A DNA stretch of 64,000 bases, taken from positions 44,178,035 to 44,242,034 of the forward strand of contig NC_134831.1 of assembly GCF_004210375.1 (NCBI RefSeq), read 5' to 3'. Below, in pieces: positions 1 to 64,000 of the stretch (the stretch's first letter is position 1; every line of letters begins with the position of its first letter). Both the position numbers and the translations under genes were made by a program. The notes below the pieces were generated by a model. The model was not told where the DNA came from. It made no database searches and saw only the letters and a program-made list of their open reading frames with translations. The DNA is from Tachypleus tridentatus (lineage: Eukaryota > Arthropoda > Merostomata > Xiphosura > Limulidae).

Positions 1-231
1 ATTGTGTCGTTCAAACAAACAAAAGACTTGCGCGGTATTTCTACGTATTCATAAATTAACTTTCAAATGGCGCTTAGTTTTGCTCATATATGTTAATTAG
101 AATACTATGTTAGTGTAAATTCTTTCCTAAGTAAAAGGTAAATATTCAATACAAATTATCTACCTTTTAAATAATGGTTAACAGCGAAAAATAAATATAT
201 ATGTAAAAATGACTGGTTTGGGTTGAGAAAA

Positions 232-300
232 ATTTTATGTAGAGGAGCGAACAACGTTTGGACCTTCTTCGGTCATCGTCAGGTTCACAAAAATATATGT
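232..300. repeat. fragment of a probable dispersed repeat
   Basis: The segment around AGCGAACAACGTTTGGACC and CTTCTTCGGTCATCGTCAGG looks like a dispersed repeat known to me by style from chelicerate genomes. No second copy was found in this window, so the call rests on recognition only. Nothing else is seen in bases 1-396. Confidence 0.25.
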
Positions 301-396
301 TTCTCTACAAGTGGGTTTTCTAGTCATCACTGGTAATGGTTAACAGCGATTTCTTGTTTGGTTCGTGGCCTGATGTTTTCATTCCAGTATAAAACA

Positions 397-709
397 TTAC
401 AGTTTGTAATCACCCATATCGAAAGCTTGAACGTGTTTAATTATAAGGTCGCCTGTATACTTGTCCATTCTGATTTTGTTTCCTACAGATCCAACGGTAC
501 CTGTTCGGCCTGTCCATTTGCAGCTAACAACATCGGTGACTAAGTGTTTTTGTTCGTAACCAGGTGGGATATAATGAGCTACTAAATCTTCTTCACGCAT
601 GTACAGCTTTCACAGGTTTAGTTGATAAAGTAACTCTTCCAAACACTGTAATTTGGCCTTCTACAAGGAAGATAACTAAGGCAAATAAAATTCGTAATAA
701 TACATCCAT
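397..709 (-). pseudogene. signal peptide plus Ig-like domain, frame broken (partial secreted or membrane Ig protein)
   Basis: An ATG at 709 opens a 39-codon frame starting with a hydrophobic leader (MDVLLRILFALVIFLVEG) and then a beta-strand-like TVFGRVTLSTKPVKA; it stops at 593. The neighbouring frame continues from about 603 to a stop at 397 and reads like the rest of an immunoglobulin V/I-type domain: VVSCKWTG holds the first cysteine and tryptophan, and GDLIIKHVQAFDMGDYKL has the L-x-I..V..D.GDY pattern of strands E-F. The second Ig cysteine (normally after DxGxYxC) is absent. A weak donor-like GT lies at the end of the domain, so this could be a first exon with an extra frameshift, or a decayed gene copy. 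The leader and Ig pattern are visible; a functional identity is not. Confidence 0.4.
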
Positions 710-784
710 TATTCAGTAAATCTTCTTTGTCTCTTTGATTTGCGTACGCTTTGGATTATTTTTCTATAAAGGTTTACGTTATGT

Positions 785-905
785 GTGTGTGTGTTTTATT
801 ATAGCAAAGTCACATCAGACTATCTGCTGAGTCCAACGAGGGGAATCGAACCCCTGATTTTAACTTGATAAATCCCTAGACTTACCGCTGTACCAACGGG
901 GGACG
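785..905 (-). repeat. tRNA-derived SINE, family 2
   Basis: Read on the minus strand it begins GTCCCCGTTGGTACAGCGG (A-box-like) and contains GGGGTTCGATTCCCC, a T-arm with a B box, followed by a non-tRNA tail. Related minus-strand copies lie near 1505-1607, 27700-27810 and 27935-28040. The tRNA cloverleaf is degraded and the element is repeated, so this is a SINE and not a tRNA gene. Confidence 0.65.
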
Positions 906-1029
906 GTTTACGTTGCTAAGATGCATTCATAACCTAAATCACCGTTGAAATTACCACTTGACATATTATTGTTGAAGAACTCTTAGTAAATACCTTATCA
1001 TTCTCGTAAATAATATTCAGGTAACAACA

Positions 1030-1286
1030 CTTATAAAGCTACTCGAGGACTATCTGCACTAGCCGTCCCTAATTTAGCAGTGTAAGACTAGAAGGAAGGC
1101 AGCTAGTCATCACCACCCATCGCCAACTCATGGGCTACTCTTTCACCAACGAATAGTGGGATTGACCGCTCATTATAACGCCCCCACGGCTGAAAAGGCG
1201 AGCATGTTTAGTTCGACCGAAATCCGAACCCGCGACCCTCAGATTTCGAGTCGAACGCCTTAACACACTCGGCCATGCCGGGCCCC
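1030..1286 (-). repeat. tRNA-Thr-like SINE, family 1
   Basis: The minus strand has a tRNA-like head (GGCCCGGCATGGCC, TTAAGGCGTTCGACTCG, GGGTTCG box) followed by a conserved body with CCCACTATTCGTTGG and CTAGTCTTACACTGC. The anticodon loop CTCGTAA in better copies reads CGT (Thr). At least seven other copies of the body occur in the window, in both orientations. Confidence 0.85.
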
Positions 1287-1504
1287 GTGAACCCTACTTT
1301 TCTATAGTAAAGAGTAGCCCAAGAGTTGTCAGTGGATGATATTGACTGATTATTATGAACCAGAAAGGGAAGCCATATTTTGACATTGCATACCGACAAA
1401 ATGTGAGCCATATGAAGTTGTTAGATACGAGACGTGATATTACAAAAAAGTTGAAGTTTTGTTTTTAGTGGGTGATTGTATAAGGTTCGCTTCTATAGAA
1501 ATTG

Positions 1505-1607
1505 AGCACAAACATTAAACAATGGTCCATCAGTGCTCTGCCTACCACGGTTTGTAGCATTTTAAGTTCCCTGACATACCGTTGTGCCACTGGGAGGACG
1601 GTTATAT
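1505..1607 (-). repeat. SINE family 2 copy
   Basis: The segment matches the copies at 27.7 and 27.9 kb through the shared string pattern GCACAAA..ACAATGG..CTGTGCTCTGCC..CATACTGTTGTGCCACT. It is in the same (minus) orientation and is degraded in the tRNA-like part. Confidence 0.5.
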
Positions 1608-1741
1608 TGGATAAACCTGTGTCTTGCAGTTTTCTCAAAAGTAACTTTAAATACGATACGATGTGTTCAAAAGTATATTTTATATCCCATAAATATCCTC
1701 GGTTAGGAAAAGAGTACTTCCGCTAATTAAGAAGGAAACAC

Positions 1742-2535
1742 AATCTGGTTATGAAGGCAAACTTCGTAGGTAAATATTAATCTGAAAAGTTGAAAACAAA
1801 TAAAAATGTTCAAAGAAAAAGGAACAGAACGTGATAGGAGTTCTGGACAAATAGCAGATTACTCATTGAGCTAGGAAGACATTTTGAACACTCAGCGAGA
1901 TATGAAAGCAACTACGCCAGCAGTCTCAAATCCGTACTTTCATGTCCAAAAGATTACTCCTGGCGTTTGAAAAACAGGATTTTGACTTCTGCAGATTCAT
2001 ACGACTAAACATTAATCGTGAAAAGAATCCACCATTTATTCGACTGCTCAATCGTTTCAACAACTAATTCTCTCTATATATAGTCACGGTCCAGCCAATC
2101 ACATTTCTTTATATTTTAATAGCTCTACAACAGTAAATCCTTAAACCTGGAATTCGCTACCTTACCACAGCCTTAGAGTCTGCGTTCATTAATGTACCAC
2201 CCCGCCAACACCCAAGCTATAACCGCCTTTAAGCGAAGTCAGCCCTCGGCTTCTCCTTTTTTATCGTGAAATAGTTTATCCAGGACATCACAGTGAGCAT
2301 CATACCCACTTAGTCACAGTTTTGCGTATCAACATTCAATGTGCACTTGCTTCTAAGAAACATGAGACTGAAAATATTACTAACATAGTTAAACCAGTAT
2401 TTGTTTAAGTGAAACCCGTTTATATGCAAACCATAGATTTAGAATAAAAAGATATTCAATAATAAGAAAAGACAGAATAAATAATAGGTACCAAAACAGG
2501 GTAATTCTATTGTTATATAAATCTGATCCCATTTA
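1742..2535. other. no gene seen
   Basis: AT-rich sequence with stops in all frames. I see no exon, RNA gene or recognised repeat, although the right part may be decayed 5' sequence of the LINE that follows. Confidence 0.5.
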
Positions 2536-2539
2536 AATA

Positions 2540-4660
2540 AAGGAAGTGCAAGTTACTTCATTAAACCATAAATTTGATAACTAAAAATGCATTTATTATA
2601 ATGGGAGCAGGTATATATTGTTTACCAAATAGAAAAGTAGATATCAATCTATTATGTCATGTAAATAATCATAATGTAAATACCATTATAACAGGAGTTT
2701 TAAATAGTTAAAACAACTTCTAACTGAACTCAGTTAATTCAAATGGAAGAATGCTATATAAGCACTTACTAGATACAAATACAGTGTTATTAAACGATGC
2801 CACTTCTCACATATTTCATATGCACATTGTAAATTGATATACTGAATTTGTAAGTTTTCAAATAAGAAATTATATAGACAGTGATCATCTTCCTGTCTGG
2901 AATACCTTCAGTCTCATCCTGAATACAATTAAACCAACATGAACAGAAAAATTCAAAGATAAAAGAAGCAAACTGGGTCAAATAAACTAGTAAAAACAGC
3001 ACAGACATAGAAACCATATGCACAAATAATAAATGTGATTAAAGAACAACGGAAACTTTGTAGACAACACATATAAAGTAGGGACCTTGTATTTAAAACT
3101 CAAATATATACTCTACGAAATACAATAAGAAATGAAGTTAAAGAACTCTTAACAAGACTGTTGAGATCACTTCTGCTCCAAACTTAATGACAAAACAGAT
3201 CCTCAACAGTTCTGGACAAACGTAAAATGATTGACAAACACGAAAAACCCAAAAATCAACTACCTACCTTTTGAAATACAAAATAATACAGCACAATCAA
3301 ACTTTGAAAAACACATTTAAGACACATTACGAGCCAAATATGAATACACACTTCTACAGTACATTAATAACCATATCAGAAAAAACAAAACTTTGTACAC
3401 ACTCAAATTCCGTAACGACACACTAAATATATGAAGGAACAACGATGCCAATGAAAACCTGATCGCATGTCAACTGACAGAAACAACTACTGAAATAAAT
3501 CATAAAAGCAATAAATTATACCAAAACCAAAGCACCAGGAGAAAATGGCACACAGATCGTCCTCCTCAAAAAAGGCACTCGTAAAGTGTATGAACATTAA
3601 CTGTGCTATTTAACTTATCTCTAAACTCTAGATGTGTCCCGGTTTCTTGGAAGCAAGCAATTGTGCGACCGTTTCATGAAGAAGGAAAGCCAGCACATAA
3701 ACCAAACAAATAACAGTTTCGAATATTTAGACAAATAGCTGACACCTGGTCAGATTAACAGAAACCATTACTGACAAATTCCAATAGAAATGAATGCACT
3801 GTCGATATTTTCTCGGTGTTGAGAAAGCATTCGACACTGTCTGGCACTGTGGTCTTAGGTTTCGCTTCACTGAGATAGGCCTACCACCTAGAATTATTCG
3901 CTGGTTATCCAACTTTTTGGAAAACAGTAAACGTAAAATACATGTTAGAGGAACATACTCTGTTCTTTACTCTAGAGGTATGCGCCTCCCAAGGAGGGGT
4001 TGTTAGCCTTGAGCTATTCATCATGCGTGTACGAAAAGCCCAAATTTAGTACTTTCATTACAATTCGTGGACAATGTTGCTGTCTGAAAAAATGCCCTCA
4101 CCTCATCTATAGCAGCCAAAATTCTAGAGCCACTAAAACTACAGTAGAATACTGTCAAAAATATCGAATAAATACCTACAAAAAAATCAAACAGTAGTAT
4201 TTTGAAAACAAACAAGACAAAAAAACTAACCCACCAAAATATTATATGTATGAAACACTTCTCCAGACCACAACTTCTTTAAAATGTTTAGACCTAGCCT
4301 ACAGTTCTAAATTAACGTGGATTAACCATATCGACAATATACTTAAGTTTGGAAATGACTAAGTTATGCAAGAAGTTTAACAGGCAAAACTATGGAACCA
4401 CACTTGATGATATTATCAAAACAAAGAAACGCCCAGTCATAGAACAGGCATGTCTGGCTGGATAAACATACCACCGAAAGAGATAAATAAATTACAAACA
4501 ATAAAGAATTGATTACTTAACAGCATCCTACAAAGTACGACGTAGCACGTCGTCCAAATTCATGCACAATTACACAAACATTTCACTATCGTCAAGAGAT
4601 TCTTGCATAATTCTCCAAATTACTTTGTGAAAAATGTGCATAAAAACTACCTACTGTTAA
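2540..4660 (+). mobile_element. degraded Jockey-like LINE, partial copy 1 (endonuclease and reverse transcriptase remains)
   Basis: Pieces of a non-LTR retrotransposon ORF2 appear in order on the plus strand, interrupted by stops and frameshifts. At 2736-2830 the peptide NSNGRMLYKHLLDTNTVLLN and at 2878-2900 DSDHLPVW fit an APE-type endonuclease (the SDHxP motif is its catalytic histidine loop). At 3620-3715 VSWKQAIVRPFHEEGKP fits the RT N-terminus. At 3810-4000 VEKAFDTVWHCGLRF and IGLPPRIIRWLSNFL are the classic RT block with the aspartate of the palm. At 4280-4350 a CLGLAYSSKLTWINHID remnant fits the end of RT. The element is dead. The clade call rests on motif style from memory. Confidence 0.75.
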
Positions 4661-5200
4661 CTTGACCGCTACTACGTACATGATGGAAATAAACCTATGC
4701 ACCTCTAGCCATTAAACATATATTTTAGCAGTAAAGAATTAATCACGCCACCAAATGCTAGTGTGAACAACCTAGTTTTAACCTAAGCTGAAAACATTTA
4801 AAATAATTTTATATGTAAAATGCTCTTAAATTAGATTAAAACTGATGAAATATGTATTACATACTGCACTGATCGTGAAGTACAGGACTGTGCACTATCG
4901 AACATTAATGAAGGTGTATACAACACATGAATTTAACTGCAGATACCTACATGGTCTTTACCTTAAAAGGTAAAGTAAGTGCGGTTTCATTTTCCCTCAT
5001 GTTGTATCTACACATACATTCTGCAACAACTATATAACACGGTACAGGAGAGAGAAATAAGTAAATGACCTGACCCTTACTGGTCTCAAAAGACCAAAAT
5101 CCCAACAAAAAGAAAGTGACAACTGCTAACGCACTAAAGACAGTAGACATTACAACAACGCCATAGTACATACAAACTTAAATAAAGCAGAATCGCTTAA
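4660..5200. other. decayed LINE 3' sequence, no gene
   Basis: Between the two LINE fragments there is no open coding sequence. Around 5045-5100 the string GACCTGACCCTTACTGGTCTC..AAAGACC resembles 6420-6460 and 6565-6595, suggesting a repeated 3'-end module of the LINE family. Confidence 0.35.
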
Positions 5201-5219
5201 ATACAAAATGCATCATGAA

Positions 5220-5900
5220 CGAAACATAAAATTGACACTCCATTTGACATTGTATGGCAGAACGATTTCAGGTTCCACATGTCAGAAATGGAAGAACCAA
5301 GCAGTATTATTCGATGTCTCATAAACATTTTGGAAAGCAGAAAATGTAGAATAAGTATTCAGAAAACATTCTCAGAGTTATTTACTTCGGAGGCAGGGAC
5401 GGGTGGTTAACCCTTTCTGTTCTTCATGTAAATTAACAACATGTCTCTCAATCATTGAAATCACGAAAACTCTTCACAGATCGCTGAAGATGTCTTGAAA
5501 AGTGTCTCATCCCATCAATACAGTCCAAACAAAGCAGAATAACTGAATATTTCCAAAATACTGCAAAAAATTAAAATAGTGGTCTTTACGAAATTAACTT
5601 AACAAAAAATAAAACCCAACAAGATCTATCAAAACTATATTAGAACAGAGCACTTCCATATACTGCTATATGCGCTAAATCCTTTGGCCTTACATATGAT
5701 CCGAAATTAACATTGATAAATAATTTCAACAGTATCAAAATCTGGCAACGACCAAACTATGTAGAAGGTTAGCTGGTAAAAACAGTGAAGCAACTGTTGC
5801 CAATATAGTAAAAATATATAAAACATATACGACCTGTAACAGGTGATCCAACTCTTAGTGCAAAGAAAAAATACAAACAATACATAATGCAAATGGTCTC
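5220..5900 (+). mobile_element. degraded Jockey-like LINE, partial copy 2 (RT fragment)
   Basis: A second set of reverse transcriptase remains follows the first copy in the same orientation. PFDIVWQNDFRF, SSIIRCLINILESRKCRIS and FSELFTSEAGT at about 5240-5400 match the same RT blocks seen at 3.8 kb but are independently diverged. FGLTYDPKLTLINNFNSI at about 5685-5740 repeats the RT C-terminal block. The tandem order means two partial insertions or a duplication, not one element. Confidence 0.65.
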
Positions 5901-6121
5901 ATCTTAACTTAAAATATGTGTGAAATGCGATAATACCACTGGAATTATTAGCGAAGTATAGAACTTTATACAACCAAAGTGATAATGCCTTTGTTACCAT
6001 AATTACCGACATGGACATGGTCTTGAAAGAGGTCAGAGTGAGTGCACAAAGTTAGCTCTGATCGTCTTATACTTATTATTAAAACATTATTCAGGAATCT
6101 ACGACATGTACAGGAGGGTTT

Positions 6122-6390
6122 GGTTTGTTCTGAATTTCGCAAAAAGCTGCACAAAGCTATCTGCGCCACCGTCCCTAATTTAGCAGAGTAAGATTAGAGG
6201 GAAGGCAGCCAGTCATCACCATCCACCGCCAACTTTTGGGCTACTCTTTTACCAACGAATAGTGGGATTAACCATCACATTAGAAGGACCTCAAGGTTTA
6301 AAAGGCGAGCATGTTTGGCGTGATGTAGATTCGAACCCGCGACTCTCAGATTACGGGTCGAGTGCCTCAACTGCTTGCCAGTGTCGGGCC
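6122..6390 (-). repeat. SINE family 1 copy
   Basis: It contains the body strings CCACCGCCAAC, ACCAACGAATAGTGGGATT and the T-arm GATTCGAACCCGCGACTCTC, all in minus orientation. The tRNA-like head ends at GTCGGGCC. Confidence 0.8.
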
Positions 6391-6863
6391 ATGTAAAGAA
6401 GGAAGGAAGAGGCCAACAGCACCTGACCCTCCCAGGTCTTCAACGACCAAATACAGACACTGAGAGACGGAGATGTGTCTGTAATACCTTGACCCTGATG
6501 TGATATTCAAAGTCATATTCACCTGAAGAACTACCATCTACGCTGCAGGAGGGGTAATAATTTAAACTTGACCTTCCTGATCTATAAAACCTAAACCGTA
6601 ATCAAGAGAACAGCAGCAGTAACAAACAGCATAGTTACTCGTAGCCTGTTTGAACTTGTGGTCTATCGTTTCAGTAACCAAAGTTTTTGGTAGGAATGTC
6701 ATTTCGCAAAAGGATTGCGGAGAGTTTTTGTCGTCATTTGAATTTAAGGAACAAGTAGCATAATGGGCTTTCTATGCTGTGCTCCCATGTATATATCAAT
6801 ATCCTATTTTTAGCATTATAAGTTCGCAGACTTGTGGCTGACATAGTGAAGGCGCTTGAAGAC

Positions 6864-7010
6864 CCCCAATTCAGCTGGAGACTTTATGGCTTTATTTACG
6901 TATATGTGTCAATCTGGCCTGACAAGAAACGTCCAACAACAACTGGTATTTCTTCCACGAGTTTGAGGGTTAGCACCCCTGTAGGCAACTCGAAATGACG
7001 TCCCTGGTTG
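6864..7010. repeat. unclassified dispersed repeat, copy 1
   Basis: About 150 bp match 10608-10760: both have CAATTCAG.TGAGAC/G, TTATGGCTT.ATTT.CGTAT.TGT, and a GAAA(C/T)GTCCAACAA.AACTG.TATTT stretch in the same order and orientation. Family unknown. Confidence 0.5.
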
Positions 7011-7811
7011 CAGCTTTGTAGTTTTGTTGATTGGCGTCTTTCTTCCATTTTTTCAGAAGAACAAATAAGGAACTAAACTTAGATGCTCGCAGTTGGAAAC
7101 GATGTTTAAAGACTTACAGATTCGGCTGACTGACAATTAATGTTGATTCACTGCGTCATTACATTAAACTCGACTGTAACAATAACGCACTACAAATAGT
7201 ATGTATACAACACACCATATACATTTTGTTAAAACACTGAATACTTGACAGCGAAGTAACTATTTTATGTACATACCCATAATTAAAATATCCAGAGAGC
7301 CTCCAGACGTTTGTAAAAATCGCGATTTAATTTCTACTTACAACTTTTTACATTCTGAAATATAAGGCCAATTTCTAATACTCATAATTTTTATCAGCCA
7401 TTCTCATTTGAAAGTCAGCAATGAAAAATATTTAACGAGTCTTTTTTTTTTTTCTTATATCGAGAACGTCCATGTCTTCTTTGTTGATTTATGTGTTAAA
7501 ATATTAAAATGACTTTCCTTACAATATAGTTACATCAAACACTGTTCTCTAGTGACAAAGAAAAAGGGGTGGAAAGTATGAAACTAAATTTGATGGATAG
7601 AACTCGCCAAGGGCCTGTGATATGTTTTTATAGATCCTTTAAGTCTAACTTCATCCTTTTTATTATACATTACAGATGGTCCAGACTCCCTTCACATACA
7701 AGAATACAAACATAAATTAAACTTACTTCATTTTTCTAGCAAGCATGCACGTCATTTAAAAATCATATGATTTATTAAAAAGTAAATTATATATCAACTA
7801 GACGTCCTTTG

Positions 7812-7892
7812 CTGGGTTTGTTTTGAATTTCGAGCAAACTTGCACGAGGACGATCTAAACTAGCTGTCCCAAATTTAGCAATGAAAGACTTG
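7812..7892 (-). repeat. truncated SINE family 1 (3' end only)
   Basis: Only the 3' tail of the SINE is present: GTTTTGAATTTCGAGCAAAC followed by a GAGGACGATCTAAACTAGCTGTCCC segment and AATTTAGCAATGAAAGACT. Loss of the tRNA head is usual for 5'-truncated reverse-transcribed copies. Confidence 0.6.
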
Positions 7893-8164
7893 TGGAAACT
7901 TGTCACTACTAAACCTAAGATAAAGTAGTTATTCTCATTTACAGAGGAGTTATATCTGTTACTATTACAATGGAATCTCTTTCTAGAAGATGGGTTATGC
8001 ATACTTTACAACAGTTTCATGTGTTAGAACACTTCTTAAACTTTATGATAATACAAGTTGTGTTTTCCCATTAAAATTATCAGAAAAATTATATTGTTTA
8101 TTTTTAGTTTTCGAATATCTAACGTTATCCAGTTTATCAATCATATCTGAATTTGCCGTAATTT

Positions 8165-8506
8165 TGTAACATTTACTTGGGTGGCGCTTTTGGTGTATTG
8201 CTATATAAAAGACGCACACTTAACGATTCTTGGCACGCGATGGATTATGGGCGTTCTTTCTTCACCGTCTTTGCGGTTTTATATATATATAAAAGTCAAG
8301 TTTCCGTTAGAAAAAGTTTTTGAAGTTCAGGTTGAGTTGAGTTTTAAGACCATTTGAGACAGATTTCTGTATCGACTCTAAAGAATTTATGAACCTATAC
8401 ATTAATCGTCGATTTTTGCAAGTTTAAGAATTATTCTCGACTTTTTGTAACATTGTGTAAGATATGTTACTTTTGAAAACATCGACAAGTTTTAGTGCAG
8501 ACGACA
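8165..8506 (+). mobile_element. candidate LTR (solo or degraded) with strong TATA boxes
   Basis: A 342-bp segment starts TGTAACATTT and ends GACGACA, i.e. TG..CA ends, and is followed immediately by TTTTGGCAGTGAGACG, which resembles a retrotransposon primer-binding-site region. Inside are a strong TATA box (GCTATATAAAAGACGC, about 8200) and a second one (ATATATATAAAAGTC, about 8285). No partner LTR or pol genes were found, so this may instead be an isolated promoter-like stretch. Confidence 0.3.
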
Positions 8507-8639
8507 TTTTGGCAGTGAGACGTTTTGTAACCGAACATTAGCGTAACTTGGATTTTTTAATTTACTAACTGGAACTGAATTTCGACATACTACAGTTTGA
8601 AGTGACTGCCTTTAATTTGGAGAGATCGTTTCTACGTAC

Positions 8640-9310
8640 AACTACCAAAAATGTTATATTTTGAATTAAATCTTTAGTTAATTATTGAATACAATTAATA
8701 TATGATGTTTGTGATTTTTTCATATATAAAAGTACAAATTTTGCAGAGTTTTGTCTGTTTTTTATTTATTATACAGTACGGTAATATGGACCGTAAAAAC
8801 AACCTTTATTCAGTAAAACATTCAGCTTATAGATGATTTAGGAAATTGGATAGACTTCTTTAGTATGTACTAATACGTAAACGTTATATTTTATTCCGTC
8901 AATCGAAGGCCTACGATTCTCATAGGCAATCCAAACACAAAACGAAACGCAAGATTTCCATGTGAATCGCCAGTTTTGCCAAATTAATAACACAAAGAAC
9001 TCAAAACATTTTAATGATGACAAAATGTTCGATAGACAAATACAATTTTAAACTGATATTTAATTTTAAAATCTTGAACAAATATGATTAAAATGCTTAT
9101 TACTATTATATAACAAAGTATTAATTACTGATAATTTTATTAATTTTTCTCGTTCTTACGTTGAAAGTTATCTGATAAATTCAAACAAACATTTCGTCCG
9201 GCAGAAGAAATGTAAAGCAATATTCAATGAATGATACAATAACTCAGACTTTCTTGATTTTCTTAGAGATTAATGAGAAAAAAACAAGAGTTTAAAAGGT
9301 AATTCCATAC
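8640..9310. other. no gene seen
   Basis: AT-rich DNA without a supportable exon or named repeat. A further TATATAAAAG string at about 8724 has nothing recognisable downstream. Confidence 0.5.
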
Positions 9311-9319
9311 ATATGGACA

Positions 9320-9585
9320 GGGTTTTAGGGTGCTCGACTCGTAATATAAGGGTCAGGGGTTCGAATCTCCGTCACACGAAACGTGCTTGCCATTTCAGCC
9401 GTGGGTATGCTATATGTGATGGTCAATCCCACTATTCGTTGAAAAAAGAGTAGACCAAACGTTGGGAGTGGATGGTGATGACAAGCTGTCTTCTCTCTAG
9501 TCTTACACTGTTAAATTAGGGACGGCTAGCGCAGATAGCCCTTGTGTAGCTACGCGCAAAATTAAAAAAAACAAACAATCGATAC
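9320..9585 (+). repeat. SINE family 1 copy
   Basis: Plus-strand copy with a degraded head (GTGCTCGACTCGTAATATA), T-arm GGGGTTCGAATCTCCGTC and the body through CTCTAGTCTTACACTG and TAGGGACGGCTAGCGCAG, ending in an A-rich tail. Confidence 0.8.
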
Positions 9586-9599
9586 AATATATATACATA

Positions 9600-10600
9600 C
9601 ATAGTCTTAAGCTATGTATTCAATGTTTTAATTTATATGTAAGCTAGAAAGCACATAGGGTTAATATTCAACAAATAATACCAAAACTTAAATAGTCTAC
9701 ATCAATACAGATATAGTTAAACAATTAGTTCATTTGAGTAGAAGTGCATTAGAATTCACAGAAGTTATATACTGGGTGATCGCGTATATTCAATGTTTGT
9801 AGTATGTGAAGTTAATCGTTCGACTAACATATAAATTCCGCTGAAATGAAAACGTTATTTGTGAAATCACGCCTACAACTGTGTACATGTAATGTTCTCT
9901 GTAGCAAACGGCATGGAAGAAATAAAACTAATTTATGATTACGTGAGCTGGACTTCGTATTAAGTTAGTCAAATAATCTCAAAAAACCCGCCTAATGATA
10001 CAAATAATAGAACACATTAGTGCAATATAAATGTGTGTGTGTATTAATGTTTAGAAAATCAAACCTCATATGGAAGTTTTCGAAGTTAAAGAGAAATAAA
10101 ACACATTTTTGCAGAATACCATGGTGAATGACAGGCTATCCACCTTAACAATGATATCGATTTAAAATCAAACGTTCACAGAAAGAAAGGACCTAAATGA
10201 AAAAGTAAAGAATGTCTTCGCTACATCATAGAGTCGTCGCATGGAGATTTCATTTTCAAGTAATACCGTATGAATCCGTGAATATCAGCACATAAATATT
10301 GATGATGTACACGAGGTAAGCCAAATTTGTCATTTTCTCTAAGCGATATGGGAGAACCTGAAGTCCGCTAATATATTCTGCCATTAGCTGCCACTGTTCC
10401 AAGGTATTATTTTTATTCTTATCAAAAATGTAAACACATGATGGTCGGTAAAATCTTCATACGAAATCTAATAACTAAGCAAGATATGGATGTTATTTCA
10501 CTGAATTACTTATTTTCTATTTTAACATAAATATACAAGATAAAAATTTGGATAAAATATCTGATGCTATTAAACTTATATCAAAATATTTTTATTATAT
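9600..10600. other. no gene seen
   Basis: AT-rich, short frames only. Nothing supportable. Confidence 0.5.
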
Positions 10601-10607
10601 TTATATT

Positions 10608-10760
10608 AACCCACAATTCAGTTGAGACAATATATTATGGCTTCATTTGCGTATGTGTATTAATCTCATCTGACTAGAAATGTCCAACAAAAACTGCTAT
10701 TTGATCCCCAAGTTTGGGAGTTGATGCCTTTATATAACAACACGAAATAGCAGTAAGCGT
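10608..10760. repeat. unclassified dispersed repeat, copy 2
   Basis: Partner of 6864-7010 in the same orientation: CACAATTCAGTTGAGAC, TTATGGCTTCATTTGCG and GAAATGTCCAACAAAAACTG mark the match. Confidence 0.5.
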
Positions 10761-11430
10761 TAAGACAGTGGCATTGTGATATTTACTGCAGTAACATGCA
10801 CTATGACTGCAATTTTAATTTTTATACTTAATTGTGAACTTGGTATATTATAAATATAGCCTAAAGGCACAAAAAGTCTAATAAAGAAAGGAAAAGATGA
10901 CCAAAAATTTTCATATTTATAGTGTTTGTAGATTTAAACCAAAAACAGCAACTGACTATCAAGGTTTTAAATAAGAAAAAAAAAATCCATTTCACCTTCC
11001 CTTACTGGTTTCACCTTCTAATTGGAAAACGAAAAGATAAATAATTTGTAAAATAAAAGAAAGTTACTATATGTTAAAATCTTGAAGATCTTTGTATGAA
11101 AATGATATTCAACGTGCAATGCTCTTGTAGGTTACTGGTTTATATAGAAGTTGGCTGTAGAAACATATGTCAAACACTTAGCAACATATTCTAATTTACC
11201 GTCATTTTAAAGAACAAGCGCAAGAGAGGCATAATAACAACTGAATAGTGTGCTGTTGGGAACTTGATATCATTCGTTTGGAAGTGCTATCACAGTTAAA
11301 ACATTTTATGATAATAGATATTCCAATTTATGATTATTTCGATCCAAATTTCAATCAGTTAACATTGACAAGGCTTTAAGATCTTAAAAAAAAGCATGTC
11401 TAGCATTCTTTCAAACTGTACACGAAAGTT

Positions 11431-11920
11431 TTCTATCAAACTATTTAGCAAATATTATATAAAATATAATAAGGATATACGGAACACCACAGAGACCAAG
11501 CCTTCTTTTACAATACAGAAGCCCCAAGAATATGTGGAGGAAAGGATGTTCTAGTTTACTTGGCGAAAAACAACTGGCTGGTATTTAAATCACGCGTTGT
11601 TTTTATAATTAATATTCAAAACTAGTTGTATACAAAACGTGATATTTCTATTTTAAATAACAACGTTATCAAATTATCTAAGAAATATTATATAAAACAT
11701 AATTAGATTATATGGAAGGCCACAGAAGAGAAAGAAACTTCCTTCTGCTGAGACTAAGCCTTCTCTTACAAAACAGAAGTTCCGAAAGATTTGTGGAAGA
11801 AACTAGGAATCATGTTTTCCTTTACTTAACGAAAGATCAATGGTTAGTATTTAATCGTGTTTCTCATAATTCGTGTGTATAACTAGTTGTGTGCGAAGAC
11901 TTATATTTCTGTTTTAGGTT
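11431..11920. repeat. diverged tandem duplication, two units of about 230-255 bp
   Basis: Unit A (11431-11661) and unit B (11664-11920) share, in order, an AATATTATATAAAA.ATAAT block, CCACAGAGA/AGAGA, AAGCCTTCT(T/C)TTACAA, a CAGAAG(C/T)(C/T)CC block, GG(A/T)ATTTAAATC and AACTAGTTGT(A/G). They are diverged with indels, so the duplication is old. No coding capacity is evident. Confidence 0.6.
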
Positions 11921-12484
11921 TTAATGTTAATGATAAGTCATTGAAGGACTTTAAATAATTGTGAGGATATTACAGTGAAATGACGTGATCCACATAATTA
12001 TTTTGTATTTATTTGTTTTAGCTCATAGATATACGACGCGATTCAATCTGTCTACCGCAGGAAAAAAAAATCGGAACTTTAGCATTGCAAGTCAGTATAC
12101 ATATCGCTAAATCATGAAAAGGGAAAAGTATCTAATTTAAATTGGTAGGGGAAACATAATACTTAATTTATAGGTAAGGACAATATGAAATTTAAAAGAA
12201 TTTCTTTGCTAATCAATAAACTTGAATATTATTTAAAAATGAATCAGTTTGGGGGAAAACAAAACAAACGACTTCTTGGGTTTCACAGCAGAGAATGACA
12301 CGCAACATTAGAAACTCAAATGTGTTAATTAGCTTTATCTCTTGTACCATGTTTATGCCTATTTAGGTCCACTTGTTAAATGACACAAGTCATAATTATA
12401 AAGGTAAAATCAATATAACCCAAATGCATACATTAACATGATTTTACAGTTCACCATGTATTAAAACGAAATGTTATTGATTCA

Positions 12485-12770
12485 AATATTTATGCAAATT
12501 TCTTCGAAATCGATATGGAAAACAACGTTTCTAGAATAATGTCACTGTGGGCTACAACGTTTGTATTGGCACATTTTACCTCTTTCTTATGATTTCAGAG
12601 GTGGCCTCGACACTGATTTGACCTTTATAAGATGATATAATTTTGGGTATCAATTTACCGTCAATATATCTAATCAACATATATTAGCATATATTCAATA
12701 TCCCACACCTATTGCATAACAATAGGGGATAAAATCACATATTCTGACTCAAAAGGTATACACATATACA
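12485..12770. repeat. unclassified dispersed repeat, copy 1
   Basis: GGGCTACAACGTTTGTATTGG, CATTTTACCTC, GATTTCAGAGG and a CATATATTCAATATCCCACACC stretch are matched in the same order at 29838-30110. The two copies are diverged and the family is unknown. Confidence 0.45.
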
Positions 12771-13510
12771 CTAATCAGTATTCCTTAGAAATGATACAGT
12801 TTGTTATTTCTATTTGTGTTAAATAAACGAACTGTTGGGATAATACGCTACTCCCAGTACTTTTTGAAATCACAGGATCAGTCTGTATGAGGACTGTAAA
12901 AATGGCAAGTTAGCTTATTGTTAGTTCTCTCTTCAACAGTTCTAAATTCTGAAATTATTTATCCTTTCTCAGACATTCACTTTAGTACCACATCAATTCG
13001 ATATCTATTTTCGCTTTTTCAGCGTTCTTTTAGTAGACAACTTGGTATCAGTCAGTTTAAGATACTTCACTCTTTGTTCTTCCTTAAACCTGTTGTAATT
13101 CACTAATCATAGTTTTGACACAAAGTTTAATAGTTGACGAGTTGTGACAAATGATCACTTTTTAGTTTTCTATTCAATAGCTGATTGATTATTGGTTAAT
13201 TGAAGACGTATTTTCAGTTGATAATCTTCCTTCCCTCCCTTGCTTTAACATCAGTCTACTCGAGACCCGTTTTAATATTATTAGTATTACAGTTAATAAA
13301 GATTTAGTGTTGGAAATTTCTACAAGTATCATACAGTGAAATATCCGTTGGGTATTAAAATGGAATAATACATTAACAACTATATATAATTGATTAAAAT
13401 AGTTAAAAGTATTTCAAAATCTTAAGAAATTGGCCTGTATTTTCAGAAAGAAAATTTGAAAAAAAATCAGTTTCAAGAATGACATAAGAAGAATTAAAAT
13501 TACCAAAGTA

Positions 13511-13595
13511 AAACCTGGTCTAACTTTGAAACATCAAATAAAACCTGGTCTAACTTTGAAACATCAAATAAAACCAGGTCTAAAGTTGATTTATT
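13511..13595. repeat. 30-bp tandem repeat, about 2.7 units
   Basis: The unit AAACCTGGTCTAACTTTGAA plus ACATCAAATA occurs at 13511-13540 and 13541-13570 with no change, then a third unit starts with CCAGG in place of CCTGG and decays. Identity of the first two units implies a recent event. Confidence 0.85.
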
Positions 13596-13679
13596 TGATT
13601 TGGTCTAGATCGGAACTTTACCAGTGAAAGTGGGTTTTCTTGGGATACTTCAATTTTCCCCACATCAAATTCTTGGTAT

Positions 13680-14880
13680 AGTATTTACAGACCTTCCGTC
13701 GCCCTGAAGAACCATTTATTCGAGATCTGCCACTTATCAGGAATCAGAGATATCACACACCAGATTTGTACCATCACTACTCAAGTTTCAACCACGCCCA
13801 CGCCTGATCTTCTACTGGAGCTAAGGGGAACAAAACTTTTACCGACCACCCTTGGTTATCTTACAAAAAACCTTAAACCAAAATAACTAGCAGTATTCTG
13901 GACAATGTTATAAGGTTCCTTGCTTAGGCTCACAGCCATAAAGATGTCTTTTTCCACGATCCGATACTAAAGGTTAGTTTTCCCATGGGAACACTACCCA
14001 GACAAACTTTATCGAAGGTTTTGCTCGTGATCATTGAACAGATTACTAAGGGCTTTTCCGTCAACCGAATGAATGTCTTACTGCAAAAATACAAGGGGCG
14101 GAACATTTATTTAGCCCCTTTCCCCCAAACATTCCACATACTTTCTGTTCTTCATGGAACTCAAGCCTTCTACTTATAAACATCTTTAATCTAATACACA
14201 ACTTACCTATGCATTCCGTAGTAGTGTTGACCAATCAATTTCTTTTGTTTTACATCTACAAACTGCATTCGGCAGTTCATTTCATAAACCCCAGAACCAC
14301 CGACCAGCTACGTCAAAATAGTAAACAGATTCTCAATCCACAGCCAAATGCATTTTTGCATGTGGTGTATCTTCTACTTTTACCAATTTTCACCAGAAAT
14401 ATCAAAATGACGCCCTCAACCTTTTACAGTTTCCAGCCAGTCCTCCAAAGCATCCAATACACCACCAAACCAACAAAAACAAGTTTAGAAACATTCTTCG
14501 CCGCAGATCAAACCACTGTTGCCACAAAAACACCCACAACCAGAAGCAAATTCCAAACTCATGTTTACGTAAACTAGACAAATAAAGAAGCTACCTACGC
14601 CAACAGGCAAATTTACACAGACCTTACATGCAGAGAATGATACAATAATTCCTTCTAAACGAACACCTTGAAACCTAGATACACATCTTCAAGACAGCCA
14701 GAATAAACCAGACAGACAAAGAACCTGCGACGACTTTTTCAGATTCCTCCACTTAACATCGAGACAGTCTCACTCACCCTACAGTTACAGGACTGATGCT
14801 GTGTTCGACAGAATGATCCAGTACTGCCCCATGTTCTCAAGACTTTTACTCTGACGTTTTTTAATTCAGAAATTAAACTT
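13680..14880 (+). other. unidentified region with two open frames (64 and 122 codons)
   Basis: The frames at 13985-14179 and 14209-14577 are longer than most here, and the second is rich in Thr, Ser, Pro and Gln (for example AADQTTVATKTPTTRSKFQT). This composition would suit a retroelement gag remnant, but no zinc knuckle, RT or other motif is visible. A SINE follows at 15004. I do not recognise it as a gene. Confidence 0.2.
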
Positions 14881-15003
14881 TGCTTTGTTTAAACTTGATT
14901 CTTTTTTACGAATTTTTGATAATTTTACTTAGCCAAGTAAAACGCCAAACAACCAACCAATCAACTGACGCAGAAAAACCAGTTTTCAAAGAAAACTACC
15001 ACG

Positions 15004-15275
15004 GCGGCCCGGCATGGCCAAGCGTGTTAAAGCGTTTAACTCGTAATCTGAGGGTCGCGGGTTCGCATCCCCGTCGCGCCAAACATGCTCGCCCTTTCAG
15101 CCGTGGGGGCGTTATAATGTCACGATCAATCCCACTATTCGTTGCTAAATTAGTAGCCCAACAGTTGGCGGTGGGTGGTGATGACTAGCTGCCTTCCCTC
15201 TAGTCTTACACTGCTAAATTAGGAGCAGCTAGCACAGATAGCCCTCGAGTAGCTTTGTGCGAAATTCACAAACAC
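15004..15275 (+). repeat. SINE family 1, best preserved copy
   Basis: The head GGCCCGGCATGGCC, the anticodon arm AACTCGTAATCTGAGG and the T-arm GGGTTCGCATCCCCGTCGCG are nearly intact. The anticodon loop CTCGTAA would read CGT, i.e. a tRNA-Thr origin. The body runs through GCCGTGGGGGCGTTATAATG and CTTCCCTCTAGTCTTACACT to an A/C-rich tail. Confidence 0.9.
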
Positions 15276-15764
15276 AAACAGACAAACACGAGACGTTTCT
15301 AGACTTATCATTAACTTCCCATCAACCAAACCTTTTGAAAATGGTCTATGATACATTATGTATAATAACTTTATTTCAGCTTCCACCAGGTATGGTCGGT
15401 GTATTTTTGTCAGTGCCCTATGATCCCAACCCTCTTTTCTCTCAGATGATTGCAAAATTTACTGAATTAAAGTATTTATAAAGTCTTTAATTATGATAAG
15501 AAAATTATCTCCATTTTATTGAACTTTAATCTATACTTTACAATTAAAACTGCAATTGCTGACTTATTACTAGTGTTTCAGTCGTTATAAAAAAATTGGC
15601 ACTCTTGTCACAGCCGAAATCCTGAAATTTCTCCTCCCCGCTGTGCTGCTTGCTTTACTCACAGCTTTCCTTGATGTCTCTAGGCTGCCTCATAAATAAT
15701 CCTCACTTGACATAACAGTCATGCCTGTTAATCATTTAACCGCATGCTAATAACAAAAAACGAA

Positions 15765-16260
15765 TTAGAAAAATATGTGGTTGTCATAGCTCCAACATGA
15801 AAGTACCTAAATACCTGAAATTGTAAACACATGCTAATTGGATCTTGAAAGTGTGCACCTGGGTATTATTACTTAATCTGGTGTGCGCATGCGCATCTGT
15901 TTAATGAGGCAAGCTTGCGAAAAAACACAGAAATGAAATACGACTGCCATAGCTTCACGGAGAAAGAACCTACATACGCGAAATTTTCCAACTTTACTAC
16001 GTAGATCCTGATGGAATAAATCTGTATATTATTTATCTATTTGTTACAAATAAAAATAACAAAACTCCCATATCGTATGTTTGGAGACCTAAATAAGGCA
16101 AGATTGTCAAAAAAACATAAAAAATGCTACCACCATAGCTTCAAGAGGAAAGAACCCAGAAACGTGAAATGTTCCATCTATGCTATGCGCATCCTGAGGA
16201 GTTGCATCTGTATATTATTATTTATCCAAGAGCGTTAGCCCATGTGCATCTTTTCAATGA
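15765..16260. repeat. diverged tandem repeat, three units of about 150-180 bp
   Basis: Each unit carries a block of the form GTC/CCATAGCTNCAA/C..GAAAG(T/A)ACCTA..ACCTGAAATT(at 15785) / GCCATAGCTTCACGGAGAAA (15949) / ACCATAGCTTCAAGAGGAAA (16132), then GATCNTGA.G and a (C/T)TG.GTATTATT stretch. Unit borders carry GCATCTGTTTAATGAGGCAAG-like strings (15894, 16240). Nothing suggests coding use. Confidence 0.55.
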
Positions 16261-16928
16261 AGAACTCCAGCTTAATTCCACATAGAATAAAATGTTTTCC
16301 ATGATTTATTAATTTGATTGGTTTGTTGAACTATGTATGCTAATATTAGTTTTCATACGATTACTTGTTTACAGTATTGAACCTTTGGTTTTGTTTTAGA
16401 CGTGCTCCGTCACGGTACTTTTCAAAGCTAGGATCAATAGATCCTTGTGTGTTAAATTTTGCTATGGGGAAACGGATATGCCCCAAGGAAATCCACCTTC
16501 ATTGATAGAACGTCGAATATTCTACCCGATGGCAGATATGATTAGATATTTTCATTAAAAGCATATATTATATTTAAGGGCGAGAATAGTGTTGGAAATT
16601 TATTGGCTAGTGTGACCGATGTATTGCTTTTTTTCAGCCACTTGCATACTTCCAGAGGTGCAAAATCAACAGTATGAGGATTACGATGTAGGCATTATAC
16701 ATTCAGAACTACAGGTTCCACACTGAAACCGTAAAAAAAAACTGCAAACAAACAAACAAAATACTGACAGTTGTTTTTTGTTTAAATTCTCCATCCCCTG
16801 AGGAAATAGATAACCAAGGGTGCTCAGAAAGATACTTTCTCTTCGCCCCACTTGTACTGATTGTATAAGTAGACTTGTGCATGAGCTGAAAACAGTCTTT
16901 GTATATAGTAAACAAAACATTGTAAATA

Positions 16929-16936
16929 TTTTAAAG
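16929..16936. repeat. left target-site duplication of the hAT element
   Basis: TTTTAAAG lies directly outside the left terminal inverted repeat and is repeated exactly at 19973-19980. Eight base pairs is the diagnostic length for hAT insertions. Confidence 0.9.
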
Positions 16937-17098
16937 CAGGGGTGTGCAACATTTTTCGTCGGTGGGCCATATAACCAACTTCATCAATCAAGCGGGGCCA
17001 CTTAAAAAACAAGCTTATTCGTGTACATGCACAATAAATTTAAAAAAATTCTTAAAATGCAAGCAATAATATTTTATATTTTTGCATGAGTGATCATT

Positions 17099-18886
17099 TT
17101 AGTGCGACACTTGAAATTTAGAGTCCTTGCAGAGCTTGTCAATATCAGCTTTGACAGAAGTGGTTGCCACTCTTAACTGACTGGTCAAATGTTCATCAGT
17201 CAGCTGACTTCTACATTTGGTTTTGATGAGCTTCATTTTGGAGAAAAATTGCTCACAGCAGTAGGTGCTACCAAAAAGGGAGGCAATTCTTTGTGCATGA
17301 CGGGACAAATTGGGAAACTTTTCACGTACACAGAGTTTGTAAAAGTCTAGCAAACTGTTTTCAGAGAATTTCCTTTTAGTGTCCATGTCAGCCTGCAGTT
17401 CAATGAGTTCCATTTGGCAATCATCAGGACTGTCTTCCACTGCCAAATCAAAGGTTGAGCGAACAATTTCAATCTAATTTCAGTTTGTCTGAGATCTGGA
17501 AATCTGTTTGCAAACTCATCACGCAGCTTTTGTACACTGGTTCCATATTTGGTGCAATCCAGATTAGGAAATTCCAGTTTCCTGGTTGCAAGACATGTAA
17601 AATGGGTCAATATGGCTCTTCTCAACTGAACCTGGAAAAGTTCCAATTTCTTCTCAAAAGCACAAATATGCTCAAACAACTTATTCACAAGTTGACTTTT
17701 CCCTTGTAGTTTTAAGTTTAAATCAGACAGATGTTGTGTAATGTCTGTGAGGAATGCTAAGTCATTCAGCCAGTTCTCATTGCTCAAGAAGTCCACATTC
17801 TGACGTTTGCTCTCCATGAAGAACTTAATCTCCTCTCGCAGATTCCAGAATCTCTTCAAAGTAGCAGCTCTACTAAGCCAACATACAGCAGAGAAGTACA
17901 AAACATCTGAATACTCACTGTCCAGGTCATCTAAAAAAGTTTTAAATTGTCGATGATTTAATCCTCGTGTTCGATTATAATTTACGCATTGGACGACATT
18001 TTTCATGACTTCTGCAAAATCCAGAACTTTGGTGCACAAGCTCTCTTGGTGAATAATGCAATGGCTTACAACTACGTCTTGTGCTCCAATTGCAGTTAGA
18101 AATTTCTTGGTGAATCCATTTGTCCTACCTGTCATGGAAGGAGCACCATCTGTTGTAACACCACATAATTTATAAGGATTCAGTTCAAACTTTTCTACAA
18201 CCTTAAGCACTTGTTCACAAATATCCTGTCCTGTGGTTGTGGAGGAAAGGCTTGCCATATCTAAAAACTCTTCGAAAACATCAAAGCCTGCAGTAACAGC
18301 TCTGATGAAAATGACAAGTTGGGATGTGTCATTGATATCAGTGCTTTCATCAAAGCCAGACTGAAAGCTTCACACGAATTCAATCTCTCTTTCAAAGTTT
18401 CTTTGATGTCCTCTGAAAGATCTTTTGTCCTGCGTGAGACAGTAAAGCGGGAAAGGCTAGTTTGCTCCACCAAAATTTTTTCTCTGGACATGCATATTCT
18501 GTGAATATTGTTAAACAATTTTAATAAATTCTCCATCACTGAAAGGCTTTCCCTTTTCTGCCATACATTCACAAAGCTTAAAACTCAGTTTTGTCACCAG
18601 TTCTGAATTTTTCTTGAAAGTGGTAAAACACCTTGTTGCTTTTCAATGGATGTTTTAAATGTTCAATTTTGTCCTTTCGTGCCTGACCAACAATTTCATC
18701 AAACTGGGAGGAGTGCTTAGTTGCGTAATGTCGCTTAATATTGTACTCTTTCATGACTGCAATTGTAGTTTGACAGACGAGGCAGACAACACCTTGATTA
18801 TGTGGGACAACAAGATATTTTGTGCACCATTCACTGTTGAATAACCTTCCCTCATCATCAATTTTTCGTTTCTTAACTGCTGACAT
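17099..18886 (-). pseudogene. hAT transposase (BED finger, GTF2IRD2/Charlie-like), frameshifted
   Basis: Four overlapping frames follow one another on the minus strand. The first (18886-18578) holds a BED-type finger, CLVCQTTIAVMKEYNIKRHY..H, giving C-x2-C..H-x4-H. The second (to about 18350) continues through ETLKERLNSCEAFSLAL and shifts near FDESTDINDTSQLV, the acidic block of the RNase-H-like fold. The third (18258-17347) includes GVTTDGAPSMTGRTNGF, VVSHCIIHQESLCTKVLDF and VCWLSRAATLKRFWNLREE. The last (17446-17099) is the C-terminal dimerisation region, NLSRHAQRIASLFGSTYCCE and FSKMKLIKTKCRSQLT, ending at a stop. At least three frameshifts make it inactive. GTF2IRD2-like and zinc finger BED host proteins derive from the same family. 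Confidence 0.9.
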
Positions 18887-19057
18887 TTTACTAGCCCTGA
18901 AATCAAAACAAAAATTATTCTCACGAAAATAGCAAAGTAGAAAAAAACATAGAATTTATTTACACATGGAACCTCTTATGGACAGAAACACATGTTTCTA
19001 AATTGGCATCCCGTTCATAGCCTTCCGGTACTTAAATTAATTGAGAATAGCAAAATA

Positions 19058-19495
19058 CAGTGTGACCTCGCCTATTCGCGGTTCGCCATTCGCGGCCCCG
19101 CATATTCGCGGGTTATGCGCGAACTGCGTTTTTGTAGGTCACAGAGACTGAAAGGGCTTTTCGAGGAGATTTCTGTTGTATTTACTCAATCAAGCCGTTT
19201 TTATCAATTGTCGTCTTCACCAAACAAGATTGGACTGCTATTGGCTGACTGCCTCAGCTTCCCCAACAACGCAAACGGCAAAGCACAGCCCGGTAACGCA
19301 CAGTACAATTTAGTGAAATACATAACAGTATGCAATATTGCTACATTATTACTGCATCAATGAGTATAAGTATCATTAGTGTTTGGGAAGCATTTCATAT
19401 AGTATATAATCGCATACATATACGTTTTAAAACTGCGTCCAATATTCGCGGTTTTTCGCTATTCGCGGGAGGGTAAAGAACGTAACGTCACACTG
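19058..19495. mobile_element. Tigger/pogo-like MITE nested in the hAT element
   Basis: The inverted ends CAGTGTGACCTCGCC and, reading in from the right, CAGTGTGACGTTACG are flanked by TA on each side (19056-57 and 19496-97), as expected for Tc1/mariner-superfamily insertion. Both arms carry repeated ATTCGCGG strings (CCTATTCGCGGTTCGCC, GCTATTCGCGGGAGGG). No transposase is present, so it is non-autonomous. It lies in the 5' non-coding part of the hAT element. Confidence 0.8.
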
Positions 19496-19972
19496 TACAT
19501 AGAATCAGATGCATCTGAAAGCAAAAATTTTAATAAATTCAGTAAAGTCACAACAATATGCTAAATAATAATCAATTTACCTTCAATCTCTTGTAGTAAC
19601 TGTAAAAGGTAATAAAATTTTCACCAATAATGAATGACGGACAGCAGAGGTTAGGGAAAATTGTCGCCAGCGGGCGAAGGCGAGGTTCAGGACATGACGT
19701 TGAGTCGTAGACAATAGTGCTAGTGCACGTCACCTATTCATGCCCTAAGGAGGCCGACCAATCGAATTCGGCCTGCTCTTCTCTAGCAAAGATAATTTTA
19801 GAAGTTTGTCGAGTCGAAGCCTGGGAATCCGGTAGGATCGATGCTTTTAAAAATATTCCATTTGCGTTGGATTACAGATCAGGCCACATGGTTAGATTAC
19901 AACAACTAGGGCCACACTAAATGGCTTGGCGGGCCGGGTTGTGGCCCGCGGGCCGCCTGTTGCACACCCCTG

Positions 19973-19980
19973 TTTTAAAG
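19973..19980. repeat. right target-site duplication of the hAT element
   Basis: Exact match to TTTTAAAG at 16929-16936. Confidence 0.9.
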
Positions 19981-21960
19981 GGATTATTATTGGACATACA
20001 TAACTGTTTGTTTACTTTTAATGTAGCAATTTTATTCAGTTTAGGTAGCATGAGATTTAAATTTAGTTATTTTAAAAGCAATAGTTTACCGCAATTTTAT
20101 TTACATAACTTATTATGAATCATACATTGTGCAGTTCAATTTTTGTGAATTTGTGATTGTTATATTATTTTGCTAGAACCTTCCGAATTTTATTGTTTTA
20201 ATTGAGTATTATTGCATAATAATATCTATTAGTGTGTGAAATGTTCTAGACCTTTGTTGAACCATAAATATGCATCAAACATTTAGTTCCAAAGCTAGCT
20301 ATACTGTATAATTGTAACTTTAGCAAGAAAGAGCAATAGTAGAGATTTTTAATTTAAAATTATCACAGGTTACATTACAATAACAAAATAGAAAATAAAT
20401 TGACTTTGTCAATTGTGTTCAATTGCAATTGAACCAGCTAATGTAGACTTAGACAAAAGCATTGTTCAAACTTCTAAATACAGTGTTAATGAACTCTTAT
20501 AATGTTGATTTTAAAGTCAGATTATCATAAACTGTATTGTAATAATGAGCAGAGAAGAATAATTCCTCCAGTAAATTGTGTACTAAAGTAATTGAACCAG
20601 TTTGTGTGAACTTTGACGAAAAATATACAATTACTTAAAGTTTTAGATACAACTGTAAAAATCTATATTGTAAAACGAATATTTGAATACATTTGACTTC
20701 TTGTTTTAATATCTTATTTCAAAACAAGTTTGTTTATTGCTGAAATTCATCACCAACAGGCCACTGACATCTACTTTAAAGAACCTGGCCCATACGTAAA
20801 ACCTGATAGTTTGAGCTATTATATAGGTCTGCTAAATAACTGCGAGCTCACTTAAGATATAAACTACACAGTGTTACTAAAACTCTTACTTAATGGGGTC
20901 GATGTTAAACAGAATAAAAAATACATACTAACTTCATCCGTGGTTAAATTAAAGTTTGAAAAAGTAGGAACTTCCTTCTGTGATCCACTTTGTTATAGCA
21001 GCTTGGTACATCAGAAGATATATCCAAATATAAAATGGTGCAATTACATACATTAGTCATTCACATGCATTACCATACATGCATCAGAATTAGAATAAAA
21101 GACTAAATAATTAGGTTATTTTAGAAAATACCTGGAATGCTAGTAGCTTAAATCCATAAGGCATGGAATGTCACCCCTTTCAATTTAACTCCATATTTAT
21201 GATAAGTATAAAATACAAAATGTGTATGTGTACTTACAATTACTGTTATAAAGCCATATTTGCTGCACGTTCTCTCAAGACTATGATCTTCTACCAGCCT
21301 TACTTTAACTATAGTTTAAGCCATGCCTCTAAATTCAACATCTTAGTTTCAAAGAAACTTCAATTAATGATGTGTAATACCATGACTGTCATTCTCATTA
21401 CACATAGGTGTGACCATAACCTCTAGATATCACCTTAACTTCCAAATGATAAAACTAAATTCAACATTTCTACACAATATCACATTAACCAATGTTTTCC
21501 GTGGATCACAACAGGCATTATCCACATCAAGAATAACAATGAAGCCAAGGAATATGAAAAAAAATCAACTTAATAACCTTCTCAACCACAGGTTATGTGA
21601 AACCTACTCATATGAAGAATAACTAATGAATTCAGAATAAATAACACTTCAGAAAAGTTAGAAATGCAACAAATTCAACTTCCACACTCTCCTTCACTCC
21701 CTACATCAGGCTTGTCTCAATCCAAATAGCAATTTTAAATGTACAACAAATAAACTTTAAAACCACACTAGTAAATAATTAACTCTTTCTGGTTTCCAAA
21801 ACCATTTACAAATCATATAGCCATTATAACACTTAAATAAGGATACAAGACTACTATACAAATACCCCCAAATTTCACTCTTGTAAAAGGACAAGTATCA
21901 AGATCTACTCAGCCTTAAAAGATCCGAGTTGACACCACATACTTTTAGGTGTAAATTTTT
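19981..21960. other. no gene seen
   Basis: AT-rich DNA between the hAT element and the 3' end of the LINE. Frames of 60-90 codons occur but show no domain, signal or splice pattern. Confidence 0.5.
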
Positions 21961-22216
21961 CATTGCATTTCTTCAGTGGCATAACAAGGAACCATGTTAA
22001 AACAAAAAGTCTAATTTTGAATTCAAAACTTAAATAGCTTCAAAAAGGCCAATGGCCCTTAAAAACAAAAATCGTTTGTAAGGTGAACAGTATTACCATC
22101 GCTAATGACACTGCCCATCATCAGAGGTAAACTTTGGGACAAAACATATCTAAAATGGTGCTGTTGTTAAGAGTCGTAACAACGGCATGACAATAACATG
22201 TGGACTATTGCATCCT

Positions 22217-22446
22217 GAGTGTCACACAGACCACACACTGATGCATTAGTGCCAGATAAAAGAAACTGATGACATAAAAAAACTGTGACCAATGCAAAGT
22301 TTAGTTAGGACAACTTTGGCCATCTTGTTTACATAAGAATCAGAAAGAACTTGTCCTAACTAAACTTTGCATTGGTCACAGTTTTTTATGTCATCAGTTT
22401 CTTTTATCTGGCACTAATGCATCAGTGTGTGGTCTGTGTGACACTC
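22217..22446. repeat. near-perfect 97-bp inverted repeat within LINE copy 1
   Basis: The left arm 22217-22313 and right arm 22351-22446 are reverse complements over 96-97 bases with one single-base length difference in an A/T run (seven versus six). The spacer is 37 bp. In LINE copy 2 the homologous region (about 48160-48270) has only one arm followed by different sequence, so the second arm is a local inverted duplication that replaced LINE sequence. Confidence 0.9.
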
Positions 22447-23642
22447 AATACACTTCAATACATGGACTATGGAACAGGTGCAGCAGTGATAGTGCCCCAT
22501 CAGACATATTTAGCTGCAGTGTCAGCGAGCTCGTTCCCGCGAATATGTGGCCTGGTATCCAGAAAAACTGGATAGGAGTAGATGTTAGGAAGAAATGGAT
22601 CAGTCAGTTTTGAATATTAGCAAAAACAAGGTAAGAACTAACGTGAAGCGATTCCAGGGCCAGTAGAGAATTAAGTGAGTCAGTATAAATAGTGCAATTG
22701 GAAGTACTGCTTAACTTCTATGTGTTCCAGGCAAGAGAAATTGCATACTGTTCAGCAGTGAACACAGAAACTGTAGAGAGATCTTTGTGCAACCACCAAA
22801 CCATGACAGAGCCCACAGAGTCATTTGACTTTGAACCATCCATATAAATGGGAATGAAAAGATGGTTCAAAAGATGTTCAGCAAATAAACGGTACTTTCA
22901 ATCGGGAGTATCTGCTTTTCTCAGATAACTCAAGAAAAGATCACATCTAGGGACTATAATAAGCCCTGATGGGATGGGCTAATCAGTAGATACAGCAATG
23001 TCATCCAAGGACAGACCCAATTCATTCAACTGCACCTGGATACGAAGGCCAAAAGGATCAATAGCAGATCATCTGTTCTAAAAAAGCATGGCCCACTGAG
23101 GAAGGAAAACACAACCCCAAGTGGGATGCTGTGGTAAGAATCGTTGTTTTGAAGCATACAGTAAAGACAGTTGAAAATGGCAAAAGTGTAGAAGAGGATC
23201 ATGAGACTCTGTGTACAAACTCTGGACTAGGGAAGTGCAGAAAGCCCTGGTGCAGAGCCGAAAGTCCCTGATGATGAATGGGGTCCAGCAACTTCAAGGC
23301 TGAGGTCCTGACAGAGCCATAGACCAAAGGCCAATAGTCCAGTTTTAGTTGAATAGGAGTACAATATATCTTTAGCATAGAACATCAAGCAGCTACGAGT
23401 CAAATGTACAAGAGCATTAAACATCCTCTATGTTCTCTCTTCCACCACTTGGAGAGCAGATTGCTCAATATATGCCCCAAGAACTTTGCCTCAGATATCA
23501 CGGAGTTCAGAATTGGAGTGAATACTACATTGGCGACAAAAGTGCATGCAAATGGTTTGAGAGAGATAGAAGTTAAAACCATTTGCTGTGATCCACTTCA
23601 GTAAATGATTGAGGGCAGTATGTAGCTGCTGCACAATAAACC

Positions 23643-23921
23643 TCATGTTTGACGACTGACATGAGACGTGGAGGTCGTTGAAATTGAGCTCACTTGTAAC
23701 TGTAAGGGGAGTTGTCCAGTGATGGCATTAATCTTTTTAATGAAAAGTATAACACTCAAAACACAGCTCTGAGGGACTCCAAGTTCCAGTGGAAAAGAAC
23801 AGGAAAGTGTTGAGCCCACATAAACTTGTAATTTGACCATTAAAAAATGTTTAATAAAAATTGGAAAATGGCCATGCAACCCATATAAGTGGAAGTCTTT
23901 TAAAATACCATACCTCCACAT
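23643..23921 (-). pseudogene. reverse transcriptase palm region of LINE copy 1
   Basis: The frame reads YGILKDFHLYGLHGHFPIFI, then VYVGSTLSCSFPLELGVPQS and CVLSVILFIKKINAITGQLP, which is the RT segment around the GVPQG..LSP motif (here GVPQSCVLS). The following YxDD block is not in this frame. It is truncated by decay. Confidence 0.75.
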
Positions 23922-25209
23922 AGTATCGCAAGTCTTCTAAAGGTCAAAGAATACTGACATCACATGTATCTTGAGAAAGGCTTTTCTGATCAACGTTTCA
24001 AATCGAATTAGGTGGTCCACAGTGGAGCTCTACTGTCAGAACCAACACTGGGTGGGTGAGAGGAGGTTCTTTGATTTGAGGAATCAAACAAGATGAGAAT
24101 TAACTGTCCTCTCTAAAGCCTTACAGAGACATTTCGTCAAAGCAATTGAACTGTAGTTTGAAGGCATCCTTCCCAGGCTTAGGGAAAAGTAGGTCAATAG
24201 CCTGGCACCAAGCATCAGGAAAAACATTCTCCTACCAGATCTGGTTAAAATCAATCAGAAGAATAGCAAGGGAAGCAGGAGATAGATTGCACAGCATCTC
24301 GTAGTTTATATCATCAGGTCAAACCAATGGGCTGCCAGACCAATGAAGAGCCAGTTTGAGTTCCACTAGTGTAAAGGGGCAATTATAGTCATAGAGATGA
24401 TCAGCTCAAAAGAGGTGACTGCTCTGCCCGAGTCTTGATGTCTAAGAAGGTGGAAGATGAAGCAGAAGTGCAAAATACCTAGCAAAAGCTTTCACCGAGA
24501 GTATCAGCAATGCTCCAGGTATCAGCTACTTCCTGACTATCAGAGAGCAAAATGAAAAGCGGGATAGAATTATATTGGCCACTGAACTATCGAATCTTGT
24601 CCAATATGACTTTGGAACTGTTGGTAGAAGAAATGCTGGTTGTGAATTTAATCCAATATTCCTTCTGGCTTTGATGCCTTAGCTGCTGAGCGTGTGCACA
24701 GGACAGCTGAAAAGTGATACAGCTAGAAAGTGTGGGATACCTACAAAAGGTATTCCAGGCCCATTTTTAAGCATTCCATGCCATGTGACAGGCAGGATTC
24801 CACCACAAACAAGGATACTGTGGAAAACGTGTCGAGGTTTCAGGAACACATTGAGCAGTTACTTGGATAATATAGTCAGTCACTGATGTCATGCAGTCGT
24901 CTATCAATGGCTTGCAGACAATGGCAGAATCAAGTTCCACAAGTGCAATGAAAGAGAGCCAACTGGCATGATCCATCTTCCACTGGGGAACACAGGTCTG
25001 GTGACATTGACCATGTCCAATCTCTCTCAAAATGATAGGAAAATCATCACTGCTCTGTGGGTTACTGTCAACCCTGCCTTAAAAGTGGGAGAATGGCAAA
25101 GAGGAGCAGATTGACAGATCAATAGCAGTAAAAGACTGACTAGGTACATGAAAATAAGTATAAGAACCACTATTGAAAAGAGAAAGGTTGTGATCAGAGA
25201 GCATATGCT

Positions 25210-25485
25210 CTATGGAGCAACCCCTCCCATCAATATATCAGCACTTCCTGAGAGGGGATGATATCCATTAAAGTTCCCCAGAATGAAAAAGAGAGATGGC
25301 AACTGTTCAATGAGAGCATCAAGGTCTGACTGATCATAGGTCTCTTCAGGAGACAAGTGGAGAGAACAAACAGTAATGGCATGACCCAAGGAAACACGGA
25401 TAGCTACAGCCTCCAAAGGTATATCGAGAGGCAAAGACAGGGTGGGCACATGCTGATCAACCAACAGTGCCACTCCTCCATGCAC
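25210..25485 (-). pseudogene. APE-type endonuclease of LINE copy 1
   Basis: GGVALLVDQHVPTLSLPLDI, AVAIRVSLGHAITVCSLHLS and [18 protein letters not shown] match the central endonuclease strands; the usual GDFN motif is GNFN here, so a catalytic aspartate is replaced. Copy 2 keeps GDFN at 51310. Confidence 0.8.
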
Positions 25486-26136
25486 TCATCCATCACATAG
25501 CCCATTATTTCTGTACAAAGAAAACATCCAAAGGGTGACTGTGTTGGCAGGTTTCAGAAATGTTTCCAGTAAGGAAAGGCATACAGGATGGTAGGAAGCA
25601 ATCAATGTTCAGACGTCATCCAGATTAGAATGTAAACATTGACAGTTCCATTGTATCGAAGTAGCCATTTTTAATTGTGTGTAAAGAGCCCTTCTCTTTT
25701 CGACCACGTCTTTTTTCTTTATTTGAGAGAGGTCTGTCGACCTCCATGGATCCTACCATGGGTCAGTTGAACATGTCTCTGTCGTTGGAAGAGGATTATA
25801 GCAACTGAGGACGTGAACAAATGACTGTTTTGCATCTTGGGGCAGAAGAAGAAGATGCATCCAAGGAAATACCCATACCCAGAACCAAAGGAAGTGGATC
25901 TTGGGATTTCCTGGAATGAATGTTAGAGCCAGAGATGGGTACTAATGTTGATTCATCAACTTTTTTAACCAAGGATGTCAAAATACTTTTCACATGGCTT
26001 GAAAATGATTCGTTTGGAGGCACGGGGAGATCTGTCTGCATTTCCAGTGTAGTAGTGGAACAAAGTGTAGCAGCATACGTCAAAGATCAATTGGCGGGCA
26101 GTTAATTTTAAGCCTCAGGGTAAATAATATTTTGAA

Positions 26137-26732
26137 TCATTTTCGAATGCTGCAAGAATGAAGGTAGAATGGGTGAGAGCCATTACAATTAATGTAACAA
26201 AGGTATGTTTCACACTCATAGGCATTGTGGTCCTTGCTACTGCAACAAGCACACGTGATGGAACCATGACATGATGTCTTTGAGCAACCGAATTGCTGAC
26301 ACTGGAAATATCTGAGAGGGTTTGGAATATATGGTTGCACCTTGCAATTAAAATAACCTGTCTTGATGGTGGCAGGTGGATGAGATGATGAAAATGTTAA
26401 AATAAGAACACTGGTTGGCATCATAATTCCATATTTGCAAGTTGAGATATGCCTCACTGCAGAAACTCCTTGGGTGGAGAAACTAGCAAAAATATCTGAC
26501 TCGGGGATGTTCTTCAAATCCCTTTTAACAATAACTCCTCATGAGGAATTAAATGTAGCATGAAGAGTAATCTCAATGTATATATATCCCCAATCACCTT
26601 TGAATGGAAGAGGAGTTCACTGTGTTGAGATGTGGATGTTTCCACCAATATGTCACCAGAGTGATGCTTTTTGGCTGACTTTAGAGAGCCAGCAAGTCCC
26701 TCTAGTCCCTTCTGAATAGAAAAGGAAGACAT
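26137..26732 (-). pseudogene. ORF1 (nucleic-acid-binding gag-like) of LINE copy 1
   Basis: Two frames cover ORF1 (26732-26514 and 26517-26137). The C-terminal part is cysteine and histidine rich with the spacing of tandem CCHC knuckles: CQQFGCSKTSCHGSITCACC, then a second knuckle-like CSSKDHNAYEC and a further CYINCNGSHPFYLHSC. Such proteins coat LINE RNA. Copy 2 lacks most of this part. Confidence 0.75.
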
Positions 26733-27699
26733 TTGCTCTAAAGGTTCATTTGAAAGAGAATCTAATATAAAAAATGAGGTACAAGTGTTACAGATGTTGA
26801 AGATTGCTGCTCAGAATCTTGAAGACATGGTCATTTACCTATGGACTGTTTCTTTTCACTATGTTATTTATGTTTTTATCTCAGGGATCCATAATAGAGA
26901 AGGAATGTTTCAGTATCCACTGATCCCACCCACTTTGAAGCTCTATGAAGGGACACACTACAATGCCAAATAATGACACTGCAGCAATGACAGCATTTCA
27001 TGAGCACTTCACCCAAACACCAGCATTAAATTCAATGTCCACAACAGCTGTGGAGAAAATCCAACACTGGTACTTGGTTGACCCTAACCAAAGTAGACCA
27101 GCTGACTGACCCTAGAGGGGCCACCCCATGTCTGTTCATCAACAGGAATTCAAGGCCAAAGTCGTGTGTTAGGGTTGGACCCCTCAACCACCAGGATCCT
27201 TTCCTCCCCTTGATGGGTCCCCATGCACAGCAAACATGTTGGTGGATGTTTAGGTCTCAGATGAGGTAAACCGAAAGAACAGAATCTTCCCTGGGAGGTC
27301 CCCTCACCACGTACAGGAACCCACACCGAAGGAATAAGCTAAGGAATAGACTGAATACAATGTGTAATACACAATACTAACAGCCTTTATTGATATTCAT
27401 TAACAAACATAGTGTATGTAGTTACTTACATAATGTTTCACAGTTGTTTCCTTCAGAAGTTTAAAAAAAAAGAGAAATTCTTATCCCTTAGACTAACTAA
27501 ATTCAAAGTTTCTAACTTTGGAAAAAAAGTACATTTGTCCAGCATGGTTTGTCATGCTCATTACACATAGGTATTACCTACACAACTATTGAAAATAACT
27601 GCTGTCAATTTTCCAGCACAAGATCATTGTAAGTGAAGCTCTTACAAACAGTAACAGGTATAACTCACTTAAAAAATGGCATAGGTTTGTTTATTTAAA

Positions 27700-27810
27700 G
27701 TTAAGCACATAGCTGTACAATGGACTATCTGTGCTCTGCCCACCAAAGATTTGAAAACCTGGTTTCTAGTGTTGTAAGTCCTGGGACATACTGTTGTGCC
27801 ACTAGACAGT
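27700..27810 (-). repeat. SINE family 2 copy
   Basis: Shares CATAGCTGTACAATGG, CTGTGCTCTGCCCACC and CATACTGTTGTGCCACTAG with the copies at 1.5 and 27.9 kb. Confidence 0.6.
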
Positions 27811-27934
27811 ATATGACAAAAGAATAAAAGTAATTTGCAATTAAATTCACTTATTGGTTTCTTTACTATGTATTATGTGAAACTCTGTGCATATTAAAAA
27901 CAAAGTATAAATAATACAGGAAGTTGTTCTTGTT

Positions 27935-28040
27935 TGTAATTAAGCACAAAGCTACACAATGGCAAATCTGTGCTGTGTCGAAACCCAGTTTCTATTATTG
28001 TAAGTATGCAAACATACTACTGTACCAGTGGGGGCAATAC
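27935..28040 (-). repeat. SINE family 2 copy
   Basis: AAGCACAAAGCTACACAATGG, TCTGTGCTGTG, GAAACCCAGTTTCTA and ACTACTGTACCAGTGGGGGC mark a minus-strand copy about 130 bp from the previous one. Confidence 0.6.
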
Positions 28041-28513
28041 AGAAAGAATAATTTATGATCTTATGCCATATATACATGAATGTTACCTCTTGTAAAAAGC
28101 AATTAAATTTTATTATAGCACGATTTTCATTCTTCAACATTTCAAAATTGAAATTTCACAATTTCTTCAAAGATGTTCATAGATAAGTGACTTGGAGAAA
28201 ACATTTCAAATGCATGAGATTTTCACTGATGGGCATGTAAGTGTGAGTAATGCTTGAAATTTGATACGTATGAACTTGCAACTATTATCATAGATTTACA
28301 AAAGACCCAGAAATTCAAATGTTTAGAAGAAAGAAGTCTCACAATCAGAAAAACTCCAGAGTTTTAGTTATTTTAAAAATCTACTTTTTTGTTGTTGCTG
28401 TTAATCCTCTACATTATTTTTTAACTTTTTACAAGTATTTTGATGTAAACAATTTTTTTCAAGCTTTGCAATCACTTAGTTGTTTTCCTATTCTGAACAG
28501 TTAGCACGTCCCA

Positions 28514-28920
28514 TTGTACAGGGAAGTTCTAATCATGGGAGAGATTAACTTATCTGTCATATTGTACGGGAAGTTCTTATTGAGGGAAAGTGAGTTATCT
28601 TGTCACATTGTACAGGGAAGTTCTTACTGAGGGAAAGTAACTTATCTGCCATATTGTACAATGAAGTTCTGCTTATGGGAGAGAGTAACTTATCTATCAT
28701 ATTGTACAGGGAAATTTTGGTTGTGGGAGAAATTAACTTATTTATCATACTATACAGGAAATTTTTGGTAGTGGGAGGGAAAGTTATCAATCATATTACA
28801 GAAATAAATTCTGGTTAGGGGAAGAGTAATTTTTCATATTGCATAGGAAAGTTATGGAACTAGGAGGGTAAACATCTGTAAGCTGTACAGGTAGGTTTTA
28901 TTTATGAGAAAGCAAGCCTT
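28514..28920. repeat. 46-48 bp minisatellite, about eight to nine units
   Basis: Units begin TTGTACAGGGAAGTTCT or a close variant at 28514, 28562, 28608, 28654, 28702, about 28750, 28794, 28838 and 28884. The interior carries GGGAGAGATTAACTTATCTG-like sequence. The left units are most alike and the right units are decayed. Several periods equal 48, so frames stay open on both strands (28557-28790 minus, 28600-28818 plus) with a 16-residue period; these frames are by-products of the repeat. Confidence 0.9.
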
Positions 28921-29837
28921 AGACAGATTGTATTTTCCATATGTTTTATCTTGTAGTATTAATCAAACTGTACAATCATACTTTTCAAGATCTGTTAGAA
29001 TGGTGATACTTTACAACTTTTACATCAAAACCATTTTATTACTTAGGCTAGTCTATTTTACTGTTAGTCACACTGATTAGTCCACACGACATAAAAATTA
29101 AGGCAATGTTCTAAAATGTATTATTTACAGCATTAGCTTATAGCAGTAGATCCAGGAAAAAAGTAAAATGAATGTGTTTGGTTATGACATTGTTTATGAA
29201 TTGTTTTAAATATAATTTTCTACTCAATACAAAAGCAACAAAAAAGGTTGTAAAAGTTATATTTCCTTCAAGTGTTCTCAGTAGATTAAAGTATCAATAC
29301 AGAACACATGTCCACTAGCATAGATACTTTACAGTTTGTAGAGCTACAAAAAGTTTCCTGTATAACAATTTTCAGCACATACATATCACATACCCTTTTC
29401 AGAAACAAACATCTCTAACATATGTATTAATATGGTTGATTTGTATAATTTAGCTGATTCTGATCTATTCAGAAAAAAAATAAAAACAATAGTTTAAAAG
29501 GTATTATCTATTCATAATAGAGAATTTAATTTCAAGATTTTTTTCCAGTGAACAACAAGGATTCAACAGAATAAAAAAGGGATAATTACTTACAACTGAT
29601 ACAATGTTTATACACAAAGTTTATCATTAATTAAACAATAGGATGAACCATAACTTCTTGCTGTTCCTATTGTGAGAAGTAGATATTTAATATCAAAAAT
29701 CTAGCAGCTTACTGGTGGCCATTTTTTTTAACTGAATATTTTATGATATAAAGATCAAAGCAAGGTTATCTATGATGTGTATAAGCCTTCATAATTTTAT
29801 AAATCACCTTGTATTAAACCTAAATATTTTCAATTTA

Positions 29838-30110
29838 AGGAATTATGCAAACTTATAAGAAAAAAGTAAGGAAAACTGTGTTTTTGGTAATATTATGGTG
29901 TGCTACAACTTTTGCACTGATGCATTTTTACCTCATATTGATAGTTTCAGGGATAGCATTTCATTGACCTCATGTCATGTCAGGTAACAAATGTTTTCTA
30001 TTATGCCCTAACATCTTAGGTCAGCATATTTTCAATATTCCATACCTACTTAACAACAGCAGAGAAAATCAGGACTTCTGGGTCATATTGTCTTACTGAA
30101 GATTTCTTAT
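29838..30110. repeat. unclassified dispersed repeat, copy 2
   Basis: Partner of 12485-12770: GTGCTACAACTTTTGCACTG, CATTTTTACCTC, AGTTTCAGGG and CATATTTTCAATATTCC follow in the same order. Confidence 0.45.
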
Positions 30111-32844
30111 GTGAAGATAAACTGTGGTAAAATATAAAAAGACCAAATTAAAATTTCTACAAAAGCAAACAAACTATTAATACAAAAAAATATTTTCTTT
30201 TGACAATAATAAATTTTACCTGTGACTGTTTCCTATTATTAAATAGTGATGTATCAAAACAAATACTCTAACATCCCAAGATTTTTACCAGTAAAATATA
30301 TACACATGTATTTGGTTGACTAGTGTTGCCTTAATAAATGGTTCAAGTTACTTTGTCATTCATTTCTACAATCCAACTGATTTATTTAAGTTATCAATTG
30401 CCTGATAAATTATTAAAACTGTTCATAGAGAAATTGAATTACATGTAATTACTAGATTTTCAAAACAAAACAAACTTAATCAACATATAAAAAATTAAAA
30501 GATACTCTTTAACAACATAATTTGATTTTGAATACATTTATGTAAACATTCACCAATTTATAAGAATGTCACGGAACACAATTACATGAAAAATTACCAT
30601 ATTTGGAAAAAAATTGCCAAAATCAATGTCAATCATTTGTGATGCAAAATTTACTAGCATTACAATCCCACCTTTTCTGGCAGAGTAATTTTGTGTTCTA
30701 TTAACAGCATTATTTCACTGGAATTAATAAATACTTTCATCATTATACCTTTATTTCAAGTAGTTTTGACAGTAGTTTTTAACAGGCAATGAACTAAACA
30801 AAGCATGTCATATTCCCTTACTCATAACTAAAGAGAGTTCCCTGCAGATAATGTGTGTTTAATATGTTAAAAACAATTAATTATAATAAGAACTGGAAAT
30901 TGTTTTAGGATCAATTATTTGTGAAAGTGGGGTCAACCATAGTTTTCACAAAAACTTGGATGCTTCTACAATATTTTTCTTTTACCCTTTACAACGAAAT
31001 TAAGGAGATTACCACCAAATAATTTGTTAAATGCACACTACAAAAAATATTGTAATCTGAACCTTCAAGATCAGATCTAACCAAGTACTTTCAGACTAAG
31101 ATACACCATGGAATGTATACTAAGATGAAAATAACACAGACCAAACTTGTATCACACAACAAGGTTTAGTAAAATACCAGTAAATATGTAAGCTGCAACC
31201 AAATGAAAATCATTTTCAGTCCTTTCAAAAGTATGTTGAATATTTAATAAAAAAGAAAATATTAAAACCTTCAGAGTTCAACTATAAAAACATTCCTATT
31301 AAATAACTCTTTGAAACATTAATTTCTTTTAAATTATTCTAGGAAAATGTATCTTAAAATATCAGGAATAGGTACAAAGAACACTGAAATTACAAAAGGG
31401 AAAAATAAAAAGATTAAACTCTCTTGATTTTACACTACCAACTTTGGTTGTCTTCAAATATACAGGAAAACAAAGATTATACAAAGCAGCATTATATGTA
31501 TAATTCACAAGGCTAATTGTAGCTCAACACAATTTTCATACAACAAGGTTTTACATAAGCTTATAAGAATATTTTTTAGTGAACATTTAATATATATTAT
31601 GAAGTAACAATATTTTAAATCAAACATTCATACAATGAAAATACACATTATCAAAAAAACTATTGTTTTACTTTCTAGTCTTACATAAAGTTGTAGAAAT
31701 TATAGGTTATAATTTCTTTACAAACAAGTTTTATAATAAATCAACAGTTGTTTTGCTTTCAAAACTGATTTTTCAAGTACCAATAGTTCTTCCAAGTCAT
31801 TTTCCTACTCAACTAAATGAAGACACAAAATTAAGACCTCGGTATTTCTCTAATACCAATTTAGATAAACCTACACAAATCTCTTAGTTTCACAACTTCG
31901 GCTTGATGAATATCAAAAATATTCCTGAGCAATGTTTAACATAGCACTCCTGAACATGTTAAAAAATTACAATTCTCACAGAAACTGCTGAGGATCTTAA
32001 AATATCTTGAAACTACTACCTTATATTTACATTCACAATATCAACATGAGTGTGATAAAGTTATAAAATTAGATAGAGTGAATATGCATAATCCTGACAC
32101 TTTTATTAGATTTTAGCAATTACTAAACATACAGAGCCTTTTCAATTTGTATTTTTGCTAAATGTGTATTCATATATGTTCAATCTCTGCAGGGAAACCA
32201 AGATGTTTAGAACCAGAATGGTATGTTAATTTCTTTTTCAGTATACCAGAAAAAAAATACTTAAACTTGAACAAGAAAATATAAAAAAGTGAAGAAATAT
32301 TCATTAAAATTAAAACTAAATGCCATTCGTCACCAGAACAGACCAAACTCATTAAATACCACAGTAGAACTACATTAACATTCTGCATTAATCGAGTGCA
32401 AGCTTATGTATTTCATAACAATCTTCCCTCACCTCATTATTATTATTATGATGACAAATTTAAGGTGTAATTCATTTTACCCAGCACCTTGAACTTAAAA
32501 AAAAAGTTATATATTTATATATATCTATAAGCAATTTTTGAGCACGAACCATTGGTCTGCCATCTATGTGTATGTGTGTGTCTATACATATATATTATTC
32601 TATCCAACAACTTCTGAGATCCCTCCAAAGAAATGTAGTCTCTCCCAAATGAACAAAACCATTCATTCATGTCCAGTGTTGCTTCTGGTGCCACAGGTTA
32701 GCTTTCTAAATTTCATCATCACCTGCCTTAAAGATATACTCTGTAGCTGAAGAACTGGGGGAAAGGGGGGGACTACAGTGTTGTGGCATTAGAAGGTTGA
32801 AATTATCCTTAATCATGGAAAGGATATCTGTAAATAATTGAAAA
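30110..32844 (-). other. probable OSBP 3' untranslated or downstream sequence
   Basis: This stretch follows the OSBP stop codon and contains no exon-like sequence or recognised transposon. AATAAA-type strings occur on the minus strand (for example near 32100) but none can be chosen. The 3' UTR end is therefore unknown. Confidence 0.35.
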
Positions 32845-32990
32845 TCAGAGGAATATATCTTGGCAGGCATTCCAGTCTTGCTTTGATTTACTTTCCCAAT
32901 ACTTTCCCTGGTAAATATGAACTGGATTTCCAGTTATGGGGTCAGTCTGTTTTCGAAACCAAATGGGCTCATAGCCAAGGTATGGACGTC
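32845..32990 (-). CDS. OSBP: OSBP coding exon 8 of those visible (last, with stop)
   Basis: Acceptor TCTCTTTCTAG precedes the exon. It reads [20 protein letters not shown] then [19 protein letters not shown] and NACQDIFL followed by TGA. This is the conserved OSBP C-terminus (W-F-x-R/K..DP.T..HIY.G.YWE.K.KQDW..C.DIF). The exon is 146 nt and completes a split glycine codon. Confidence 0.95.
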
Positions 32991-35900
32991 CTAGAAAGAG
33001 AGAAAGGGGAATGGATACAAAAAATAATGTTATTTTGTAATGTAAACACTACTTTCAACTGTTTTCTTTTTATTAAGATATGAAGTCAAAGAGAATCATC
33101 CCAATACATGGATTTCCTGTAAAGACAAATGTAAACAAAACTAGACAGTACAGATAAGCATAAAACATTCAGTTTCATCATCTGAATTACCACTGTTTTA
33201 ATCACAAAAATCTGACAGTGAGACTGAAAGCCGCTATATTATGTTATAGAAACTAAGTACAAATATGTCAGCTTTATAACAGTGATACAATTAGGTCAAT
33301 GATTATAAAATAACAGAAAAATATATTACCTTTCAGTAACAGTTATAACATAATAAGCAATAACACACTAGTTTACAATGACAATAATGCAACAAATGAA
33401 AACATTACTTGTTTCAGGTTCACTGCTTACAGTACCAGAAGTAAAGTGCAGTTGCAATTTCTAGTCATTTGTACAAAAAAACTAATTAAAACATTCAAAT
33501 AATAAACTTTTTAAATTGTGTATTTACAAATATTGATTGTTAGTGTGCTTTACTTAAAAGTGGGTTAACAATGATTTAATAACTGAAAAATGTTTTTTTG
33601 TCACAAAATTATGCAAACCGAAGATTACCTTCAGCAGCCGAAAGCTCAGCTTCTTGTTCTCTCTTCCGACGAACAGCTCTCTGTTTTTCTTCCAATAAAA
33701 CTTTAATCTGGTTTGCTTCATCCCAGACTCCTTCTTCCATGAGTCTCTGGTCAGGCCGAAGTCTACTATCGGTGGGAGCTACACCCTCTTCTGGCTCATT
33801 CAGCTGACAGGCAAGCACAGTGAAGTTGTACATTTTCTCATATTCGTGCCTAACATGGAATCAATAGTTTACTACTGAAAGATAATGTATTTTATATTTT
33901 CACATTATCCACAAGTATACTTTGAAATTATTATAAACTTTCAAACAAGTGAGAAGAAAATTAGTGTAAACTTTAGAGATTTAAAATGCTAAACAACAGT
34001 TAACTTTCACTTTTCATTTATTTCAAAATGAAAAGTAATAATAATTTATATATTTCTGCAAGGAATTTTTAGGTGTGCAACTATCAAAACTTCTAGAGAA
34101 AAATTAGAATTTACCTATTTAATAAATTAAAAATGATTTGTGAAAATATTACAATCACTGCCATATAAAAACAGTAAGGATCTTTTCTTCAAACCACTTA
34201 CGGAGGCATGACTCTCTTCCACAAGACTTTAGGTGTTGAAGTCTCTAGTAAAGGTTTTCCTTTCACAGATCCATGACTCCCAACAACTCTAGCTCCTTCA
34301 ATTTTATGATCCCAAGTTCCTTGAAGTACCCACTTAGCTCTACCTTCCTTATCTGTGACAACACCAGTCACCTAAGAAATAAAACTTGGTTAATATCTGT
34401 GAATGTAAACAAACACACATGTTGACAAACTAGACATGAAAGGTCTGATTTTAAAAAAAATATGTGGTTCATAACATATTTTTAACATTTTAAATTTGAG
34501 AAAGAAATAGACAACCATTGTTAATCAATAATGATTCAAGATTGCATTTATGTAAAAAAAAATTTACAATCAGCTTATACAGTACTTAATTTCACATTTT
34601 ACTTATTAATTAACTCACATTATATGTTAAAATGGAATGACTGCTAACAAAAACTAAAACTGTTTAAAACAATAAAAAATATAAAATGATAATGAATAAT
34701 CCTCTTTAAGGTCACCACAGACAGACACACACACACACACAGACATGTACTAGCCATTCTAGACATTTGATGAGAGAAGTAACTTTAAGGAAGCATCTTT
34801 CTGATATAACCACATATACAAACACTCACTTACCCTTCAAGATGTTTCATGAAAGAAGAAACTGTAATGAAGCACCTTTTCTCACGTAAACACACGCACA
34901 ATAACCTTCCTAAATTAGGAATGTTTTATAATAGAAGTTATAATTTTCTTATACTGAAAATGTATTTATGATAGGCACTTATCTCCTCTCACATAAATAA
35001 GTGTTTTTTTTTCAGTGCTGTCCTCTATAAGCATAAATATTTTTTCATATGCCACAAGTCTTTTATTTCCCCACTGTTAGAACTGACTGATTCCAACAAG
35101 TCTTTCATGCAAGTCATCATGACATACTCTATTGATACATGTCACTCCTTCCATTCAATACTGCTGAATCTTCAACTTTGGGAAGAAAATGGAAGCATCA
35201 GTTTCCAGTGAGGAGTAAATAAGTACCCACTGGAAATACGTTTTGGCATAGGAAAATTATAACTTCTGATATAGTACGTTTGTCCACTTGCATAAATAGC
35301 TAGAAACCACACTGAACAAGAAAGAAAGATCAAAAGGACACTCCCTAAGACAGTCAAATTCTAAGATTTAATGTACGACACCTCACCATTTCTAAACCAG
35401 GTATACTTTTCATCCATTGTTTAAAGATGTTGCATATATGGGCAGAAAAATGAAGGAGCACATCCAAGTGGGAGAGAACTATAGCTATATAGTGATCTGA
35501 ACTATGCACCATTTATAAAACTCAATTCCAGAAAGTATAAAAGTGGGTAAAATGAAAAGGATGTACCACAAAGTGTAGAGTGGCTAGGGTTCAGTGATCA
35601 TACATGGCAAGCCATGCTGTTGTGAACTGACATACATGCAGGAGAGTAATAAGAATAATACCATTGGTAAGTCAATTACAATCCAAAACACAGCCACCAT
35701 ATATCAACATCCTTGTGGGGGTAGAAAAAGGATACTATTACCAGTAAGTTAACTACAATACAAAACCCAGGCCACTGAGAACTGACATATACGTGGGGGG
35801 TAGGAGACTATATCACACTCTTATTGACGGAGTGTTGTTGCACAATGATTTGCATGAGATTCACCGAAATCAATCAATTCAAACTGAAGGGAGATAAAAG

Positions 35901-38900
35901 TTTTGTAGTGTGTGTAAAATTCTTTTATATGTAGAAGGCAGCAAAGAATGAGAATAGCAATTTATAGTAGAAATAACTGTCATGAAACATCTTTTCTTAC
36001 ATAACCATACACCTATACTAACCTTCCTGGATTTTTCATGATAGAAGTAACTATAATGAAGCATGTTCTTCTGGCATAACCATACACACACATATATACT
36101 AACCTTCCTAGGTGTTTCACGAGAGAAGTAACTGTAGGGGATAAATTTTAGGTGGCATTTATCACCAGCAGTGTGGTTTACAATGTCCATCTCACCATGA
36201 TGATCTACCCACAATTTGCCCACAATGATATTGTGGACAGTAGTGGTCACTTTGCGCCACGTGTAGTGATGTCCTGTACTTGTGAACTCCAGATGAGCAA
36301 TGCCGAGGGGAATAATTTGTAGATATTTTCCTCTAAATTTACTAGACATACTAAATTCTTGCCAACATTTCCATCCTCGACCTTCACAGTACTGGGCCAA
36401 CATTGGTGGATGATGGCTAACCTAGTTAAAATAATTTGCAGCAAAATATTTTTCTTAATAACACAACATTGTTACCATATATAAATTTTGTTTCTTCACT
36501 TTGAAATATCCTACAATTTCAAAATTTCTGTGAGGCTTGCATGTTTAGTTTGTTTATTTAATAAATGTCTTGAGTTCTTTCAGTATATTTATTGCAAGAA
36601 ATTATATCAGATGCCTCTTCATTCTTGTTACTTTGCTTGTATATATGACTAACCACAACATTTACAATCTCTAATTACTTCCATCCTCTTATTCAGAGCA
36701 TCAGAATATTACCACACATTGTTCTTCTCAAAACTGAGCAATATTCAATCTTAATGCCATACTGTACTGCAATCAGATAATAAGTACAAATAAATATATC
36801 TAGACATCTTGCAATCCTTTCATACTTGATCTAATCTACTTTTGCAATGCATTTATGTCTACAACTTTTCATACTCTATGACTTATTTAAGACTTCATGC
36901 CAATGATGAATATGTAAAAAGCATCTTAGAGGTTACAGCTTTATTGTAGGGGAAATCAAATACAGTGGTCTTTGAATACCATCTGGATCACATATGTGTG
37001 CTGACTACTCCCTTTTGTGATTGTCTCTCTCAAATAACAGCAATAAGGAGGTAGATAAACAGCACAGTTGAAAGTGGAGTTGTCAACAGAGAGAGCATCT
37101 TATATGTACTTGGACTAAGTAGCCAGGTGAGAGACCCCAATGATTCAGATATAACTGTCTCTAATTTTGAACGACTGAACAGACAATAGCAGCCAGCAGC
37201 ACCCACTACCAAAAGAGTTCTGTTCAACTTTAAAATCAAAGGAAAAGAACTGTCAATTTTACACTGTAATCACAGCTAATCATGTCATGTGTGTTTAGTA
37301 GTATTACATCTTAAACTTTGTTCTTTGATTCTCAGTCCAACAAGTTAACCACTCTTTGATACTAAGATGTAGTTTGCTTACTGGCTCTTTGTCTGTCCTG
37401 TGAAGTGACTGTATTTAAGTTTTTGAATGTCAGTATACCTAAATGTAATTTTATGAATGTTAACAAGAGGTGGGAAAGAAGGTATAAAAGTGCAGATATA
37501 CTGGACATAATGATACAGGAAACTATCTGAACCAAAAAGATGCAGAAGGTAAGGTGTGCTATGAGGCAAAAAAAACAAAAAAGAAAAAACAAAACAAATT
37601 AAAAATAACAATTTAATGGAAATAAAACACAATTATTGTTTAAAATGTAAAAAAAACATATATAGGAAAGGAAACAAACTGATAAAAAACTGTAAAACTA
37701 AAATGTATGCAAAAAGAGTAACTGTAGAAGAATATATATATGCAAAGATAAATTTTTGTCTGCTCTTTTGTGTAAGTGATAACAGTATATAAACAATGGA
37801 TCAACAGATACACATTCCAGCATGCTAACCATTAGACCATGCTCAGCTCAGTGGGTTCTTAATAGTGTTTTGACATAATTTACAAAAATAACTCTTTTCT
37901 TAAGACTAACCACATATATTTTGTGCCATAACTGTATATGTTTGTTAATAGAAGAAACCTAAAACTTGTACTGCATTCTTTAAATGGTTCAAAAGCCACA
38001 TTCCCAAAAAGAAGAAATTTCTCACATCCATGTGCAAAGTAGTTGATTGATTGATTGATTTAGTGTTTTATGGCACAAAGCAGCGAGGTTATCTGCACCA
38101 GACATTCGGTAAAAATGTAAAAAAAATATAAAAATAAATAAATAAATGTAGTAATAGACATAAATGGAAATGAAGGTAAAACAAAAAAGTATAAAACCAA
38201 TGTTGACACCTAGTCTACAATGTTAAGATAGAAGGCAGAGTATAAGAAGTTGTAAGGTATTTACTCTAGCAAAAAGGTAATGATCATAACCCGCCAGGAA
38301 GACTAACAGGTAAGTTCAAGAACCACCGTCAGTCACCTGAAGTTGGTCTTTCCAGTCCTGGTTCCGGGTTATGAGTCAATATGGCCAGTACTAAAAAGTT
38401 AAGTAGTAAAAGTGTGAAATGATATGCAGCAAAAGTATAATAACAACTCGCCAGGATGACTAACGAGTAGTTCAAACGGATAGTTCAAACAGGAGCGTTA
38501 GTCACCTGAAGTTGGCCTTTCCAGACCTGATGTGTAAAGTAGAAGAAACTTTTGAAAATAGGGATACTTCACATTTATGTATCTAATTCCTTAACAATTT
38601 TAAACCACTATTTAATAAAAGAAACATTTATTTAGGAATTAATCACCTCCATATATATATTACAACCATAATTTTTAAGCCAAAACAAAACATGTTGAAA
38701 TTAAACAAAATACACTACATTAAAAAAAAAGAGCATTAAATAATGATGATTGTATTTCTTTAACTTAAATAATGATGATGATTGTATTTCTTTAATTTAA
38801 AAACCTTTTTTTCTTCTTCAGGATGTAAGATGCCATTTTCTTTTTTTGAACCTGAATCAATAAAGTATAATTTCATTCAATACAACAAAGAGACATTTTC

Positions 38901-41900
38901 AAAATTTACTGTATTTTCCTTTTTTAATTTTTTCTTCATTTTTACATTTTTAACTTCTGAATGCTGGTCATGATTTCTATTCTTAGCAGTAGTTTTGTCC
39001 ATATGCATCACTTTTTCCTGCAATCCTTACAATGTAAGCAGTGTTGAAATTCATTGATATCTTGCATCTGATTCTAATTCAAAATTTTATGAAGAAATTT
39101 TATCATTAGTCTTTCATTTCTGATCAGAAATTGACTTGGATCTTTCCAAAAGTTTTATACCTAAACAATTTGCTAGAGGTTCTGAGCAAATGAAGAAGAA
39201 TACCATTATGTACAGCAATATACAAGTCTGATTTGATTGCAGGGTTAAAATGCATTTATATCTATAAACTTAACATACAATTATACCTGTAAATTAATGA
39301 GTAAAGACAATTTAAAATGACACCAGAGATGGGAAAATAAAACACAAAAAAGTAGTAATGTACATGTCAGTAAATTTATAAGTTACACGATTTATGACAG
39401 TAGTCATCAACAGGCGTTTCGGAACCTATTTTTCAAGGACCTTCCAAAATGTTTTTCACACTCTTTAAGGACTGATTCAAAATCTTCTCAAATCATTTTG
39501 ATGCACCAAAAGTTTAGAAAAGTGTTTTATTATAGTTTAAGATTGAAAGTTATTGCCAGCAAGAAACTCAAATTTGACACTTATTTTTATTCCTTTCATT
39601 TCCATCACTTTTTAAACATCTTTCTGCACAAGTTACAAAAATTACTGAGTTACATCAAAAAATTAATGAAACAACTTTACTATCAATGTATTGCACTGAA
39701 ATTAGCATTATCATGCACATTATAATTCAAAGTTTTATATAAGTTTGAATTTGTTTATTTTAAGAAAAATCTTTCATTAAAAATACTTATACTTCAGTTA
39801 TTTGTCACACGAACAATCACACATCTTAAAACCTTGCCTTTATTACTTGAATATAATCTAGCATACAATGTATGCCTGGAATGAATGTACTGAAACAGCA
39901 ATGTTTACATGTTCTTAATTCAAATTTTATCAAGTCAACTGGAGAACATAAAAAAATAAATAAATTTTTCCTCCACTTGACAGTAGTGACACCCAACTTT
40001 TTATTTGGTCATAACACTTTATTTCAAGCAACATATATTTATTTTACTGACAAGTTTATAACCAATAGAAAGAGTCAATTTTAAATTACAAACTCTCAAC
40101 TGTTATGTTAAAACTGATGTGCAATATTTATTATCAAGTACATCAAACAGCTGAAACATCATTTATTTTTTCATCCTTGCTAGCACTTGATGTTGTCTCT
40201 CATCTAAATACATATTACTAGTGTACATAGTTAAATTATATTTAGGTTTTACTTTAACATTTTATTTAATTATGTATAATAATGTAATATTTAAATTAAT
40301 ATTTGAAAGGTTTAATAATTTTTTTAATATAACTCAAACTTCATCCCAGTTTACGAGGGTTAACTTATTATGAAGTGCTAAAACATTTTGCTGGAGATTT
40401 TCGTATTGCTATCAAAGATACTATAATGTGCACCAAGGGCACTCATTGGCAGGTGTTGAGAAAAATTAATAAATTGTAATGGACAGGGAAGAAACCTAAA
40501 ACAATTAATGTAAACAAAAAGTGAAAAGGTAAGGACCTTATAAAACCAAAAGGAGATATTTTAAGATTATTCAACGAAGAGTTATAAAGTAAGGGCATAT
40601 TTCTATTTCTTAATTTTAAATATTTCATTGCACTGTACACTAATGATAATAGCCACAGTTAGTGACATAATAGAGAAAATGAAAATATCAGTGTTCATCT
40701 TAAAAAAAAACTTTTAATATTCGTTTAAGAGGTTATATAAGTTATGCAAATGATATTTGAAAACTGTAAGGTACAATAAAAGTATTTTTATTCTAAAAAT
40801 GAAACTTATCCTGCATTTGAACTACTCAGAATATGAATGCAAATAACTACAATACTGGATATCTAGTAAAAAATAGTAGAAAAAACAAAATATTCTATTT
40901 TTCTGAAACCAGACACCTTTATGTTCCTCTTAAGTTTCAAACAATTTTATCCACTAGTTTTATTTCTGGAATTAAATTTGAGAGAGAATTACATAACCTA
41001 ATTACAATGCAAGTAGGTTGATGTGAAAGGGTTAATATAAAGTAGGCTATGCCAACAATCTATTCAAACTTACTACTGTGTTTTAACCTTTCTGCTAAGG
41101 GTCTTCCTATTGTCAGATGTCAAAGGGCATGTATTCTTGTTTGTAGATGTAAATTCAAAATCTTATTGAACTAACATTTTATGAAGACATGGCAATAAAG
41201 TTTGGTATCAAATTGTAGATAATACATCAGATGTTACTATTACTCATTAGTTCATTTCTTAATTTAAAATTAAATATTAAAACAAAATTCCTAAATACAT
41301 ATTTCTGGGTGTCACATGGTATGTCGAATGCAGCTTTGGTTCAAATATATGTTTGTGATTTCCAAATACAAAGTCTGTAGTTACTTGCAAATTAAAATTG
41401 CCACTATTAACAAGCTATAATATAAAATAAGAACCTCCTGTCTCTTCTGTTTGCTGAAATATCATTATATTTAGCAAATCAAACACAGTGGCCTCATCCA
41501 CTTATTTCATTTTTGGAAATACTTCCTTATGTATACCCTTCTTAACTCTGTCATGACTTTATAACCAATCTAAAGTTCAGAATTTCCCTCACATGGTTTT
41601 CTCAGGCTCTTTAAGGCAGAAAGTTCCAAGAATATTTCTCTTGTCTGGAATCTTGGAAGGAAGGGGTAAGTCAAAATGTTGTTTGAAATATCTTATGTTT
41701 TTAAACTCAAATATAGCCTAGTTACTAAGCCTGATAAATTATAGTGGATTTCTGTTATACTGGTGTAGTAAAAATTTGACAATTTTCTGATGCATGAATG
41801 TATTTTTACTCTTACAATCAAAATTACTTTGTGTGTTGAATAGTTAACATTCGTAAGAAAAAAATTCATGTGCAAATCATTTCTTATAAAATCTTAAAAC

Positions 41901-44900
41901 TTAATTAAAAAATCTGATATTTTGTGTAGGGAAGCTTTGTAATGTTAACCAATAAGCTACAACATTTCATGAAAATATGCCACTATATGGTTATGAGGTC
42001 AGTCCTTGGGACCAAGCCTATGAGAGAGTTAAGATCAACAGTCATATTCAAAAGACTTTCAAACTTGGCATTAAGCTTTAAGATCCCAAGTCATACTCAA
42101 CATCATAACCAAAATGATATTAGGCAGTAATATCACAAAAGCCATGTCCAACAACATGATTAACTCTGATATTACCTTTATAGTCCCAAAAGTCATGCCC
42201 AATATCATAACCAAATATGACATTAGCTTTAAGATCACAAAAGTCATGTCCATCTTCTTGAACTTCAAAGTAAGCTTTGAACCACGATAAAAAAAATTAT
42301 GATCAACAACTTCAAACTTGACTTTAAGTTTCAACTTCAAAAATATAAAATGAAACTGATAGTTAGTCCTTAACTGTAATACTTTTTCCTAATTAGTAAA
42401 GACCTAAATTAATTGTAATGATGAATGACTAACTTCTAATATTAAACTTGTTCAATTCATAAGTTTTAATAAGAAAAATTATAAACAATATTTTTGACTT
42501 TACTGAAGTTAGTAAAAACAGACTTATTCACCAAAAAAGGTTATATTTCAAAAACAATATTGTAATAGATTTGTTTTACTAAAAAAAAACATACAAATTC
42601 ATCTTATAGCAAGCCAATGGAAGTAAGGCTGCACCTAGTGCAATGTTTCTGTGGGAGGTGTCACTGAATTTTAGGTTTTCAATGATTACAAGTAATTAGT
42701 AACAAGAAAATGAAAAACATAATACTGACAAGATTCTAATAATCCAGATTACATGGAGTTTAACTTCTTTAATTAATATTTTAAATTGGTTCAGAATATT
42801 ACACAAAGCTATATAACAGTCACCTGCAATATTTGTCCCTGGTTCTAAACCAATAGACTAGAGGGTAAAGTAGCTAAGATGTAGTGTCCACTGCCAATTC
42901 TTGGACTACTATAATTGAATAGTTGGATTTGACCTTCTCTCCTACAAAGTTCAGAACATGATCTTGAAGCAAGGATACACAAACCATGAGTAGAAGTTTA
43001 TGGTTCATCACGTCAATAAGCAAGCCACACCCAGTCCAACACAGAGATAATAAGTTCCCAAATATGATAAAAACCTGCAATCCTCAAGTTTACTGCAGGT
43101 TTCTGCCAACTTTCCATTCTTATTATTAACATTACTACTATTACAGGTATCTAGATATTTTTGTTTGTTTTAACTATGTATGATTTAAGACAAAGAAATC
43201 AATTTTTTTCTCTTATCAGTTGCAAATTTTCACTGAGACATTAAAATTTCCAGAAATTTTCTTTATAAAGGTATGATCACATCTTTCATAACTACATTTT
43301 TGTTTCTTTTGATAACTTTTCAATATGAATCAGGACTTAAAGTAATTTTGGTTTCTGAGATTAACAGAGATTCATTTAACTTTGGCAAAGTTCTGTTTGA
43401 CCAATAAAAATTAGCAGTCTCATATGTCAAGTTTAAAGGATAAAAATTCAATTTTGCATTCATTGAATTATTCCATAATATATACTTTTCCATGCGTTTG
43501 TTTTTTTTAAGTATTCTGTTACAGAATATCAAGCACATGACAAATATGAAAGATAAAAATAGCAAGTGCTTCAAATAATGCCTAACAGGCATGCCAACTG
43601 CAAACAAAAGGTCACACAAAGAGTAATTATCAATTACTCTAAACACGTTACATAATAAAGAAAAACGGAGATTTAAGCCGAGTAACATACCTGCTCAGAG
43701 ATACACCTCCAACCATAATCATCTGTTCGATCACATTCATATGTTTCACCCAGAAGTGGATTAAAGGGTTTGCCAGATCTGTTGCTTGTAGTGGCATACG
43801 ATGAAATGGTATAGGCAGCAACATAAGCCATTTGTTCACAAGTATCTTCCATTTTAGCAGCTTTATCTAACAGCTCAGAATACTCGTATTCTTCTGTGAG
43901 TCTTTGTAAGGTGGAAAGTGGTTCATTGAAATTAACCTAAGCATTAAAAATTGTCATAAAAATAAATGTGTGTTATTTAATACAAAATATGTTTCCATTA
44001 TTTAACAACACACAGTTATACATAAAACACATAAATAATAATAAATTTCAAACCATAATTTTGAACAAAATGTATTTGAATAAATCAGCCACCTCGATCT
44101 TATCATCTGACCAACTGTTAACTCCATTACATAAAGGCCAACCCTTTATATTTTTGCTTAGAACTCTGAAGGTTTCTTACAGCTTTGATACTTTTTCATT
44201 ATAACTATCCATATATTTTCATATCAGTGCAGTAAATTACTGAAGGAAGTAAATGAAAATATTAAGATATCCATTGATAATGCCGGCCTGCAATGGTATT
44301 AAGGTCAGGAAATGTTTACATGTTCTACAACAATTTGTATATTTCTCCATTACGTACAAATGTTACACAAAACATTACATGTACTTTTATATAAGTGAAC
44401 CATTTTAACTGAAATCAGGTCACATTTTGGTTTACTAAAACTCTTACAAACACTAGCTATAGATTTCTCCAGACAAATCATGATGAGAGAGTCCTATTAA
44501 TCATTACAGAACCCATGAGAAACACACTGCTAATATACATACAGTTATCTGGCTGCATGATGTGCATTTGGTAGCACTATGTAACAAAGGTTTTACTTTT
44601 TCTTGTTCCTGGGCAGAAAGTGTTATTTCCCGATTGCTTATGCCTAAAGTAAATGGAAAAGACCTATTTTTCTCTTCAAACTTTGCTTTTGTGACCTGGG
44701 TAATGAAATTTTCAAATTTACCCATTTTCCAGAACATTCCAGGTAGGTTCAGTGCTCAGTTGCTGATACAGAATTTTCTCGAACTTACAAGAATTTTCAA
44801 GAACTTTCTAGAATGTTGTAGAACTTGTGAGAATTTTCAAGAACCTTTTAGAATTTTCTAGAGCTTTCCATAGTAATATGCATACAGGGGCTCACCACTC

Positions 44901-47900
44901 ACCACTTCAGTTTAGTTCTAGCTGCCTAAGTGAACACATAGACCTATCTGATTTTATCAGAGATAGCATCAAGAAGCTGCAAGCATTCTACAGACGCATT
45001 CTGCTATGTATGTGACCAATTTATTAAGACAAGAGCGAAAAAGTACTCTGTGACAGCATTTCCTAAAATGTATGAAGCCCACAAGACATATTTCGGCATG
45101 CCTGTCAGAGATCAAGACAAACCTTGGGCACCTCATTTTACCTGCGAGCACTGCAAAAAGACTCTAAGGTAAAACGGACAATGTTTGCTTGCTTGAATGG
45201 TAAGATTTTATATTATACAAATTTTAGACCTTTAAAAATTTAAAATCTTTTTTTAATTTACAATAGTATAGAAAAAATATCACAAAATATTTTGCATGAA
45301 CCTCTTACACATTAGTTGTGGATGAAATAAATTTATTCCTCATAATAAGAATTTTATTTCGCTCTTTTGCAGGATGGTACAGAGAGGAAAAGAGAGCTAT
45401 GAAATTCACTATTCCAAGAATTTGGCATGTACCCACAGACCACTGCAGCTGGTGAGAGAAACCAATACTACCCCAACCAAAGAGACCTCAATCACTTGAT
45501 CAGAGATCTTGGTCTAACAAAGTCAAATGCTGAGACTATATTTGGGGGCTGATACATGAAAGTGATTTACATTACAGTTACAAATCTCAAAAAACTACTC
45601 ACTTCTAAACATTTTTGTTCATTTTTGTATAACTTTAGTGTAAATACAAGTAAATCTTAATTCAAATGTTGTTTTATTCAGACCTTATGTAAATGAAAAT
45701 GTGCAAATTTGCCTGTTTTTACATAGAAAGTAAGTTAATTTCTAAATTTTATTATACAGATCACAAAAGCAAAGTTTCAAGGGAATAATGGCCATTTTCT
45801 GTACTTTTACAATGTAAGCAATTAAGAGATAACACATACTATCCAGGAAGAAAATTTGTGTTACATAGCGTAGTATTTATTTATGTGTGCACTTTGAAAT
45901 TATTTTTACTTTTCAAGATTACTTATTTGTCACTACTGTAACAAGAGGTTGTGTAAATGACTAAAACATAATCTGTTACATTTGTGGTAAATTTTTGCAA
46001 GGATTTCTTCAAAAAAATGTATTACATGGATTTTGGAATAAAATTTGAAGACCAAGAAAAATCATGGGCTCTGCACAATGTTTGTGTCAAAGAAATGAGA
46101 GGATGGATTTAAAGGTAAGAAAAAATCTCTGCCTTCTGGAATTCCAGTAGTCTGATGTGAGCCTAGAAACCACAGATATGACTTACATTTTTACTCATGT
46201 GACTTGCAAGGAAATGACAATTAAAATATAAAAGGAAATCTATTATCCAAATCTTCAATCTGCTATAAGACCTGATCTATCTCTACCAATTCCAGTAGAG
46301 ACTCTTGTTACAGTTTCATTTGGTATCAGTACTAACAATGAGAGGGATTCTTTCCAACCTGAAATGTCTGATGAATAACTTTTCACACAAGGTGAACTTA
46401 GTGACTTGGTGAGAAGTGTGGATCTTCTAAAGCACTCTTCAGAGATTTGGGGCTGCTGACTTCAGGCTATGAACTTTCTCCATGGGCATCATTTTAATAA
46501 TACAGAAATTGTGAGAAAGTTTATAACAGACTTCTCACAAGAAGGTTCACTGTTTTATTACAACAATACCACTGAATTAATACCAATGCAGTGAATGATG
46601 ATTATTTGTTGATTCCTCCAAAAAGAGTTTAAAAGGTGTTCCGCTTCAAAATAGTGACATATTTGCATCAGTTCCTATTCCTCATTTGGTTCATTTGAAG
46701 GAAACATACAAAAATATCCAACTTCTTCTTAATAAGATTAAATATAAAGAACATGGTTTGATAATTTGTAGAGGCTTATAAGTCCTCTGTATGTCATTGG
46801 GTCAACAATCTCATTATACAGTTATACAAAGATTCCATGTTTCTTGCATGAATGGGAAAGAAGAGCATGAAATCATTACTGGATAAAGAAACAGCAGGCA
46901 TGCAGAGTGAGCCTGCTACCAGAATCTAAAAACATTGAACATTAAAGTTTGGTTGACATACAGAAAATTCTATTACCTCCACTTCACATACAACTACATG
47001 CAACACACTTTATAAAGGCCTTTGACAAAAATGGGAAATGTTTCAAGTATCTATGTGGGCAATTCCCAGCTCTTTCAGAGGCAAAAAACTTAAAGAAGGG
47101 ATTTTTTGTTTAGCCACAGATTAGAAAATTGACTTGTGATGAACAATTTGAAAGGATAAAAAGGAAAGTTGAAAAAACAAATTAGAGATTGCCTTTAACA
47201 CGTTGACTGCCAAGTATTTCAGCTGCTGAGGCAGCTCCTATGCCGGGTTTTTTTCAGCAAAATTGAGTAATTTTTAAAACGAAGAAAATAAGCAACAAAT
47301 ACTATTTTTTCTCTAAGCCAAACTTATAGTAGTACACAAAATGAAGAAATATGTACTGGACACCATAATTTCCTGAGAAGGGGTTTATAACCGGAACAGC
47401 AAAGGATTCAACATTCCAATCATTGTCATTAGGGCACTTTTTCTTGGAACTGTTCTTACCACGACTTCCAATATTACGTTTACTCCCTGGTGTTATGAAA
47501 TTTAATTTTTGAATTAAAAAACAAAAACAAAACATAAATAGCATTAAAATCAATTTTTACATCTAGTTTGCAATGATAAGAGAAAAAATACAGTAATATA
47601 AGGTGTAAAGGACTTTCTGTAGCTAAATTGTAATTATCATAACTCTCCAGGAAGACTAACAGGTAAGTTCAAATACCACTGTTAGACACCTGAAGTTGGC
47701 CTTTAAAATCCAGGTTCAGAGTAATTTGGGTTAATGGCTATTTTCAGAAAGTAATAAAAGTTTTAAAAGATCTGTAGCAAAATTTTAATTATAACTTGCC
47801 AGGATGACTAATGAGTAGTTCAAACAGCAGCATTAGTCACCTGAAGTTGACCTTTCCAGTCCTGGTTTTGAGTATTTTGACATTACAGCCATTTTCTAAT

Positions 47901-50900
47901 TTCAAATTGAACTAGATGGACTGTAATTCTTAAAAGGGAATCACATTAAAAAAGATCTAATGTATAAATTAAAAAACTTAAAAGGCATTAAAAAATTAAT
48001 GGCCTTTAAAAAACTAAAAACATTTCTAGGGTGGACAGTGTCACCATTGTGAATAACACTGTCTAACATTATGGATATTCCTTGGGACAGAACATGCTTA
48101 AAATGATGCCATCGTTGAAAGTTATAATGATGGCAAGACAGTAAAATGTGGTTTATTGTGACCTACGTGTTACACAGACAACACATTGGTGCATCAGTCC
48201 CAGATAAAAGAAAACGATGAGTTAAAAAACTGTGACCAATGTGTAGTCTAGTTAGAATAAATTCTTCTTTCCAAACCTTATAGAAGCTAGACAGCCAAAG
48301 TTCAATAGACAGTTTTATTTGGAAAAGCTTGTTATCATGTTGCTCACACCAAGTCGACTGCAAAACAGCACAGAGCTGAACCTTGAATGCAGGACCATAG
48401 TCCACGTGTGGAACAGGCACAGCAAAGGTAGTGCCACAGCAGATAGATTTAGCTGCAATGTCGGCAAGCTCATTCCCAAGAATACCAACATGGCCCAGAT
48501 AGAAGTAGATGTTAAAGAGAAATGGGGCAGTCAGTTTTGAATATCGATGAGAATAGGGTTTGAACTAACATGAAGCAATTCCAGTGCCAGTAAAGAACAA
48601 AGCGAGTCAGTATAAATACTGCAATTTGGGTACTGATTAGCTTCTATATAATCCAGGGCAAGTGAAATGGCATACAATTCAACACTGCACACAGAAGCTG
48701 TAGAGGAGATTCTGTGCATAGCCACTGAACTACAACAAACCATGGCAGAGCCCACACAGTCACCTGATTTTGAACCATCTGTATAAATAAGAATAGAAGG
48801 ATGGTTTGAAAGATGTTCAGCAAATAACAGACAGTATTTCCAATTGGGAGTGTCTGCTTTTCTCTGATGACTTAAAGATAGGTCACACTTGAAGACTGTA
48901 AAAAGCCATGGTGAGATGGGCTGACCAGTGGATACAGCAATGTTAAACAACGACAGACCCAATTCATCCAACTGTACCTGGATACGAAGGCCGAAAGGAG
49001 CAATGGCAGATCATCTGTTCTGAAAAAGTATGGCCTTCCGAGGAAAGAAAACACAACCCCAGGTGGGATGCTTTGGTAAGGAACGAAGTTTTGAAGCATA
49101 TAGTACAGACAATTGGAAACGTCAGAGGTGCAAAAAAGTTCATAAGACTCTGTGTATAAGCTATGAACTGGGGAAGTGCAGAAAGCCCCAGTGTAGAGTT
49201 GAAGTCCTTGATGATGAATGGGGTCCTGCTTCTTTAAGGTCAAGGTCCTGGCAGAGCCATAGACCAGTTATCCATAGTCAAGTTTTGATCGAATAAGAGC
49301 ACAATATATCTTTAGCATAGAACATCGATCCACTCACCAAGTGGTAGAAGAGAGGACATGGAGGATGTTCAGTGCTCTTGTACATTTGACCCATAGCTGT
49401 TTGATATGTGTTATAAAGGTCAGCTTATGGTGAAAGATAAGCCTCAAGAACTTTCTCTCAGGGACTACAGGCAGCACAGCTTCACTGATACGGAGTTCAG
49501 GATCAGGGTGAATACTCTGCTGGCAGCAAAAGTGCATGCAAATGGTTTTAGAGAGAGAGAGAAGTTAAAGCCATTTGCTGTGGTCAACTTCAGTAAATGA
49601 TTGAGGGCAGCATGTAGCTACTGCACAATAAACCTCGTGTATGATGGCTTCCATGTCTCATGTCAGTCGTTGACACAGAGCCCATTTGCAACAATAAGAG
49701 GGAGTTGTTAAGTGATGGCATTCATCTTTATACTGTAAAGCGTGACACTCAAAACACAGCCCTGAGGGACTCCAAGTTCCTGTAGAAAAGAATGGGAAAT
49801 GTCAAACCCACATGAACTTGGAATTGCCTGTCCATTAAAACATTTTTAATAAATATGGGCAAATGGCCACATAACCCATGTATATGGAAGTCTTGCAAAA
49901 TGCCATACCTCTATCTTGTATCATAAGCCTTCTCATTGTCAAAGAATATTGATACAAGATATTGTCATTTGAGAAAGGCTTCTCTGATTGATGTTTCAAG
50001 TCGAATCAGATAGTCCATGATGGAGCACTGTCGTTGAAACCCACATTGGGTGCTTGAGAGGAAGTGGTTTAATTTAAAGAACCAAACAAAATGAGCATTA
50101 ACCATCCTCTCCAAGGTCTCACAGAGACTGCTTGTCAAAGCAATTAGACAGTAGTTTGAAGGAATCTTGGGATCCTTCCTAGGCTTAGAGAAAGGCAGGT
50201 CAATAGCCTGATGCCAGGCATCAAGAAAAACATTCTCCAACTCAATCCAGTTAAAAACAATTAGAAGAAGAGTAAAAGAAGCAGGAGATAGATGGTGCAG
50301 CATTTAATACTGTACATCATGAGGTTGGACTGATGTACTGCCAGACCAATGAAGGACAAGTTTGAGTTCCACCAGCATAAAGGGAGATTATAGTCATAAA
50401 GGCAATCAGTTCAAAAGGAAAGAGGTGATCACTCTGCCCAAGTCTTAATGGCTAAGAAGGTGCAGGAAGTAAAAGTGCTAGATACCTTTCACCTAGAGTA
50501 TCGGCAATGCTCCAGGCATCAGCTACTTCCTGGCCATCAGAGAGCAAGATTGAGAGAGGGACAGAATTATATTGCCCACAGACCTTTTGAATCTTGTCCC
50601 ATATGACTCTGAAACTAGTGATAAAAGATATGCTTGTTGTGAACTTAATCCAAGATTCCTTCTGGCTTTCACATCTTACCCACTGAGCACGTGCACAGGC
50701 CTGCTGAAAAGCGATGCAATACAAGAGTGTGGGATACCTACAAAAAGCATGGCAGGCCTGTTTTTGAGTCTTCCGTGCCATGTAGCAGGCAGGATTCTAC
50801 CAAGGAAAAGGATATGGTGGAAAACATGTTGAGGTTTAAAGAATACACTGAACAGCTGACTGTATAATACAGTGAGTTACTACTGCTACACAGTCATCTA

Positions 50901-53900
50901 CTGATGACCTACAGATGATGACAGGATCAAGTTCTGCAAGAGCAGTGAAAGAAGGCTAGTTTGCTTGATCCAGCTTCCACAAGGGTATACAAATCGGGTG
51001 GCATCAATCACAGTCAGTCTCTCTCAAAATTGTAGGAAAATGATCACTGCCTCGTGGATTATTGTTAACCTTCCATGAAAAGTGGGAGAATAGTAAAGGG
51101 GAGCAAGCTGAGAGATCAACAGCAGTAAAAAACTGACTAGGTGCATGAAAATAAGTATAAGAACCACCATTGAAAAGAGAAAGGTTGTGATCAGAGAGCA
51201 TATGCTCTATGAAGCAACCCCTCCTATCAGTATCAGCACTCCCTGAGAGGGGATGATATCCATTAAAGTCCCCCAGGATTAAAAAGGGAGACAGGAACTG
51301 TTCAATGAGAGCATCAAGGTCTGACTGATCATAGGTTCCTCCAAGCGACAGGTAGAGAGAACAAACAGTGATGGTATGACCCAAGGAAATATGGATGGCT
51401 ACAGCTTCCAAGGGTATGTCAAGTGGCAAAGACAGGATGGGCACATATCGATCAACCAACAGTGCCACCTGTCCATTCACTCGTCCATCACACAGCCTGC
51501 CATTTCTGTACAAAGAAAACTGCTGAAAGGTGACTGTATCGGCAGGTTTCAGAAATGTTTCCTATTAGAAAAGACATACAGAATGGTAGGAAGCAATCAG
51601 TGCTTTGATGTCATCCAGATTAGAATGTAAACCTCGACAGTTCCATTGTATCCAAATGGCAATTTTTATTTATGTGTAAGTAAATTGGGTGGAGAACCCT
51701 TCTGTTTACGACATCTTTTTTTCTGCCCTGGGTCAATTGGGCAGGTCTCTGCTGTTGGAAAAGAATTCCAGCAACTAAGGATATGAACAAATGATTGTTT
51801 TACATCTTGGGGTGGGAGAAGAAGATGTACCTGAAGAAATGCCCATACCCAGTACCAAAGGAAGTGTTGACATTGATTAACCAATTTTTTTAAGCATGGA
51901 GGTCAAAAGACTTTTCATTTGGTTTGAGAACAGTTCTTTTGGAGGCACAAAGAGATCTGTTTGCTCTCCCACTTTAGTAGTGTAATGAAGTGCAGCAGCA
52001 TACATCTGAGATGAAGTGGCAGACAGCAACATTTGAACATCAGGGTAAGTAATGCTATGAATCATTTTCAAATACACCTCTTTTTCTTCCAACTATTTAG
52101 GGCAAGAACGAAAGTAGGACAGGTGAGAGCCATTGCAATTGATGCAATGAGGGTCCATTTCACACTCATAGGCATCATGGAGCCCTACGAGGGGACGCAC
52201 TAAAATGCCAAACAAGGACACTGCAGCAACGCCAGGGTTTCCTGAGCACTATACCCAAACACCAGCATCAGACACAATGTCCAAAACACCCATTGAGAGC
52301 TTCCAACACTGGTACTTGGTTGACCATAGCCCAAGTGAACCAATTGACTGACCCAAGGAGGGCCACCCCAAGACCACCCATTTACAGGAATTCAAGGCCA
52401 AAGTGGTGTGTTAGGGTTGGACCCCTCAACCACCAGGATCCTCTCCTCTGAGAGACCAACATGAAATGTTGCTCAGCATGAAATAAACATCGATGTAAGG
52501 AGGAGGAGGATAAATAACACATATAGAGGAAGGAGTGCAAGGTAATAAGGAAAGTATTGTATTATAGGAAATTGGGGAAAATGATAGATTCGACACTGGA
52601 AGGCGTGGGGTAACTCAGAAGAGTAAAAAGGCTGTTAAAAATCCTCATTTTCACAAACAGTTAGTATGACCTTCAAAGTTGTCATATTAACTTCTATATT
52701 CATGATAAAATGATGAAATTTTAAACAATGTTGGGAGAAAGATATTAATAACTAAAAGATATTTGCACAGAAAACTAAAATTGAAAACAGTAATAAAATT
52801 TAGAAATAATCTTTCCACTTCATGTGATGTTAATACAGAAAAAAACAACATGAATATATCACAATAAAAGCATAGCTTGGTTATAGCACTGCCAAAAGTG
52901 AAGTGACAGTTTGACAGAATCAGATATAGGGTGCTACATACATCAGGAGGTTCTGCTTCACTCCTCTTGGTGGAAGGTTGACACCTGACAACTTGTATGC
53001 GAGGCACAGTGGAACCAGAATAATTGTGGGAGTGTAAGACATGTTGCATGCAAAAAACATTTTGCACATAAAGGGCAAAACTGAATGAGAATAGCTATAT
53101 ATGTGAGTAGAAGTAGTGTACCATGTCAGAAATTCGTGTTAAGAAAATACCATATATTCCTTTACATTCAGCATACATTCCAGCATGTATTGACCAGAAA
53201 CAAGTGTTATTTTATGTAGTATTACAGAATCACCAAATTACCTTCAGTTCTAATGTGGCACACACTCTTTTAAGTTTAATGCATTTGATGTGATTTTAGG
53301 AGCAATTGGCACTGAGCACATGCAAATTTTGCACCATGTTTAATGACTAATACTAACATAACAATCTACAAACATATGTTTGTAGCAAAACATATATTAT
53401 ATTATGTAAATATAAACAAATTATAAAATAAAAATAATATAATGAAAGAAAACTTACAGGCATTGGAATCTTAGTAAGCTCTTTTCCAATACAATTTTTC
53501 ATAATGGACCATAAGCTAAGACTATAATTTGGTCTCTCAGGAACACTGATTCTACGCTTATGTTTCCCTTCTTTTTCTGTTTCTTCATTTTGCTCAAAAG
53601 AGCCATTTTCAGATTTTTCATTTGTCCAAGAGAACTGGTTAGATTCATTAAACTCTTCCTGAAAAAAACACAAAAAAACATGTTGGTTACTTAGTGTTAT
53701 TGATAGAACACTAAATAAGATAACTGAACTGTTGAGTTAGAAATTACAAACAGTAAACCAAATCTATAACCTTAATGTTCCTAATAAACTGTCAGTGATT
53801 CACTTTCATACTCTAACATTCTTAAATGCTTACTCACTAACAGTTTATTTACCTAGACGTCACTTTAACTTAATAATTCAAATAAATCAACATTAAATTC

Positions 53901-56900
53901 TTGATCAATATTGTAACCCTATCATTTTGCTTAACTTATGCTCATGCACTCATCATGTTCTGTAAATTAGCATGTATACTTCAATAACACAATCCTAGCA
54001 TCTTTTCATGCAATATTAATATCACTTAAATCCCAGGTGTACACTAAATTCTTTCCATTACATGAAATAATTACAAAAAACATAACTCCATGAGAGTATC
54101 AGACTGTTGCAAGTGAAATATCAGATTTTTATGTGCAAATTGGAAACTCAATCTTTAGTAGCTGAAAGAAAAGCATTATTGCAAATTTTCTTATAATATA
54201 CTGTCTGGTTCATTTCAAGTTCACATTATTTTTCTTACTTCACAAACTAAATCATATTCATATTGGTTTTTATCACCTTGGATAAAATTGATATTTGTGT
54301 AATTTTCTTGTACAAGTTTAAGCTTGGTCACAACGTAATAAGAGCAGCTGGTAATATCAATCATGCATTTGGTGATGGTACAGTTAATGAGCATGTATTT
54401 CAGCACTGGTTTAGGAAATTTCTCTCTGGTGACAAGTTTTGGAAATAAGCCTAGGAGATGCCCTCAGACAGCCATTAATGAGAAAAAATTGAAAGCCTTA
54501 GTTGAATTAGATACCTGCCAAACTGCAAGAAACTTGTCAAACAACATTATTCAACAGTTTCCTGATATTCAAGCAATTGGTAAAGTAAAAAAGCTCAATA
54601 AATGAATACCTCATGAACTGACTGAAAATCATCAAACAAGATGAACTGAAATTTTTTTCTTACACTTTACTTGCAACAAAAATGATCCATTTCTTGACAG
54701 AATTGTCACCTGTGATGAAAACTGGATTCTTTACAACAATCAATAATGATCCAGAGAGTGGTTTGACTATGAAGAAGCACCAAAACCAGTTTATCACCAT
54801 AAGAAGTTTATGATCAGTGTTTGGTGGTCATAAACAGGTGTGATCCATTATTTATTCTTAAATCCAGGAGAAACAACCACAGCAGAGGAATATTGTTGGA
54901 AACCTAAAATTATGTATCAAAAGTTGTCAGAAAAACATCCAGCAACAGTTCATTACAGTGGAGCCAAAGCGCTTCATGACAATGCTTGACTCATGTTTTG
55001 CATGTTACTAAATGAACTTCAGTATGAAACTTTATTTCACCTACCATATTCACCAGATCTCTACCCAACAGGCTATCATTTTTTAAACATCTGGACATTT
55101 TTTTAAAGGAAAAAAATTTGCAAAACAAAGGTCTATTGTTTGTCTGTTTTTGTTTTTGAATTTTGTGCAAAGCTACACAAGGGATATCTGTGCTAGCTGT
55201 CCCTAATTTAGCAACCTAAGACTAGAAGGAAAGCAGCTAGTCATCACCACCCACCACCAACTCTTGGGCTACTCTTTTACCAACGAATAGTGGGATTGAC
55301 TGTAACATTATAATGCCCCCACAGCTGAAAGAGTGAGTATGTTTAGTGCATCGTAGATTCGAACCCACGACCCTCATATTACAAGTCAAATGCCTTAACA
55401 CACCGGGCCAAGGTCAATTGAATGTGCCTTTGAAGACTTTATTGCATCAAAGGACCTCCAATTCTTTACATATGACATTTACTAACTTACAACTCATTGG
55501 CAAAAGTGTATTGAGTCTAAAGGAACTTATTTTAATTAAATACATTAAGTAGCAAAGAGATTAATTTGTTTCACATTTTCCTTAAACAATGAAACATTTC
55601 ATATGCAACAGCCCAATACTTTCATGAAAAAGAAAGTATTTACAAAAAAAATATTACTTCAAAAATTTATTTGAAACACCTATGTGAATGCAATTTGAAC
55701 AAACTAAAACACAAATAAAAGCTACAATTAAAACAAAACAAAATTTAAACTACATTAGTAGATGTCAACCATAGGAAAAAGGTTAGGAATTCACATGCAG
55801 ATGTGAAATTACAAGTACAATAATAAAAGTCAAAACGTCTCAGCTTGTTTGCACTAACTGTCTTAGTTAAATGACACTGGCTCAAAGCAATATAAAATGT
55901 TAGCAATTAAACTGATTTAAATTAAAACATTCACTAATGATGACTTAAAAGATAATTAATAATGTTGGAAATGTATTTGTGAAGAGTGTTTGTAGACTTC
56001 ATTTAATTTTCAGCTTTAATACCAAACTTCAGGAAAAATAAGAAGATACTCACTCAATATAGTGAGTAATTGTTTTTACCAATTATATTGCTTCCATTTA
56101 CAAGGATAATGGGCACATGAAGTGTTATAACATACAGCTTAAACTGTGTGTAACATCATAGAGAAGAACTACAAGTCTGTGTAATAAATTCCTATAGAGA
56201 CACCTATAAAACATCTCAGGTAGAATATATATTTTTTTTATTGTATTTCAAAAGATATATTCTTTACGATACAATCAGAATTTTCACAAAATTTTGTAAA
56301 TTCACAAAAATGGTCTTGAAAGATAAACTTAAATTAAGCCTCACTTATTACGCTGGAATTATCACAAAAAATAATTTTGATTAATGAATAAAAGATAAAC
56401 ATTACCAATTTGATTCACTAAAAAGCATATTTTTACTAACAAGTCAGAAATGAGCCTGTTATAATTCAATTTTTTTTTAAGTTTATATTTTGAATTAATA
56501 CTTATTTTGCAAATACTATCATCTTTTTTTCATTTTTATTTCCAACATCAAATCTTCATTTAATTTTTAAACTACATGCTACATGTTATTATTTTTGCAG
56601 CCAAAAATATGTTTGATACTAAGTTCAGAAAAATGAATACAGTGAAGAATAATGATATACTGGACAAGAAAATATTGCCTTCAAACAAACGCAGAAGAGA
56701 AATGAAGAAATCATTACCTAAAATACAAAGCTTACTTGGTTACTTCTTCTTGTAATAACTCGAGCTTCTTCTTTGTCCCGATCTAGATCTGTGTCAGATT
56801 CTGATGAGGCACCATCTGCATAACCTTGACCTTCACTCTGAAGACTCATTCCACTACTGGTACGACTTTAAAAAAAAACAACACATAAGGCTGTTGTTTT

Positions 56901-59594
56901 CTATAAAATACACACAACACTACAGTATTTCATAGGTTCCCCTTATGCATTTTAAAAATTCCTTAACTCTTAGAAGGTGGCCATCACCAACTGATGCTGC
57001 TACCCACAACATTCTTGCTGTTTAAGAGTTAAATAAGACAAACGACAAAATGGAATTAATTCCAAAATACCAATAATGTGCAATACCTGTTTATTTAAAG
57101 GAAACTATAATTGTATAAAATAATAATAAATACTTCCATGATAACTTTGGTTTTAGTCGAAGTAAACAAAATTTATTTGTGTTGTATTATCTTCATCGAA
57201 TAAATAATTGAACTGTTTGATAGAAAGTTCTGAATGGCCATTACAAGGAAGAATACTGACACAATGAATTGACCAAATTGAAGGTAATGTAAATCCATAA
57301 AGCAAAAGATATTGCTCAGTTAATGCATGTACACCCCTTGTTGTTTGCTCCATGTTTTGTTTAGTTTTAACTCTTTCACTGCCGTATGTCCCCTATAAGA
57401 GCATTGAGATGACAACATGTTTGCATTTTCTGTCATTATCAAGAAAGTATATTCCCCTTTATTAACTCTTTCACTGCCAAATTTGACTGTAGTCGATCCT
57501 ACGGCTTCTGCCATTTGCGACTATAGCGAACTTTTATAGTGTCTTCTTTATTCAATAGATAGCAGTACTTAAAAGGCAAATGCAAAGCTCCCACTTAATA
57601 TTTATGAGCTTTAGCCTATTTACATATTCACAAACCTGATTACATGATTAGTATTGTCTCTGGGATGTAAAAAAAGAGAAGAATTTTGTCACCAAAGTTT
57701 CCAAGATGTCTTTGCACAGGCATTCTTCATTCACTACATCTCAAGTTTTGGAAATAATTCAGCAAAACTTAGTCTCAGGTAATGACTGTTTTGAGTGTGA
57801 AAGCTCAGAAGACTTTGAAAACAGTAGTGAAGAAAACAGACCAAGCACACAAAGCAAGTTTGAGGCAACCAAGGGAATAGGCATAGTTAAAACCCCAAGG
57901 GGGCATGGCTCCACTACCAGAGGAAGGCCAGTGAAATTACAGGGAAGAGCAACTGTGGTTCAAGGAAAGGTCATAAAAAGTAGTTCAGGAATTCCACCCT
58001 ATGTACAGCCCCCATCTATACCTAAACCCAAACCATCAACCAGTTCAGAATAGGATGCCCAGTGGCAATGAGAAACTCTGGAAGAAATGGAGATGTTTGA
58101 ACAGGATTGGCTACCCAACTATGCATGTTGCAAACAAACTCTAAAAATTTCATGTTTATATATGTTAATTTACAGTGAAATTATTACCTTTTCATGTAAT
58201 GCACTCCTATTTAGTACTAACAGGCAAAAAGAATGTGGCAATCAGCATTAGTTAAAAATAATAATTTGGCAGCAAATGAGATAAGAAAGCATATTCCCCT
58301 TCATTACAAAGAAAATGTATTTCCCTTCAATTTTTTCATAGTTTACCAGTTTTAATTTACATAAAAGTAACCAAATCTTAAAACATGTGGCTTTTTATTT
58401 TATATTGTATACATAAAAATAAGCCATAGTATTGGAAATCTATTCATTTATAAATGTGGTAGCAAAGGAGAACAATAAGTGTAATAATATCTATTTATAT
58501 AATTATTTCACTATTCAATCTTACAATTACCATGGTCCAAATTATAAAAAAATGGATTACTTTTGACAAAAAAGATGAACTGACTAATAAATATTAAGAA
58601 AAAAACAAACACCTTTTCACTCAGTAAAAATATTTAGTGAATATCCAAAACTTTTGATTTACTTTGTTACTATAAGACTATTACAATGCATAATGAGAGC
58701 TAAAAAATTATCAAAACAAGCATTCCAGATAGTTCAAAAATAGAAACTAATTTTATATACCAATCTTAATTAAATTGATTGAAATGAATTAATTAATCAA
58801 CTAGGTACCCTTGCTGTCATTGATATATTTGGCCATAATCCCATCAATATCTTAGAAGATCCAACTAGTTTAGGAGATTTTGGTTAGTTTTAAATTCAGA
58901 TCCTACACTGAAAAACATTGACATAAGACTTATCTCTAATATAAATTTAAAAATTTTTACTAATCAGAAAATTAAATTTTCTCTACAACATTTAGAACTG
59001 AAGAGATAGATAAATACCAATGTAAGTCATTTTCATCAATATGCACCACACACAAAAAAGAGATACACAACTATTTATGTCACTCTCAAAACCAATGAAA
59101 CACATTTTTAATAGAATATGCAATTTCTACTAATAATCATTAAAGCTATAAAATATTTGATGCATAACTCATCACTGAGGGGGTCATTCAGTCAACCATC
59201 AAAACTGTAATATATTTGCTGTGTAAGCCATCAATGAGGGGGTTATGTAGTTAATACTGGTGAGTTTACTGACAACCACCAAAACCATAGTGGTTGTAAC
59301 ATCTTCAACATTAGTGATATGTAACAACTCACTTGAAATATGACTCCTACTAATAAACAATAACGATTGTACTGAACGTCATGTCAATTATGAGCTTCTC
59401 ATATTACAACTTACTAATAATTAAAATTTACTCTCCAACAGAAATTTCTTACACTTCTGTTCTTATTTCGGTTCATCAGTATCAACCAGTGATGATGATA
59501 ACTTACCGATGTCCTTTTCCTGGAAGGGTAACTATAAATTCTCCAGTGGCATGTTCTTCTGCATCATAGAATTCTTCATCATCAGAATAAACAG
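32845..59594 (-). CDS. OSBP: oxysterol-binding protein, C-terminal eight exons (join on minus strand)
   Basis: Coding exons in transcript order are 59594-59507, 56865-56736, 53658-53458, 43936-43691, 36421-36104, 34371-34202, 33849-33629 and 32990-32845. All junctions are GT..AG and all phases agree, giving about 505 residues. The product has an acidic FFAT motif ([10 protein letters not shown]) that docks on VAP proteins of the ER, a charged linker, then a full ORD that binds sterol or PI4P, including [59 protein letters not shown] and [19 protein letters not shown]. In animals OSBP exchanges sterol for PI4P at ER-Golgi contacts. Vertebrate OSBP is about 800 residues with an N-terminal PH domain and coiled coil, so those exons lie right of the window. 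Introns reach about 9.7 kb and are full of transposons. Confidence 0.95.
33629..33849 (-). CDS. OSBP: OSBP coding exon 7 (end of ORD, charged helix)
   Basis: Acceptor CCATGTTAG and donor GAAG|GTAATC. It encodes [40 protein letters not shown] and then a basic/acidic helix [31 protein letters not shown] is near invariant in OSBPs. The 221-nt exon enters with two bases borrowed and leaves with one base of a glycine codon. Confidence 0.95.
34202..34371 (-). CDS. OSBP: OSBP coding exon 6 (ORD beta region)
   Basis: Acceptor TTTCTTAG and donor CTCC|GTAAGT. It encodes [33 protein letters not shown] and [18 protein letters not shown]-x-V-T-D and L-x-G-T-W-D are ORD signatures after the YSYFSR block. 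Length 170 nt, ending in phase 2. Confidence 0.95.
34721..34742. repeat. (CA)n microsatellite
   Basis: A short CA tract in OSBP intron 6, just before the left cluster of exon-derived repeat units. Confidence 0.8.
34749..34960 (-). repeat. exon-derived minisatellite, distal cluster (three units)
   Basis: Three units of about 71-81 bp begin at 34750, 34831 and 34902 in the intron downstream of exon 5. On the plus strand, the first has TTTGATGAGAGAAGTAACTT, matching exon 5 end sequence TTTCACGAGAGAAGTAACTG; the second has TTTCATGAAAGAAGAAACTG. They match the units at 35.94-36.10 kb and the coding end of exon 5. Confidence 0.75.
35626..35815. repeat. tandem repeat, about 75-80 bp unit, two and a half copies
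   Basis: GAACTGACATACATGCAGG at 35626 and GAACTGACATATACGTGGGG at 35778 frame two units; TACCATTGGTAAGTCAATTA and TACCAGTAAGTTAACTACAA are the paired interiors. It lies in the OSBP intron between exons 5 and 6. Confidence 0.55.
35940..36103 (-). repeat. exon-derived minisatellite, proximal cluster (duplicated exon 5 end plus donor)
   Basis: Immediately 3' of exon 5 the sequence repeats with an 81-bp period. On the minus strand the exon ends TCGTGAAACACCTAGGAAG|GTTAGT and 81 bp later TATCATGAAAAATCCAGGAAG followed by the same GTTAGT; a third, more decayed unit follows. The intervening 27 codons are open. The peptide [11 protein letters not shown] is thus mirrored as [12 protein letters not shown] distal cluster lies at 34.75-34.96 kb. 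Confidence 0.85.
36104..36421 (-). CDS. OSBP: OSBP coding exon 5 (ORD core with SHHPP)
   Basis: Acceptor TTTAACTAG and donor AGGAAG|GTTAGT; 318 nt, phase 0 at both ends. It begins [20 protein letters not shown], supplying the second half of the EQVSHHPP fingerprint whose histidines contact the PI4P headgroup in solved ORDs. It continues [60 protein letters not shown] and [15 protein letters not shown]. An open frame continues past the donor for 75 codons. Confidence 0.96.
38042..38535 (-). mobile_element. 3' fragment of the I-like LINE with (AATC)n tail
   Basis: A 5'-truncated copy in minus orientation. Its 3' terminus is the simple repeat TTGATTGATTGATTGATT (plus strand, 38043-38060), the tail of the family. 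It contains the two-unit 3' repeat (about 38285-38400 and 38450-38530) also present at 47.64-47.88 kb. It lies in the large OSBP intron between exons 4 and 5. Confidence 0.75.
38540..42050. other. OSBP intron, nothing recognised
   Basis: AT-rich intron sequence without a recognised repeat or exon-like stretch. Confidence 0.5.
42060..42290. repeat. 50-bp tandem repeat, about 3.5 units
   Basis: Units start at about 42089, 42137, 42187 and 42239 with AAGTCATACTCAACATCATAA, AAGCCATGTCCAACAACATGA, AAGTCATGCCCAATATCATAA and AAGTCATGTCCATC. The interior is TGATATTA..CTTTA.GATC(A/C)C. Intronic. Confidence 0.75.
42790..43020 (-). repeat. old degraded SINE family 1 copy
   Basis: ACACAAAGCTATATAACAGT, AGACTAGAGGGTAAAGTAGC, CACTGCCAATTCTTGGACTAC and AATAGTTGGATTTGACC align in order to the SINE body. 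It is much more diverged than the other copies. Confidence 0.55.
43691..43936 (-). CDS. OSBP: OSBP coding exon 4 (ORD N-terminal half)
   Basis: Acceptor AATGCTTAG and donor GAGCAG|GTATGT; 246 nt, phase 0 at both ends. It encodes [20 protein letters not shown], a helix ending in [20 protein letters not shown], then [17 protein letters not shown] and CISEQ. The final EQ is the start of EQVSHHPP, completed by exon 5. Confidence 0.96.
44771..44870. promoter_or_regulatory. array of ten heat-shock-element decamers (GAAnnTTCnn)
   Basis: Ten consecutive 10-bp units start with GAA or GAG at 44771, 44781 and so on to 44861. Four units (44771, 44791, 44831, 44851) are GAATTTTCNN, two more keep TTC exactly (44801 GAACTTTCTA, 44861 GAGCTTTCCA), and four have one or two changes in the TTC half. 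This is the HSF-binding pattern of alternating nGAAn and nTTCn pentamers. An outlying GAACATTCC lies at about 44732. It stands about 35 bp upstream of an arthropod-type initiator TCAGTT (44907) with a TATA-poor TAGTAATA between. The strand of action is presumed plus because the gene remnant at 44.9 kb reads that way. Confidence 0.75.
44940..45545 (+). pseudogene. multicopy uncharacterised arthropod-type gene, copy 1, 5' part only
   Basis: The frame [15 protein letters not shown] passes into [20 protein letters not shown] (CxxC), then [20 protein letters not shown] with a second CxxC (CEHCKKTL). After an intron-like gap with GTAAAA and a TTTTGCAG acceptor it resumes at 45372 with [20 protein letters not shown], and then [20 protein letters not shown] at about 45465-45525. 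The residue phases across the gap do not join and the frame stops at 45552, so it is broken. I recall this family as a repeated zinc-ribbon-like gene of unknown function in several invertebrates; that recollection is unverified. Confidence 0.6.
45950..47190 (+). pseudogene. multicopy uncharacterised arthropod-type gene, copy 2, heavily decayed
   Basis: Fragments in order match the same family further 3'. [20 protein letters not shown] with RGW at about 46035-46110 parallels the [17 protein letters not shown] segment of copy 1. Later pieces are [11 protein letters not shown] (46390), [20 protein letters not shown] with [13 protein letters not shown] (46670-46770), and [52 protein letters not shown] (46980-47180). 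Stops and shifts are frequent. Because the DQ.K.WA block occurs in both, copies 1 and 2 are separate, not one gene. Confidence 0.5.
47195..47553 (-). mobile_element. possible piggyBac-like end
   Basis: TTAA at 47195 followed by CACGTTGACTGCC is the typical style of arthropod piggyBac termini, and a minus-strand frame of 83 codons with [20 protein letters not shown] faces it. No transposase core is visible and the opposite end was not found. Confidence 0.25.
47636..47885 (-). repeat. two-unit hairpin repeat in LINE 3' region
   Basis: Two tandem units share CCAGGAAGACTAAC / CCAGGATGACTAAT and CACCTGAAGTTGGCC / CACCTGAAGTTGACC, and each contains a potential stem: GACTAATG (47806) with CATTAGTC (47831). 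The 38.3-38.53 kb copy has the same layout with GACTAACG and CGTTAGTC. Confidence 0.7.
48531..48971 (-). pseudogene. RNase H domain of LINE copy 2
   Basis: [20 protein letters not shown] supplies the first catalytic aspartate (YTDGS), [20 protein letters not shown] the glutamate, and [13 protein letters not shown] the second aspartate. This is the canonical RNase H order. The frame is open for 146 codons, so it is the best preserved part of the element. Confidence 0.88.
49965..50303 (-). pseudogene. reverse transcriptase N-terminal region of LINE copy 2
   Basis: [40 protein letters not shown] and [20 protein letters not shown] match the RT fingers: P.KP.KDP..P..YRPI.LTS...K..ERM and ..QCGFR...S..D.L. 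Confidence 0.85.
51004..51513 (-). pseudogene. APE-type endonuclease of LINE copy 2
   Basis: A 169-codon frame reads [20 protein letters not shown], then [40 protein letters not shown] with the GDFN motif, and ends [11 protein letters not shown] with the SDHFP motif. Both catalytic motifs are intact here, unlike copy 1. Confidence 0.9.
52500..53457. other. OSBP intron, nothing recognised
   Basis: Sequence between LINE copy 2 and exon 3. A 126-codon minus frame at 53067-52687 shows no domain and no splice context. Confidence 0.45.
53458..53658 (-). CDS. OSBP: OSBP coding exon 3 (linker into ORD)
   Basis: Acceptor TTTTTTCAG and donor ATGCCT|GTAAGT; 201 nt, phase 0. The first half is acidic and polar ([20 protein letters not shown]). 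The second half carries a basic [20 protein letters not shown] and [16 protein letters not shown], the conserved entry to the ORD (lid region). Confidence 0.96.
54263..55540 (+). pseudogene. mariner transposase, degraded, split by a SINE
   Basis: The plus strand carries an irritans-type mariner transposase with many stops. [40 protein letters not shown] and GD form the N-terminal helix-turn-helix domain. IGKVKKLNK and IPHELTEN form the linker (WVPHEL in active elements). [20 protein letters not shown] carries the first catalytic aspartate, ALHDNA the second, and [12 protein letters not shown] the third, giving the DD34D order. The ORF then resumes after the SINE with [13 protein letters not shown] and [14 protein letters not shown]. 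Antisense to OSBP, in its intron. Confidence 0.88.
55139..55409 (-). repeat. SINE family 1 copy inserted in the mariner
   Basis: A full body (CTAGCTGTCCCTAATTTAGC, ACCAACGAATAGTGGGATTG) and tRNA-like head ending ACACCGGGCC. It is flanked by AAGGTCTATTG (55128-55138) and AAGGTCAATTG (55410-55420), an 11-bp target duplication with one change. It interrupts the mariner frame, so it inserted later. Confidence 0.88.
55560..56735. other. OSBP intron, nothing recognised
   Basis: AT-rich intron sequence, no exon or repeat identified. Confidence 0.5.
56736..56865 (-). CDS. OSBP: OSBP coding exon 2 (Ser/Asp-rich linker)
   Basis: Acceptor TTTTTTAAAG and donor AACCAA|GTAAGC; 130 nt. It completes an arginine codon and encodes [40 protein letters not shown] and NQ. 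It corresponds to the serine-rich stretch after the FFAT motif, which is phosphorylated in vertebrate OSBP. Sequence conservation is lower here, and the assignment rests mainly on phase and position. Confidence 0.85.
57367..58340 (+). mobile_element. piggyBac-like remnant with transposase N-terminus
   Basis: TTAA followed by CTCTTTCACTGCC occurs twice, at 57367 and 57462, a style typical of piggyBac ends. A plus-strand frame at 57706-58053 (115 codons) reads [20 protein letters not shown], an acidic Ser/Glu stretch, then [20 protein letters not shown], resembling the low-complexity N-termini of piggyBac-derived transposases. No catalytic domain follows. AAGAAAGTATATTCCCCTTT (57441) is echoed by AAGAAAGCATATTCCCCTTC (about 58286), a direct repeat. 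Confidence 0.4.
58340..59506. other. OSBP intron between exons 1 and 2, small tandem repeat only
   Basis: The only structure is a two-unit repeat at about 59159-59275 (CATCACTGAGGGGGTCATTCAG / CATCAATGAGGGGGTTATGTAG). Confidence 0.45.
59507..59594 (-). CDS. OSBP: OSBP coding exon 1 of those visible (FFAT motif)
   Basis: Acceptor ATTTCCAG and donor CATCG|GTAAGT; 88 nt with two bases borrowed at the start and two left at the end. It encodes [20 protein letters not shown] and [17 protein letters not shown] fits the FFAT core E-F-F/Y-D-A-x-E with an acidic flank, which binds the MSP domain of VAP-A/B at the ER. Upstream exons (coiled coil, PH) were not found before 64000. Confidence 0.93.
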
Positions 59595-62500
59595 CTGGAA
59601 ATAAAATCAACTATCTCATACTAAGATAAAATGTAAGTATCTTAAAGATGTAACTACGAATTAACTAATAAATACCAAAAGGAACCAGTTTTGAATACAT
59701 AAGAAAAAAAACTAGTATAAATTAGCTGTAGTTACAACATTAAATACAGGTAAGAATTAACTGTGATTGCAGCAATAGATACTGGTAATAACTTATTCCC
59801 ATTATGGTAGTTTATAGTTGTACAAACTAGTACAATATTAGGCACTGATAAAATTAGTGTTATGGTGTTATATGTCAAAAGGATGAATTTTATCACAACT
59901 GTTTTAAGTTATGATCCCAGAAGATGTACAATGAGGGCTTCTTTAATACACAGCTTGCTCACTAGTAGCACTTTTGAGAACAATCACAGTGACTAACATG
60001 ATTGCAGAGATACAGGACTTAATTAAAACACTTGTCTGTAAGTGTTCCATCATATGTACCAATACAAGACAAACCACTAGTCTGACATAAGCCTGCAAAT
60101 AGCATAAGTGAGTAAACTTGTACACAAAGAAAATTTTGTTTATTTCTAATAACATTATATTTTGAGTTAAGAAACTTATTTGGCCAAAACCAAGATTTAA
60201 AGTGAACACCCAAAAAATAAAGTTTGGTTAAGTGGGTAGAAAAATGTTATAAGTTTGTTTTGTAAACTACAAAAATTATGAGCATTTCAAGATAGGCAGG
60301 TTTTACGTTATCATTTGCAATTTTGATAAATATGAAAAGTACAATATCAACCAGTAAATTCAACAAATTGCAAGTTATTTCTTTAGCATTTTGTGTTTCT
60401 TACATATGTGTAGTACCATTAAAACCACCTAGTCAAGTGTTAAAATGAACTTAATGCCAGTAAATAAACACACAACTCTCTATACCTTCCCCTTTCTGGA
60501 ATAACTATTGAGCAGCATATTTGTCATACATCTGAAAAACCTATTTCTTAGTGAAACACTCACTCAATATTTCAGGTATATTGTTCCTCTATATGAATCA
60601 GCTATAATACATACATATTGATTTATACTCTTGTGTTAATAGTAACAGGTTGGATAAAAGTAGAGTTTAAAAAAAGGATGATTTTTCAAAACAAGGATAT
60701 TAAAATAATAAAATGGAAACCAGAATACCACAGTGGAGAAAAAGACACTATCAGCCTAAATAAGCAGCTGAAGATTAATTGTACAGGTAAGAATAAGTGG
60801 CCTGAGGTGAAACATTATGACAAGTATCATTCTATGAGGTGTCAAAGGCAAAAAGTTTGGTTACTTCGATATTTACCGAAAGTACACAAAAGCTATGTGC
60901 ATTAACTGTCCCAATTTCTAAATCAATAGATTATAAAAAAGACAGCCAGTTCTTAGGTTATTCTACTCAAATATTGGACATGACTGTGTTTCTAATAATG
61001 AACCCATATCCCCAAAGTGTAAAGTGTGATTTTACACCTATGGTACACAAACTATGAATCCTCAATCTTATAGTCGACCACACTAATCATTATGCCTAAA
61101 GCAACACTAAAACTATAAACTCACAGATAAATGATCATAAATATGCATTTTATAGCACTATCTACAACACCAGGAGAAAAAAACAAGCAGCTGTGAACAT
61201 TTATTTTAAAGTCAAGATAGCAGTAAACTGGAAGATAAATACTGTTTACTATCAAGCTTAAAACAATCTACTCACTAGGTAAGTTATCCATAAAGCAGTT
61301 GAATTGCATTTACCAAAATCAAAGTTTGTAATTTTAATAGTTTTTTTTAGTATTTTTAACAATTATCAACATACAAGTAAGATATATTTGGATCTCACGT
61401 TCACCAATGTATGGCAGGAAATCTGCCAAATTGCACAGCACAATATATACCAATTAATGTGTCCTAAGTCTTGAATTTTCACAATTTGACTTCCCTAAAG
61501 AAAAAAATTTATTGGAACCTAGAGAACAACTTTATAAAAAAATTAGGTATGACTACCATAGATCAGTTGTTTACATGGCATTACATTACAGCAATACTGA
61601 TAATACTTTTTTTTATCAAACATCTCTTTAATATCACTAAACACATTTCCAGTAAGAATAAACACAATAGCATTTCAATGGCATATGTCGTGTGTTACAC
61701 TCAAAGCTGTACAACAGCAGTAAAGAGAAACTTGATAACAATTAGTAGGATTTAATATGACACAAAATACTGATCATAATTCACCAGCACAGGAATTATC
61801 TACAGGTAAGAAAAGGAGTGGCAACTACATTTCATGAAATAATTCTGTTCCTTGTTCTGCGAACCATGTAGTCAGGCTACAAATTCTATGTATTGACTTA
61901 ATTAAAGTATATGTTTTAAGTATGAGACTAAAATGACAAAGAATCTTGACACTTAATAATAATTAACTTTATTTTTCAACTAGGTAGCTATCAATTTGTC
62001 TACATGCAGTGGTAATCAAATAGAAAGCTCTTGCTTCTTTCTCTTTAAGAAACAGCAAAGCACTGTTAAGGAAAATTAGGATGTATTTCTCCCTTTCAGT
62101 TTTTGTAGTTTTATCATTTCTTTCTTTGTATGTGTGATGCTGTGTTCTTGTTCCAAATTTGTGTTAATGTTTTTAAAGAAACATTTATTACACTGTATCA
62201 TGTTAACTAGGAATATAGCACCGAGGGTGATAATTGGTGAAGAAAATAGTATTTTCAGTACTGATCTCCATTAAATGATTTTGTGAACTTAAAAAACTTG
62301 GCATGTTCAGTTTCTTGACAAAACTGAGAATAGTTCTGCAAGCAAATAATCTTGATTTTGGCAAGAACTAAAGAAATAATGAGACATTACAAATTACTTA
62401 ACATTAACAAGTTAGTAACTGTGAAAAACTCATGTCTCAGTAGTAATTGTACAGATGCACTCTAAACTTCCTTCAAAGATTCTCTTTTACATGACAATGG

Positions 62501-64000
62501 TATGGAAAAAAGTTACCCAGTTATAACTGGGTAATACCTCCTGTGTAAATATCACAAACTTGAGCACACACTATAGATGATTAACTCCAACAGATGCCGA
62601 TACTGTCAGAGGTTTAAAGAATATAACAGTAAAAGAAAATCCAACAGTTAGTGACAACTAATGTTAAGTCTTGCCCAAAAGAGTTTATGAATATTAGTAT
62701 ACAGTAATCAATGCAGTTTATAAATGATAGTTAGTGACTACTTCTATTGATAAAATCAGATTGCTTGTGTGGTGTGAAATGTTGACATTTTGCTTCTCTG
62801 ATGTTTGTCAAGCAATTTCACATTGTTTGTTTTTTCAATAACTCCTTCAAATTCTTTCAAAATTATATTAAACTACATTTTGTTTATATTATACCAATTA
62901 GTATAGTACAAAATCTTAGCTAACAATCTGTATTTTACATTGTATAAGTTTTAAGTTCCTAATTCTACAAGAAAATATTTTTAAAATGTTTTAGTATAAC
63001 ACGAGATATTTTCTCTAAGCATCTGTCTTCTCTGTTTTTTCCACCACACATTGAAATAATAAGAAATTAAACATAAACTATTCACTATAAAATTGTTATC
63101 GCTCAGACAAACCATAATGTTTATAACCTTTAATTTTGTTTGGTTCTAGAAATATTAATAGAAAATCAGAACCCTCTTGCAAACACCCACCTGTCACATT
63201 CTCTTTTCCAGAATATGTTCAAAATTCTCTCTTATGTTTAACTATATATTACACATAACATATAGAAAGTTAAAGTTTTCATCTATCAAATGATGAATTG
63301 CATAATGCCATATCCTGAACAGATTATACTCAATTTCATTCAGAGTACAAGCAACATTACAGTGAGAAACTTAACAACTAGTTTGGATCGATTCATAATG
63401 GCTTTTACTGCATAGGTAGAAAGCCAGAAAAATCGTAAGAAAGGGAAATTGTCTGCTTTTCGTATGCTATTATTCAATATCCTTTGCTTCATTATTTAGT
63501 TAAATAAAAATTATTTAGTGCCTTTCTACTAGTTTTTGATACTAAGTTAAATGTTCTTAATGGAAAATAATGGACAATAATCGAAAAAAGAAGTACTTTA
63601 TTTCTCATTTTTCATGTTTTTTCTTTATTTACTATTACAAGTGTAACTAAAATGAAATTAGGGATCTTAAGATTAGATTAGGTAAAAATAATAATAATAT
63701 GATAATAGTGTTTCATGAGGCACAGGGCAAACACATAAGGAGCATGTGAATAATGTAATTCAATAGCGTAACGTGAGCTGTACGTGCCCTGAGAGACTTA
63801 CAACTTATAATGGCATGGATGAGTGATAAGACACTGTTCAAAGGCAATCAAACAATAAAACTTAATTATAAATAAACATATACTGTTATGAGCTTAAAGA
63901 TACTTATAATAAATGAATGTTGTTTCATGTTACAATTTGAAGTCATTCTACAAATAAAAAAGGGGAACTTAGATTTATTATGGTTTTTTCTTTGTGAAAG
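59595..64000 (-). other. presumed OSBP upstream intron, nothing recognised
   Basis: A first exon here starts mid-codon, so transcript sequence must continue to the right. No PH-domain or coiled-coil exon was recognised in these 4.4 kb; frames of 60-95 codons lack splice context. A short palindrome ACCCAGTTATAACTGGGT lies at about 62516. Confidence 0.45.

Follow-up and report, generated by a model that had tools for sequence, protein, structure and literature searches.

The window, that is, the whole 64,000-nucleotide stretch of DNA analyzed here, carries exons of a host OSBP gene on the minus strand. One exon, at 43673–43936, was identified by its match to PF01237 (E 7e-36), and a further exon near 53455–53590 on the same strand was recognized by eye from OSBP motifs. 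A copy of a DNA transposon, TE1, containing an array of heat-shock-type decamers sits in the intron between these exons; the array had been placed inside an OSBP intron in the sequence-only reading, and the minus-strand exons found on both sides bear this out. The features of the region are as follows.

43673–43936, minus strand: exon of the host OSBP gene (PF01237)
44572–44574: left copy, TAG, of the putative target-site duplication, in the flanks of the window copy of TE1 (L004)
44575–45870, plus strand: copy of TE1, a CACTA-like TIR DNA transposon (L004), 1,296 bp, internally deleted and with its gene broken
44575–44729, plus strand: left TIR, beginning CACTATGTAACA; inner end approximate
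44727–44739, plus strand: separate three-pentamer HSE, TTCcaGAAcaTTC, upstream of the array and also present in the TE1 consensus
44771–44870, plus strand: array of ten GAAnnTTCnn decamers, with 15/20 exact cores in the window copy and 16/20 in the TE1 consensus
44877–44884, plus strand: TATA-box position, TATATATA in the consensus (kept in 25/34 copies) and TATGCATA in this copy
44907–44912, plus strand: putative initiator TCAGTT (kept in 26/34 copies), with the inferred start A at 44909
44963–45165, plus strand: exon 1 remnant of the element's gene, with ATG in the consensus and ATA here
45373–45549, plus strand: exon 2 remnants of the element's gene, internally deleted, located by tblastn with the exon of the longer copy L057
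45727–45870, plus strand: right TIR, ending TGTTACATAGCG; inner end approximate
45871–45873: right copy, TAG, of the putative target-site duplication, in the flanks of L004

Open frames resembling a decayed non-LTR retrotransposon, RNase H-like by eye, were also noted at 48163–50800 on the minus strand, as were tandem arrays at 28508–28777 and 42076–42252 with units of 47/48 bp and 51 bp.

The ten GAAnnTTCnn decamers previously described as having exact 10-bp spacing were all located, with starts at 44771, 44781 and so on to 44861. The GAA core is exact in 9/10 units, unit 10 reading GAG, and the TTC core in 6/10 (units 1, 3, 4, 7, 9 and 10), such that five units have both cores exact and a sixth combines GAG with TTC, in agreement with the six of ten units credited with both half-sites, one with GAG. 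The sequence-only reading had also counted about twenty alternating pentamers; twenty in-phase places are indeed present, with the GAA or TTC core exact at 15 of them in a single phase (44771–44870) and a longest uninterrupted run of five, from 44791. An HSE is taken as at least three contiguous in-phase nGAAn/nTTCn pentamers, and such runs occur in the array, three-core sites within 44700–44874 numbering six for the window copy against eight for the TE1 consensus. No other dense in-phase HSE array was found in the window. The best in-phase score in 120 simulated 64-kb windows (60 order-1 and 60 order-3 Markov) was 7/20, and chance is therefore excluded as the origin of the 15/20 observed. TRF scores the array at periods of 10, 20 and 40, and by eye the units alternate between GAAT and GAAC. 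A coding origin of the decamer was rejected, as a 10-bp period is not divisible by three.

The array and adjacent gene fragments are enclosed by an imperfect inverted repeat with arms at 44656–44729 and 45726–45799 that are 77% complementary, and a longer alignment of the inverted repeat scored 152, a value to be compared with 294 random pairs, none of which exceeded 88. TE1 copies share sharp ends, CACTATGTAACA ... TGTTACATAGTG, with the terminus CACTATG. CACTA/EnSpm transposons have 5'-CACTR inverted termini and 3-bp target-site duplications, and a 5'-CACTR terminus within an inverted repeat is present in TE1. Of 21 two-ended copies, 10 have the same three bases on both sides, mostly TAA or TTA, where 6.55 such copies were expected on shuffling (P 0.048); with the left end placed one base off, the figure is 1/22. 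This comparison took in 33 loci, of which 21 with both ends were counted and 12 dropped, the duplicates L021, L022 and L029 having been excluded beforehand; the 21 copies are 1,270–1,946 bp in length. These flanks suggest a 3-bp target duplication by TE1. TE1 shares the CACTA/CACTG type of terminus with CACTA elements (EnSpm, CMC supergroup) and may share the target duplication.

TE1 is abundant in its own genome (2.17 Gb). A 501-bp query gave 3,261 first-look candidates, 40 of which were scored and showed 91–100% identity, and a 1,341-bp query gave 7,657, of which 40 were likewise scored. A 35-bp stretch comprising the last unit and the TATA box had 1,051 genome matches when as many as two mismatches were allowed, and the backward control had none. 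Dispersed copies of the TE1 promoter block number roughly a thousand or more. For alignment, 38 loci were reduced to 34 distinct copies by dropping four duplicates; L020 and L021, which differ by a few array bases, were both retained. The 34 are the best-scoring matches to the window copy, and divergence measured on them is accordingly an underestimate. All of them carry the array, with a gap of about one unit in L025, L037 and L040 and with the phase disrupted by 1–2-bp deletions in L014, L018, L023, L028 and L032. Among 20 further copies, chosen from 150 scored by similarity to the exon and not to the array, 19 have 6–16 exact in-phase cores of 20 and the truncated L079 keeps four. Unit number differs among copies by whole decamers, with 5, 6, 9, 10 and 13 units counted by eye.

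The consensus of the 34 copies consists of ten decamers, TAGTA, ATATATATA, 22 bp, TCAGTTTAG, a leader and ATGGCATCAAG. GAA cores are exact in 10/10 units and TTC cores in 6/10, giving 16/20. The consensus TATATATA lies 25–32 bp before the A of TCAGTT (−32 to −25) and is followed by the ATG and exon 1, an arrangement that was read against the arthropod initiator consensus and the −30 TATA rule. On this order of motifs the TE1 consensus is a complete putative heat-shock-type promoter ahead of the element's own gene. In the window the array ends 39 bp before the predicted initiator A, and the transcription start formerly guessed to lie near 44907 fits TCAGTT at 44907–44912 with the consensus TATATATA at its upstream spacing of 25–32 bp from the A. 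The window copy itself has three changes in the array, two in the TATA box and ATA for ATG. In L062, L065, L072 and L080 the TATA box has expanded into a TA microsatellite.

The gene fragments lie just downstream of the array on the plus strand and are unrelated to OSBP. L057, a longer TE1 copy of about 2.5 kb, contains pieces matching residues 9–566 of a related 567-aa protein, whose sequence comes from the open frame of the sister-family copy L100, and the fragments beside the array were accordingly recognized as the remains of the element's own gene. The sister TIR family, represented by L100 (about 1168–3618) and L101, has CACTG ends (CACTGGTTTACAAA) and an open 567-aa frame, and in the printed flanks TTA/TTA was read for L100 and TAA/TAA for L101. 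The two copies are 97.5% identical over 2,212 bp, which together with many equal-scoring long-frame matches suggests a recent spread of this family. Neither L100 nor L101, the two sister-family copies read, carries an HSE array despite an intact frame, indicating that mobility does not require the array. The window has another broken copy from the element's gene family, more diverged and also on the plus strand, at 46001–47110, with pieces matching residues 9–448 of the sister-family protein.

The 567-aa protein matched no Pfam family at E values up to 10 and no PDB sequence. The CACTA/EnSpm superfamily transposase domain is likewise absent from its Pfam matches, and for this reason TE1 is called CACTA-like and not a proven CACTA member. 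From its place inside a TIR element, the TE1 gene product is probably a transposase, and we take the protein to be a member of a widespread uncharacterized arthropod/cnidarian family. No relative was found in viral contigs by protein and pattern scans or in genome contigs by pattern scan, and tblastn against phages and plasmids gave chance-level matches only (4 and 5 records, E ≥1). An eight-pentamer HSE pattern in three viral contigs was set aside, two of these being the same sequence and none appearing animal-like by eye.

A search of the genome with a perfect six-pentamer pattern gave 218 matches, overlaps counted, and none for the backward control. Of these, 115 correspond to a 28-bp core form, again absent from the backward control, and 14/14 examined loci of this form share the same flanks, which in L045 (1292–3028) lead into a piggyBac transposase gene with the HSE units, TATATATA and ATG in that order. 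DDE_Tnp_1_7 (PF13843) was matched by two pieces of L045 (E 5.1e-43 and 3.3e-14) and by L047 (E 3.2e-51). piggyBac elements have typical ends and a TTAA target site. The same series of HSE units, TATATATA and ATG was seen in L043, L044, L047 and L050–L056. This family resembles TE1 only in the array; its spacer words differ from those of TE1, its GAA/TTC units occupy the same place before the TATA box, and its array contains one 1-bp phase slip. Because an unrelated piggyBac family has the same layout, the heat-shock motif itself is argued to be the functional part.

Among the matches listed (50 of 218), 44 loci lie on the contigs C1–C3 and 35 of these were examined with flank queries that excluded the arrays: 20 have TE1 flanks, 14 have piggyBac flanks and one has neither, and the other nine listed loci all show the piggyBac 28-bp form. 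The 35 loci are not independent, nine TE1 loci falling into two local clusters of near-identical copies and arrays (L057 with L085–L089 within 85 kb; L058, L082 and L083 within 75 kb). The single locus with neither flank, L048 (1501–1528), could belong to a promoter of the host or to a third element, or could have arisen by chance.

Divergence from consensus across the 34 aligned TE1 copies is 5.7% in the array and 4.6% in the inverted repeat. By class it is 7.7% for GAA, 4.9% for TTC and 5.9% and 3.9% for the spacers, so that after insertion the cores are not better kept than the spacers (permutation P 0.86 for cores lower). The sequence-only reading had set this comparison of half-sites with spacers against its own proposal, and for copies after insertion the outcome is the neutral one. 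Such decay leaves nothing to mark the window copy as a selected host element, and since its half-sites belong to a class decaying no more slowly than spacers, the window copy is most probably a fossil; HSF may still bind it, but it would make no useful transcript. Decay is lowest (16/600) for the TTC cores with an exact consensus, and in the fossil copies of TE1 it is faster for GAA than for TTC (78/1010 vs 49/1004, P 0.01). The master sequences keep GAA in 10/10 units of TE1 and 8/8 of piggyBac, and TTC in 6/10 and 4/8, giving 18/18 against 10/18 over 18 units from two families (pooled Fisher P 0.003; TE1 alone P 0.087); with end units removed the counts are 14/14 and 9/16 (P 0.007). Since GAA is intact in the masters though decaying faster in fossils, the latter figures coming from TE1 only, these data suggest that GAA half-sites are under selection in mobile lineages and released from it after insertion. 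Any such selection, if it occurred, would have acted on the mobile lineage and not on the window copy.

Several other origins of the array were weighed against a promoter role. It might be a neutral 10-bp minisatellite within the transposon, arising by slippage that amplified an A/T-rich decamer without any role, its resemblance to GAAnnTTCnn being accidental. The change of array length by whole decamers, the spacer-like decay of half-sites after insertion and the 20- and 40-bp superperiods, which show a history of duplication, are all in keeping with such an origin. However, the unrelated piggyBac family has different spacers with GAA/TTC in the same place before its TATA box, the backward six-pentamer pattern yields no matches against 218, GAA is intact in the master sequence despite its faster decay in fossils, and a TATA box and initiator stand directly downstream of the array; we regard the minisatellite explanation as unlikely. 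The earlier choice between a microsatellite and a selected element is partly supported, in that the array appears to be part of a transposon promoter, while the proposal of a selected element does not extend to the window copy. Repeats near the ends of plant En/Spm elements are transposase-binding sites, and the TE1 array, starting about 200 bp from the CACTA-like left end, could similarly be bound by the element's own protein instead of HSF. This seems improbable given that the window copy has no such array at its right end, that the words equal the HSF site and recur in the unrelated piggyBac family, and that two CACTG-end sister copies with an intact frame lack them.

A third possibility is that the host has adopted this copy as an intronic heat-shock enhancer which makes OSBP or a neighboring gene heat-responsive and is kept by selection. 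The window array has 3 changes per 100 against a mean of 5.8% in the other 33 copies and is the third least diverged of 34, but the window copy has the same rank over its entire stretch (4.2% vs 5.4%), so nothing singles out the array, and a host-selected OSBP enhancer was rejected on the identity of these ranks. Moreover, unit 6 takes two of the three array changes, both in its TTC place, which was imperfect before them; the remaining change breaks the GAA of unit 10, and the TATA box is lost, leaving host adoption very improbable. The best match to a host hsp70 promoter falls inside the array and covers 43 bp at 72% (E 7e-4), and capture of such a promoter was also rejected. We therefore consider it likely that the TE1 array is an HSF-driven transposon promoter, dead in the window copy, with HSF binding and heat induction predicted from the motifs.

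The genome encodes HSF (PF00447, E 6e-22). Three of its own hsp70 promoters, from a cluster on C8, have GAA/TTC geometry just upstream of ATATAAATA; a tandem hsp70 cluster of at least 8 copies was noted at C8:132.82–133.79 Mb. As in TE1, hsp70-type promoters place alternating GAA/TTC pentamers next to a TATA box, although the gene of TE1 is not a chaperone, and the three hsp70 promoters read from this genome contain no more than four exact cores in any stretch of six pentamers, compared with 16/20 in the TE1 consensus. Drosophila hsp promoters are reported to have HSEs of 2–11 subunits, gapped HSEs being common (PMC2871787), and gap- and step-type HSEs, from which pentamers are missing, are reported still to function, step-type weakly (PMC4552642). 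The four TE1 units without TTC would fit such gap- and step-type HSEs.

Helitrons are without terminal inverted repeats, whereas TE1 has CAC...GTG inverted ends. Caenorhabditis Helitrons nevertheless present a comparable situation, DNA transposons holding most HSEs in dense clusters, with 61.4% of C. elegans HSEs in Helitrons and more than 100 in eight copies of one Helitron type (Garrigues et al. 2019, PMC6927752). That study saw no clusters of high HSE density in the other bilaterians it scanned and proposes that they are confined to Caenorhabditis (PMC6927752). The carriers here differ in being a TIR CACTA-like element and a piggyBac element, with the array standing alongside a TATA box and a putative initiator before the element's own gene. 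ONSEN/COPIA78 of Arabidopsis is cited as an HSF-activated LTR retrotransposon (in PMC6927752 and PMC12859917); in contrast, the present carriers are animal DNA transposons with a predicted heat response, and the terminal repeats of TE1 are inverted, not direct as in an LTR element with an HSE. Putative HSEs are also described in the heat-mobilized Cryptococcus elements TCN3 and TCN12, where one or two occur in fungal retroelement LTRs compared with the 20-pentamer array of TE1 (PMC12810828). The top results of a literature search covering few subscription papers describe no HSE promoter in a CACTA-like or piggyBac element. HSE-bearing transposons are themselves known, and it is CACTA-like and piggyBac elements as their carriers that look new.

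In a heat-stressed host, HSF trimers would load on the TE1 array and switch on the element's gene, probably a transposase, and TE1 transposition would thereby be tied to heat stress. On the layout shared by the two families, heat stress may wake both TE1 and piggyBac. About as likely as not is the broader proposal that these two families account for the majority of the genome's long perfect HSF sites (34/35 of those examined), which would be spread over a thousand locations and could there bind HSF or recruit neighboring genes. The finding places HSE promoters in two unrelated DNA transposon families of an animal outside Caenorhabditis, and the notion that stress wakes transposons becomes testable as a simple promoter question. 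It also predicts that HSF occupancy in this species would lie largely on mobile elements, which matters for the reading of HSF ChIP data.
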